Assembly (NCBI RefSeq): GCF_965363235.1
Contig: NC_134851.1
Coordinates: 36,174,321-36,238,320, forward strand
Direction of reading: 5' to 3'
Length of the DNA stretch: 64,000 bases
From: Mytilus galloprovincialis
Taxonomy: Eukaryota > Mollusca > Bivalvia > Mytilida > Mytilidae
The translations under genes were made by a program, and so were the position numbers. The notes beneath the pieces were generated by a model. It saw only the letters and a program-made list of their open reading frames with translations, did no database searches and was not told the origin of the DNA. How positions within the stretch are numbered: the stretch's first letter is position 1; every line of letters begins with the position of its first letter. This document shows positions 1 to 64,000 of this stretch, one piece after another.

Positions 1-659
1 TGATTTTTTAGCGGTCTTTAGAGTATAACAAACAACTCTAAGGTGTTTTCATATATTTTATCAAGCTATTTAATAGATTTCGTAATTCATTACTTGACCA
101 TTTATTGAGTTTTTCAACATGTCAAGGTAAAGAATCTCAAATTTAATAGAAATAATTAAGCATGTATTCTTCTTTTTGTGGTTTGAAGTTTCTTTAGATA
201 AGTAAGTTGCTGAAAAAATATAATATAGAGATATAAACATTACCAAATTTTTACATTATTTTTTCAAAATGGTTTCAAAGCTTCAAATTTGCAATTTCTT
301 TTATGAAAAATGCACGAAAAAAATAAAACTACCCATAACACTTCGATTTTGTACATTTTATGAGGAGAATATTTTTTAATTTAGTCAAATGCAAACTTAT
401 AACCACCAAAGTATCATACTATACATAAATTTCAAGAAAAACAACCAAAAACTGACCAAAAAAGACTCATGTTTGCTAGAGTTATCTCCCCCCTCCAATG
501 TTAATTTTCATAGGAAATTAAAAATGCTGATTTTAAGTTTTCCTCAAGTAAGATTTTATTGGACATTTTTTTGTGTATATTTAGGGCATAATGCTATAGA
601 TTAGAACTAAAACATTTTCTTTTGCAATTAGTTTGAGTTTAAATCTTAGTTTGACGGTG
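1..659. other. AT-rich non-coding stretch
   Basis: I see no gene. The only open frame (389-604) has low-complexity, biased composition and no splice or promoter context. Confidence 0.5.
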
Positions 660-1000
660 TTTTCCCTTGAATAACTGCAAAACAAGCTGCTTCCAGTTTG
701 CCCAAGATCACTGCAGATTGAGATTTGCAAGATCAAATGTCATTAAACCTTTTGTAAAAGCCACTATGGCTTTATTTTGTACCAGAATGAAGTTAGATTT
801 GATTTACCTTTTCAACATTTCAGGAACAATAGATCATATAAGATATCATCAGATAGCTTCGAATCAAATGTACAAATGACCTTTGACCTTGACCTGATTT
901 TCAATATTATATTTCAAGGATCTCAAATAAACAAAATGTTAAAAATTTTAGGCTTACGGTTTATAGGCGAGAGACATTTTCAGAAAGACGTTTAGTTAGT
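660..1000. repeat. Dispersed bivalve repeat fragment
   Basis: The stretch contains the motif ACCTTTGACCTTGACCTGA and surrounding sequence typical of a repeat family I know from mussel genomes. Similar wording occurs near 6250-6400. The two overlapping short frames here are products of the repeat, not genes. Ends are not defined. Confidence 0.4.
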
Positions 1001-2079
1001 GACTTTGATGCACCTACCTAACACACAGCTGAATTTTTTATATGTTATAGTATTATATTTTAACTTCCTTTTTTGGTTGGTCGTAAAAAAATCGTACGGT
1101 GCAATGTTTGTAAAAATTGAATTAAAATCGAGAATTAATTCCAAATTGAAAAGTGACCAACAGTTTTGAAGTGTGAAAAATTAACATGTAGCTTAATTTT
1201 CTGTCGTCACAATGCAAATTTATGTACGTTCAACATGCCAATATATAAAAAAATACTTTTCAAAAATAAAAGAAGTAATTTTTGCGAAAAAAAAACATTT
1301 TTGGAATTTTTTATAAAAATGGTGCCAATTTTCATATTTTTTTCATTTCTTAGATATTTTCGGCTTGAAACCCAAATTAATGATGTTCGTATTATTAAAA
1401 AGTTCATGACTTGTTTAATACATATCTTTATCACTGTATTATTCTGGATTTTATACAGTTTTTCACACTTCACCTTTTCAATCAAATTTCCGAAATCGCT
1501 TTCTCTGTTAATTTCCCTCAGGTTAACGGACCTAAACGCTTCGAAAAAGAGTATTTGTTTTTGGTACAAATATATACAAAGTATGTAAAAAAAAATTTAG
1601 AAGCTGAGATGTCAACGTTTTTTTTTGGTAGAAAACCAATATCTTGTTATTCTTAGTCAATTTGCACTTACAAAAGGGAGAGATTATGAATAACTATTGA
1701 AAAATACTTCTTTCTCAATTGCAACTAAAAGTACTCAAAAATGTGTCAAATCTGATATTTTCCCCATGAACTTGAACGTGAGATATGTCCACCTTTTAAA
1801 TTTCCTACCGTTTTAACCATCGCATACGGTAGACTTATTGATGGTGCAAATTTGGTCAGTATTTTAGAGGAAGCATAGTATATGCGCTTGGGTCACGTCA
1901 AAAGCCTATATGTTGACACGCTATAAATACTTTAATATATGGGATATCTATGCATTCAGTTGACAGATTTTGAATTCTTCGTTGATATTTGAAATACAAT
2001 AAATGTTCTACCTCAGGGTATATATTCCCTTAGCCGTATTTTACATAGGAGTACGTGTTTTTGAATATTCTTCGAAGTT
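1001..2079. other. Intergenic, no supported gene
   Basis: Two long mirror frames (1166-1588 plus, 1207-1569 minus) lie on opposite strands of the same AT-rich DNA. Both are rich in Phe, Ile, Lys and Leu and resemble no family I know. I treat them as chance frames. Confidence 0.5.
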
Positions 2080-2140
2080 TTACTTGGTTCGAGCGTCACC
2101 GATGAGTCTTTTGTAGACGAAACGCATGTCTAACGTAAAC
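2080..2140. repeat. Short fragment of the GATGAGTC/TAGACGAAACG repeat
   Basis: Carries GCGTCACCGATGAGTC followed by TGTAGACGAAACGCATGTC, the core of a mussel repeat that recurs at 5240-5720, 29100-29310 and, reversed, near 52980. Confidence 0.6.
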
Positions 2141-3594
2141 AATCGATCATATGCCTGATATCTTTCAAATTGATTTGTCATTCATTATGGTTGTCGTTAG
2201 TTGCTTTTTATGAGTTTTGCTTTTGTTTGTAGTTTTGAGCATGAATCAAGCTTTTGGGTATTTAATTAAAATTGATTTAGAACCTTTATAGCTTATTATA
2301 AAGTGTTGGTTATTGCTTCTTGTTTTAGGCCATACGATAAGCTACAGTTGTTTACCTCAAAGCATTTAATCCATCGTATACAGAGATCATAATGTCCTTT
2401 TAATCATACTTATCAAAGGTACCGGGCTTATAATATGATATCTTCAGGCTTCTTATTCTAAATACGGATTAACAATTTAAGAGGAGTAATGTCAGAGGGT
2501 CAAGGATGACCTGACACTTCGTTGTATTCTAGACATGGAATAACTGTGTGCTGTTTACGAGTTCTATAACCAGTGGGAATTATGGTTGGCGATGCACCAT
2601 GTTTATTCTGCATGTATAGTTTTTTTATTATATATATGTATCTTTACCAGCAGTTCATGCTCTTACAGGTTCTAACAGCTCATCATCTATCTTTGTTCCT
2701 AAGAAAACTCTCTTTAACGTTTTCGAAATCGCCAATAGATGGCGGGTCTATCACAAATTAAACAAAATTCATATTGATACGTAGATCGGTGGTGCAAAAA
2801 AACTGTAAAGTGTCCGAAACCAAAAATAAGTATGTATAAGTCTAATCAAGACGATTTGAGCAAGCTACATATCAGACTTCCAACCAAAAAGATTGCCATC
2901 GTGTCACGCCTACCACCAAGTGCGTCATCATTTAAACTACATGTTCTGAAAGCTAGCAAACAAAGACATGGCGTCATAACAAACAAATACGGCAGTAGGT
3001 TTAACCAAGTATGAGTACGGATGATAAAAGTGGTCTTAATACGTCATACTTTCTTCATGATAAATTTGTTCTTGTGAAAGAAAGATATATGCATTAGGGC
3101 CTTGTGCATGTACTGAAATCATTGTAAGCCTCTGTCACACAGAATTATGTCAGTAACAGCGAAGTATCAGGAATTGTTCCAGTAAAGTAAAAATTTCACA
3201 GCTCAGTTTTAAAATATGAATTTCGACTGTCTTATATAGTTAAAAATCACAAAACGGAAAATTGCATTATTTGTAATAAATTATATTTATTTCGTTTGTT
3301 TTAAAGAAAAAGATTATTCACAGAAACTCCTTCAGAATGACAAAAAAAAAAACTATATTCCGCAAATTCATATTAGTTCATAAATATCTATATATATCTA
3401 AGTTTTGAATACTGATAAGAAATTAATGCTTGCATTTTTAACTTCAAACTTCTTGACTGCACAAATGTGAGTGAAAATAAATGCAGTCGTAATAAAAAAG
3501 TGTTTGTAAAGTATATAATCCCAAATGTCAAAATAAAGGTCACCGTGGAACCTAACTTTAGTTTGTAATCACCGCATTCTAATTTTGCATTTGG
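2141..3594. other. Intergenic, no supported gene
   Basis: Only short frames of 60-62 codons are present, with no recognisable protein motif. Confidence 0.45.
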
Positions 3595-3697
3595 GTCAGT
3601 TTCACAACAAATCTTACGACTAAAGCTGGTCGTAAGTCATGAATAGTTCACTTTACTAACGATTAATGTTGTCTTAAAGTGTTTTTGTGAAACCGAC
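3595..3697. mobile_element. 103-bp hairpin MITE
   Basis: The left end reads GTCAGTTTCACAA and the right end is its imperfect reverse complement, TTTGTGAAACCGAC. The interior has a second short inverted motif around CTTACGAC/GTCGTAAG. Small fold-back elements beginning GTCGGTTTCACAA are common in molluscs. Target-site duplication is unclear. Confidence 0.6.
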
Positions 3698-4085
3698 TTC
3701 TGTATCTGAATTTTGGTGAACCTTAGATTTGCAGCTATATATGTCGCGGGCAGGATTCCATTATGATTGGATCCATATCACTGTGACCTGATTTTAGTTT
3801 ATGACCACCCCCTATTATATGATGTACATGCATACTTAGTTTGGAAAACCTATGTTCAACGATTCAAGAGATATCGACCGGACACAAACCAGAATCAAAC
3901 AATGTTTAAAAACTTGACGACTCAAATGTCAATTTCAATGTCAAAATGAACTGGTTTAATTTATGAAAAACCACGTGCCATCCCATAATATATCTCTGAA
4001 CTAAGTGTGTTTAACATCAGTTCTATAGTTCAAAGCAATGCATCTTATATTTGAAATCTTTGGTTTTTGGATGAACTGTATGTCT

Positions 4086-4225
4086 AAAATTGAGACTGGA
4101 AATGGGGAATGTGTCAAAGAGACAACAACCCGACAATAGAGCAGACAACAGCAGAAGGTCACCAACAGGTCTTCAATGCAGCGAGAAATTGCCGCACCCG
4201 GAGGAGTCCTTCAACTGGCCCCTAT
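4086..4225 (-). mobile_element. Truncated Naiad-type 3' tail
   Basis: This copy matches the 3' terminus of the Penelope-like element at 58941-59165, including GGGGAATGTGTCAAAGAGAC and the GGAGGCGTCCTTCAGCTGGC-like end (here GGAGGAGTCC). The retroelement 3' end lies at the low coordinate, so the insertion is in minus orientation. An open frame of 65 codons across it (4090-4287) is spurious. Confidence 0.7.
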
Positions 4226-5239
4226 CTGTATACATGTATAAGTTACCTGATTTAATTCGACACGGGCCGCAAACAAGTGGGGACTGACGGACGGACAGAC
4301 TTAAAATGATATTCATCTATCCTCTTTAACTTTGCTTGTGGTTGTATTAAACATCTTAGATAGTAATTTCCAATCTTGACACGGTTTGTAGGCTGTTAAC
4401 AAACAGGAGACTATTGTCACTGTTGATGTGCAATGACATCTACTTTTTACTTTCTTTATTGCGTTGTTTTCTCTCCCTTTTACTCGTCCAACTTTCAAAT
4501 ATTTCATCATATTTTTTTATATTAACACATTTAAGGTCAAATATTTGTTATTATACGTCGTTTTTGTAGAAAGTATTGTTTTACCTATAACAGATAAAAA
4601 CGTCAAAATGACGTCAATTATCGCCAAATCATGAACGATAAGCAACTCAGATTCAGAGCGACGTTATCATAGTATCGTGTAAAGTAAAATTTGAATTAAC
4701 TATATTACCAGCTGCTTCAAATAAGACAATGATAATACAAAAGGGTTATTCTTTCATTTTTCTATGAAAGACCTTTGACCCCAATTTAAAACAAAATGCA
4801 CCATATTTCGCTTTTACGACCGAGAAAAATGGAATCTACACATGTTTTACTTTCGAATGATATATACTATAGCTGTGTGTTATATAGGTGCATTAAAAAT
4901 ATTTTAAAGGTCTGAATGTCAGTCGCCTATGAAGAGTAACACAGAAATTCAGATACAAAAATAGTGACGGGTAGGTATCTTCTGAAGTGTTACCGGATCG
5001 CCTCGCGCCTCGCGCAAATTTAAAACATATGGGTGACATTTTGCGTAACAAATATTTTACAAGAGTGGAAGAAAAAAATAAAAACCAACTGTTCTGAGAA
5101 CAAATGTACATGTTGAAGGTCTTTCCAAATTACATTTCTAGAAAACTAAAACTACTTTAAGTTTACTATTGACGTTCAACTATATTTTTCGTCATAATAA
5201 TAAGAAAATATAAAGTTTTCATACATATGATTTTATTGT

Positions 5240-5470
5240 CTTAAATATGGGAAATAGATTGCAATGCTCTCCAGCTTTGTACTTGTTTGGCTTTATAATT
5301 ATTTTGAACTGAGTGTGACTGATGAGTCTTATGTAAACTTAATTATAATACTGGTACCTTTGATAACTTCTTACACCACTGGGTCGATGCCACTGCTGAT
5401 GGACGTTTCGTCCCCGAGGGTATCACCAGCCAAATAGTCAGCACTTTGGTGTTGACATGAATATCAATTA
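5240..5470. repeat. GATGAGTC repeat, copy 1 (composite)
   Basis: TGTACTTGTTTGGCTTTATAAT leads to GATGAGTCTTATGTA, GGTACCTTTGATAAC and then a second module containing the stretch CCCCGAGGGTATCACCAGCC. The same second module recurs inverted at 47420-47485. Confidence 0.65.
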
Positions 5471-5519
5471 TATGGTATTTTGTTTTTATAAATTACCTAT
5501 TTACCAAACTTTGAATTTT

Positions 5520-5720
5520 TCGAAAAACAAGGGTTTTCTTATCCAAGGAATAGATTACCATAGCCTAGTTTGGCACAACTATTTGGAATATTGGGTCCTC
5601 AATGCTTTTCAACTTTAATTTGTACTTGTTTGGCTGTATAATTATTTTGAACTGAGCGTCACTGATGAGTCTTATGTAGGCGAAACGCGTATCTGGTGTA
5701 TTAAATTATAATCCTTTAAT
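5520..5720. repeat. GATGAGTC repeat, copy 2
   Basis: Direct second copy next to the first: TGTACTTGTTTGGCTGTATAA, GAGCGTCACTGATGAGTC, then GCGAAACGCGTATCTGG. It diverges from copy 1 after the core. The two copies may come from tandem insertion or local duplication. Confidence 0.65.
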
Positions 5721-5888
5721 AATTTTTTGCTACTTTCTATTGAGAAAATGTTATTTCATGTCTCATATGATAGCTTTCTATGCACTGCGTTCAAAAAATA
5801 TATGATTTCTATATTATTTTGACTTATATATGGGAGATCATTTTCTACTTCTGGTTAACAATTATGATTCCAGGATAAGAAAGATAGC

Positions 5889-6150
5889 TTACTTTCAACG
5901 TATTCCAAAGGTATATGATTTCTACGTACTTTTCTTCGCAAAAAGTGATATAATAAGCTATTTCCACTTATTCCAAAGGTTTCTACGTACTTTTCCTCGC
6001 AAAAAGGTATATAATAAGCTATTTTCACTTATACCAAAGGCTTCTACGTACTGTTCCTCGCAAAAAGGGATATAATAAGCTATTTCCATTTATTCGAAAG
6101 GTTTATGATTTTTACGTACTTTTATTCGAAATAAGATATATAATAAGCTA
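5889..6150. repeat. Minisatellite, about 4 units of 66-78 bp
   Basis: Each unit contains TTCTACGTAC, TTTTCCTCGCAAAAAG and ATATAATAAGCTATTTCCA-like segments. I count four units with a few substitutions and an optional TATGATT insertion. The 81-codon frame over it is a by-product of the repeat. Confidence 0.75.
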
Positions 6151-6549
6151 CTTCCAGTTAACAGCAGGCGACCACGGGCTTCATTTAAAGTTTATTGTAT
6201 ACTAATTTTAAAAATATATATTTTCTTAGTATATTCCCCTTGATTGAGTGCAAACATAGAAATATAGCTTTTTCCGGTTTGCACAAGTCACTTTGGAATT
6301 ATAACTTTTAAGGTCAGCTGTCACCAAACCCTTTGAAAAATAAACTATGTCTTCATCTTATAGTAAAATTTGTTTGTTTTTGTATTACCTTAAGTTTTAA
6401 CATCTTTAAAAGGACAATGACTCCTGTCAGATGAAATCCGATCGCTACAAAAAAGAAAAATCTCAAAAAATACTGAATTCCATGGGAAATTCAATACAAA
6501 AAGACCCTTATCAAATGCATAATTCAAAAGCAGCCAAAAATCATGAAAT

Positions 6550-6960
6550 AATTGAATAACAACTGTCAGATTCCTGACTTGGTACAAGCTTTTTCTTATG
6601 TAGGAAAAGGGTGGATTCAACCTAGTTGTATAGCTAGCTATACATCTTACTTGTATGACAGTTCCATCTCATTCACAACATATATGTCATGTGTGAACAA
6701 AACAAACAGACATAATTGGCAAATATGTTAAAATAGGAATAAAACAGTCAACATTGTGTTACAATCTCAATCACTATAAAAAAGTATGAAATAAAGAAAC
6801 ACACAAGGGACTATAGACAAGGCACATAAGCATATACGAAAGACAACACAAACAAAAATTACAAAGTGAACGTACCATTTTTTGTCCAAGCAACCCACAT
6901 ATTTAGCACCAATCCGTTTATGTCTAGCTTTTATAATATAAGATGCACACACAACCAAAG
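6550..6960. repeat. Dispersed mussel repeat (TGTATGACAGTTCC family)
   Basis: Contains CTTGTATGACAGTTCC and AACAGTCAACATTGTGTTAC. The second motif recurs diverged at about 26865-26900, and the CTTGGTACA...TTTTTCTT edge recurs near 32500. No coding content is recognisable. Confidence 0.5.
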
Positions 6961-7637
6961 GGAAAATCATAGAAAACGACCATGACCTTTAACAGTTTCC
7001 CCGTTTTCGTTTTGGTGGACCAATGACCTCAAACCAAGATAACAATAAGCATTTATAGGTGGGAACAAATTTGTCACCTTATGAAAAATATCCTGATTTA
7101 AACCTCATAATAAAGAAAATTGTGACACGTGTAAAACTTTCCTTTATGTAAACAAGAGTGTTTTCGAGCTCTATACAACATAAACAAGACATTCAAACTA
7201 ATAAAAAAACAAATATGAAAATGTTGACACGTTTTATAAGACATCCAAACTGATATAATTACCATATATGAAAAGGTTAACACGTTTTATAGTTCTCGTC
7301 TGGGGAAAAAATGTTTTTGATTCTATCATAGCTGTTTTGTTGACATTTGCTGCATGATTACATGTTGTTGAGTATCTTTGTGTTATATGTCATTGTAAAC
7401 AATATAGAAGAAATTGATGCTACGTCATTTGAGATAAATGTTATGATGTCATCGATCGAACAGTAAAGGCAGAACACCATGAAATAAATACTTTTCGTGA
7501 AAAAACTTTTTTGTTTTTTTTGGTCTGATCATATGTATATCTATCACAAGATATTGTGCATTAATTCATGGTGTTTGTGTGTTTCTGACAATTATAAATG
7601 AAAAGAAAAACTGTAAGAGTTTGAACTTAAATATGTA

Positions 7638-8969
7638 GGACTCGGAGGTGCGATGGGGACGCTGAAGTGCGATGGTCACGCTGAAGTGCGATGGTCTACG
7701 CAGAAGTGCGATGGTCCTTTCGTTGAAGTGCGATGGTTTAGCACGACTTTTAGTTGTTTTGACGTTTTCTAAACAACACGGATTCGCAGGCAGGTAGATA
7801 AGATTATTTAGATTAAGATTTATTGCGAACAAAGGAATTAAAAAAAAACAAAGTAACGAACAATTCAAGTCCAGAACAGTTTTGAGCATTAAAGGTTGAG
7901 GTTACAAAAAAATTTATAACTAAGTCATGCTACAAATCATAAGGAACAAATCGGCTAAAAGATGATCTTGGTCTGCTGATTGGTTATCTAGCGTTCGGTG
8001 TTATGCCGCAAACATTTTGTACGATCAATAAAATGTCTGGGTCTTTGCTTTAAGTATGTTTCACTCAGTTATATGTGATTTTTTTAAATAAAATAAAATT
8101 TATTAAAAGCAATCATATTTATCGAGTCGATATAATTTTGCTTTATTATTGAGATGAACTCTGCTTTGTAAGAAAACTCGCACTACATATAAGTCTAATA
8201 TTATTGTTCTTACAGTATAAATCTTCTGCAACAGGTTAGTTTGCGGAATATCGGAAAATCAGCTTATTCTAAAGTTTTCACAGAACTCGCGTCACGTTTC
8301 GCTATAAGTCAAGCATATATACATGTACTTGATGGCTTTTATTTGTTAAATACTGTTCAATATTATATAAATGGATGAATCAGTGTCTTATGAGCAATTT
8401 CTCGACTATGATATGACGAGAACAAGTTATATTTGATAAAATGAGATGGACCCTGCGTAGCACTTTATTGACCGACACGCTGAACCTTTTTGTTTTGGCG
8501 CACTTGACATTTCCTCCAACTCGAATCACTTATACTAAACTAATGCCATCTAGCCCATTTTTTCTGACTCCATACTTCTCCGTGCTAAGCGGATGATTAG
8601 CAAATTAGACTTGTATGTATTTTTTATTAGACCTGACTAATAATTGAAACCGATCTCCCAAATGCGAAGCTAGAACGCTAACCACTTCACCACACCTCAT
8701 TCAATAGAGTTCTTACTTCAGACCATCGCATTTAGCTGGAATAAACCATCATACAGTTTCATTAAAGTCAACTTTATAGTTAGACCATCTCTGACAGAGC
8801 CGCCATCGCACATCAGCGTAACCACCATTGCACTTCAGCGTAGATATCAACAAGTTAACGTCACAATGTTACCATCGCACTTCAGCGTGTTAACCAACGC
8901 ACTTCAGCGTACACCATCGCACTTCAGCGTGACCATCGTGGTTCGGAGTACCATTGCGGTTCCGAGTCC
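7638..8969. mobile_element. TA-flanked TIR element with subterminal 17-bp repeats
   Basis: The left end is TA|GGACTCGGA and the right end is TCCGAGTCC|TA, with TA dinucleotides at 7636-7637 and 8970-8971. Inside both ends lie arrays of CGCTGAAGTGCGATGGT: about five units at 7647-7738 in one orientation, and five or more at 8723-8940 inverted. No transposase frame is present, so the element is non-autonomous. Subterminal arrays of this kind are usually transposase-binding sites; that role is inferred. Confidence 0.75.
8632..8700 (-). ncRNA. tRNA-like (SINE head) remnant
   Basis: On the minus strand, TGGTGAAGTGGTTAGCG resembles an A box and GGTTTCAATTA sits where a B box would be, about 30 bases downstream. 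No clean cloverleaf forms. It is best read as a decayed tRNA-derived SINE inside the TIR element. Confidence 0.3.
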
Positions 8970-9914
8970 TACAAATGTAGTATAAAACATAATTGGTTTT
9001 GAGACTTTGACCAAAAGGAAACAAGGAAAACATGTAGGAAATACAGATGACAGCACTCGAAGTTTAAGTACTGTTTGTGTGAAGAAACATTACATTTTCA
9101 AAAGTTCAAAATTGTAACAAATTAATATGCATGTATATTCTTTGTGGAATATCAGGTCATTTAGTATGGTTTCACGCAAATAAAAAGATAAATATTACGT
9201 AACCTTTTTTATTTGTTAAATATTTTAATAATATTATAAAGAAGGATCTAAGAACCGATTATATTATTACTATCTCTTGTGAGATCATACTGCTGGAATA
9301 CTATTAATATCCATGTTAATGTCAATCATACCTCATCATCTTTATATTAAACGACAGACAACAGTATATGGAACATAAAATAGAAACCTAAATACTTGGC
9401 AACACATGTTCAAACATCACCAAAAACGGACTGTAATCGCAGGTGCTTAGACAGGGTAGGCAGATCCTGTTATAAATGTAGCAAAACTGGTACACAAAGA
9501 AAGAAAAAAAAAGAAAACGAACAACACTTGTGTTTGAAAAAAGTAGTAAAAGATAGAACCCTCCCATTCCAGTGTTAATTTATTGCACCAAAAAAACATT
9601 GATAAATTTAAAAAATGTACAAGTCTTCTAACGTTTTTGAAATCCATTTGAAAAGCATTGTGAATGAAATAATCTACAAAGAGAGAACTCTTTCCACTTT
9701 CATCAGCTAAAAGACGGCTAGTTTGTTTGAAAAAGCTATTACTTGTAATTACTTTGTTGTTGCCTTAAATTAAAAGAATGTTGGAACCCAGGAAAAATAA
9801 GTTCTAAGGGAATAATATGGCAGTTGTTTTTCACTAATATGTTTTTGGTTGATAAAGTTTGATATTTATCATCTTTTTGGGGACTTTTTTAAAATTAGCA
9901 GCGTTTATGCATTT

Positions 9915-10139
9915 TTATTTATCACATGGTTTGCTAGCTATAGATTCCCACTTAAGGTTTTTACTGAAAAAAAACATATAAACACGTTGCTCCTGTTCTA
10001 TATTATTTCTCAGCATCAGTGAGTCAAATATGGATTTCGCGCTGCTGTGTTCCATGAGACCCTTACCCTGCTGAATCACCCGGTCTTGCTCAAGGTGGAG
10101 TTCATACAATTCTCCCTGGATTTCGATATCGAAAGGCAT
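9915..10139 (-). pseudogene. Exon-like 74-residue frame, unknown
   Basis: The frame encodes MPFDIEIQGELYELHLEQD and a following charged segment. Its codons are richer in G+C than the surroundings, which is why it looks exon-like. A related but decayed copy lies 630-640 bp to the right (about 10630-10800 minus), where the matching peptide reads VAFDIEIQ. The pattern is vaguely like a metalloprotease propeptide strand, but I cannot support that. No convincing acceptor precedes it. It may be an orphan or dead exon. Confidence 0.3.
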
Positions 10140-10960
10140 TATTACATCGGAGTTTACACCAGTAGTGATATTTACAAAGTGATAATGAATTTGTTTAGTT
10201 ACATAAACGTCGTGCTAGTGCCATGAAGAAGGCAATTATGTTGATATCACACCTTTTCTATTCTTTTTTCTAATAAATGTGTTCTTTTAAAGAACGATTC
10301 AAAATGTAATCGATCATATCAGATACAAAAAAGGACATATTTTACTTACATCTAGAAATGGACAGCGAGGGCCGATTTAACAGAAAACTTTACGAAAACA
10401 GGGATGATATCAACTTTCGAATTTTAAACTTCCCATACTTATGAAGCAACTTCAAACAGTGCTTGCATACAGGTTATATATCTCCCAATTGCTATTACAT
10501 TCCAAGGCTTGTATTTTCTATCAATATTTCTATCACAGGTGCAACACATGTAGAACATGATCTGCTTACACTTTTGGTACACTATTCTGAATAGAACCAG
10601 CATAATCTGATAATCTATAGGTGCATTGTTATGTCCAATCCAAATTGTGACATTTTGAGTGATTGTAGATTAAACGTTTCGTCATTCCATGAGATTTTCA
10701 TCCAACTGAAGCACGATGTCTCTCTCCATATGAATCTCCCCGTTTTTTCAACCTGGATTTCAATATCGAAGGCTACTGTTGCATTGGAATTTAAGACATG
10801 GCATATCCAAAGTGATAATTCATTTTTTGTTAGATAAACGTGTCGTTGGTGTCATGAGGAAGACAATTATTTTGATATAACACCTTTTTCTGATAAATGT
10901 TTTTTTTTCAAAGTATGATTCAAAATGTGATCGTTCATATCGGATAACAATTTTGTTTTT
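9990..10960. repeat. Imperfect tandem duplication, period about 640 bp
   Basis: Segments 10100-10310 and 10740-10940 align. Both contain CCTGGATTTC(G/A)ATATCGAA, an AAAGTGATAAT motif and GAAG(G/A)CAATTATGTTGATAT-like sequence. The second copy is more diverged. Confidence 0.6.
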
Positions 10961-11299
10961 ACCAAAATCATCTGCTGTATATTACTTAGTGTTGTTTATT
11001 GTTTATTCATTTTTGTAAGGGTTATTGAGCAATTATTACGAAGTATTTGAGTAGACTTTAACATGTTTATCCTTCAACATGAGCAACAAATTTAGCTTTT
11101 AGATATTAATAAAAATCACTCGATAGAAACATTGGTTCACTCAATTATTGCTATAGGGAATGGATGTGGTGTGCAAAATTTGATAATTTAGCCCATATTC
11201 ATGGTTTACACAGACATGTTTTAGCGTATTGCTTAGTATATCATTTAATAGTTTAGGAATGCTAGTTGCCCTATTTGATATTTTTGCGTTTGTATTGGT

Positions 11300-12167
11300 C
11301 TAATTACTGGTGTTTTCAACGGTTAACCGTCGGAAAACCCGAATACCAAAAACGCTAACCGGTTAACCGTACTTTCTTCAATTTCAATAGATTTGATACA
11401 AATGTGTATTGAAATTATTAAATTATTTTGTTCTATTTAAAAGTTGTCGTCGTTGTCATTAATTTGACAGATCAATTGTCTCGTATATTGATTGCTATTG
11501 ATAAGAAAAAAAACACCATAAAATTAATTAGAACTTAGACAACTTGTCTTTCAGCTCAGGGCAAGATCTAAAGTTAACATAATTAGTATACATATTTTTT
11601 GAAAAGTAACTTAAAATCGCAAATTCGGTTAAATTTCACTATTTACTTGATTATTTGATTTTTGATCTAATATTTCGTAGATGTATATCTTAATGTGCAA
11701 CCGCCATTGTGCAAGTCTTTGCCATACTTTAAACGAAACGACAACTAAAAAAATGTCAAATGCAAATCAACATGAATGCAATTAATGTATATACTTGATG
11801 ATTCGAATAACAGGCAAATTGAAACAATCCACATCATTTTCTTGAGATATCAAGAAAAAATAGAACAATCATCGGTTTCAGACATTTTCAATTCGACGAG
11901 GTCAAGAAGATTGATTATTTTACAATCAGAAGTTATTAAAACTGAAACCATAGCAGATACGGTGTAACTTCGCCAGGAATCCTCACAGACAAGCCTTATA
12001 AGGACTTACTTCAATCCATCGTATTATAAAAACGTACAGTTGTAGGGTTCTATAGATAAGGCCTTCAAAAATCAACGTAAACTATCTGTTACCCGGTTAA
12101 TCGGTCGAACGATTATCCGAGTAACCGGTTAAGCAAAACTGTACGATTTGACAACACTACTAATTAC
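11300..12167. mobile_element. hAT-like MITE, 852 bp plus 8-bp TSD
   Basis: Both flanks carry the same 8 bp, CTAATTAC (11300-11307 and 12160-12167). The element runs 11308-12159. Left TIR is TGGTGTTTTCAA; right TIR, read inward, is TAGTGTTGTCAA (3 differences in 12). Palindromic GGTTAACCG/ACCGGTTAACC motifs lie just inside both ends. An 8-bp duplication with such TIRs is diagnostic of the hAT superfamily. There is no transposase frame, so it was mobilised in trans. Confidence 0.85.
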
Positions 12168-12523
12168 CTTTTCATTCTGCATGTTCTCATAAATACTAAC
12201 AAACATATTTTGTCTTTTTGTAAGGGTTATTAGGCAGTTTTTATGATTAATATTGTGTTACATGCAATTAAAGCAAATGAACAAAAGTCAGATTCACAGA
12301 GACAACACACCGTTACCATATGATCTTAACGATGGTTTAATAGCGTCGAATAAAGGCTACAGTAGTATACCGCTGTTTGAAATTTATAAATCGATTGAAA
12401 AAAACAAAAACAAATCCGGGTTACAAACTAAAACTAAAGGGAAACACATCAAATATAAGAGGAAAACTATACGACACAACACATATTGCAAACGTTTAAC
12501 CTTATGAGATCTTGATGATACAG

Positions 12524-12867
12524 AAATAAAATTTAGAATTGAAGAGGGTCATGTGTCAAAGAGAGAACAAACAGACCAAAGAGAAGAACACAGCCGAAGG
12601 ACACCAATGGGTCTTCGAATTCAACGTAGCCCCAAAAAACTTTTCGTCTGTAAAGAAAGTACACAATGAATCATTTTATTTTTCGCAATACAAATAAAGC
12701 ATTTTACAGATCCTATATTCAACCAACGATACAAGCTTATGAGAAATATAGTGCTACAGACATAACAAAATCTAATTTTGATAAGATGGGTCAATATCTT
12801 TAATTGTTTTAACATAGGCGGTAATTGTAACGATTTTTCCGGTAGCTCAGTCCATATCGTAAACTTG
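12524..12867. repeat. 344-bp direct repeat, left copy
   Basis: Nearly identical to 13341-13683. It includes a variant of the Naiad-tail motif (GGGTCATGTGTCAAAGAGAG) near its start and ends in CCATATCGTAAACTTG. It could be a pseudo-LTR of a Penelope-type insertion or a simple tandem duplication. Confidence 0.75.
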
Positions 12868-13340
12868 TATTCTGTATTCTGTGCTACAATTGTTGATTAC
12901 GATTAAGGTATAATGAAGCTGGAAGTTATTTGGTGTTACCAAGTAAAGAGTGTTATAATGTATTTTATAAATTAACTGTTGATAAACATGTATTTGACAA
13001 AATATTTGGATTTCCCCCCCTCAAATGCCCTTTAACATCGTGCTTTATTAAGGCTTTTCAACTTCTTTGTTTACAAAACACGCGTCGCGTCTGACACAAA
13101 TACAAAATTTCCATCCTGGTAGCTATGATGAGCATACAACCTTAATCAAGTAATACATTGTATACTATAACATTACTGAAGCTAATAGTATCAGTAAGTA
13201 AATTATTCCAAAGAGTACTGCAATATATCGTCAGTCTTTTTACCATTACAAGATTACTCCAGTTAATTACAAAACAATAAATTGTTAAATACAATGGAAG
13301 AATTGTTCTTGATTTGTTATTGGCGAACCAATAAATCGGT
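12868..13340. mobile_element. Spacer element, inverted copy at 26137-26614
   Basis: This 473-bp segment between the direct repeats recurs almost identically in inverted orientation at 26137-26614 without the flanking repeats. No coding frame is convincing on either copy. Confidence 0.7.
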
Positions 13341-13683
13341 AAATAAAATTAAGAATTGAAGAGGGTCATGTGTCAAAGAGAGAACAAACAGACCGAAGAG
13401 AAGAACACAGCCGAAGGACACCAATGAGTCTTCGAATTCAACGCAGCCCTAAAAAACTTTTCGTCTGTAAAGAAAGTACACAATGAATCATTTTATTTTT
13501 CGCAATACAAATAAAGCATTTTACAGATCCTATATTCAACCAACGATACAAGCTTATGAGAAATATAGTGCTACAGATATAACAAAATCTAATTTTGATA
13601 AGATGGGTCAATATTTTTAATTGTTTGACATAGGCGGTAATTGCAACGATTTTTCCGGTAGCTCAGTCCATATCGTAAACTTG
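13341..13683. repeat. 344-bp direct repeat, right copy
   Basis: Second copy of 12524-12867, differing at only a handful of positions. After it the sequence becomes unique (GGATATGCATGATAGCTC). Confidence 0.75.
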
Positions 13684-14189
13684 GATATGCATGATAGCTC
13701 GTTTCGAAGCTATGACATTTTCACAGTATGTGGTTAAATTTTCAAGTAAGATTACTTTTTCCGTAAATTATCATACCCCGAACATTTTTTCGTGATGCGG
13801 CTCATTGTGGTAAAATATCCCCCTTTTAACACAATAAGTTCTTTGAAAATTTGAAAATTTAATACTTTGAACACATTTAATAGATCCATAGTTTTTACAC
13901 ATTTATTCTATGTTCCTCTACTTTCCTTATCACCACAAATGGTTAAGCTCAGTCATTTGTAAAAAATAGAAACATGTCCAATATCACTACACAAAGATTT
14001 TTCTTTACAGGTGACTTTTGAGTTCCTCATTTCAAGGCGCATTAGGAATGTTGTCCCAGATAATGTACTTGTCTTAAAAATATGTATTATTATCAAATCA
14101 GTCTTTTAACCTGTTATTGAGTGGTTGTTGTTTGTTGATGTGGTTTATAAGTGTTAATCTTATCTCGTTTTTATATAATTTGGTTAGTT

Positions 14190-14360
14190 CGTTTTCCTGT
14201 TTGACTGGTTGACACTTATTATTTTTGGTGTCCTTTATAGTTTGTTGTTCGGTGTGAGCCAAGGCTCCACGTTCACGGCCGTACTTTGATCTATAATGGT
14301 TAACTTTTAACTCATTGTTTCTTGGATTGGAGTTGTCTCATTGACATTCTATTCCAGTGT
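14190..14360 (+). repeat. TTCGGTGTGAGCC repeat, diverged copy
   Basis: Contains TTGTTCGGTGTGAGCCAAGG, GGCCGTACTTTGATCTATAATGG-like sequence and GTTGTCTCATTGACATTC. This dispersed mussel repeat probably represents a retroelement 3' end. Other copies are at 16066, 23545, 27351 (inverted), 44285 and 52080. Confidence 0.65.
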
Positions 14361-14892
14361 CAATGATACATTATTCATATGTAGATAAAAATAAATGCAC
14401 CCAATGAACTTTATATCTTCCATGAGTTTTCAAATTCAACTATTATCAGATAACCTATATCAATGCAAATTTGAATTTATTAATTACAGTACATATACAA
14501 TATATGTACATTTAATAAAAATATTTGTACGAGCTTTAGAAACAGGACGAAAAGCGATGCTTTCCAACAATTTTGAAGCAAGTACAAATACATTTTCATA
14601 TTATCCGACATATATTGTTTTATTCTGTAATTTACAACCGACACTTCAAAATTTAGTCGTTAAAATCGAATTCTTTTTCATACCTTAAAAAATCGACATA
14701 ATTTAAAAGCGAATCGCGAAGAGGACCCTAAAATGAACTGTTACGCTTGTTCAACCATGGCAGTGGGATAATAGCAGATTTTATTTAAACAAATACAAGT
14801 ATAAACTAAGCAAAACAAACTGTATGTGTGTACTTGTAACCACTACAATACAAGGCTAATTGTAGAATATAATCTTTTCTGACAACTACATC

Positions 14893-15144
14893 ATGAAGTT
14901 AGGTAACGTAATTAAATATAAAAATCGTATTTTTTTTCAATGTTTCTCTGTTTTTAATTTATTCAAAAACTGTTATCAAATTGAAGATGAAATTCATTTC
15001 TTTTTATATTGTAAGAGTTATAGTAATAATAGAAAAGTTTATATAGAATTTTTGATAGATGAAAATCTTCCAGTTATAAAATTAAATGAAATAGATAAAA
15101 AAATATATACCAAACAAAAGATCACACTCTCAGGATCCTTTTGA
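14893..15144 (+). pseudogene. Possible LINE ORF2 C-terminal remnant
   Basis: An 83-codon frame contains IEDEIHFFLYCKSYSNNRK. The pattern I-E-D-E-x-H-F-x(2)-x-C-x(2)-Y-x(3)-R is typical of the Cys/His segment at the C terminus of many LINE reverse transcriptases. The upstream Cys pair expected before it is blurred. No RT core is visible upstream, so it is at best a truncated fragment. Confidence 0.45.
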
Positions 15145-16065
15145 AAACAGTCTATAGAACTGAGGACAGGGAATCTTGAAATATTTACTTTTGTGATGTA
15201 ACTATATAAATCATCTGGTTGTTATCGTTTTTTAATATCTTTTTATGTTGTGTCACATACTATAAATATGTAGTTTAATGGAAATAACGGTTTGAAATAA
15301 TTCTTTCAATAGTTGAAAACAATAGGCAGCTGTGTTATTAAACGAAACACCAGTTTGAACTTTAATGTGAGTAAACAAGACATACAACAAGACATATATC
15401 AAAATAAGAAAGGTGTGAAAAAACATGGATTACAACGGCAAACAAATCTCAAGGTCTCATATAACAATGATCTAAAATAAACTTTGTTGCTCGCAGGACT
15501 AATAAATCGTACCGGTTAATACAGCCTTCATCAGAATCATTGTATTAGTAAACATTGCTATTTCGAATGCCATATTTGACATATTGGAATAAATAGTATA
15601 TCTTCAAATCACATTTTCACACTTCCATACCTTACCGATAAAGATATATCTGAAATTGATAAATTTACAATATTTTTATCTTTTTGTCTTGATATCAAGC
15701 ATATTAAAGAACAAAAATATAGTCTGCCCTTGAGTAGTTGAAAGGCATTTGCCACCCGGAAGTCTTTACTGCTAAATATGACATATAAACATTTAGTTTT
15801 TACTTTAATAACTTGGTGACTTGCCATGGCTTTGTTTGCTTTTTGGCCCTGAATGTTTGTCCCTAATATTTTATTAATTGTGCATTTGCATTCAGATATC
15901 GCAGATCAAATTTATTCGTTTATAATGTATTAATGTACGTTTTTTGATTAAGTTAAGCCTGCCAATTGATATTTTATTGTGTGTTTTTCTATGTTGTGAA
16001 ATTATGCTATTGTTTCAGAAAAAGAGAGAAGGTTTGGATCCATTAAAACTTTTAATCCCGCTGCA

Positions 16066-16370
16066 AATGTTTGCACCTGTCCTAAGTCAGGAATCTTATG
16101 TACAGTAGTTGTCGTTTGTTATGTATTTTATACACGTTTCTCGTTTCTCATTTTTTTTTAAATTTTATACAGATAAGACCGTTGGTGTTCCCGTTTTAAT
16201 GGTTTTACACTAGTATTTTTGGGGTCCTTTATAGCTTGTTGTTCGGTGTGAGCTAATGCTCCGTGTTGAAGGCCGTACATTGACCTATAATGGTTTACTT
16301 TTTTTAAATTGTTATTTGGATGGATAGTTGTCTCATTGGCACTCACACCACATCTTCCTATATCTAATTA
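16066..16370 (+). repeat. TTCGGTGTGAGC repeat, long copy
   Basis: Starts with CACCTGTCCTAAGTCAGGAA, continues through TGGTTTTACACTAGTATTTT and TTCGGTGTGAGCTAATGCTC, and ends CACATCTTCCTATATCTA. It is the best-preserved copy of this family in the window. The reverse-strand frame at 16158-16346 is spurious. Confidence 0.7.
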
Positions 16371-18100
16371 CAGAAAAACATAAACAATAAAATATTCAAA
16401 TGTTATAAGTTTCAACCTTATGAAACGTTCACACAAAAGGTAGACAGCCAAACAGACCTTTTGATAAATTCTTAATTCGATCAACAAAAAGACGCATTAA
16501 GGCAGCAAACATAACCTAACGGTAATTATATGAACACAAAAAGGAGTGATACTAGACAATAACAATCAATACCAAGGAGTAAACAAAGACTCAAAAAAAC
16601 CAAAGGACATTTACATCAACAGGTATAAATAATAAGTAAGAAACAACACTAAAAACCGGGAGTGAAATCAGGTGCTCCGGAAGGGTAAGAATTTCCTGCA
16701 CCGTATACGTACGGCATCTGTCGTGTTATTTCTTTGTTCAATTCGGTAATGATGGAAGGTTATTATGACTGAGGAAGAGAATCAGTTATGATTTCTGACA
16801 CACTTGACTAGGCATGATAGGTGTATCGACAGTGTGATGATATTTTGACGTAAATAGAATTGTGCACATCCTGCCATTACATTAAGTCCATTAAGTCATC
16901 ACCTATCTTGTGAAAATATGTTCATTCAAAATGTCACTATCTAACTAAATGAAAAACAAATCAGACAACAATGACTGGTAAACCATAAAGTGTCAATTTA
17001 AGCCCTTCTTCAGTGTAACTTTGTTGGGGTAGTCAATATAGGGTGAACATGCAGGAGCATTCAGTATAATCCTGGTACCTTTAATTACTATAAGCTAAGA
17101 TATGTAAAAATAACTGTCTATACCCACAAAGTATGACTTGATCACTTTATATGAAAATAAAGAGATTTGGTTTGGTTGCCAATGAGACATTTTTCAATTA
17201 GTGTTCAAATGAAATGAATGTTAGCAATTATAACCTCACGGCTTTTAACAATGAGAAAAATCCATATGGTATTGTCCGTTTTGAAAGCATCGGCATAACA
17301 AATATGCAAAAAAAAATCAAACGAGAAAAACCAACAACATTATCATTAATACAAGTTTACGAAACACAAATACTACAGACATAAATCAAGGAAAGCCATA
17401 TCGCAAATTGAATTGCATGCTTCTGCATTACACTTCAAGATTATACTAGGTACACATGTACTTAAATATCACTTCAGTCTATCTATTACCACTACAAGAA
17501 CTATATCAATAATCATTTATTATAATGAGGATTTTGTAATTTTAAAATCTTTTTTGAGACTAAAACAGCAAACAATAATGGATTGTTAGCGAGTATGTTG
17601 TGCAGGGGTGAAAACAATAACGTAAACAATTAACGAGAATATTGTGTTACTCGACTTCTTAGTTTTAAAACAAATGATTCTAAAATTTCAACACCTGAAG
17701 ATGACGTATAAGTTTTCCCAATAATAATCTAAATTTTCTAACAAGTTGTTCCGTTTCATATTCTACCTGAAAGACTTGATTTTCTTGTATATAGACTAAT
17801 ATACTAAACTACTTTTTTTATTTATTAAAAACACATATTTACTTGTTTTATTAAAAAAAAATCCTTTACAAGTATTATAGTACATTGTATATTGGAAAGC
17901 TACCTGCAAATATCACGTGCAAGGTTAGAGGTTCTAATTTCGTGAACATATATATGTCTATAGTGATACTGCTTGTGATTTTTAACAACAATCTTCCTTA
18001 ATATGTTTTTTTTTTTTATATCAAATACTACATACACATATTAAATGTATTTTTAATTTTCACAAAAACACAAGTTTGCTCAAACAAGAAGAACAAAATA
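16371..18100. other. Intergenic region downstream of the 526-aa gene
   Basis: No gene is seen. Short pieces of mussel repeats occur (for example CCTGGTACCTTTAATTAC near 17075), otherwise AT-rich sequence. Confidence 0.45.
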
Positions 18101-18108
18101 TGATCATA

Positions 18109-18114
18109 TTTATT
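18109..18114 (-). terminator. Poly(A) signal AATAAA for the 526-aa gene
   Basis: On the minus strand AATAAA lies about 180 bases beyond the TAG/TAA end of the coding exon, a normal 3'-UTR distance. Confidence 0.55.
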
Positions 18115-18295
18115 AAAACGTAACATAAGTTATCAAAATCATATTGTGCAAGCAGAATTCAAATGCTTCAAAGACATCAATTTCAATCTATCGCAAACTG
18201 AAGTCTCTTCCGTAACAAAATGTAAGATGCTATCATCTGTGACAATGTGAAGTCGTACGATTGTAGTAGTCATTGTGAATAGCTATAAAGTCAGT

Positions 18296-19876
18296 TCATA
18301 GATAAGTGGAATCCGTTTGTTCACTTCGAGAGGACATGCAGTCGCTTGAATCAGAAATACTTTTGGAATACTTCTTAAAACTATTGATAGATTCAGACCT
18401 GTTTCTTGGGTCACTTTTGGTTGACACGCAATCACTTGAGTCTGAAATACTCTTACACACACTTTCAACTCTGTGTGTCTTAATTAACAGATCCCTTTTC
18501 TTACTTATGGACTTTTTTCTTAATCTTTCCTGTTTTTGATTTCCTTTTAACGATTTTCTAGAATCAAATTGTATGTTTTTATTTTTATTGTAATGATCCT
18601 TTACAGTCAGCAGGCTTTTACAAGGAGTACCATTTACATTTGATTTTTTACGAGTATTTTGTTTATTATCGACCCTATTAGTGTCTTTTCCAGTCGGATG
18701 TCCTTGTTTTTGGCTTTTGATATTTTGTGATACTCTTTCCTTTTTATTGACTACATTTTCCTTGTAGTGATGCTCGACAACTTTTGTTGAAGGGATATTC
18801 ATCGGCCTATATAGATTATCTTTCTTTGAAGAACCTATATCAAACTGTGAAGATATGTTTTCATTGTGTCGATGGAAATCTGATAATAATTTCTGTGTAT
18901 GGGTTATACTCTCACTACAACAGCTATTTGTGCGATATTCCTCGAAGCACGTGGATTTTGGCTTTCTGCATTTCGTTGGATTTTTATTCTTCTTACCGGT
19001 TCTAATTGATGCTTGTAGAAACATGTCTTCTTCCTCTTGTTGTTTTTCTTCAGAAGAACTCCTAATGATTGGAGGCAGAACGCTTCTTCTATTGAAAAAT
19101 CTAGAACGCACACTCAGGATGCCGTCTTCAGAACCGGATGTTAGTGAAAATGTATCTGACATTGTTGAACTAGATGACAGAGATGACATAGGAGTCAAGG
19201 TACGGGGTGATATTGGACTCAATGTTATTCCGGATCGCTGTAGGGAACCAGTCTTTTCCCTGTTAATCATGAGCCGTTGTGATAGCACTGATAACGTAGG
19301 ACTTGGAGGTATGACGTCAATGCTGGGTAACATTTTCATATTATTCTCTAACACACTTATTTTCTGAGGTTCTGTGATATTATTAACTTTCTTTGATCTT
19401 GACATACTCCTTCTACGAATTTCAAATTCATCCGACGATGTTTCAGGTTCTATATCGTCTCTGATTCGTGTAGTACAAGATGGACGAATATAAGTCGGTG
19501 ATCTCAGTGGTTCCGGAGAAGTAATTGTTATATCAATGGCAGAGATTTTGGTTGTAGTTGTTGTTTTTGTTCTTAATGTACATTCACTATTTACTCTATC
19601 AATTCCTGTGAGAGAATTCAGTTTATAAAATACATCATCGTGGGTTTCTTCAATGTAATGATTGGATGTGTTCTCTGAAATATGACCGTTTGCATCTTCT
19701 GTGCTCGACTGTTCGCTGACTGATGTAGTTGTCGAACTTTGGCGACAAACGTCATAAAATGTTGTCCGACTCGAACAGTCCGTTTCATCTCCATCAGGAA
19801 ATATTGCATATTCTTTGGTCTTCTTTTTGGATTTACGACTTTTCCTTTCTGACTCAACATATTTGAAATGAGACAT
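18296..19876 (-). CDS. 526-residue Ser/Thr/Lys-rich disordered protein, function unknown
   Basis: This is the longest open frame in the window and has coding-like composition. The protein opens with a basic tract (residues about 10-21, SERKSRKSKKKTK), then long Ser/Thr-rich stretches. Proline-directed sites cluster around residues 219-235 (SPISPRTLTP), and an acidic EEKQQEEED run is near residue 290. I see no transmembrane segment, signal peptide or catalytic motif, so it is probably intracellular and intrinsically disordered. The last 57 residues hold two copies of a KSISDSSDC(V/M)S motif separated by about 20 residues, an internal duplication. The coding part is one exon. A 5'-UTR intron seems to end three bases before the ATG (acceptor TTTAAG at 19880) with its donor GTAAGA at 20182, so the start codon is well placed. 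Two overlapping plus-strand frames are antisense shadows. I do not recognise the family. Confidence 0.75.
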   Translation of the reverse strand: MSHFKYVESERKSRKSKKKTKEYAIFPDGDETDCSSRTTFYDVCRQSSTTTSVSEQSSTEDANGHISENTSNHYIEETHDDVFYKLNSLTGIDRVNSECTLRTKTTTTTKISAIDITITSPEPLRSPTYIRPSCTTRIRDDIEPETSSDEFEIRRRSMSRSKKVNNITEPQKISVLENNMKMLPSIDVIPPSPTLSVLSQRLMINREKTGSLQRSGITLSPISPRTLTPMSSLSSSSTMSDTFSLTSGSEDGILSVRSRFFNRRSVLPPIIRSSSEEKQQEEEDMFLQASIRTGKKNKNPTKCRKPKSTCFEEYRTNSCCSESITHTQKLLSDFHRHNENISSQFDIGSSKKDNLYRPMNIPSTKVVEHHYKENVVNKKERVSQNIKSQKQGHPTGKDTNRVDNKQNTRKKSNVNGTPCKSLLTVKDHYNKNKNIQFDSRKSLKGNQKQERLRKKSISKKRDLLIKTHRVESVCKSISDSSDCVSTKSDPRNRSESINSFKKYSKSISDSSDCMSSRSEQTDSTYL

Positions 19877-19879
19877 ATT

Positions 19880-20182
19880 CTTAAATAGAAAAAGAATTTA
19901 ATATAATAATAGTCCTATATAAAAATCAATCAGAAGAATTCCAATTTTGTTTTCAACACTTATACATTGTATATTCTTATACTAACTAGTCTTTTCTATT
20001 TGTTTCTCTTTAGAAGCATCTTCTTCGTGGTGAAATTGATGTAATTATCCGAAATTTAAAAACACATTTGAAAAGAAAAAAAAACAATTGTTTTCATAAC
20101 TAAAGTAACACACGCATAACGCTTTTTTTTTTTTTTTTTGAATTTCAATATCTATCAAATTGTGATCTTTTTTATATCTTAC
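19880..20182 (-). other. Predicted 5'-UTR intron of the 526-aa gene
   Basis: Minus-strand donor CAG|GTAAGAT at 20182 and acceptor TTCTTTTTCTATTTAAG ending at 19880. The pyrimidine-rich acceptor tract is good, though AAG is a less common acceptor triplet. Confidence 0.55.
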
Positions 20183-20235
20183 CTGTACTATAAATTCGTT
20201 CGTTGTGGTGCTTCCTACAAAATAAACCTTTACCT
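20183..20235 (-). other. Predicted non-coding first exon of the 526-aa gene
   Basis: Bounded on the right by the start expected about 30 bases from the TATA box and on the left by the GTAAGA donor. It has no ATG. The exact transcription start is inferred. Confidence 0.45.
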
Positions 20236-20258
20236 GTAATTATTCCTGTTAACTGCTG

Positions 20259-20266
20259 CTTTTATA
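20259..20266 (-). promoter_or_regulatory. TATA box (TATAAAAG) of the 526-aa gene
   Basis: Perfect minus-strand TATAAAAG preceded by AAGTA and followed by CAGC. It lies 76 bases before the predicted first-exon donor, giving a short non-coding exon of about 50 bases. Confidence 0.65.
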
Positions 20267-22608
20267 CTTATCGAGAAGCAAGTGAGACGAAAATTCGATT
20301 GGTTGAAAATATGAACAACGGATTTTGAAAAATATTTACTAGGTGTTAATATATTTTTAACAGTTGATTTGAAATGCGTCAATAGAAAGGAAATGACAAA
20401 GCTGACGGAAATTGCCGAAGTCAGAACGTTTTCAAAGTAGATATCAAATCAATAGAACTGTATATCATTAGCGATTTCACATAGGTACTGGTGTAGATAA
20501 AAGAAGGGAGAAAAATACAAGAGTGACAGTCAAACTCAGAGTTTGAAGATTAACTGACAACGCCTTGGCTAAAAAAGGTGAAAAAGAACAATATGAATAT
20601 GGTCATTTATTTATAGTCACTATAAAATATGTAACGACAAACAATGTTTTTCTATACTGAAATGGACATTATTGAACAACAGTTTTCTGCAGGATACATT
20701 AAGTACAGTTGGGTGCAGACCAAGCATTACATGTAAACGGGCCTAAAAAGTTAAGGCGGCGTTTACCCGCATCGTTTACTGTTTACTCGACATAAATAGT
20801 AAACGGGCGTTTATTTCGCGTTTACCTTCGTGTTAACGCGAATACCGCGCGTCTACTTATTTTATAAAGAGTAAACGGGTGAATACTTTCGCGTTTACTT
20901 CGCGTTAACGATAAAAAGGCGTGTCTTCTATTTTAATAATAATAAAAAAAAAAAGTAAACGCCCGTTAACTGTTTGTAGTAAACACGTGTTAACGGAGAT
21001 CAGCAACTTCAGCGGTATCTATGCAGGCTAAACTTAAGATAAAAATATTCTACATTTGTTCTTTGCTGAAAATAAATGTAGAAGATGTGGTTTGAGTACT
21101 AATATTACAGTTGATTTGGCAAAGAAGGAAAATGTGTTCTAAAACTTTACAAACTTAACACACTCTGTGTTCTCTTTGTCTCGACCTAGATGTATTTCAA
21201 TTTCCCAGTTATGGTCACTTACGCGGAATTTGTACAGTACATACTGAATTCGTTTTTGACCAGAAATATATTCCTTAGACGTGTTCAAATATGCAAAAAA
21301 ATATATGCTTAGTGCACCAAATATTTCTTAAGCTTACCATTGTTTAGACATCGATTTTGATGCAGAGGCACGGAGTTGAATATTCACGAAAACAAAACAT
21401 TTCAGTTAAGAAGTCTATACAGATGTACGGAAGAAGACATTTTAACAAACTTGCTACCGTATTTGTTCATTATATATACATATACATATATAAAAATGAG
21501 GGTCTGGAGGGGATCCACCATTACTCTATTCGTTATATTTTTGTTTATTATTCTGTATTGTGTAAACCCAAATCCAAAAAAAAAATCATAAATGTTTCTC
21601 ATGTCTTAAATAGAAAATGTATGAAAAGGAAACATAAAATTCGTTAATTTTAGCTATTGCATGTAAGTATACCTCGATATCAGTTTGTAGTAGTCAGTTT
21701 TTCATGCAAACAAACTTGTCACACGATAAGCATCTGCGTGTAATATTTGTCGCTGGAATATATATTCTCAACAAGAGACAGGGTATTTACATAAACATTT
21801 AATTTTACATGAAATCGAAATGAACCTTCTCTAATGTTCAGATTTTTCACAGCCTATTTAAAACCCTGATTTCATGGGTTTTTTTCATACATGTAACTAG
21901 AGAAGTGTGTATATGCAGTGACACATGCTCTTTTGTTACTTTTTTCGACTAACATGTATGTAGAATGACGGTCATATAAGTGGGAAGTGTTCTGTTCATA
22001 AATTAGTGCCTATAGCAAGACTATTGTAACTATTTGTAAAAGATAACTGCAAGTAAACGGCGTCAGGTCATGATAAAAAAAATCTTAGTTTTTATTTTAA
22101 TTGGGATACAGGCAGACAAGGTTGGGTGTGCGAATTTGATTTATTTGTGACACTATCTTGGAAAATAAAAGAAAATAGCCAAAACTTCAATGACTTTGAT
22201 TTGTCTCCGAATTAACCTACGCGAGATTTAGTAGGGGAAAGTAGTTTTTATGGTGTTTTTTTTATAAAGGGTTTAGGACCAGCACCCTTTTTAAAAGAAA
22301 TTGACTTCATTCAATGTAATATTATTCACAGTTTTTACTTTTAACAAAAACATTCAGTAAAATTTTAAACAACCAATTTACATGATACATGTAATGGTGC
22401 AATATGTTTGAAGGAACGGAATGATTACAATAAAACCGAAAAAAAAACTTGAATGAGCGTCGTGCATTCATTTGTTCCTATTGAAATGATAATTTCTAGT
22501 TTTCAAATTAGACTTATATTTCAGTTTGATGGTACATTATTTCAAGATCAAAGCTGCTTGGAGTTTTATTTATTATACTACATAGACCTACGTGTTACTG
22601 TATCTGTA

Positions 22609-24381
22609 TATATGTTACAGTAAATAGGTGAAATTAGGAATTACACGTAATTACTAAACATTTCAGTAAATACCTGTAATCACTAGCCAATTTAGTAATT
22701 ACATGTATTTACTAGTTGATTCAGTGATTACTTGTATTTACTGATTATTTTTGTCATTTTTACAGATATTTACTGACTTGATTTTTTTTTGCTTTAAAAT
22801 TAAAGACATAATTCAAGATACCAAACAAGAAAGTAAAGGGATAGGGATTTTTAGGGCTTATACTTAAGGATTAAGGAATATAAGGCACATCAAAAGTGCA
22901 TACTCTTTAGAGCTAATTGTGAATCGAAACTGGAAAATTGTGGTTTAATACGTTTTGAAACTCCCTAAAAATCAGCATGCAAGACATTGATATCAATCCA
23001 AAATTTAAACAGACATTTGTGGGAAGTTTGAAGTGATATTGATTTGAAAATTGGTAAAAAGTTTTATCCAGACAAGTTATAGATGAAGTTGGAATTTTAT
23101 TTCAGGCTGATGATTTTGTGCAGAGTTGTGGTCCTTGAACTTTGAAAATTAACTCCAAACTTACCCCTTTTGCTTTTAAAAATATGATTTCAGAATTGGT
23201 ATTAAGTTGACAAATTACAGATCAAGTTCAAATTTTGTTAATATCTGATGATTTTCTACATAACTTATATATTCATTTTGTGGCATATATGACCCAAAAA
23301 AAAGCAATTTAAAGCAAACACTGATATACATTATAACTCAAAAATATAAATCATGATTGATGAATAAATTGAGTTAATTAAATGAGGTGAGCGATTGAGG
23401 ATCTTGAGAGCCTATTGTTTATATTATATTTTATAATTTTGCTTTTCAAGTTGCCCAATGACAAAAGTTAAATTCCTTTTTCTAAATAGTTCATCAGTTT
23501 TCCTAGTTTCTCGTTTTTATATGGGGAGGGGGGCTGTTCTTTTTCCCATTTGAATGGTTTTACACTAGTATTTTTGGGAGGCTTTTATAGCTTGCTGTTC
23601 GGTGTGAGTCAAGGCTAAGTATTGAAGGCCATACCTTGACATACAATGGTTTACTTTAAAAAAAAAAATGTTACTTGAATTAAGAGTTTTCTCATTTGCA
23701 TTCATACCACATCTTCCTATATCTATTAACTATAAAATTGAGAAAGGAAATGAGGAATGTGTCAAAGCGACAACAATGACTTCTTCTGTCGGACATTTGT
23801 GATGATTCTAATCTTTTTGTGGATTGAATAAGTCACCATAAAATTTCACCGCTTTTGTTGACATTATTTCCATTTTTGTCGAGCATGCATGGGACTTTTA
23901 TCACAAAAACGCGAGACATAGCGAACCAACCTATGTTCCGTCATCAGCGGCTAAATTTTGTTTCTCAGCATATTTAACAAAATAGAACAAGTGAGATTGC
24001 CTGCTAAAAGTGAATTCTAATTTCATTATAATTAATGACTAAGTCTTAACAACACAAAAATCATATTTAATTTGCTATATATTTCGTAGCTTATGCACCA
24101 ATAACAAAAAAGATTATTTTAGGTTGATCACTTTTGAAGAGTATTCACTGATCTTCTAGTAGGTATTACCATAACTTTTGATCAGCTGACCATAGTACAA
24201 CATTGTTTCAATAGTTAGTAAATAGGTGTAAAAAATCATTTAAAAATTAGTAATTACTGGTAATAACTGGGCAGTTTTAGGAATTACTTGTATTTACTAA
24301 GTGCATCGGGAATTACATGTAATTCCTAAATTTTAGTAATTACATGTAATTCCTAATTTCACCTATTTACTGTAACATATA
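22609..24381. mobile_element. Nested 1.77-kb TIR element
   Basis: The left end TATATGTTACAGTAAATAGG and the right end are exact inverses, and complementarity continues for about 36 bp. Subterminal repeats of GTAATTACATGTATTTACT type occur at both ends (22660-22745 and 24250-24360). The outer flanks are TATA, so a TA or TATA duplication cannot be told apart from the TIR. It lies wholly within the 4.6-kb element, so it inserted later or was captured. Confidence 0.75.
23545..23735 (+). repeat. TTCGGTGTGAGTC repeat inside the nested TIR element
   Basis: Contains TGGTTTTACACTAGTATTTT and TTCGGTGTGAGTCAAGGCTA, then CACATCTTCCTATATCTA. Directly after it a short Naiad-tail motif appears (AAATGAGGAATGTGTCAAAG, about 23733-23775). 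This is third-level nesting. Confidence 0.65.
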
Positions 24382-25012
24382 CATTGATACAATAATTAAC
24401 TTTTAGATCTAAAAATAATGTGCTACGGCATAGAACCAAAGTTTTGTACGATATGTCATTTATTTTATTTCTTGAAGCATAACCTAGTTGAATCTGTCGT
24501 AAAGAATGTTGACAAATTACTTTAACAACATAATTTTACATGTTTTACATGTACACATAGTTTTGCAATATTCAATTTTGGCAATTTTTTTATAAATATG
24601 CCGGTTTGAGAGTCGATATTTGTATATGTAAATTTTGTAACAGAAACGATAGAAAAATCCGCTGTTGAAAGTTTTTGGAACTGTTTTTTTTTTTTTTGCA
24701 ATTAATAAATGGTTATATTTCTAATAAAAAGTGTTTTTGAATGTTAAGGTTTAAAACACATATACGTAAAATATTAAGTCATTTTAACAACATAAATATA
24801 TGTACAAATGCACACGACGATACACAATTAGTTAACGCGAAAAGTAAACGCGCGTTTACTTTCAAGTGCACGTAAAAATACAATTGAGAAATCTGTAGTA
24901 AACGCCCGTTTACTTTTACGTGCACGTTAATTTAAACTTGTGAAATCTGAAGTAAATGGCCGTTTACTACTGATTATACGGACACATAGTAAACGTTCTA
25001 CATTTGAAAATG

Positions 25013-25150
25013 CCTGTACCAAGTCAGGAATATGACAGTTCTTGTCCATTCGTTTTTGTTGCTTTTTGTTATTTGATTTTGCCATGTGATTATGGACTTT
25101 CCGAACTGATTTTCCTCTGAGTTCAGTATTTTTGTGATTTTACTTTTTAC
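25013..25150. repeat. GCCTGTACCAAGTCAGGAAT repeat fragment
   Basis: Contains TATGGACTTTCCGAACTGATT and TCAGTATTTTTGTGATTTTAC. The same pair of motifs recurs at 55588-55640. It lies within the right part of the 4.6-kb element. Confidence 0.5.
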
Positions 25151-26136
25151 TCGAGTAGACATTAGAAATTTCCATTTTGACCGCGTTAACGTAAATGAAG
25201 TAAACGGGCAATTACTAGTAAACGCCAAATTTAAAGTTAACTAACGAAATATGTGCACGCCGCGTTAACTTGCGTTTAATTAAGGTAATGCTTGGTCTGC
25301 ACCCAACTGTATGTGGCGTGGTTAAACATTATCATGAACATACACGTTTTACAGTTAATCGAAAGTATTGAAATGTCAACAATGAAAGATTATCAATCGC
25401 AAGCAAGTAAAATTTACCATTTGATTCGGGACTTTTCGTTTTAAGCATTTTACTCCAAGTGTCAAAGAACCTATGCATAGACAACATCCCATGATCAGGA
25501 GCCTCGATACCGGAAGTATTGAGATCATAAATGTGTTAATCATGTGGATATGATTTCGTCACTGTATACACATTTCAACTTAACAGCGTTCAGAGAAAAT
25601 ACTGCATTAACATTTTTAACTGTTACTATGTAGAAATGTTTGCTTTAATACTCTCACGTATAATGTATGTAAGCTTCTTTACACTAAAAATACATTTAAT
25701 AGTTTTAGTGCGTTAGAAACACAAACCTTTATGAAACATCAGCAAGGTTATTAACAAAAAATGAAATCGAATAATACTGAAATGATATGGGATATTCATC
25801 CATGACATAAAATCAGGACTTGTACTGAAAAAAAAAATAAAAAGGAAGGAACAGCCCTTTTGATGCTGTTCTTCATCCGAATGTTACAAAGATTCCCCCA
25901 AAGCGTAGCCAAAAAACTATAACCTCACTGCTAGTAAAAGATTACCCTAGCACTGGAGCAGAATTATTCAAAATCACGGCAAAACTAACCCGAAAATCAC
26001 GTGTGCATAAAAAAGGACAACAATGCAAACATTTTGTCAAGGTTGTAGAAAAAAACGGAATACAAGAGGATACGTAATACAAAAAAGTACTTAAACAGAA
26101 ACATTCTTTAACTGTTAGTCGTGAAAATATAAAATG

Positions 26137-26614
26137 TATTTACCGATTTATTGGTTCGCCAATAACAAATCAAGAACAATTCTTCCATTGTATTTAACAA
26201 TTTATTGTTTTGTAATTAACTGGAGTAATCTTGTAATGGTAAAAAGACTGACGATATATTGCAGTACTTTTTGGAATAATTTACTTACTGATACTACTAG
26301 CTTCAGTAATGTTATAGTATACAATGTATTACTTGATTACGGTTGTATGCTCATCATAGCTACCAGGATGGAAATTTTGTATTTGTGTCAGACGCGTGTT
26401 TTGTCAACAAAGAAGTTGAAAAGCCTTAATAAAGCACGATGTTAAAGGGCATTTGAGGGGGAAAAATCTAAATATTTTGTCAAATACATGTTTATCAACA
26501 GTTAATTTATAAAATACATTACAATACTCTTTACTTGGTAACACCAAATAACTTCCAGCTTCATTATACCTTAATCGTAATCAACAATTGTAGCACAAAG
26601 AACAGAATACAGAG
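26137..26614. mobile_element. Inverted copy of the 12868-13340 spacer element
   Basis: About 480 bp is the near-exact reverse complement of 12868-13345. It has neither copy of the 344-bp repeat. The 103-codon frame starting at 26134 is an accident of this element and has no counterpart start in the other copy. Confidence 0.75.
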
Positions 26615-27350
26615 TTGAAGAAAAGACTGATTCAGAAGTATTTTTTTATTTATTGTAGGTTTGATGTGATTTTATTTGTAATGATGACAGGTAGGTTTGT
26701 TCTGTTAGAACTTGGATTGGTGGGAGGCAACTGTGATGTAAAAGTGCAAACAGTGATACTCTGCTGAAGACATATTGTAATATTTATAGACAAAAGTAAA
26801 AATTAATGAAAATACCGAACATCGAGGAAAATACATAAAATGTAAATATGTCAAAAATAGGGACACAACAGTCAACATTGAGTTATAATCTTACTCACTT
26901 AAAAAACCAAACAAACAAATATGTATCAAAAAGCACAAAGAGACATACGACTTAGCACATAGGAGTGATACGTATATTGATTCACTATTTCACAATTTAC
27001 GTCCTGTGGCATATATTCCATACGCATTTAGTAAAATTACAAATAAAGAGTCAGGTTATTTAGACATTAGTAGACATTAATCATTATGCAATCCTGTGAA
27101 AATTAGGTAACACAATTGCAAAGAGTAAAATGCAATATCATTTTAAGGAAAATGGCAGTTATTATCTTATAGTTTGTTTCTGTTTTTGTTGAATTTTCGT
27201 ATTTGTTTACACTTCAGTGTTTTTGTTGATTCGTTGTTTTCCTCGTATATTTGATGTGTTCCCTTCGATTTAGTTTGTAACCAGCATTTATTTTCTCTTA
27301 ATGAATTAATAACTTTTTAACAGCTGTATACTACTGTTGCCTTTATTTAT
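26615..27350. other. Intergenic, no supported gene
   Basis: Contains a diverged AACAGTCAACATTGAGTTAT repeat piece near 26865-26960. Nothing coding is seen. Confidence 0.4.
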
Positions 27351-27440
27351 AGATATAGGAAGATGTGGTATGAGTGCAAATGAGACAACACTCCGTCCAA
27401 GTAACAATTTTTAAAAGTAAATCGTTATAGGTCAAGGTTG
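27351..27440 (-). repeat. TTCGGTGTGAGCC-family fragment, inverted
   Basis: AGATATAGGAAGATGTGG and GGTCAAGGTT are the reverse complement of the family's 3' part as seen at 16066-16370. Confidence 0.6.
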
Positions 27441-27837
27441 TCAACTCTTTTGGCATCGTATAAAAACATAAAGATAATAAAAGCTACTGTCTATTTTATT
27501 CTCTCATTTTTCTTCTTTCTTTTTAATAGGACACTTATACGCAATATAACATAAAACATGTATAATTTACAGAGTACAAATCTCATAATCTGTTATGAAA
27601 CTCATAATTATTATTTAAAAAAAGACATTTCGATAAAATGTTATATCTGCAAATTAATGTGATCCTACCTCTCCCACTTGATGCTTGTTATCTTTGTTTT
27701 TCTCTCTCTCTATTTTTACTTTGATATGGATATCCGGTTGTACCTCTCCGGCTTGTTGCTTTTCCAATTTCATCTATTTCGTTTATATGTGGTCTTACTT
27801 TGCTTGCTTGAGAGTATTATTTTTTTTTATGTTTCTT

Positions 27838-28125
27838 TCGTGTACCTGTTTTTTTTTAAATTTCGTATGCCATCAATTATTTTCCTCTACTGAATATGTA
27901 CTGATTTAGATAATTCAGAATAAGAATTAGTCCAGTTGTTGGCTTTTGTAACACACTTGCTTCATCAACCTCATTCAAGTTTTTTGCGTGTACGTAATTT
28001 TATATGCCATTAAATAGTTTCCTCTCCTGAATGTATATTGATTAAGAAAATTCATATTAAGGATTAATCCAGGGATTGCTTTTATAGAACACTTTCTTCA
28101 TCAACCTTTTCAAGTTTTTTTTAAG
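27838..28125. repeat. Imperfect tandem duplication, period about 137 bp
   Basis: Two units share TATGCCAT(C/T)AA, TTCCTCT(A/C)CTGAAT, ATTAGTCCAG/ATTAATCCAG and TTCATCAACCT. The pair of frames at 27678-27909 is low complexity and not a gene. Confidence 0.6.
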
Positions 28126-28164
28126 GGTCATCAGTATTTATCAACAACAAAAAAATCCAGATAT

Positions 28165-28400
28165 GTTCAATACAAACACCGTATTTGCCATTGAGTTTAT
28201 TTTAGACCAATGTCCTTGCAAACCGCGAAGTGTTTGTCACGTTTGTCTAATAATGTGAGCAAGTAATGTTATTTATTTCAAAACATTAGAAATCTAACAT
28301 TTGTAAAGTAAAATGAAATTTGCATTTCAAAACAACTTTGGGTAATTTATTTTAGTTATTGTTTATTTGAAAGTGTACGTGGTGGTTTTGCTATAAAAAA
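28165..28400. repeat. Segment shared with 45700-45900
   Basis: CCATTGAGTTTATTTTAGAC, CCTTGCAAAC and TTATTTCAAAACA(T/A)TAGAAA occur in the same order at about 45735-45840. It is a diverged dispersed or duplicated segment. Confidence 0.45.
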
Positions 28401-29100
28401 AATGTATGGTGTGCAAAATCAATCACTAGTAAAATATATTCGTTTAAAAAATAACTGAGAAAGTGCAAGCTAAATTTTTTCCTTAAACAGAACCGATCAG
28501 TAGATTTATCAATTTGCCAACAAAAAAAGTTCCATGTAGGCTGAAGAGATTTCGATTTATTAGTAGTTAGGCTAACCCGTATTATAGAAAGTAAAGTGAA
28601 CTTTAGTAATTCTGTAACCGATGATTGAGTAGTATGACTTTTGAATTTGATGCAGTGTGATTATTTGATTATGTTGTTAGTAGTGATAACATGGTGCGAT
28701 CTTGTACAATTTTATCTATCGATTAATTAGCGCTATTTGTAAAAAAATTAAAACAAATGGTGAGGCATCAGTGCGATCTTATGTTACTTAGTATACTTAA
28801 TCCATGTCCCGTTCCACCAACATGCTATCGACCTTGATTATGGTTGACCAGATGATTGCCATTATTATCAGATTTCTCAGAAGTCCTTATGGTTTCTTTT
28901 AAAGATTAACCTGGCTGACATGATATATTGAAATGTACAATAGTTTAGCGTCGTCAGTATGTCTTTTTATGAAAATTATTATACTCTTCGTTTTATATTA
29001 CTTATATCAATATGATACACGACATTAAAGAGTTTTTATTCAAATATCAGAATCGAATAAAAAATTAATGCTCTATGAACTTCGACAAAACTCCACCACT
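28400..29100. other. Intergenic, no supported gene
   Basis: AT-rich. I see no repeat or coding signal that I can name. Confidence 0.4.
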
Positions 29101-29310
29101 AAAACCTAAAGGATTTTTTTATCCCAGGAATAGATTACCTTAGCCGTATTTGGCACACATTTGTAGAATTTTGGGTCCTCAATGATCTCCAATTTTGTAC
29201 TTGTTTGACTTGATTTTTATGTTGATCTGAGCGTCACTGATGAGTCTTAAGTAGACGAAACACGCGTCTGGCGTACTAAATGATAATCCTGGTACCTTTG
29301 ATAACTTTTT
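29100..29310. repeat. GATGAGTC/TAGACGAAACACG repeat
   Basis: Contains GGTCCTCAATGATCTCC, TTGTACTTGTTTGACT, GAGCGTCACTGATGAGTC, TAGACGAAACACGCGTCTGG and CCTGGTACCTTTGATAAC, the most complete copy of the family here. The reverse frame 29179-29364 is spurious. Confidence 0.7.
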
Positions 29311-29979
29311 GTTTAGCCATTCCGTCACATTGGTGCCGTCAGAACAAGTTTTTTTCGTCTGCAAGGCAGTAATTTAAAAATCTACTTTATGAATTCGTTG
29401 CATCCTCTCGGTTCATTAGCAAATAATTAGTGAATAACTTTACTTCTAATCATAACGTCAATGTAAACAGTAAATGTGTTTTCTTAACCATATTAAATAC
29501 TAGTGTTTGATATGTTTTTTTCCTTGTTATAGTTGTAAAAATGTGTCCATTAAATTATAATAATCCCATTATTGTTTTTACCTAGTTAGTACTTATACGT
29601 AATAAGCTATTAATTTTTGTGTGTAATCACTTGTCCCAGATACTTATGTAGATGTGTGCTGTTGTAATACCATTTGTAATATTTATTTTAGTACGACGTT
29701 TTAAACGTTAGTAAAACTATTGTTAATTTTTTATTCCTATAGTATGTATGGAAAGCTTTAATAGACATGGATTATACGATTAGCTTATCACTATTTTTTT
29801 TTCTTTTTCTGGCGGAGGGATATGGTCTTTGATATTGGACTTTGATTGTAAGAAATCGACGTGAAAGATGTTACATATTAAGGTCGTATAAAAATAACTT
29901 GACGCAGTTTACATGATTTAAGGTAGATACATGGTATACCGCCATCTTGGATTGTACAATCACAGAATGAAAATCGGTC

Positions 29980-30250
29980 TAGTTATTTGCTACCTTAAGA
30001 CAATGATGAAGAATATAACATGTTATACGTTAAATGCAAAGGTCGAGTTCTTGCTGATGTTAATTCAACGAAATTCGAGATTTAAAAAAACCCCAACATA
30101 TCGTTTTCAAGACAGAGATTTTAACACCTTGAGTCCGTCAGCAGCGGTAGATAATATTGAACACAAAATTTTTTGACGTTGAAATTAACATCAGTACCGC
30201 TAATCATGCTAATCAAGACCTGAAAAATAGAGCCAAACATTCTGAACGTA
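29980..30250. repeat. Four-copy block, copy 1
   Basis: Contains AATGCAAAGGTCGAGTTC, TTGCTGATGTTAATTCAACG, TTTTAACACCTTGAGTCCG, TCAGCAGCGGTAGATAA and GACGTTGAAATTAACATCAG. The same motifs in the same order occur at 31770, 33300 and 42870. The 81-codon frame across it is not conserved in the others. Confidence 0.65.
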
Positions 30251-31289
30251 AATATTCATTGTGTGTTGTGTTATTTTGGATTTTATAAAAATGGATAATT
30301 ACCACACGAATCAATGTTTACATTTACTCGGAAGAAATTGTTCCGAGTATTCCTTATTTTGATTGGTTAATTTGTTACCTGGATACAGGACGCTCTTATA
30401 TATTTCTTTGTTTCGGGATTCGCGGTATATTTGAAATTTTTCGTTGAAATTATTTACCCTCCTACCCGCCGCATACACCTGTTTTATTTTATTTTTTTTT
30501 ATTTTAATTTTATTGTATTGTATGTACTTATTTATAAGATGTGCTTGTGTATACTGTAGCTAGCTCATGTGTTTATTCGATCTGTTTGGATGAATATATT
30601 TATCATTTCTAATGACTAGACGCTATATTTGCCCATTAACATTAACTTTACATGTTATATGTGACTGTCAGTGGTATAGTCGAGTGTTTATCCTGTGCTG
30701 TAAAATATATTTGTTTGTCTTGTGTATATATTGTGCCATAATAAAATTGAGTAACTTTGATTTCTTTTGTGAGAAGCCTGGTAATTTTATGATAATTTTG
30801 ACAAGTAACTAACGGCAATACACTGGTTGGTATACAACTTTACAGATATGATGTTGGGAATATTATTTGTCCAAGTTACATAACATCACAGAAATTTACA
30901 ATATAAAACGACAAATTAACACAAAAAAACAATTATAGTAGTAGAGGTTATATATTAAAAGAACATTCGAATATTTATTTTTTTTACTTCTGACAGTCAA
31001 TACATTTTGGAATCAAAATTGTAGGCTGAACTTAGTCATGTCAAAATAAGAGTAGTCATACCAATGGTGATAATGTTTTGAACCGACAATTTAAAACTAT
31101 GGTAGACATACCACTGGTGATAATAGGTTTTGTACCAACAGTTCAAAACCACAGTAGTCATACCACTGATGAGGATATTTTGTTTGCCGACAATTTAAAT
31201 ATCGTAGGTTGATCCATTGGTTATCTGGTTTCCTACATTCCTCAGTATATAATGAAAGCTTTTATATAAGAAGATTGACTTATCTATTC

Positions 31290-31510
31290 TAAAATGGAGA
31301 AAGGAAATGGGGAATGTGTCCAAGCGACAACAACCCGACCTTAGAGCAGACAACAGCCGAAGGCCACTAATGGGTCTTCAGTGTAGCGAGAAACTCCCGC
31401 ACCCAGAGGCGTCCTTCAGCTAGCCCCTTAAAATATGTATACAAGTTAAGTGATAATGGACGTCATACTTAACTCCGAATTATACACAAGAAACTAAAAT
31501 TAAAAAAAAT
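31290..31510 (-). mobile_element. Truncated Naiad-type 3' tail
   Basis: Matches 58945-59165 from GGAAATGGGGAATGTGTC through CCGCACCCAGAGGCGTCC and on to ACACAAGAAACTAAAATTAA, so it covers over 200 bases of the element's 3' end. Minus orientation, 5'-truncated. Confidence 0.75.
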
Positions 31511-31769
31511 ATTTGTGATTTCTTTTTCCTTTTCTCTTTAGATTTTTTTTAAACTAGAACCTTTCATTTTTTGAAAAAGAAATAATATGCACATGGCAAA
31601 TACTTGTTATACGGTCTGCAATATACAAAACAACAATATATCTAAACTTTCGGAGTAATATTGATTTGAAAATTTTATTCTCAATGTAGGAAACCTACAT
31701 TTAATATAAAATATTATATATGTATGTATACAAACAGGACGCTCTTTATGACAAACATGAAGACTCGAA

Positions 31770-32020
31770 CATGCTATGTTTAACGTTCAATGCAAAGGTC
31801 AAGTTCTTGCTGATGTAATTCAACGTCATAAGAGATAAAAAAAAAAACAACTTCCAAAAATACAAATGCACGACAAAGATTTAACACCTTTAGTCCGTCA
31901 GCAACGGTTGTTAATACAGGAAAAAAAATCCTTGACGTTGAAATTAATATCAGTATTGCTTATCATGTCAGAATAAAAACTTGAGCCAAAGTTTTTCAAT
32001 AGAGATATTCATTTTATGGT
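31770..32020. repeat. Four-copy block, copy 2
   Basis: TTCAATGCAAAGGTCAAGTT, TTTAACACCTTTAGTCCG and GACGTTGAAATTAATATCAG align with copy 1. Between copies 1 and 2 the ACCACTGGTGATAA motifs (31065-31170) also repeat locally. Confidence 0.65.
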
Positions 32021-33299
32021 TAAATCGTCCAGCAACGAACGACAATACTCACGTGGGTATATAAATTAAGATAGACGCTGTTTGATGTATTATCTGTCAA
32101 ACTTACTTAGCATTACAAAATTTGCAACATTGAACGTCAAATTAACAGAAAAAAACAAGTATAGTAGAAGAAATAACAAATCATAAAGGCTATTTAAATA
32201 AAAATGTAAACAACCAAACGAAATTCATTTTAAGGGATCGAAATTGTTGGCTTTACTCACTCAAGAAGGCAAAAACATTCGCCAAAATGTGATATAATGA
32301 GGACATCGGTAATATTTATTATAGTAAAATTAAAGAACTTTGCATGTCTTTCTGCTTTTGCATGTTTTGGGTTTGAGAAAAAAAGTAAAATAACGAAAAT
32401 ATATTCGAAACCGAAATTCAAAACGATAAGTCCGTAATTAAACGGCAAATCCAAAAGCTCAATCACACCAAACGAATGTATAACAACTGTCATATTCCTT
32501 ACTTGGTACAGGTTTTTCTTGGTGTTTTACTTCAAATGAGTACAAAGTGTTCGTTCAGGAAATGTGAATAATAAGAAGCCTTTTAATGACTGTCTGTCTA
32601 TTAGAGCACAAAATCATATAATCAGCAAAGATGTTGTTTACCAAAACAGTCAGCAGTTGATACTTTCGTCTTTCGTGTGTTTATTTAATGACCTAATGCG
32701 GTTTTATTTTACAAAAAAGATTTTTAATGACTGACAGCAATAATCATACCCCCGCCTTGATAAGTGAGGGTACACTGTGTTGATGAGAATTCAGATTGTT
32801 GGTTTGTCAGTACATGTTTATTTCACTTTACCGACAATGTTGGTAATACCACTGGTCATGGTGATTGCTTGTTTTTTTACTTACAATTCAAAACAACGTT
32901 AGTCATACCTTAGTGATTTTCCTTCCTAAAGTCCTCGTTGTGTATTGAAAGCTCTTGACATTAGAAGATTGACTCTCTTCATTATATGTTTTTCTTTCGT
33001 TTTGCTTTCTGTTTGTATTGACAGTTCAAAACAACGTTAGTCATACCATTCGTTACCTTTTTTATTCCTTAGTCTTAAAAATGTATAGCAAGCTTTAAGT
33101 AAAAGATTAGTTTAACATTTATTTGTTTTGCTTTCGTTTTCCTTTCATAATTAGATTCCTGCAAACAATAAACTTTCCCTGGTATCTATAGCGAGTGTAT
33201 ATAATTTTAATTCAGTCTTTAAAATATTACAAAAGAACGACATTTCGAAACAAGTGGAAAAATATTGTCTACAATATTAGACTCTCACTGTAGGAAGCC

Positions 33300-33545
33300 G
33301 ACACTAAATATGTTATAGTTTATGTTCAATGCAAAGTTCGTTTTCTTGTTGATATTAATTCAACGTCTTAACGGCTACAAAAAAACACAATTTTTATTTA
33401 TGAGATTTTAACACCTTCAATTGGAAGTCCGTCAGCAGCGATAGATAACATTGAAAACAAAAGTTCTCTGATGTCAAAATGAATATCGGTACAGCTATTC
33501 AAAACAAAATGAAAAAAAAATGGACCAAAGTTTAATAACACAAAT
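33300..33545. repeat. Four-copy block, copy 3
   Basis: TTCAATGCAAAGTTCGTTTT, AAGTCCGTCAGCAGCGATAG and ATGAATATCGGTACAGC align with copies 1 and 2. Confidence 0.65.
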
Positions 33546-33880
33546 ATTTATTTTTGTAGACAATATCGAAAAGCAACTACCTGTTTAAACCGGTCTTACA
33601 TTTTCATATAGATTGGAAAAGAAACTATTAGAAAAATTATTTGTCAGATTCAAAAAAGCTTGAAAAATAAAAACATATGAAGAATAATCCACAAAATAGA
33701 AATAGACAAACGACAAAGGAAGTTCGAAATTAAAACATTTATTCTTTTTGCATCTGACCTTAATTTGTTTAAGTATTAAAAAAATGACGGAGAACCGAAA
33801 CAGACAAACAAGCACTCGCAAAAATGAGATTTATTGAGTAAAATAACATCATGAACATGTTCATATATATGAAAGTATAT

Positions 33881-34150
33881 TTACAGAATTTTACACGACT
33901 CCTGTTCTTTTTTTATTGAAGGAAATTGTCTGTGCGTGGTTTTGTTGGTACAAAAAAAGAAACAAGTACGGGCATTGATTGGACATATACCCTTCCAAGA
34001 TTTATCAATATAGGCCATATCAAGATTGTATTCCAATGCAGCAAAAAATAATGGTTTTTCTAGTAATCCTCTTTGTTGTAAATCTAGGGTGCGCTTGTCA
34101 CATTTATGCACTGCCAGTATAAAATTAAAACTATTTGTTCTACTACACAT
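33881..34150 (-). other. 89-codon open frame, unrecognised
   Basis: The frame has a less biased composition than most in the window (for example LDLQQRGLLEKPLFFAALEY), but I know no match and see no splice or promoter signals. It may be a fragment of a mobile-element protein or chance. Confidence 0.2.
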
Positions 34151-34435
34151 TCTAGACTAACAAGCATAAACACTTTACATTGAATATAATATCCAAATTA
34201 AAGTAAGTTAAGCAGAGGTGTACCAATACACGGAGAAGAATAGAAACATTTAATTAAAATGCAGCGTGTTTTGTATACAAAGGTATATGTTCACCTTATT
34301 ATCGCATTCAGTCAAGGAATTCATGTGATTTCATTAGTTTGTATGTGTTACCTTGACTTCCTAGTTGTATTTATAGGCTTACACATTTGTAAAATACAAT
34401 CGCCTATATTTGTGTATGTATTGATTGTTTGTGGT

Positions 34436-34650
34436 TTAACGTTACTTTTAAGCGGCGCTTCTTTTGGACTATCATGGCGGCCTGTTTTTGTTGGTGAGAG
34501 AAACCGCAGTGCCCGGAGAAAACCACCGACCTTCGATAGAAAAGAAAACTGACAATCCTAGTCAGTTATGATTGGAATTGATTTCATCTATACGAGCAGG
34601 GTTCGAGCTCACAACCTCTGTTTTTACTGGTTTGTGATTACAGTAGTATA
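34436..34650 (-). mobile_element. tRNA-derived SINE fragment (bivalve type)
   Basis: On the minus strand GAGCTCGAACCCTGCTCG contains a B-box-like GTTCGAACCC-type core, preceded by CTGTAATCACAAACCAGT and followed by the body motifs ACTGACTAGGATTGTCAG and GGTCGGTGGTTTTCTCCGGG. I know this as a widespread bivalve SINE whose head is a Leu/Ser-type tRNA. The A-box end is missing or diverged here. The plus frame 34259-34552 runs over it and is spurious. Confidence 0.65.
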
Positions 34651-34774
34651 AGAGCTTAAAACACTGGCAACAGAGTTGTGTATGTATTATATGTTCAATG
34701 ATAGCAATGTAATGAATGAAAATATAATCGAAATAAAAAAAAGGTTTTCGATAATTTAATATAAAATGTATATA

Positions 34775-34780
34775 TTTATT
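34775..34780 (-). terminator. Poly(A) signal of GIY-YIG gene A
   Basis: Minus-strand AATAAA about 60 bases after the TGA of gene A, a compact 3' UTR. Confidence 0.65.
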
Positions 34781-34838
34781 CAATTTGGATCATTACAAAT
34801 TAAAGTATTTAATTCAAATGTGTCCAATAAATACGGCA

Positions 34839-35042
34839 TCATTCTTCTTTACGTCCGCATGAACGTCCTCTTTTCATGTTAAATTTAGGACGAACTCCTT
34901 GTTGCTTTTCAGCGAATTGAATAAATGGTTCTTCAAGGCATTCCGCCTTTCTCTCCTCAACCCAGGCGAGTGAAAAGTCTCTTAAATCCTTTCCTTTCAA
35001 AAATTTACCAATGGCTTGCTTATCATAACCCCCACTGTGAGC
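34839..35042 (-). CDS. GIY-YIG gene A, last exon
   Basis: Starts after acceptor CTACACTTTTCAG and reads 67 codons to TGA in phase 0. It encodes the second half of a GIY-YIG fold. AHSGGYDKQAIGKFLKGKD gives the conserved His after the R-L helix. VEERKAECLEE carries the catalytic, metal-binding Glu. GVRPKFNMKRGRSC has the family's terminal P-x-F-N. Joined to the 35821-36027 exon it completes the domain, with G-I-Y, Y-I-G, Arg, His, Glu and Asn all present, so the nuclease could be active. Its counterpart in gene B (46372-46719) shares most residues (WV-ERKAECLEE-FI-F, FN-KRGRSC). The ORF is too short for default gene calling. Confidence 0.82.
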   Translation of the reverse strand, partial: AHSGGYDKQAIGKFLKGKDLRDFSLAWVEERKAECLEEPFIQFAEKQQGVRPKFNMKRGRSCGRKEE

Positions 35043-35820
35043 CTGAAAAGTGTAGTTTAATAGATTATGTTTTGTATAAATTAATAATCAGATATTCAGA
35101 TAAATTAAACTTTTTTCAAACTACTGTTCCATCATGTATTTAAATATGAGGAAACATGTATAACATTTCATTGATATACTGTTATAAGGTTACATCATAA
35201 AATAATATTTCTTTTATCATACATCATGTACATACATCTTTGTACCATATAACCACAACTAATGGTTTAAAAGTTATCACAACAACGATTTATTCTAAAT
35301 GAAAAAGTAATTAAAGATAACGTTAGACATTGGTGTAATTCATGTTTAGAAATTTTATTTGTGTACTGCTAGGATCGAAATAAAATAATTAGAATGGTTT
35401 TTAAGCTATTAAACATAGCTGATCCAAATGCTGTTAACCTGTCCTATTTTGTTTTCGACTGAGGTTGAATGTCCCTATGATATCTTTTGCCTCACTTTTA
35501 ATGTGTTTAATTGTATAAGATGGACATATTCATCTGTTTCAGAAAAAGCAGTTTTCGACACTTCTTATTCAATTGTTGATTAAATTCGAAAGTAGAACTA
35601 TTGATATAATTGAAAACCGGTAAACAACTTATTTTTAACAACAACAAAAAAAAAAATCAACAAAAAAAAAAAACAAAAACAAAAACAAAAACAAAAAACA
35701 CACACATAGCCCATACAATTTTCTCATATTGAATTGCAGGCGCCCGCAAAAGACAAAACATGTTTGATGAGCTAAATTTGAAGAAGCAATTGTAAACAAA
35801 TTCACATTAATTAAACTTAC
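35043..35820 (-). other. Intron 2 of GIY-YIG gene A (778 bp)
   Basis: Donor CTC|GTAAGT at 35820, acceptor TTTTCAG ending at 35043. It contains an (AAAAAC)n run at about 35647-35700. Phase 0, the same position as in gene B. Confidence 0.8.
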
Positions 35821-36027
35821 GAGAAGTCTCTTTCGCACACTGCGGTCTGAATATCCAATATATATAATTTCACCATTAACAGTTTTAATACAGTAAATGC
35901 CATGCCTATTTGGCACAGCTCTAGTTTTTCTCAAAAGTGCAGCACTATATTCGGTATGCATTAACTGCTTCCACACCTGTCTCTTCTTTGTGCAGATTTT
36001 CTGCTTACAAAATAAACAGCAATCTGT
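35821..36027 (-). CDS. GIY-YIG gene A, central exon (GIY and YIG motifs)
   Basis: This exon has 69 codons, phase 0 at both ends, acceptor CCTATTTCAG and donor GTAAGT. It begins with a Cys-rich segment (TDCCLFCKQKIC, a possible CxxC zinc knuckle), then LLRKTRAVPNRHGIYCI with the GIY motif and EIIYIGYSDRSVRKRLL with YIG and the conserved Arg. GIY-YIG proteins cut DNA with one metal ion, using Tyr, Arg and Glu. This one stands alone with no RT or homing-endonuclease partner domain. The predicted complete protein (six-codon first exon, this exon, last exon) has about 142 residues. Biological role unknown: repair, defence and a domesticated mobile nuclease are all possible. The raw frame runs on into the intron to 35635, but that part is not coding. 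Confidence 0.82.
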
Positions 36028-36642
36028 CTGAAATAGGATAAAAACCTTTTCAAATTTTTTTTAGAATTAAAAACGTTAAATTAATCGATTCTTTCAATTT
36101 ATTAGAACGACGTTTCTGTGACTCATATCGATTGAAATATGTTTGCGCTTTCAAAAATTAAATTGTAAGAAGAATGGTGTATGCATATCAGATTTCAAAG
36201 TACATTTTGATTTGCTCAAACGTACTTTGATCTGTATGTTCTAGTGAACTTATGATAGGACTTTTAAAAATCGGTAAACAACTGTTGATTCTAAATTCAA
36301 AACGGTCTGTAGCACATATTTGAGTCAAATTAGTCAGGGATTATCGATCACAACACAGTGTGCATTAAAGAACGAAATTGCAAGCTTATATTAGGAACTC
36401 GTCATGTAAATCCAGGAAAAATTATTTGAAATAATGTCAGTTATTTTTTTTTATACTTTCCTTAACTCACCAAACGTATCATACCTATAACATGACATGT
36501 ATAATTTTGAACGCTAGACTTTCAATCAAAAAGACAAAATTTTAGATTTAACGCTGCATCCAACAATTTACAAATAATCAAAGTACAAGCAGATGCTTTC
36601 AACAATCGGTTTAGTTTGAAAATGTTTTCATTTAATCATTAT

Positions 36643-36660
36643 CTTTTTTATTCTTTTCAT
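36643..36660 (-). pseudogene. First-exon copy A1, donor lost
   Basis: Same context as 38100-38117: AAGG then ATGAAAAGAATAAAAAAG, with a TATATAAATAG box at 36704-36714. The base pair after the exon is AT instead of GT, so splicing from here should fail. Confidence 0.5.
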
Positions 36661-37437
36661 CCTTGTATTTTTATGAAATTTGAACCGACTAGATGAACAA
36701 TTGCTATTTATATATTGATGTGAAAATTTTCATGAAATACTAAAAAAAAAACTGTTCTGTATTCTAGAACAGGTGTGAAATACTTAATAAAAATGATGCA
36801 ACTAACTGCAATATTTGGTACCTAAATATAATTCTTCTGACATGCAAACCGTGTTTACCTTTTATTAGTAAATCAATATCTAAATATAGATAGATAGTTG
36901 CATTTCACAAAAGCTTAAAATAGCATACAGAATGAAAACAGTCGTCAGAAAACTTGATAAAGTTTCTAGTGAATTATTTTAATTGATGTGCTATGTTGAT
37001 TTAACATAGGAACTCTTAATCTTAATATCGAACATAAGCGCTATTATATTCTTCTGAACATGCAATCATGACTTCCCAGTATCATGTGTTTGATTTGAGA
37101 AGAAAATTTGTTAAGTGTTTCAAGTTCCCCACCCTTTTGAAAGAAATATATATTCAGGAATACTTAAGTCCCGTTTTAAAAAGGGATTACAAAGTTTTCA
37201 GGTTTTCAATGAATAGATCATTTATTTCAAACTGCAATATATAAGATAATATCGATACGTACATACAATGTAGCTGGTGTTTTCAACTTAAATGGCGACA
37301 TATTTAACAGTGGGTTTACCTTTTAACCTATCTGTATTTTGAAAACACTGTTTTGTGGTCATTCTTTTTTTAAGATATATAAAAAATGATGTTATTTAAT
37401 TTAAGCCATATATGCATCTATTGAAAAGATAGGAACA

Positions 37438-37625
37438 TATAAAAAAGAAGATGTGGTACGATTGCCAATGAAACAACTCTCCACAAGATACCAAAATGAC
37501 ACAGAAATTAACAATTATTGGTCGCGGTACGGCCTTCACAAATGAGCAAAGCTCATACCGTCAGCTATACAAGACCCCGAAATGACAATGTAAAACAATT
37601 CAAACGAGAAAACTAACAGGTTATT
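37438..37625 (-). repeat. GAAGATGTGGTACGATTGCC mussel repeat
   Basis: Contains CAATGAAACAACTCTCCAC, CAAATGAGCAAAGCTCATACC and GACAATGTAAAACAATTC, a repeat family I know to be abundant in Mytilus. It sits inside the first upstream unit of gene A and is absent from the other two, so it inserted after the duplication. Confidence 0.7.
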
Positions 37626-38099
37626 CCGAAATAAAAAAATCAGTTTGTTTCAATACCCCATTTACACTTAAACCAACAGTATTGTTACTCTCATTTCAGT
37701 TATATAAATGTGCCCTTATTTCCGTCCCCTTTTAAATGTACAATTAACATGTTTTGAAAAACACTCGCCGTATATTGAAATGCATGTTTATATACGAAAG
37801 AAAAATGGTATACTGAGATTGGTCGTGGTCTCGTTAAAAGACTTATTGTATTAATGATAATGAATAATAATTTTCTTTGGAACATATAGCCACTCTCCTT
37901 ACAAGATACGGTAATATTAACCCCTTAATTCGTATCACACTTATAACTTTGAACGCTTTACGCGAGTTTTTTTTTTTTTTTTTAATAAACATGCCAAATA
38001 GGAAAGTGAAAATTCCGCGCATCGTTCAAAATGTGCTTCGTTTTACATGCCAATAAAAAGTAGATGTTTTGCTTTAAAACCGATTTTATGTAATCCTAC

Positions 38100-38117
38100 C
38101 TTATCTGTTCTTTTCAT
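38100..38117 (-). CDS. Probable first coding exon of GIY-YIG gene A (MKRTDK)
   Basis: ATGAAAAGAACAGATAAG is followed directly by GTAGGA, a donor in phase 0 that joins the phase-0 acceptor at 36027. It lies about 63 bases downstream of a TATATAAAAAG box (38179-38189). The corresponding exon of gene B (54116-54133, 56263-56280) encodes MKTSKK with the same spacing and donor. This parallel is my main evidence, because six codons alone prove nothing. Copies at 36643 and 39606 lack the GT. Confidence 0.55.
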
Positions 38118-38178
38118 CCTCCTGTTGTTGTTTTTATCAAATCTGAACTTACTAAACACCTAAATGAACAATTAATTG

Positions 38179-38189
38179 CTTTTTATATA
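38179..38189 (-). promoter_or_regulatory. TATA box of gene A, functional-looking copy
   Basis: Minus-strand TATATAAAAAG. Equivalent boxes are TATATAAATAG (36704-36714) and TATATAAACAG (39674-39684) in the sister units. Confidence 0.55.
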
Positions 38190-38694
38190 TTAATGTGGAA
38201 ATTTCCCTGATTATATTATAAAACCGTTTTTTTTGTTTTCAAGGACACTCAATTGTCTAAAATAATAATGATGCAACCAATAGTAATATTTGGTACTTTG
38301 ATATAATTCTTCGGACCTGCAAAACTGCCTTGACTTTTTGTTGGAAAAACCATATCTAAATATAGATAGATAGTTATATTTTTATCAACTAAAAATAACA
38401 TACAGCTTGCAATTTTTTTTAACGAACTTGCTGTCTGTTTTATTAAAAACTTTGATTTAAATATTCACTTTGTTTTCATTAAAACATAGAAAAACATTTT
38501 AAATGTTGATATATTAACTCCGAACATAAGCGGCATTAGCTTTATCATATGAAATCCCTGAGATAAATACATTTACTGTTAGCCGTCTATTTATCTATTA
38601 AAAGGATAAGAGAGTATATTTTTAAATAAGGAAATCTACTTGTTTGGACCCTCACAGAAACGTAAAATATATTCTCATTTAACTTATATAAATA

Positions 38695-38745
38695 AACTCA
38701 TCATAGATACCAGGATTGACATTTTATATTTACCCCAGACGCGCC
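38695..38745. repeat. Short inverted GATGAGTC-family end
   Basis: TCATCATAGATACCAGGATT and CCCCAGACGCGCCC are the reverse complement of the family end seen at 29270-29300. Confidence 0.55.
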
Positions 38746-39605
38746 CTTAATTTCTGCTCCTTTTTTTTTGTAGGTTTTACATGTTCTAAAATACACTCAG
38801 CGTATATTGATTGATATGCATGTTTATGTAAAAAAAAAAAAAGAAAGAATTTGTCGTACTGAGAAATGTCGTGGTCTCTTTTTAAAACAGATTGTATTAA
38901 TAATCAATAAATTTGTGAAACAAATAATTGTTCATACAAAATACGGTTCGGTCATAGATGGCAAACTCATCATATATAACACACTTTGGTCAGGATCCCT
39001 AATAGACCTTGAGATGAGGTGACGTAATTGAAAAAGAATATTAGTCCGCCATACAATTGTGGATGCTGTGATTTTAAAAATGGACATAAATGAACAATAA
39101 GAACTGTTTTAATAGAGGTGATGAGATGAGAAAAGAAATATGTAGATTTGACTTGAAATAAATTATAAGAAGGACAATTTCTTTATTGAACTTTATGATC
39201 AGAATTTTGGGATTATTTCATGGGGAGAGTGACATTTTTCACCATCTTCCGTGGTCCAGCAATTTGCGAAAAAAGTAATCTCACTTGCCACCCCGAAAAT
39301 TTAACCAGACATGTATAAATGTATCAGCTTCGATATGAGCCATCAAACATGTTCAAGTAAACGATATGGACTGAGCAACGGCGGAAAACGTTATCATTAC
39401 CGCATATGGAGAATTAATTGTAAATGTTGATCCACTTATGATTGTGAAGGCATAGTTCTTCTTTAAAGGACAAAATAAAAGCTTCAGTGCTAAATCCAAA
39501 ATGTGCTTTGTTTTACACCGCAATAAAACACGTACAAAAAGATGCATCAAATTCAAATTCAAGAAATGGTCATTTTGCTTTAAAATTGATGTCATATATT
39601 CTTAA

Positions 39606-39623
39606 CTTATCTAACTTTTTCAT
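39606..39623 (-). pseudogene. First-exon copy A3, donor lost
   Basis: ATGAAAAAGTTAGATAAG is followed by TTAAGA rather than GTAGGA. The TATA box is intact (39674-39684). This unit could still start transcripts but cannot use this splice site. Confidence 0.45.
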
Positions 39624-40689
39624 TCATTCTTTTTTTTTTTTTATTAAATCTGAATTGTCTAGCTGGACCGTTGCTGTTTATATATTGATATGGAAAGGTG
39701 TATGAAAACAATAGCACTTATTTTATATAATATACATTATTTACAGGGTTAGTTTTAAGAGGCAGTAAAAAAGAATTTTTTTTAACCTTCATTCTTTCAA
39801 CATGTTCATTGAATATTGTTAAAAACCAATATTAGTTAATACGACTCCATGCTATAAGTAAAATTACGTTGTATTTAGAAATAGAACTGGTGATATACTA
39901 GAACTTATTTTCATAAATTAGTCTTTTCATGACACATTTTCTTGATAATCATTATTTAATTATAATATAAAAGAAAAAATGTTGATCTAGTTTAAGCAAT
40001 CTATACACATATACAAGGGCATGAAAAGTATACGTGCGACTTATGATTTACCCTTTCATAAAACTTATAGATTTCTACCATGGTTTAATGTTGATGTTTA
40101 CACATAATTTAAGGATCACCCCTTCAAAACGTACAACTTACATATTTCGAAAAAAAAACCTGAAAATTGTACTGATCTTGGTCAGGTTCCCCTTTAAAGT
40201 TAGATTATATTTTTAATCATTCAATGTTTGGGATATAATTACTTTCCGTACAAGAAACGCCCATATAAAAAATAATTGTCCCATGCACGATACCGCCTTA
40301 GAGAAAAATTGTTACATAACAATGATGCAGCCATTGTTGTACCTTTTTTATAATGACACTGACAATAAAATTATACCTGGTTGGAAAAGAAAACCAGTAT
40401 CTACAAATTAAATATATGTTGTCATGTTTGATCCTGTTTACGGTATAATATATATTTAGTGACAGTTGAATAATACAACAGTCCAGGTCATACGTTATCC
40501 CCGTACACAAGATTGACATAAAGTGTAAGCAAAATTTTTGTAATCATTATGACAAATTCGATACTTGTAATATTATTATCAACGAGCATAAGAATATTAC
40601 AGACTTATCTCCATAAGAAAAGGTACGCCTTAGACGGAATGGCTATGTATTCGTGTAGCTTCTAGTTTATTCAAAACCATGTATTAACC

Positions 40690-42590
40690 AGATGCTCCGC
40701 AGGGCGTAGCTTTATACGACCGCAGAGGTTGAACCCTGAACGGTTAGGGCAAGTATGGACACAACATTCAAGCTGGATTCAGCTCTAAATTTGGATTGTG
40801 ATTAAATAGTTGACACAGCATAGGTTTCTGACACAGAATGAATGTGTTCTAATGAACTTAAAATTTTTGTTTCTCTTAGAGCAATTCACTATGCTGTTGA
40901 ATATTAATCCTCTCAAAAAAATGTTTGAAGAAATTTTCTTTTTTATTTATGAAATTTCAAATGAGAAAAATTTAACCCAATTTTTTTAATCACATCCCCC
41001 TTTCCCTTATTCCAAAACTAATCTCAATTAAAATTTCTAATGGAGTTTGCAACAATAACTACTCATTTAAATACATCATAAAATATTAAGATGTAAAAAA
41101 ACTGCTTGTTATCACTGAATGGTAAAGATTATTTTAATCTATCAGTTGGTAGTAAAAAGTGAATATACATTGTATATTGTATATAACAAAGATTTAAGTT
41201 GATTCTGGACAAAGAAAGATAACTCTAATTAATTTTTTTTTTGATATTTCACAATATTGTGCAATTAGATATTTCTTGCCATTGCGCAATACTGTGCAAT
41301 TGAAAAGACTTGCTATTGCACAATACTTAATATAATAATTTTAGATCCTGATTTGGACCAACTTGAAAACTGGGCCCATAATAAAAAATCTAAGTACATT
41401 TTTGGATTCAGCATATCAAAGAACTTCAAGATTTCAATTTTTGTTAAAATCAGACTAAGTTTAATTTTGGACCCTTTGGACTTTAGTGTAGACCAATTTG
41501 AAAACAGGACCAAAAATGAAGAATCTACATACACAGTTAGATTTGGTATATCAAAGAACCCCATTTATTCAATTTTTGATGAAATCGAACAAAGTTTAAT
41601 TTTGGACCCCGATTTGGACCAACTTGAAAACTGGGCCAATAATCAAGAATCTAAGTACATTTTTAGATTCAGCATATCAAAGAACCTAACTGATTCATTT
41701 TTTGTCAAAATCAAACTAAGTTTAATTTTGGACCCTTTGGACCTTAATGTAGACCAATTTGAAAACGGGACCAAAAGTTAAGAATCTACATAAACAGTCA
41801 TGACAGTTAGATTCAGCATATCAAAGAACCCCAATTATTCAATTTTGATGAAATCAAACAAAAGTTTAATTTTGGACCCTTTGGGCCCCTTATTATGTTG
41901 GGACCAAAACTCCCAAAATCAAACCCAACCTTTCTTTTATGGTCATAAACCTTGTGTTGAAATTTCATAGATTTCTATTTACTTATACTAACGTTATGGT
42001 GCGAAAACCAAGAAAAATGCTTATTTGGGTCCCTTTTTGGCCCCTAATTCCTTAACTGTTGGGACCTAAACTCCCAAAATCAATACCAACCTTCCTTTTG
42101 TAGTCATTAACATTGTGTTTAAATTTCATTGATTTCTATTTACTTAAACTAATGTTATTGTGCGAAAACCAAGAATAATGCTTATTTGGGCCCTTTTTTG
42201 GCCCCTAATTCCTAAACTGTTGAGACCAAAACTCCCAAAATCAATCCCAACCGTTCTTTTGTGGTCATAAACCTTGTGTCAAAATTTCATAGATTTCTAT
42301 TAACTTAAACTAAAGTTATAGTGCGAAAACCAAGAAAATGCTTATTTGGGCCCTTTTTGGCCCCTAATTCCTAAAATGTTGGGACCAAAACTCCCAAAAT
42401 CAATACCAACCTTCCTTTTGTGGTCATAAACCTTGTGTTAAAATTTCATAGATTTCCATTCACTTTTACTAAAGTTAGAGTGCGAAAACTAAAAGTATTC
42501 GGACGCCGGACGACGACGACGACGCCGACGCCAACGTGATAGCAATATACGACGAAAATTTTTTCAAAATTTGCGGTCGTATAAAAAATC
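40690..42590. mobile_element. Mussel DNA element with tandem-repeat core
   Basis: The left part reads GATGCTCCGCAGGGCGTAGC then TTTATACGACCGCAGAGG. The right end is the inverse, TTTGCGGTCGTATAAA, so short TIRs (TTTATACGACCGCA) bound the element. Inside are 262-bp repeats (41340-41890), four roughly 160-bp units starting TTGGG(C/T)CC (41880-42500) and a short (GAC)n run at 42500-42530. I know this family as abundant in Mytilus. The 142-codon frame 41353-41781 is just the 262-bp repeat translated. Confidence 0.7.
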
Positions 42591-42869
42591 ATTCAAATTC
42601 AATCTTTAGGGGTTTTAGAGATCCCAAAAAGAAATAAGAATCAAAAGGCTGTACCAATTTCTTTTATTATAATGTTCACATAAAAAAAATAATGAAAGTT
42701 TAGACACACTAAACTGTTTTAATTCAAACCGGGAATATTTATCTTTTACTTATAGGAAAAATTTTTAAAAAAACCAAATTGTTCACTTGCCTCAGACATT
42801 TGTCAGACCCGTCTTGTCAAACATTAAAAAAAGAAAAAATCACAATAATGGGAGAAATATTGTTTACAA

Positions 42870-43330
42870 TATTGGACTCTCGCTGTAGAAAACCGATAAA
42901 AAATCTTCATTGTTTTTATCACTTTCAATCGGAAATTCGTGAGCAGCGATAGACTATATCAAAAACAAAATTTCATTGATGTACAAAATGAACATCAGAA
43001 GCCTCTGACCTTTGTTAGTTTTGTATTATTTGTATCATTTTTAATTTTAGTATCTTGTGTACAATATTGAGTTAAGTATGGCGTTCATTATCACTGAACT
43101 AGTATATATATTTGTTGAGGGGCCAGCTCAAGGACGACTCCGGGTGCAGGAATTTCTCGCTGTATTGAAGGCCAGTTGATGGCCTTCTGTTGTTGTCTGT
43201 TCTATGGTCGGCTTGTTGTCTCTTTGCCACATTCCCCATTTCCATTCTCAATTTTATCTGTAGCGTTTTTCAAAACAGAGTAAAATTTGATCAATGTTTG
43301 ACAACAAAAATATTCATTTAATGATCAAAT
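42870..43330. repeat. Four-copy block, copy 4, split by a retroelement tail
   Basis: TTCGTGAGCAGCGATAGAC and ATGTACAAAATGAACATCAG match copies 1-3. The block then stops, and resumes at 43259 with TAGCGTTTTTC. Copies 1-3 act as empty sites for the inserted piece. Confidence 0.65.
42998..43258 (+). mobile_element. Truncated Naiad-type 3' tail with empty-site proof
   Basis: Matches 58945-59185 in reverse: AAGCCTCTGACCTTTGTTAG to CCATTTCCATTCTCAATTTTAT. It interrupts copy 4 of the four-copy block, so it is a real insertion with a defined 5' truncation point and a 3' end at about 43258. Confidence 0.75.
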
Positions 43331-43689
43331 CTACTAGCATGGAATGGCATTAAACTGATTGGTACATAGTTTAAAAGAGACGCTGTTTCAAATTATTATC
43401 TGTCAAAATTACTTAGAATTACAAAAATCTACAACATTCAATGACAAATAAAAAGAAAAATAACAGCAGAGAAGAAGAAGATTTCAATCAGAGTGAACTT
43501 TAAAATGATTATGAACACCTGACCTTTTTTTAATTTTTTTTTAATCGAACTTGTTAAGCTAGGAAGTCACTAAATGTGATTTATTGAGTGAAAGGACGTT
43601 TTTGATATGTATGAAATTGAAATTAAAAACTGTGCATGTAGTACTTTCGTTTGACTTTGAAGGTGCGCTAAACGAGAGGAAATTAAACT

Positions 43690-45240
43690 GGGTACTTTTT
43701 TAGAATGGGTCGAAACAATCAGGTATCTGATAAAATGTCGCATTCATAAGTTAAAAACTGTGTGAATGATCGACCAAAGTCCGTTTTGGAAGACAAAGAG
43801 GCTGTGAAATATCTTTCCTCTCTTCACGATAAAGTTGTGTTTTTACCTGATGACAAAGCTTCTAATAATATTTTCTTTGTATAAAATTTTATTCTTAAGA
43901 GTGTTTCAAAAGAATTAGGAATAAATGAGCACACAGGTAATCCAACATTTTGGAAGGAGGAGATTTTGGAGATTCGGAAGTCCTTCTTGCTTGGCTTCAA
44001 TGAACAATTAATAGAACAATACACCGGAGAACTTACCTGGTTTGTATTGTAAACCTTAGTTTCACAAAGTTCCGTATGCACCAATGTACATGGCCTGCTT
44101 TTCCGCATGTCTGACTTAAAATTGTGGTTTAGTTTGACCAAAAAAAGGTCTTCAGGAATACTGTAAAGCACTTTATTCGCAAAGTTGTATGAACCATGTA
44201 TGGATGACAACAAACGGAAATAACTTCTGAACTCTTTTTAATATCGATCTTTGACTGTAATTTATTCTATTATTTTTTTTTTATTTTTCCACCGTCGATA
44301 CCAACATTCTGCTCTGTTTTGAAGACCGTACTCTGAATTATAATGGTTTAATTTACTATTACAAATGTGAATTAGATTTACGAGTTTTCTTATTGGCACT
44401 TATACCAAATCTTTTTATATCTATTCCCAATGTGAAGTTGAAGAATCGTCTATAAAAAAAATATCCACAACGATTTTCATCATAAGAATGGTAGCGTACG
44501 CTATTGATTTATTATTTTGGGATACCATACGACATATTATGTTAATAGGGAACAAAACGATGCTACACAGAGGAACAAGTAATCAGTATGCTGAAGTTTC
44601 TTATTGGCAACTTATTTGTTGAATTTGGAGGTAGACTTTTTCAACAAATTGAGGGCATTCAAAAGGGAACCAACTATGCGCCTCTCTATCTCGACCTTTT
44701 CTAACTTTCTATGAGTCGGCGTTACATCAGAAAACAAAAAGATCGAAGAATACAGAACATTTAATTTCACATTCAGATTTGTTGATGATGTTCTTTTCAT
44801 TGACAATCCAAACTTTTCTAATTCGGTTCCAAAAGTATTTCATCCACCAGAACTTGAAATTAAAAGAATAGCAGACACAGCCTCCCCTGTCTCATTGTTA
44901 GACTTATACTACGAAATTGTCATTCGCAGTGATCCCTAAACCAGAATTTATGCCAAACATGACGATTTTAATTTTGAAATTATCAATGGTGTAATAACCT
45001 GGTTTGTAGCTACCTAAACCCCTCATTTGTATGACGGTTTTGTACAGTTCCATTTCTATTATATTAACAGCAGTCTGTGAACAAAACACACAATATAATG
45101 TAAAATCTATGATAACAGAATAATGGCGTTTCTATACATTTTTATTTTAAAGTTGTGGAAGATGTTTAAGACCCTTATTTCCCTAGGGTATACCAGTCCA
45201 GTAACCAGTGGTCCAGAGCTGATAATATATAGCATTGATA
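43690..45240 (+). pseudogene. Decayed Penelope-like RT
   Basis: Fragments in several frames follow RT order. VVFLPDDKASNNIFFV (43830-43881) is the conserved D-K-x-x-N-N block upstream of RT, followed by a stop (TAA 43882-43884) where relatives have Cys. GNPTFWKEEIL and LQEYCKALYSQSC come next. After an interruption, EFGGRLFQQIEGIQKGTNYA (about 44620-44680) is RT motif B. PPELEIKRIADTA and HDDFNFEII (44845-44990) lie between motif C and the thumb. The YxDD block is blurred. Many stops and frameshifts are present, so it is dead. The minus-strand frames 43824-44213, 44612-44806 and 44904-45089 are antisense shadows. Confidence 0.75.
44285..44430 (+). repeat. Diverged TTCGGTGTGAGCC-family copy within the RT remnant
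   Basis: GAAGACCGTACTCTGAATTATAATGG and TTCTTATTGGCACTTATACC resemble the family 3' half. It separates the finger and motif B parts of the RT remnant and therefore inserted later. Confidence 0.5.
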
Positions 45241-45734
45241 TGTTTAGAAATGCACTCTCAATAAAATGTTAATACTATTTGAAACATGTTTTCCTTTCCT
45301 CGTATACAGCTGAAAGGCTTTTCTAACTCGTTATTGGATTAAACCTCTAACAGTTTACACACAATACTGATGTGTCTTATTGAGTCGAAATCTTTGTTCG
45401 CTCGATTTACATAATGACATAGTTAGAAGATAATAATTACACCTTTCAGTGAACAATTGTCAGAAACTCGAATTATATAAATTTTGAATTCTGTCCAGTT
45501 AACTGGACTTGAAGAGTTGGCATCTTGCATTATTTGTTGGTGTCTTTTTTTCAGCATGTTCAGTAGTTAGAACAGAATAAGATTGGACGAGCGAAATATG
45601 TGTCAGTATGTATGTGGGAAGACTTAATCATTTCTATATTTACAGCTATCAATGAAGGTTTTCAAAAGTTATTTATTGAATTGCAAACAGCTCTAACAAG
45701 TTCAATATAAAATCAAACAACCCTATTTATTTAC

Positions 45735-45880
45735 CATTGAGTGTAAGATGGTTTATTTTAGATTGATGGCCTTGCAAACTGTGAAATTTATTTGAAACTG
45801 TATTCTAAGTTTATGTTTATTTCAAAACAATAGAAAATCTAGTGTGTGGAATATTGAATGATAGTTTCATTTGAAAATAT
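45735..45880. repeat. Segment shared with 28165-28400
   Basis: CCATTGAGTGTAAGATGG, TTGCAAACTGTGAAATTT and TTATTTCAAAACAATAG align in order with the earlier segment. Confidence 0.45.
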
Positions 45881-46371
45881 CTTTGGTAATCTTACTCAAG
45901 GTAAAATTTGTTTTATCCAAAATTTTACATATATCCCTATAGTTCAATAAAATTTTCCCAAATTGAGTTCGGAGGGGTCGGGGGGAAACTATGTGAATTA
46001 AGTTTTTTTTTATCCTACATCGAACTTTAGATGTCGTCCCTAAGATGTACAGTTGCCGTAAGATAGGGGTTGTGGTTATTATTAAATGGAAAAACTGCAA
46101 GCGTGGATGCCTTGCCACTTCAGTATTTTTTTCAACTCTAGTGTGCACAATACTACCAAACAATATTACAAAACGGAATTTCTTTTATTCAATCAAGTGT
46201 CCTTTTTCCTTGTGTTGACAGCCATTTCATGATCTGTTATTTGTCGCATCTTTGGTGTTTGTTAAAGTTGTGTCGTTGGGAATCCTACCACATCTCTTCA
46301 TTTTTAAATTTGAAATAATAGTTAAATTAAAAAAAAAAAAAGTTAAGAATGTCACGAGAACTGGTTAAATA

Positions 46372-46719
46372 CTATAAATGCACGAAAAGTTTAAATAAAG
46401 GTAAGGAATAACAAGTCATCATATAGGTCAATAAACTTATTTTATTTGACATTATATATAAATAAGGTAAGGTAAAATATTGCAAATACTCTAAAAGATT
46501 ATAATGTATATGTATGTATTCCTCCTTTGACCGACACGATCGTCCCCGTTTAAGATTAAAGATCGGACGAAACCCTTGCTCTGTTGTAACAAAGTCTATA
46601 AATTTTTCCTCAAGGCATTCCGCTTTTCTTTCTATCACCCAAGATATTGAATAACCTTTTAAGTCCTTGCCCTTTAAGTACTTCCCAATCTTCTGTCGGT
46701 CGTATCCAGCCGTATGGGC
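46372..46719 (-). CDS. GIY-YIG gene B, last exon (extended)
   Basis: Acceptor CTTTTTTTTAG, then 115 codons to TAG, phase 0. The first 67 codons align with gene A's last exon: AHTAGYDRQKIGKYLKGKDL, WVIERKAECLEE with the catalytic Glu, and GFRPIFNLKRGRSC. Where gene A stops after KEE, gene B continues for about 48 residues rich in Tyr, Leu and Ile. This is former 3' UTR made coding by loss of the ancestral stop. An AATAAA (46441-46446) lies inside this extension, at a distance like gene A's poly(A) signal, so a transcript cut there would lack a stop codon. Either a later signal is used or the product is marginal. The domain itself is complete. Confidence 0.78.
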   Translation of the reverse strand, partial: AHTAGYDRQKIGKYLKGKDLKGYSISWVIERKAECLEEKFIDFVTTEQGFRPIFNLKRGRSCRSKEEYIHIHYNLLEYLQYFTLPYLYIMSNKISLLTYMMTCYSLPLFKLFVHL

Positions 46720-47910
46720 CTAAAAAAAAGATTCACACAAATAAATATGGTTTTTACATCAAATTACTAAAATTACTATATAGACATATATATGTTTATT
46801 GATAGAAATGACTATCCAAAAACTCTAAAATATGACATTATGATAAACTTGTGATTAAAATATATTTACAAGAATACTAGACCAATTATGAGTCAACACT
46901 GACACGGTGATCGCAAGAAGAGTAAAAATCGACGAAGACCTGTATTAACTGTACATGAAGGTATTAATTTGATTAAATAAGGTGCTGCTCTAAATTGAAA
47001 GTATGTTGTAATACAGACTTTTAACCATTTGAGACAATCACTGCAGAAAAGCACTCTGGTCGCAATTTATTTAGTAAGTGTGTTTTTTTTATTCATGTAC
47101 TAAATGACTGTATTGTTTGACTGCTAGTGCCCGGTGATAAAAAATGGAAAAAAACAACACGTTTAATAATTGGGTCCGAGGCGCTTTTCTGCATTTACCT
47201 TCATCAGGAACGCTCAAAGCCAAACATTTGAAATCCAAAAATTGATAAGTACCGAAAATTGTTGAAGAGCTATATATAAAAAATACCTAAAATAATAGCC
47301 AAATTCATCTAAAGCAAAATTTGCCTGAGGGAGTTGAAACCTTAGTTTTATAATAATTTCCTAATTTATAAACGGACAATTTAGTAAAGTTTGTTCAATC
47401 ATGTCAGTACCGAAGCACTGACTACTGAGCTGATGATACCCTCGGGGACTGATAGTCCACCAGCAGAGGTATCGATCCAGTGATGTAAAAAATGGAAAAC
47501 AACACGTTTAATAATTTATTGCGTCCAAACAGCAGCGCATTGGGCAGTGCTTCGGTACTTACTTGATATAAAGTAAAGCCTTGCATTTGTAGCGATTATT
47601 ACTCTTACAATTTTGCCTTAAGTGCTAAATTCCAACAATTTTACAACAAAATAAATCTATTACCTGTTTAGTGTTGTTTGCACGAACAGTACGAATAAAA
47701 TGACTAGTTTATGTACGATGAATGTGTTGAAGGGTTATTTTGTTATACAATTATAGCAATTTTGTGCAAAAACTTCAATTAAAAGATTACAAGACTAGCA
47801 AATTGTGATAACATTATTTTGAAATGGTAAATGCACTCATAAACGACAGTTTTTTGCTTTTTGCTAGACAACTAGGTATATTGAAATTATGGTTCTGTAG
47901 GAAAACTTAC
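46720..47910 (-). other. Intron 2 of GIY-YIG gene B (1191 bp)
   Basis: Donor ATG|GTAAGT at 47910, same phase and domain position as in gene A. It contains the repeat cluster at 47130-47560. Confidence 0.75.
47130..47560. repeat. Mussel repeat, GATACCCTCGGGGAC module
   Basis: AACAACACGTTTAATAATT occurs at both ends (about 47154 and 47491) around a core with TCAGGAACGCTCAAAGCC and GATGATACCCTCGGGGACTG. The latter is the inverse of the module at 5370-5470. Confidence 0.6.
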
Positions 47911-48126
47911 CATTAACCTTTTTCGAACACTCTTGTTTGAAAAACCAATATACAGAACTTCGTCATCTTCATTAGCTCTGATGCAGTAAAGGCCATATGA
48001 ATTTGGCACCTCCCTTGTTTTTCGAAGAAGGGACGCATTGTATCCCTTATTCAGTAACTGGTTTAAGACTGTTCTTTTCTTCTTGCATTGTGAGTTTGAT
48101 TTTTTACAATGTAAACACCAGTTTTC
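47911..48126 (-). CDS. GIY-YIG gene B, central exon
   Basis: This exon has 72 codons, phase 0 both ends, acceptor TTTTTCTTGCAG and donor GTAAGT. The Cys segment NWCLHCKKSNSQC corresponds to gene A's DCCLFCKQKIC. LLRKTREVPNSYGLYCI gives GLY in place of GIY, a common variant, and DDEVLYIGFSNKSVRKRLM gives YIG and the Arg. With the first and last exons the predicted protein is about 193 residues. Genes A and B are same-strand paralogues of one three-exon structure, so they arose by tandem gene duplication. The apparent MQ at the start of the raw frame is intronic. Confidence 0.8.
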
Positions 48127-49246
48127 CTGCAAGAAAAATCCAAAAGTGATTAAATTTTATATTTCATAGTTTACAAACATATGAACATGGTTAGGAACCT
48201 AAGTAAACGAACAAACCAATTTGAATACTTATTTGTATGAAGCAGGGAAAGTTCTTTACTGATTCAGTTGGTGATCAGGAATCTCAAATAACGATCGCCA
48301 TGCCTCTTTTCATATGTTTATTTATAACCGTATCCAGGTCTGTCCGGCATTAACACTTAATTGATGAGAGTTGGTTGACCGTTAGTAATTGTCTAAATCA
48401 TAATAATGAATTAACTGTTTGGTTTCAAATGACGAGGCTCTGCACTTATACATCCCGTCATTGTGTTATTGTGTTATGGTGAATCTTGTCTTTCATTTTT
48501 ACATTGATGCTTTGTCTATACGCCTTTTTATGTCTGTTTTAAAATATTTGTTTGTTTTTTTATAGTAGCCAAGATTATGACTGCTGTACCCAAATTTTTA
48601 ACATTCTTGCCTATTATGTCTCTTTGTTTTGTTTAATGATCGTTGTCAATGTTAATGATTTTTATGCGACTGTCTTACGAGTGGCAGGTTTAGCTGGCTA
48701 TACTACAAGGTTTAATACATCATTCTCTACATAAACAAATGCCTATGACAAATAAACTGATCATAGATACCAGGATTAAAAAGGAAAAGTTTTCTTTAAG
48801 GCACAACATGGCATAGAATATCAACTGTCATAAAACACCAAAAAAGGTAATGCTAAACAAATTAGTTATTTCATAATGTGTGTGCTCCAAATAGTCATCA
48901 ACAGGTCTGGAACACTACCTTATATGGAAATGCATGAATTAGCACATGTAATTTTTTATTTACGTGTGACGCAATTTGTTTTTACCTGGGTTTTTGATCA
49001 ACCACCTAAATGAGTAACAATGCATGATGGACTACTACGTGTTTACAATCAACAAAACGATCAACCAAACAAGCGTGTTATTTACTGAAATACAACACAT
49101 TGTTTCATGCAATGCGGGATTAACAATATCACTCAGTTTTTCATTTTTTGTATAAACGAGAATGAGAATGGAAATAGGGAATGTGTCAAAAAGACATCAA
49201 CCCGACCATAGAAAAAACAACAGCAGAAGGTTACCAACCGTATTTT

Positions 49247-49284
49247 TACGGTTATAAATAAACATATGTTTATTTATAACCGTA
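49247..49284. repeat. 38-bp perfect palindrome at array junction 1
   Basis: Perfect inverted repeat centred on CATATG (49263-49268), arms starting TACGGTTATAAATAAA. The right arm is the normal unit start; the left arm exists only at junctions. Confidence 0.85.
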
Positions 49285-50197
49285 TCCAGGTCTGTCCGGC
49301 ATTAACACTTAATTGATGAGAGTTGGTTGACCGTTATTAATTGTCTAAATCATAATAATGAATTAACTGTTTGGTTTCAAATGACGAGGCTCTGCACTTA
49401 TACATCCCGTCATTGTGTTATTGTGTTATGGTGAATCTTGTCTTTCATTTTTACGTTGATGCTTTGTCTATACGCCTTTTTATGTCTGTTTTAAAATATT
49501 TGTTTGTTTTTTTATAGTAGCCAAGATTATGACTGCTGTACCCTAATTTTTAACATTCTTGCCTATTATGTCTCTTTGTTTTGTTTAATGATCGTTGTCA
49601 ATGTTAATGATTTTTATGCGACTATCTTATGAGTGGCAGGTTTAGCTGGCTATACTACAAGGTTTAATACATCATTCTCTACATAAACAAATGCCTATGA
49701 CAAATAAACTGATCATAGATACCAGGATTAAAAAGGAAAAGTTTTCTTTAAGGCACAACATGGCATAGAATATCAACTGTCATAAAACACCAAAAAAGGT
49801 AATGCTAAACAAATTAGTTATTTCATAATGTGTGTGCTCCAAATAGTCATCAACAGGTCTGGAACACTACCTTATATGGAAATGCATGAATTAGCACATG
49901 TAATTTTTTATTTACGTGTGACGCAATTTGTTTTTACCTGTGTTTTTGATCAACCACCTAAATGAGTAACAATGCATGATGGACTACTACGTGTTTACAA
50001 TCAACAAAACGATCAACCAAACAAGCGTGTTATTTACTGAAATACAACACATTGTTTCATGCAATGCGGGATTAACAATATCACTCAGTTTTTCATTTTT
50101 TGTATAAACGAGAAGAGAATGGAAATAGGGAATGTGTCAAAAAGACATCAACCCGACCATAGAAAAAACAACAGCAGAAGGTTACCAACCGTATTTT

Positions 50198-50235
50198 TAC
50201 GGTTATAAATAAACATATGTTTATTTATAACCGTA
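50198..50235. repeat. 38-bp perfect palindrome at array junction 2
   Basis: Identical to 49247-49284. The left edge of the array (48311) lacks the left arm. Confidence 0.85.
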
Positions 50236-52079
50236 TCCAGGTCTGTCCGGCATTAACACTTAATTGATGAGAGTTGGTTGACCGTTATTAATTGTCTAAA
50301 TCATAATAATGAATTAACTGTTTGGTTTCAAATGACGAGGCTCTGCACTTATACATCCCGTCATTGTGTTATTGTGTTATGGTGAATCTTGTCTTTCATT
50401 TTTACGTTGATGCTTTGTCTATACGCCTTTTTATGTCTGTTTTAAAATATTTGTTTGTTTTTTTATAGTAGCCAAGATTATGACTGCTGTACCCTAATTT
50501 TTAACATTCTTGCCTATTATGTCTCTTTGTTTTGTTTAATGATCGTTGTCAATGTTAATGATTTTTATGCGACTATCTTATGAGTGGCAGATTTAGCTGG
50601 CTATACTACAAGGTTTAATACATCATTCTCTACATAAACAAATGCCTATGACAAATAAACTGATCATAGATACCAGGATTAAAAAGGAAAAGTTTTCTTT
50701 AAGGCACAACATGGCATAGAATATCAACTGTCATAAAACACCAAAAAAGGTAATGCTAAACAAATTAGTTATTTCATAATGTGTGTGCTCCAAATAGTCA
50801 TCAACAGGTCTGGAACACTACCTTATATGGAAATGCATGAATTAGCACATGTAATTTTTTATTTACGTGTGACGCAATTTGTTTTTACCTGGGTTTTTGA
50901 TCAACCACCTAAATGAGTAACAATGCATGATGGACTACTACGTGTTTACAATCAACAAAACGATCAACCAAACAAGCGTGTTATTTACTGAAATACAACA
51001 CATTGTTTCATGCAATGCGGGATTAACAATATCGCTCAGTTTTTCATTTTTTGTATAAATGAGAATGAGAATGGAAATAGGGAATGTGTCAAAACGACAT
51101 CAACCCGACCATAGAAAAAACAACAGCAGAAGGTTACCAACAGGTCTTTAATGTAGCAAAAAATTTCCACATTTATAGTTCGTGATATAAAGTATTCGTT
51201 CCATGCTCAGATTAACAAAACCTTGTTCTATGCGAAAAAAACAAATTGAATTACCTGATGTACGATAATTAATATGTTTGATAATGACACGAAGATTTCA
51301 GGTATTCATCCACCAGACAGCAGCGAAACAACAGTGAAAAATACAATTACCTATCAGACACACTTACTAGTGTAAAGTTAGCCGTCGATAATAGCCGGTG
51401 CTAATATGCATGGGGTTCAGAAACTTTAGTATAGCTGGTAGCTTTAGATAGTTAAAGAAAAATTTGGATCCTATGGATTTTGTGTTCGTTAAAAGGCGAA
51501 GACTAAGAGTTTGGTAAAGATCTGATGAGATTACTAAACTTTCGAAGATCACAAAATTTATTTTATGAAATTGTACCTTCTTTGATGATTAAAAATTAAT
51601 TTAAATCAAGGAAAATAATGTGTTCATTTCTTTGTCTTAAAAACAAGGAATATTTATCAATAGGGGCCAATTATAGCCGATTATACGGTATGGGCAACCA
51701 TACCACATCTCCTTATTTTTGTATACAAACATCTTTCAGAATGTGCGATTTTTAATTATGAAATATATTTACTAACGTCTGTAGAACACTAAGTAATATT
51801 TTAATTTTGAGAATTTAAAAGGTACAGAACATGCACAAAACCTATATAATCCATCATATTTCATCGAAACTACACAAGACATTTTTAAATTCTTGTCTGA
51901 CAGTGTTAACAAAATCTATAAGTATAATTTATTGTTGACATCTTTCTGTATTTGGGACTTGCAAACTGGTCACTTTGTTCTGAAGGTACTGAAGCAGCAG
52001 CTGTAGTTTTATTTTGTTTTTCGTCTTTGCAAAGTTCGAATTTTTGTTTTACACATGTTATTTTTTTGGTCCTTTTTTT

Positions 52080-52190
52080 TTTAGCTTACTGTTCAGCATT
52101 GAATCTAAAATTGCTTACTTAAGAAGATTGTGTCTTGGATGGGAAGATGTCTCATTTGGCACTCATACCTCATCTTCTTATTTCTATATA
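52080..52190 (+). repeat. Diverged TTCGGTGTGAGCC-family 3' end
   Basis: GATGTCTCATTTGGCACTCATACC and CATCTTCTTATTTCTAT-like wording identify it. Upstream identity is weak. Confidence 0.5.
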
Positions 52191-52959
52191 CAAGTCACGT
52201 TTTAGAAAAATGATCCAGAGGATTGAAATAATAGGAGATATTGCGCATACGTCAACAGGACAGCAGCCGAACGATTAGAATACCTCTGAGGTATATTTTG
52301 GGATAAAATTAGAAACAGACGGACATTATCGATGGATGAGACTATACAAAGTATGTTAAGCTATTTACGTCCCGCTTTGATAGCACTTATTTTTAGCATA
52401 CTGAATATTGTGGTGCTCTTACTTTTAGTTCAGGTCCTGATGAAAAAGTTTACACATCCAGTACAGATAGAAGTGTTTCAGTGCCAGTATTCATGTTTTT
52501 CGAGGCAGAAATGTTTTGGGATGACATTATACAGATTTAAAAATTGTTCATACTAGACAGTGGTCAAGTCATCAAAAATTTCACTGTTCCACGCCGTGAA
52601 ATAATTGCACAAGGACGATGCATACAATGGTAAAAAAACCTGTTCAACTTCTTTTACATGGCGTAAAAGAAAGTCGAATCGTGAAGCCCGTAAACATTTT
52701 TTTTTAATCTGAGCATTAATTGAAGATTATGCATACAATAAACATATTTGCAGAACAAAAGAAAATATTTTGAGAGTCCCAGACACTATATAAGTTGACA
52801 GTTTTCCCACTAATTCCACGTGTTTTCAAGTAGTAGTAAACTCGTAGTAGCACACAATGCATTGTAGTTCATTGAGTCGATTGGTCAGTTATTCAAGGCG
52901 TTTGGGAAGTGACTATGCAAATATATTCTGACGTCAGGAAATCTAGAGTTTTCGCCCTG

Positions 52960-53005
52960 TACAAGGATTATTATTTAATACGCCAGTCGCGCGTTTCGTC
53001 TACAT
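52960..53005. repeat. Short inverted GATGAGTC-family end
   Basis: TACGCCAGTCGCGCGTTTCG then TCTACATAAG is the reverse complement of the TAGACGAAACGCGCG core. Confidence 0.6.
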
Positions 53006-53087
53006 AAGTAACAAGTAAGCCCATTTTTCATATTTTGTCAAAATCTGATGATTTTGTGCAATTTTCAGACCTAACAGCCTTCGGATA

Positions 53088-53196
53088 AACCTTGACCGCC
53101 AATTCCGATCCAAAATGTTTTGTTACCAACGATTACGATTTCGATATGGAATTTATCAATAAAATAACTTTTTGGATCGTGGATGGCGGCCAAGGT
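53088..53196. mobile_element. 109-bp hairpin MITE
   Basis: Left arm AACCTTGACCGCCA...GATCCAAAA and right arm TTTTTGGATCGTGGATGGC...CAAGGTT are inverse with a few mismatches. The loop is AT-rich. No coding content. Confidence 0.6.
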
Positions 53197-53925
53197 TAAT
53201 TATACCCAAATCAATTACAATTATGAGAAAACTGTTACAAAAATGGACCTTAAAATACAAAAAAATGTTTATTTCAGGTGTCAAAGCTCCTTAAATTTTA
53301 AAGGAAGGTGCCAAAAATAATATTTATACTAATTTCATGACCCTGTAGAGTGATACAACCAATGATAAACAATTAAAACGCAAAATCATGCTGAAAAATT
53401 CCCATCTATATTTTGACTGATAACGTATGTCATATGTTACATCAGCTTATTGGTATTTTTTTCAAAATAATTTCATGGTAAGGGCGCCAAAATTCAAAGC
53501 ATATATATAAATAATAGCAAAACAAATGAAGATGCTGACTTAGTTATATAATACACTTAATGAGATTTTAAAAGTATACAATGCTTTCTCAGACTGTCAA
53601 TTCTCCTACAGTAGCACTTTAATTCGATTTATTCAATAATTAGATTTTACAAAAGCCGATGTCTTTTTATTGACATACCAAACACACACATTTTTTAACG
53701 TTATTTTTTTCATTCTCAAAGGACGTGACGAAAAGGAAAGTACATGGTAGTATAATCAGTGTGTGTGTTTACCTTAACTGACTTCTATTAAATTTTTGTG
53801 TCGAAAATTACAGAAAAAGAGTATAACAATGATAACTGCATTGTGTGTTAAATAAGATAAAGCTTTTCCTAAATAATAAATCTTACACGGCACTAAAACC
53901 ATATTTCTCTTTCGAAAAACAAACT

Positions 53926-55354
53926 GTTTAAATACAAGAAGTAATCTATTGCAATAGATTTTCATTATACCATTAGTTATTTTTTCACATATAAAATCTT
54001 TTGTATCTTACATGTTTATATATCCATTAATTACAAAAAATCTTGAATAACGAGTAATGGTAGAACATGTACAAATGATGTAGTTAAAATAACCATACAA
54101 ATGTTAACTTCCTACCTTCTTAGACGTCTTCATCCTTCCTAATTTGAATCAAATATGAACTGATACGTTAAACAAACGCTGTTTTAATTGATATGAAAAT
54201 TTTCAAAAAAGAACTATAATTAGCTTCGAGGACACCGACAAGATGCTTCTATTATAAATAACGGAGCAACAGACGTATTTTTTTCTAAAAATAACTCTTC
54301 AGACTAGACAAACAGTTTGTATTGGAAATTCCCTATCTATATTTAGATATATAGTTGCAAATAAACATAAACATGTCTGAACATGTTACCTTCTTCTTTT
54401 CCAGACGAACATAATGTCAATACATATTTTTGCGCCCACGTCTATGTATTTTGATTATTCGCTCATTTGGAGATTTCTGGGATGTAAAATTATGAATTGT
54501 TTGAGTAGCATAAAGGGAAACATTTAAACACACAAGTTCTTACACGCTTATTATTAGCAAAACTTATTTTATTATATTCTGGGAGGAATAAAACATACTT
54601 TAAGAAATATAAAAAAAAATGGAACCTTCTGGAAAGGGATTCTCGCACGTTAAAGCAGAAATAATAAGCACCGATAATACGTATTGAGACAGTCAGATTC
54701 ATTAAAATTACAACATGTACAATAAACAAAAACAAATAACAAAATCAAAATTTTAGAATGTGTGTCACATCATCCATTTCTAATATTATTCATGTTAACT
54801 GATCAATAATTGAAATAAATATGATAACTGGTATTTTGAATTAGGAGGACTTATTACATAAATGCTATTAATAACTCATTTTGTATATAAGAAATTGTAG
54901 AGGCATTCTTCAAATCGGTAAACAATTTTACAAGACGCGAAATAATGCTGGAAAACCCTTAGCTATATTTAGATTGATAATGTATGTCATGTATTACCAT
55001 GATTACATTAGTTTATGAGTTTATTTTTCAAAATACTATCATGCTAATTGCGCCAAAAATCAAGGCATATAATAGGCTTACAAACTTCTTATTAATATTT
55101 ATCAATAGTTTAGGATTTGAACTAGCTTAAAACAATGTTAATGTTCAGGTCATGACACGCACGATTCCCTATGAAATATCTGTACATGGAGTTTATTTAG
55201 GACAAAAAGCACTACCAATAGATAATGAGAAAAAGCGTAATATACTCCGTAGGTTATTAAAACCTCGTTTGCCCTGCCCCCCCCCCCCCAACCAAAAGGG
55301 ATAAAAAGAAACTGTCAACGTCAAAGAATGATAGATGTATTTCATCATATTTAT
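53926..55354. repeat. 1.4-kb direct duplication, copy 1
   Basis: From GTTTAAATACAAGAAGTAAT to GTATTTCATCATATTTA, matching 56062-57491 with scattered substitutions and small indels. It ends soon after a poly-C run. Confidence 0.85.
54116..54133 (-). CDS. Candidate first coding exon of GIY-YIG gene B, proximal (MKTSKK)
   Basis: ATGAAGACGTCTAAGAAG followed by GTAGGA, phase 0, matching the acceptor at 48126. It would leave a 5.99-kb intron containing the 951-bp array. The AGG before ATG and the six-codon length match gene A's exon. The TATA position is degenerate (AATTAAAACAGC). Confidence 0.5.
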
Positions 55355-56061
55355 GTATTAAATTCCCCACATCAATAAATTATTGTATTATTTAATCTAT
55401 TTTTCATTTTTGAATGTTTATTTTCACCATGTGTATATTACATTAATTATAAGTATATTACATGTATTATGAAGTAATAAACCATCATTTAAGACGTTTA
55501 GGCCACTGGTCGCAACAGTTTCTTTATCTTCCTTAATTACATCATGTACATAGTAGACACTTATTTATTTTTCTGCTTGAAATATTATGGACTTTCCGAA
55601 ATGATTTTCCTGTAAGTTCAGTATTTTTGTGATTTTACTATTTGTGTATAACATGTTTGATGTATGGTTCTTATTATTGCAATGACAGTGGAAAATATTA
55701 CAGTTTGACAGTATGCATCGTATAATATTATTCTGTACTCAAGCGATATCAATGAATATTTTTAATATGTTTAAGGTATACCTGATTATATTTAGATACT
55801 GTATTATTCAGTTTTTAAACATGTTATAGAGTCAAATTTGTTAGTATGTTTTCCAAAGTTTCTTTTTAGTTATACTAGCTTTAAAAAAAGGGTAGGGGGA
55901 GGGGGTAATTTTGAATTAAGCAGTTAAACAAATATAGTTATCAACTTTATAAAATTAAGGATTGTCTCTCAATCAGAAGACGTACATTTGTTTAACATGT
56001 AGGCTGGTGTGTTACCGCTGATTGAAATTGATGGTAAGCATTTGACCTACATATTTTTGCG

Positions 56062-57491
56062 GTTTAAATACAAGAAGTAATTTATTGCAATAGATTTTCA
56101 TTACACCTTTAATTATTTTTTCACATATAAAATCTTTTGTATCTTACATGTTTATATATCCATTAATTACAAAAAATCTTGAATAACAAGTAACGGTCTC
56201 GTAACGGTAGAACATGTACAAATGATGTAGTTAAAATAACCATACAAATGTTAACTTCTTACCTTCTTAGACGTCTTCATCCTTCCTAATTTGAATCAAA
56301 TATGAACTGATACGTTAAACAAACGCTGTTTTAATTGATATGAAAATTTTCAAAAAAGAACTATAATTAGCTTCGAGGACACCGACAAGATGCTTCTATT
56401 ATAAATAACGGAGCCACAGACGTATTTTTTTTTCTAAAAATAACTCTTCAGATTAGACAAACAGTTTATATTGGAAATTCCCTATCTATATTTAGATATA
56501 TAGTAAACATGTCTGAACATGTTACCTTCTTCTTTTCCAGAGCATTCGAACATAATGTCAATACATATTTTTGCGTCCACGTCTATGTATTTTGATAATT
56601 CGCTCATTTGGAGATTTCTGGGATGTAAAATTATGAATTGTTTGAGTAGCATAAAGGGAAACATTTAAACACACAAGTTCTTACACGCTTATTATTAGCA
56701 AAACTTATTTTATTATATTCTGGGAGGAATAAAACATACTTTAAGAAATATAAAAAAATAGATCCTTCTGGAAAGGGATTCTCGCACGTTAAAGCAGAAA
56801 TAATAAGCACCGATAATACGTATTGAGACAGTCAGATTCCTTAAAATTACAACATGTACAATAAACAAAAACAAATAACAAAATCAGAATTTTAGAATGT
56901 GTGTCACATCATCCATTTCTAATATTATTAATGTTAACTGATCAATAATTGAAATAAATATGATAACTGGTATTTTGAATTAGGAGGACTTATTACATAA
57001 ATGCTATTAATAACTCATTTTGTATATAAGAAATTGTAGAGGCATTCTTCAAATCGATAAACAATTTTACAAGACGCAAAATAATGCTGGAAAACCCTTA
57101 TCTATATTTAGACTGATAATGTATGTCATGTATTACCATGATTACATCAGTTTATGAGTTTATTTTTCAAAATACTATCATGCTAATTGCGCCAAAAATC
57201 AAGACATATAATAGGCTTACAAACTTCTTATTAATATTTATCAATAGTTTAGGATTTGAACTAGCTTAAAACAATGTTAATGTTCAGGTCATGACACGCA
57301 CGATTCCCTTTAAATATCTGTACATGGAGTTTATTTAGGACAAAAAGCACTACCAATAGACAATGAGAATAAAACGTAATATACTCCGTAGGTTATAAAA
57401 ACCTCGTTTGCCCTGTCCCCCCCCCCCCAACAAAAAAGGGATAAAAAGAAACTGACAACGTCAGATAATGATAGATGTATTTCATCATATT
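56062..57491. repeat. 1.4-kb direct duplication, copy 2
   Basis: Second copy of 53926-55354. A short insertion (GTAACGGTCTC region) and a small deletion distinguish it. Its right end abuts the TTGCGGCAA-rich element. Confidence 0.85.
56263..56280 (-). CDS. Candidate first coding exon of GIY-YIG gene B, distal (MKTSKK)
   Basis: Identical six codons to 54116-54133, with a better donor (GTAAGA). Because both copies are intact, gene B could use either as alternative first exon. Confidence 0.45.
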
Positions 57492-58568
57492 TACCCTTAC
57501 CGAAAAATAAGCCCTGCGGCAAACATTTGCCGCAAGTTTGCAGTAAACATTGCCGCAAGCTTGCAGCAAACGTTTGCGGCAAACTTGCCGCAACCATTTT
57601 ACCATGCAAATGAAGTTTGCGGCAAGCTTGCGGCAAACATAATTATGCAAATTAGATTTGCCGCAAGCTTGCGGCAATTGTTTGCTGCAAGCTTGCGGCA
57701 ATTGTTTGTTGCAAACTTGCGGCAAACTTGCAGGAACTACACATATACCAATGTCATGTGTGTAGACACATTCAATTTATCTCTTTCAAATTACACAGCA
57801 CCATTTTTAAAAAGTCAATTCCTGTCTTTATACAAACAGTCATTGAAAGAATTCTTGCAAACTCATGAGATGTAAGGAAATACAAACATGCATTTGAGTT
57901 TTGAAAAAGGGACAGGGGTCATTCTCAAATGACATAATATACCTGTATTAAAAACTGAAAAAGATAAAATCTCAAGATGTATTATAATAGCATTACAGAA
58001 TTTAACTTATTCTTAGTTAGTACATCAGTAACAAATTCAAACTTATAATAGCTTAAGTTTTTCAATCACACATACATGTATATATAGTTGCTTACTTAAT
58101 TATGTATGATGATAACATTAATTATTTTATTAAAACATACAGTTTTATGAATCATTTGTACTTACACAATTACATACTGATTATCCCATATTATTGAATC
58201 AAAATGCCTCCTTGATCTCTTATATATGTGAAATGCATTTCCAAACACAACCAACATGACCTAGCCACAATTTCAAATTGTCAGCATCCAGGAAGTGCCA
58301 ACTAGGCATGCCCAGTCAATATTGTGTAATTCCTGCAATGTTCTGGCAAACATATAGAATGGTCAAAGTTTTCTGCAATCTTGCGGCAAACATATTGAAT
58401 GATATAAGTTTTCTGCAATCTTGCGGCAAACATATTGAAAGATCTAAGTTTTCGGCAATCTTGCGGCAAACATTCTTTATTATTTTAAACTTTCTGGCAA
58501 TCTTACGGCAAACATTGATGTTTCTGCAAACTTGCCGCAAGCTTGCAGCAATGTTTGCCGGAATATTT
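57492..58568. mobile_element. TIR element with TTGCGGCAA subterminal palindromes
   Basis: Ends are related inverses: CTGCGGCAAACATTTGCCGC at about 57512, and at 58560 the inverse of TCCGGCAAACATTGCTGC. Dense GCCGCAAGCTTGCGGC-type palindromes fill 57511-57740, and CTTGCGGCAAACAT units spaced about 55 bp fill 58375-58520. The middle (57740-58340) is plain AT-rich DNA. No transposase is visible. The several open frames here (57331-57875, 58278-58655) are translations of the repeat. Confidence 0.7.
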
Positions 58569-59165
58569 GACCTAAATATTTTTGCGATAAAGCACCATCC
58601 TATGTCTTCTGATAAATCCTTCATTCTAAAATTGAACAACGTATGTAAACAGTAAATCTATTCTATATTTTTGTGTTTTCCCGTACATTATTCATGTATA
58701 TAGTTTATTCGTTTACCTACACAAAAGAGTAAGTTGGATCAATTTCACAAAGTATTTGATTTTCCAAAGTATGCTTGTATGCCTTTTCAAAACACCGTCT
58801 AGGAGTGTCTAACCTCATATTTGAAAATCTGATTCATTGTTTGTTTAAATTTTCGAGATCTTTGATGTTCTTTATTCAAATTATTTTCAGATTTTTAGAC
58901 TTAGTGCTATTAACATGATTAAGGTGGTATGTGAATAAAATTGAGAATGGAAATGGGGAATGTGTCAAAGAGACAACAACCCGCCCAAATAAAAAACAAC
59001 AGCAGAGGGTCACCAACAGGTCTTCAATGTAGCGAGAAATTCCCGCACCCGGAGGCGTCCTTCAGCTGGCCCCTAAACAAATATATACTAGTCCAGTGAT
59101 AATGAACGCCATACTAATTTCCAAATTGTACACAAGAAACTAAAATTAAAATAATACAAGACTAA

Positions 59166-59456
59166 CAAAGTCCAGAGGCTCCTGACTTGGGACAGGCGCA
59201 AAAATGCGGCGGGGTTAAACATGTTTGTGATATCTCAACCCTCCCCCTATACCTCTAACCAATGTAGTAAAGTAAACGCATAACAATATGCACATTAAAA
59301 TTCAGTTCAAGAGAAATCCGAGTCTGATGTCAGAAGATGTAACCAAAGAAAATAAACAAAATGACAATAATACATAAATAACAACATACTACTAGCAGTT
59401 AACTGACATGCCAGCTCCAGACTTCAATTAAACTAACTGAAAGATTATGATTTCAT
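59166..59456 (-). other. Element 3' UTR between the SECIS and the tail
   Basis: Contains GGAGCCTCTGGACTTTG-type sequence, the start of which is shared with the truncated copy at 42998. No other structure is noted. Confidence 0.5.
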
Positions 59457-59519
59457 CATATGAACATCAGGCACAATCCTTCCCGTTAGGGGTTTAGTAT
59501 CATACCATCATTACATATA
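59457..59519 (-). promoter_or_regulatory. SECIS element (form 2), selenocysteine insertion signal
   Basis: Read on the minus strand. Helix I: TATATG (59519-59514) pairs with CATATG (59462-59457), across an internal loop TA/GTT. Quartet: AUGAU (59511-59507) opposes UGAU (59469-59466), giving the tandem G.A pairs. Helix II: GGTATGAT pairs with ATTGTGCC over 8 bp including wobbles, then one mismatch and CT/AG. ATGA is separated by 12 bases from an unpaired AAA (59495-59493). A short CCC/GGG helix with a five-base loop caps it, the form-2 shape. Every rule of eukaryotic SECIS is met. It lies about 55 bases past the TAA of the RT frame, the normal 3'-UTR place. Confidence 0.8.
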
Positions 59520-59572
59520 TGAGAAGAACATAACCCGTGTCATGCCAACAACTGTTTTTAGAATAAATGTGT

Positions 59573-62500
59573 TTAGTTCCGATGCAAAGACCTTATCAGT
59601 GACTCAATATTAACGCCAAAATATGCAATCTTTAATGACTTGACAACAGTATCGTAATTATATCCCTTCTTAATAAGTCTATTCAAAGGTTTTGTAAGTT
59701 TCTGAGGTGAATACTGACACATTTGTGCTTTATAAAGAATATTACGATAAAAAATTGGATGTGAAATACCTGAACGTATTAGAAGTCTGCATGTTGAGCT
59801 ATATTTACGAATGATGTCTTTATACCGATGATAAAATTTAGTAAATGTTTTGACTAGTTTGTGATATCGAAAACCCTGGTGTAATAATTTTTCAGTAATA
59901 CATAAATTTCTCTCGTTAAAATCTAAAACATTGTTACATACACGAGCGAATCGTACAAGTTGAGATATATAAACACCGTAAGATGGTGACAAGGGAACGT
60001 CACCATCTAAAAACGGATAATTAACGATAGGAAATGAAAAATCATCCCTTTTATCCTAAATTTTAGTATTCAGCTTTCCATTAGTGATATAGATATCAAG
60101 ATCGAGAAAAGGGCAGTGGTCTGTGTTAGTATTAGCTTTATTTAAAGTAAGTAAGGATAAATTTCATTAATATAAATACTGAAGTCGTCATTATTGAGAG
60201 CCAAAATATCATCCAAATATCTAAAAGTATTATTAAATTTGTTTATCAGATGTTGTTTCGATGGGTCTTTGCTTATTTTTGTCATAAATTGTAACTCATA
60301 ACATTACAAAAACAGGTCCGCAATAAGTGGTGCACAGTTAGTCCCCATTGGAATTCCGATAATCTAACGATATACGGAATCCCCAAAGCGAACAAAAATG
60401 TTATCTAGTAAAAATTCAAGGGCATATATAGTATCAAAGCATGTCCAATTAACATAGTTTTTTTTGTTTATTGCTACTAAAAAATGACCTAAAAGAGTTT
60501 GAACATATATATTCACATTCTGATTTTTTGAATGCCTATTTAATTAGGTGTGTGAATTTTTTCTTAATGAGAATGTGAGGCAGTGTGGTATACAGGGTAG
60601 AAAAATCAAAACTCTGAACAGATTCAAAATCACCAATATAAGCATGCAATTTATCAAGTACTTCCAACGAGTTCTTGACACTCCAAAAGTAATTTATTCC
60701 ACTATTTTCGAAGGCCTTATTTGAACAATTTATTATCAGGTTTTTAATTGTACCAAGTTTGCTGGTAAGAAGAATAGACAATTTAGTAGTTGAACAATGG
60801 CTTGAAGACGAAATAAATCTATATTTGTAAGGGGTTTTGTGTAGCTTCGGAAGCCAATACATAGTTGGGACTTTCATTGTATTTGGCTCTGCTTGTAAAG
60901 CGGTGCCTAAAAGTTTATGTTTGTTACAGATTTCGTTTTCTGAAAATGGAGTAAGTCGGAATGTTGGTGAATTGGTGATTTCCTTTTTCAGAACCTCAAT
61001 GTAAAATTTACGTCAAACAATAATAATATTATTAGCAGCTTTATCTGCCGGGACAAAAACAAATTCCTTGGCTAGTTCTTTTAGTTTATGTTTGATACGA
61101 GAAATAGGTTTATTGTTGTTATTGTTTATAGTAAAATGTTCTTTAAAATGTTGAATACGTATATCAACTATCTTCATTACTGAATTTAAAAAAGAGTCCA
61201 AAGATTTTTTGTCAGCTTTTTCCCGTTTTATCCATTTCATACAGTAAGTATGGAGTGAGTCGTGGATGATATTACGACACTCATTCCAATTAATAATTGA
61301 CGGGGGACGATATTTAGGTCCTTTACTGAGGAATGATTTTAACTCTCGGTCTTGAACGATGTTAAGATCTCCTGTTATAACATGGGAAATGGGTCCATAA
61401 ATATATTCGGAATTACTGCAATTACATGAAGTAGGTGTATTTTCACTGATATTAACATCTTTACACAATTGACTATAGTTAAACACAAATTTCCGGGTAG
61501 ATTTCTTGTACATATAACAAATAAGAGGTAGCTTAGTATTGTCAAAATATCCAGGAATTTGTTCTTTAACAGAATGGTCGTTAAATATACCGGCAATATT
61601 TACAAAATCAAAGCCTTTATTGACATACTTAATTTTAATAAAATGTTTTTTATGATCTTCAGGGCGATCAATTTTGGGAAATAATTTAGAATAACAATAT
61701 GCCATAATAATTTGAACAATTTCATACTTAGGACTGCTATATGAAATTGTGTTGCAATCCTCCAAAATTTTATTTAACTTATTAACCGGAAACAAACAGA
61801 GTTTTGTTAACAGATAATGTCTGCCGTTGTTTTTTGAAATAGAAATTAGGTCCGAAATATTGGTATGATTGGACCGAATTTTTCTTTGATTGCGATTTGT
61901 TCTACGACCGTGAGAACGTTTTTTACGAACAGTTTTAGAAACTATATCCAAAATGTTAACGGAATTGGTTCTAGATATATTACCAATTCCCATGATATTA
62001 TCATTTAGACCGAGAGGGTAAACTGTCTGTATTTTTTTAATCCAATTTAATTCAATTCTTTTCCGTGATCGTACAAACTTTGAATGCGATTCACCAGGCT
62101 GCTTATTTACTACTTCTAAAGGTTGAACTGCTAAATATTTAAAAGGATGGTTGTGCTTCTTAAGGTGTTGGTAAATGATACTTTTGAATTTATTTGGTCT
62201 TTTAAAACGATACAGATGTTCTTGAGTGCGTTTAGATAAATATCGTCCAGTTTCTCCTACGTACTGAATACCACACCCCGGTTTGTTTCATGTGAGTAAA
62301 TAAATAATACTGTTTGTTCTTCAAGTTATATCAGTTTCAAAATTTAAAGAAAATGTGCGACCATTAAACGTGGACCTTACCGTATTGTTGGTGGAAAGAC
62401 GGGGACATGTAAGTCATTTTTTGGCATGACACTTATCGATAGAAGGGTAACCACGATTTTTATTGTTAAAAATGTTAGCGATGGTAGTATTTTTAGATAA

Positions 62501-62662
62501 CCGATTTTGAAGATTGAGACGTGTGGATACCCTTTGAACAAGTTTAGTATTTATTAATTTTATGTGAGTATAGTTTACAATTAAAATGATAGAATGTGTT
62601 CACCTGTAGTATACTTTATGATATATACAAAAATATGACAAGAATGATAGGTCAATGAGCAT
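59573..62662 (-). pseudogene. GIY-YIG / CxC / RT polyprotein of a Naiad-like element
   Basis: The frame starts at ATG 62662 and stays in one register for 708 codons to 60539, broken only by TGA. Order: N-terminal zinc segment KCHAKKxLTCP (62435-62400); GIY-YIG core GCGIQYVGETGRYLSKRTQEH (near 62275-62215) with ELNWIKKIQ...GLND later; CxC linker SCNCSN (61429-61412); DKAANN block (61045-61028); fingers MYWLPKLHKTPYKYRFI; motif A FDFSTLYTTLPH; motif B GIPMGTNCAPLIADLFL; motif C FRYLDDIL; thumb LSPSYGVYISQLVRFARVC. In-frame TGA: 62600-62602, 62414-62416, 62321-62323, 62288-62290, 61013-61015. The last four sit at expected Cys positions and are probably Sec. Lesions: TAG 60536 (at a likely Trp), +1 in the A-run near 60460, TAG 60364, TAA 60304, a frameshift near 60150, TAG 60056. 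Dead copy. Confidence 0.85.
61412..61429 (-). other. CxC linker motif of the Naiad-like protein
   Basis: TGT-AAT-TGC encodes Cys-Asn-Cys between the endonuclease and RT. This short CxC domain is the family hallmark of permuted Penelope-like elements. Confidence 0.75.
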
Positions 62663-63310
62663 AAAGTGACAAAATGACACATTTTGTATTGATTATGCAT
62701 TAAAAAACATCATTATGTGAATATAGAAGCTAAACTTAATGACATAATTGTAAATTAAATAAAAAACGATAAGATAGTTATTAGACAATAAGAATATCAA
62801 CGAAAAGATAGGATAACAATAGTTTTTTTTCTAATATAAATAGAAAAAAATCATGCAGATTCCTTTCGAAAATACAGCTTTTCAGTATAACCTCCTCTTA
62901 AAATCCCAACTTAAAATCAATCAAAATCAAACAAAAATAATCGACGCTTGTAAAATTATTAATATTCATAGTTAAAATATTTTAGATTTGTTCTTTTAAA
63001 TGAAAATTCACATTGGTTAACTGCATTGTTTCCTAATCACAGTCTGCTGACGTGATGGAAAATTTTGACTTTAGGTTCTCTATTATGTACAATCAAAGAT
63101 GGGAAAAGACACCCAATACTACCTTACGTTCTTGATATTTTTTATTGATTGAAGTGGATTGTAAAAAACTGTATACTAAACGCTAGATTGTAGATAATGA
63201 CTGTATATTTTCGTAGAACGCCTCATGAACCATTTAGCATTTAGCGTCATTATTAGTTATTATATATAAGCATCACCTATTTTACTATATTTTTCAGCGG
63301 TTCTGTTACA
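62663..63310. other. Upstream of the Naiad element, no gene
   Basis: An in-frame TAA at 62693-62695 closes the frame upstream of the chosen ATG. No clear pseudo-LTR copy of the element's own sequence is visible here. The rest is AT-rich. Confidence 0.45.
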
Positions 63311-63317
63311 TTATCAT

Positions 63318-64000
63318 TAGGTCTTTCCACTTTTCTGTGGAAAGACCTATTGTTTTTCTTCTGATTATTTTTTTTTTTTTTTCTTCCGCCTAATTTTGTT
63401 CTTGCGATAAACATTTGTTTCGCAATATGTCGCTTAGATATTTGGTATATGATATCGAACAGTTTATGCGCTTTTGAAATTTACCCTGCGTAAACGAATA
63501 CTTTTCTTTGTAGGAGTTATCTCCCCAAACACTGTTTTCCTTGTTAGCGCAACTCCTTCGCAACCGTAAAATATTATGACAAATTTATTTTACAAAATTG
63601 CTCGTTATATCCTTCGCATGATTTGTCCTTTTTTGACCGAAGTGATATGAACGCTCCATATGAGAGTTATTTCCCCTTATGCATTTGATATAAGTGATAT
63701 GCATTTCTATCTTGTAAACCATAAGTGCTAGAGACCTAGGATCTTTTGATTTGAGGTCCTTGGTCCAAAAAAATGAAAATTAGGTCAAGGTCAAAGGTCA
63801 AGGTCATATTCAAATTTTTGAATTTGGCTTATTCTCTCTTATTTCCTTAAACTGTATAAGATAACGACAAATTATTTTACCTAAATTGTTTGTTGCGACA
63901 TGTCGTTACACGTAAATTTTGATTGCAAGGGTACGTTGAACGTAAAAGGGAGTTTTCTCCCCTCTTGTATTAAAAAATACGCGTATGGTGATATAACTCA
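63318..64000 (+). mobile_element. Bivalve repeat opening with a perfect hairpin, runs off the window
   Basis: TAGGTCTTTCCAC (63318-63330), six-base loop TTTTCT, then GTGGAAAGACCTA (63337-63349) is a perfect 13-bp stem. The body includes GGAGTTATCTCCCC and a short AGGTCAAGGTCAAAGGTCA array at 63782-63806. I know repeats starting AGGTCTTTCCAC from several bivalves. The other end lies beyond the window. Confidence 0.6.

Follow-up and report, generated by a model that had tools for sequence, protein, structure and literature searches.

The window analysed here, a 64-kb stretch of mussel DNA, contains on its minus strand a 5'-truncated copy of a Naiad-like Penelope element, with the remnant of one long ORF followed by a SECIS-like hairpin (Table 1). 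The main blastn match of this copy with 39 other genomic copies has 96-99% identity. In the window copy the start codon is missing, as is almost everything of codons 1-6; the copy is frameshifted near codons 705 and 808 and carries four further nonsense codons (TAG681, TAG738, TAA758 and TAG842) that are not common to the family, whose residues at these places are Trp681, Gln738, Tyr758 and Tyr842. A preliminary description of this DNA had read these four codons correctly. It had also called the element a fossil, which suits the window copy but not the family, other copies of which are intact but for their TGAs. The five in-frame TGAs that it listed all exist on the minus strand, but only four are inside the element; the fifth (62602-62600) is upstream of 62561, where similarity to the other copies starts, and belongs to flanking DNA. 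The 40 copies compared, the window's included, are the best matches to the window DNA, and this set, like the list of 74 matches and the 14 sister-subfamily copies presented below, is biased toward close or intact copies. The longest units of the family elsewhere in the genome measure about 3.9 kb. The 20 copies for which long flanks were taken begin at varying 5' points, while 19 of them share one 3' end within a few bases, L019 being the sole copy that ends earlier on the 3' side.

Table 1. Positions of the element, its parts and related sequences in the window.
Feature	Position	Strand	Basis or remark
Naiad-like Penelope element, 5'-truncated copy	58933..62561	-	blastn against 39 other genomic copies
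Remnant of the 1,002-codon ORF (codons 7-1002 and terminal TAA)	59573..62560	-	
Terminal TAA of the ORF	59575-59573	-	
TGA, site 55, first Cys of a CxxC pair	62414..62416	-	TGA in 40/40 copies; Cys in 28/28 relatives
TGA, site 86	62321..62323	-	TGA in 39/40 copies, one gap; Cys in 28/28 relatives
TGA, site 97, first Cys of the pair just before GIxY, putative CCHH motif of the endonuclease	62288..62290	-	TGA in 40/40 copies; Cys in 28/28 relatives
TGA, site 522, near the start of the RT domain	61013..61015	-	TGA in 39/40 copies, one TAA; Cys in 28/28 relatives
GIY-YIG endonuclease domain, residues ~88-196	61991..62317	-	mapped by hand from a relative
CxC linker motif, C385 and C387	61418..61426	-	alignment A1
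Telomerase-like reverse transcriptase region, broken in the window copy	59801..61066	-	tblastn; fold of P0010 matches TERT
SECIS element, 51 bases past the terminal TAA	59457..59521	-	Rfam RF00031, 32.0 bits, gathering score 35
3' tail of the element	58933..59456	-	
Second Naiad-like fragment, older, heavily broken, all-Cys-like (resembles L048)	43670-44987	+	
Small scrap of Naiad-like RT	10319-10540	+	
Hammerhead type I ribozyme-like match	29231-29274	+	30.3 bits (gathering score 34), E 0.0018
Recurring stretches of the element's 3' end	4085-4224, 12525-12616, 13339-13433, 23732-23776, 31290-31508, 42995-43257, 49163-49238, 50115-50189, 51058-51171		

Naiads are Penelope-like elements with an N-terminal GIY-YIG endonuclease, a CxC linker, a CCHH motif, a telomerase-like reverse transcriptase (RT), an insertion-in-fingers domain, no hammerhead ribozyme and a bias toward insertion in microsatellites. 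A Pfam search with protein P0001 returned no GIY-YIG or RT domain, its only match being ATE_N, below the cut-off of that family, and the domains were therefore assigned by fold and alignment. The GIY-YIG domain is N-terminal to the RT and a telomerase-like RT occupies the C-terminal part, both as in Naiads. Between them lies the CxC, of which C385 is invariant and C387 nearly invariant in the 29 sequences aligned. Positions 97, 102, 121, 138 and 144 are also invariant in alignment A1, and the first Cys is a TGA in this family; we propose, as our own assignment, that they make up the CCHH motif of the endonuclease. A pseudo-LTR or tandem arrangement was found too: another copy's 3' end stands upstream of 8 of the 20 copies taken with 1.5-kb flanks (L002, L007, L011, L013, L014, L015, L017 and L018). 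No hammerhead ribozyme was detected at E up to 0.1 in L003 and L041-L044, and the flanks of the 20 copies showed no clear microsatellite bias by eye. By its domain layout, its tandem partial copies and the absence of a hammerhead match, the family is classified as a Naiad-type Penelope-like element.

The four TGAs inside the element are kept across the family almost without exception (Table 1), and any other stop in the family frame is present in only one or two of the 40 copies. One of these, a nonsense change at codon 902, is common to two copies and counts against a selenocysteine (Sec) reading. All 1,002 codons are free of indels in 13 of the 40 copies; in seven of them the four TGAs are the only stops, and the other six have one or two more. 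The start codon is ATG in 31 copies, ATT in one (L002) and unaligned in eight, L002 being one of the seven otherwise open copies despite its ATT. The preliminary description had proposed that the four TGAs replace Cys of relatives, and this was borne out in alignment A1, which joins the family to 28 full-length relatives chosen among the 120 protein matches listed. In A1 the TGA sites are four of eight invariant Cys columns, and the probability that four codons picked at random from the 1,002 would all lie in these eight columns is 1.7e-9. In the wider list, whenever a match extends to site 55, 86 or 97, its residue there is Cys. At site 522 the exceptions among the matches listed are eight with Trp and one with Ser (P0102, in a poorly aligned neighbourhood). 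Cys also occupies this site in the two outside relatives nearest to the family (80 and 76% identity), which counts against the Sec reading. When residues 1-215 were used as a protein query, two relatives were found, and reading them showed Cys at all three N-terminal sites in each.

The hairpin announced by the preliminary description after the terminal TAA is there, at a spacing of 51 bases and not about 55, and with a score below the Rfam gathering score. The Rfam model SECIS_1 aligns with it end to end at 59521-59457, with an E-value of 0.0013 in a search of 4.2 kb against 4,227 families and of 0.02 when the whole window was searched; no further SECIS was found in the window at E up to 0.1. 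The match reaches 32.3 bits in L003 and 30.9 bits in three of the four copies scanned from a sister subfamily (B, the window's own being A), and none was reported in the fourth, which has AAG for AAA. All SECIS scores (30.9-32.3) are thus under the gathering score of 35, which, like the missing match in the fourth B copy, weighs against the Sec reading. The 65-nt stretch is complete in 14/14 B copies and fully aligned in 33 of the 40 A copies, one of these 33 with a 1-base insertion, and among the 33 the AUGA and AAA motifs are kept in 33/33 and the 3' UGA in 32/33. L024 keeps the SECIS core with an 11-base gap beside it, and the six remaining A copies end before or inside the stretch or are without it. 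By eye, the SECIS of A and B differ at five of the 65 positions, none of them in AUGA, AAA or UGAU. The free-energy z-scores of the hairpin, another point against it, are modest for 81 nt of the window copy (-1.74; an equally stable fold in 12 of 200 shuffles) and weak for 148 nt of another copy (-0.43). We did not rely on a rule-based SECIS scanner of our own, which marked three additional places in the window and failed to detect subfamily B.

Selection on the frame was evaluated by a simple column count, not tree-based, with the expected ratio of nonsynonymous (N) to synonymous (S) changes taken from the pooled substitution spectrum. Changes common to at least two copies comprise 55 N, 87 S and one stop, against an expected N/S of 3.12 (ratio 0.20), and private changes comprise 349 N, 169 S and 19 stops (ratio 0.66). 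Broken down by segment, the shared changes give a ratio of 0.24 upstream of codon 55 (7 changes, p 0.067), 0.09 in codons 55 to 97 (5 changes), 0.22 in codons 97 to 522, and 0.20 after codon 522 (26 N and 43 S; expected N/S 3.07; p 3.6e-11). The purifying selection downstream of the last TGA therefore shows that the lineage which spread made use of the region past the four TGAs as protein.

Subfamily B repeats this pattern. With P0003 as the query (76% identical, residues 408-1002), 74 matches were listed, the top-scoring ones among many candidates and some of them copies from subfamily A itself. In its matched part each contains a single TGA, and neither TAA nor TAG occurs there. We read 14 B copies, about 92% identical to L003 and picked largely for long open frames. 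TGA was found at site 55 in 12/12 covered copies and in 14/14 at each of sites 86, 97 and 522, and 10 of the 14 copies have no other stop or indel in the covered part; L052 and L054 have one TAG each, and L044 and L055 have indels. Majority differences between A and B, over the compared codons of four B copies, number 140 S and 61 N, none at the TGAs. An apparent excess of conservation in the N-terminal three-TGA stretch between A and B (4 differences) proved to be an artefact of skipped codons; the windowed A-B identity with the 14 B copies is 0.94-0.96 in that stretch and 0.88-0.96 in the rest of the ORF. The preliminary description had suggested looking for TGAs that are kept while synonymous sites vary, and this holds across copies and in both subfamilies. 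It had also stated that sister copies with TGT or TGC and no conserved hairpin would speak against ancestral Sec codons; at the four sites, neither TGT nor TGC occurs in any of the 40 window-subfamily or 14 sister-subfamily copies. The only case observed of Cys codons with no accompanying SECIS match is L048, a distant all-Cys element from this genome; its complete sequence shows TGT at each of the four sites and gave no Rfam SECIS match at E up to 1. The all-Cys relative P0010, used as a query in this genome, found 46 of 47 matches listed without stops and one with a TGA. Because all-Cys elements without stops exist in the same genome, a genome-wide reassignment of UGA looks unlikely.

Since the four TGAs are kept at conserved Cys sites in two subfamilies, with a SECIS-like hairpin, otherwise open frames in several copies and downstream purifying selection, we consider it very probable that the window holds a decayed member of a Naiad-type Penelope-like family, and that the one protein which this family encodes is a putative selenoprotein with four selenocysteines. 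That the TGAs are ancestral Sec codons and not products of decay, as the preliminary description proposed, is supported by their retention in the copies and in both subfamilies. The host Sec machinery (tRNA-Sec, SBP2, EFsec) would decode each UGA as Sec, aided by the 3' SECIS, and a full-length endonuclease-RT would be produced. Its GIY-YIG domain would nick DNA, and the element RNA would be copied by target-primed reverse transcription. Sec at sites 55, 86 and 97 probably replaces metal-binding Cys of the endonuclease region. As a consequence, transposition would depend on the selenium supply of the host.

Proteins from other sources bear on how the UGAs are read. In a tree of the RT sequences of A, B and unnamed relatives, A and B are sisters (support 100/100) inside a clade of 18 rows (100/99). 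None of the 16 outside rows of this clade reaches site 97; gene calls cut at N-terminal TGAs would fit these missing N-termini, and truncation is an equally simple explanation. Trp occupies site 522 in 8 of the 118 listed matches that cover it, and this is what could be expected if UGA were read without selenium, through insertion of Trp or Cys by a near-cognate tRNA, through a suppressor tRNA or through RNA editing. The unaligned parts of these eight relatives are Trp-rich (22/649 versus 62/7930, p 1.9e-8), so that they were probably called with TGA as Trp, which makes the residue a gene-caller artefact. Moreover, a SECIS lies beside the TGAs in both subfamilies, whereas none was found in the one all-Cys element scanned, and we regard decoding without selenium as very unlikely. 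At site 385 the same eight relatives have Trp in four, Cys in two, and the last two do not reach it. P0008, P0024, P0025 and P0027 show Trp at both otherwise invariant Cys sites, 385 and 522. If Trp stands for a miscalled TGA, elements of other species probably have TGA at 522 and some of them also at 385, and these four proteins are candidate selenoprotein elements with a different set of sites.

Another explanation is that the TGAs are inherited nonsense of a dead master element whose copies were mobilised in trans by all-Cys proteins, the hairpin being a chance structure. Stop-free all-Cys elements of the same kind do exist in this genome, and the hairpin's score falls slightly short of the Rfam gathering score. 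Against this, each of the four kept stops is a TGA that lies in an invariant Cys column, an unlikely coincidence as calculated above, and the purifying selection downstream (ratio 0.20-0.22 after site 97, together with the excess of S changes between A and B) would be unexpected for a passenger mobilised in trans; in our opinion this explanation has hardly any standing. The truncation, the frameshifts and the four further nonsense codons of the window copy would suit a retroelement in ordinary decay, its TGAs and hairpin having arisen by chance, but chance decay of the TGAs is ruled out by their conservation across the 40 copies and the 14 of the sister subfamily, several of them otherwise open, and this reading keeps practically no probability.

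Multi-selenocysteine Naiads have reportedly been described in clams and spiders by Craig, Yushenova, Rodriguez and Arkhipova in 2021. They reportedly resemble the mussel family in the N-terminal GIY-YIG, the CxC linker, the telomerase-like RT and several in-frame TGAs taken as Sec; the mussel family differs in its host and in having two subfamilies with the same four putative Sec sites. It would thus be a well-supported new member of the Sec-coding Naiads rather than a new kind of element. To our knowledge, mobile elements that require selenocysteine are very rare. The titles and abstract openings covered by our literature search contained none on selenoprotein retrotransposons. All-Cys Naiad-like elements of the same genome share the domain order, as far as aligned, and the conserved Cys columns; L048 differs from the window family in having TGT at the four sites, no in-frame TGA and no SECIS match. 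Canonical Penelope/Poseidon elements, in which a C-terminal endonuclease and hammerhead motifs are typical, are similar in their GIY-YIG and telomerase-like RT and in their tandem partial copies, while in the window family the endonuclease is N-terminal and the copies searched (L003, L041-L044) are without a hammerhead. Selenoprotein P, a cellular selenium carrier, is also comparable, in that several UGAs of one mRNA are decoded as Sec. Selenoprotein P has two SECIS elements in human and mouse (PMC5133445), whereas the window family is a mobile element with one SECIS match per element.

A single genome thus offers a natural comparison, with near-identical four-Sec copies beside stop-free all-Cys relatives, and this makes testable both the benefit of Sec to an endonuclease-RT and the control of transposition by selenium. 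More tentatively, and as a reading that we hold less likely than not, one could imagine rival versions of a retrotransposon in one genome, a selenium-dependent four-Sec version and an all-Cys version, each with several open-frame copies. The Sec sites would shift between lineages (55, 86, 97 and 522 here; apparently 385 and 522 in the relatives called with Trp), and Sec use would be gained and lost, gating transposition by host selenium. For annotation there is also a warning: such proteins may be truncated at their UGAs by gene callers or, under an unsuitable genetic code, be given Trp there.

The search for relatives brought additional observations. No relative was found in IMG/VR. Prokaryote genome contigs gave three matches, two of them titled with Bathymodiolus mussels, and none reaches the four TGA sites credibly. 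The records L046 and L047, titled as gill-symbiont bacteria of Bathymodiolus, contain Naiad-like RT pieces, which are most likely mussel host DNA within symbiont assemblies. In the relatives P0011, P0012 and P0019, of about 1,300 residues, a ubiquitin hydrolase domain (PF00443) comes after the Naiad-like region in A1, which would look like the capture of a deubiquitinase by a retroelement.

Other parts of the window hold further traces of these elements. No tandem array was found around the hammerhead-like match at 29231-29274. At the position corresponding to site 522, the second Naiad-like fragment carries TAA instead of TGA. Additionally, stretches of the element's 3' end, 45-263 bases long and with 76-93% identity, recur at nine other places in the window (Table 1), and these could be solo 3' ends or short tail-sharing elements mobilisable by the same RT.
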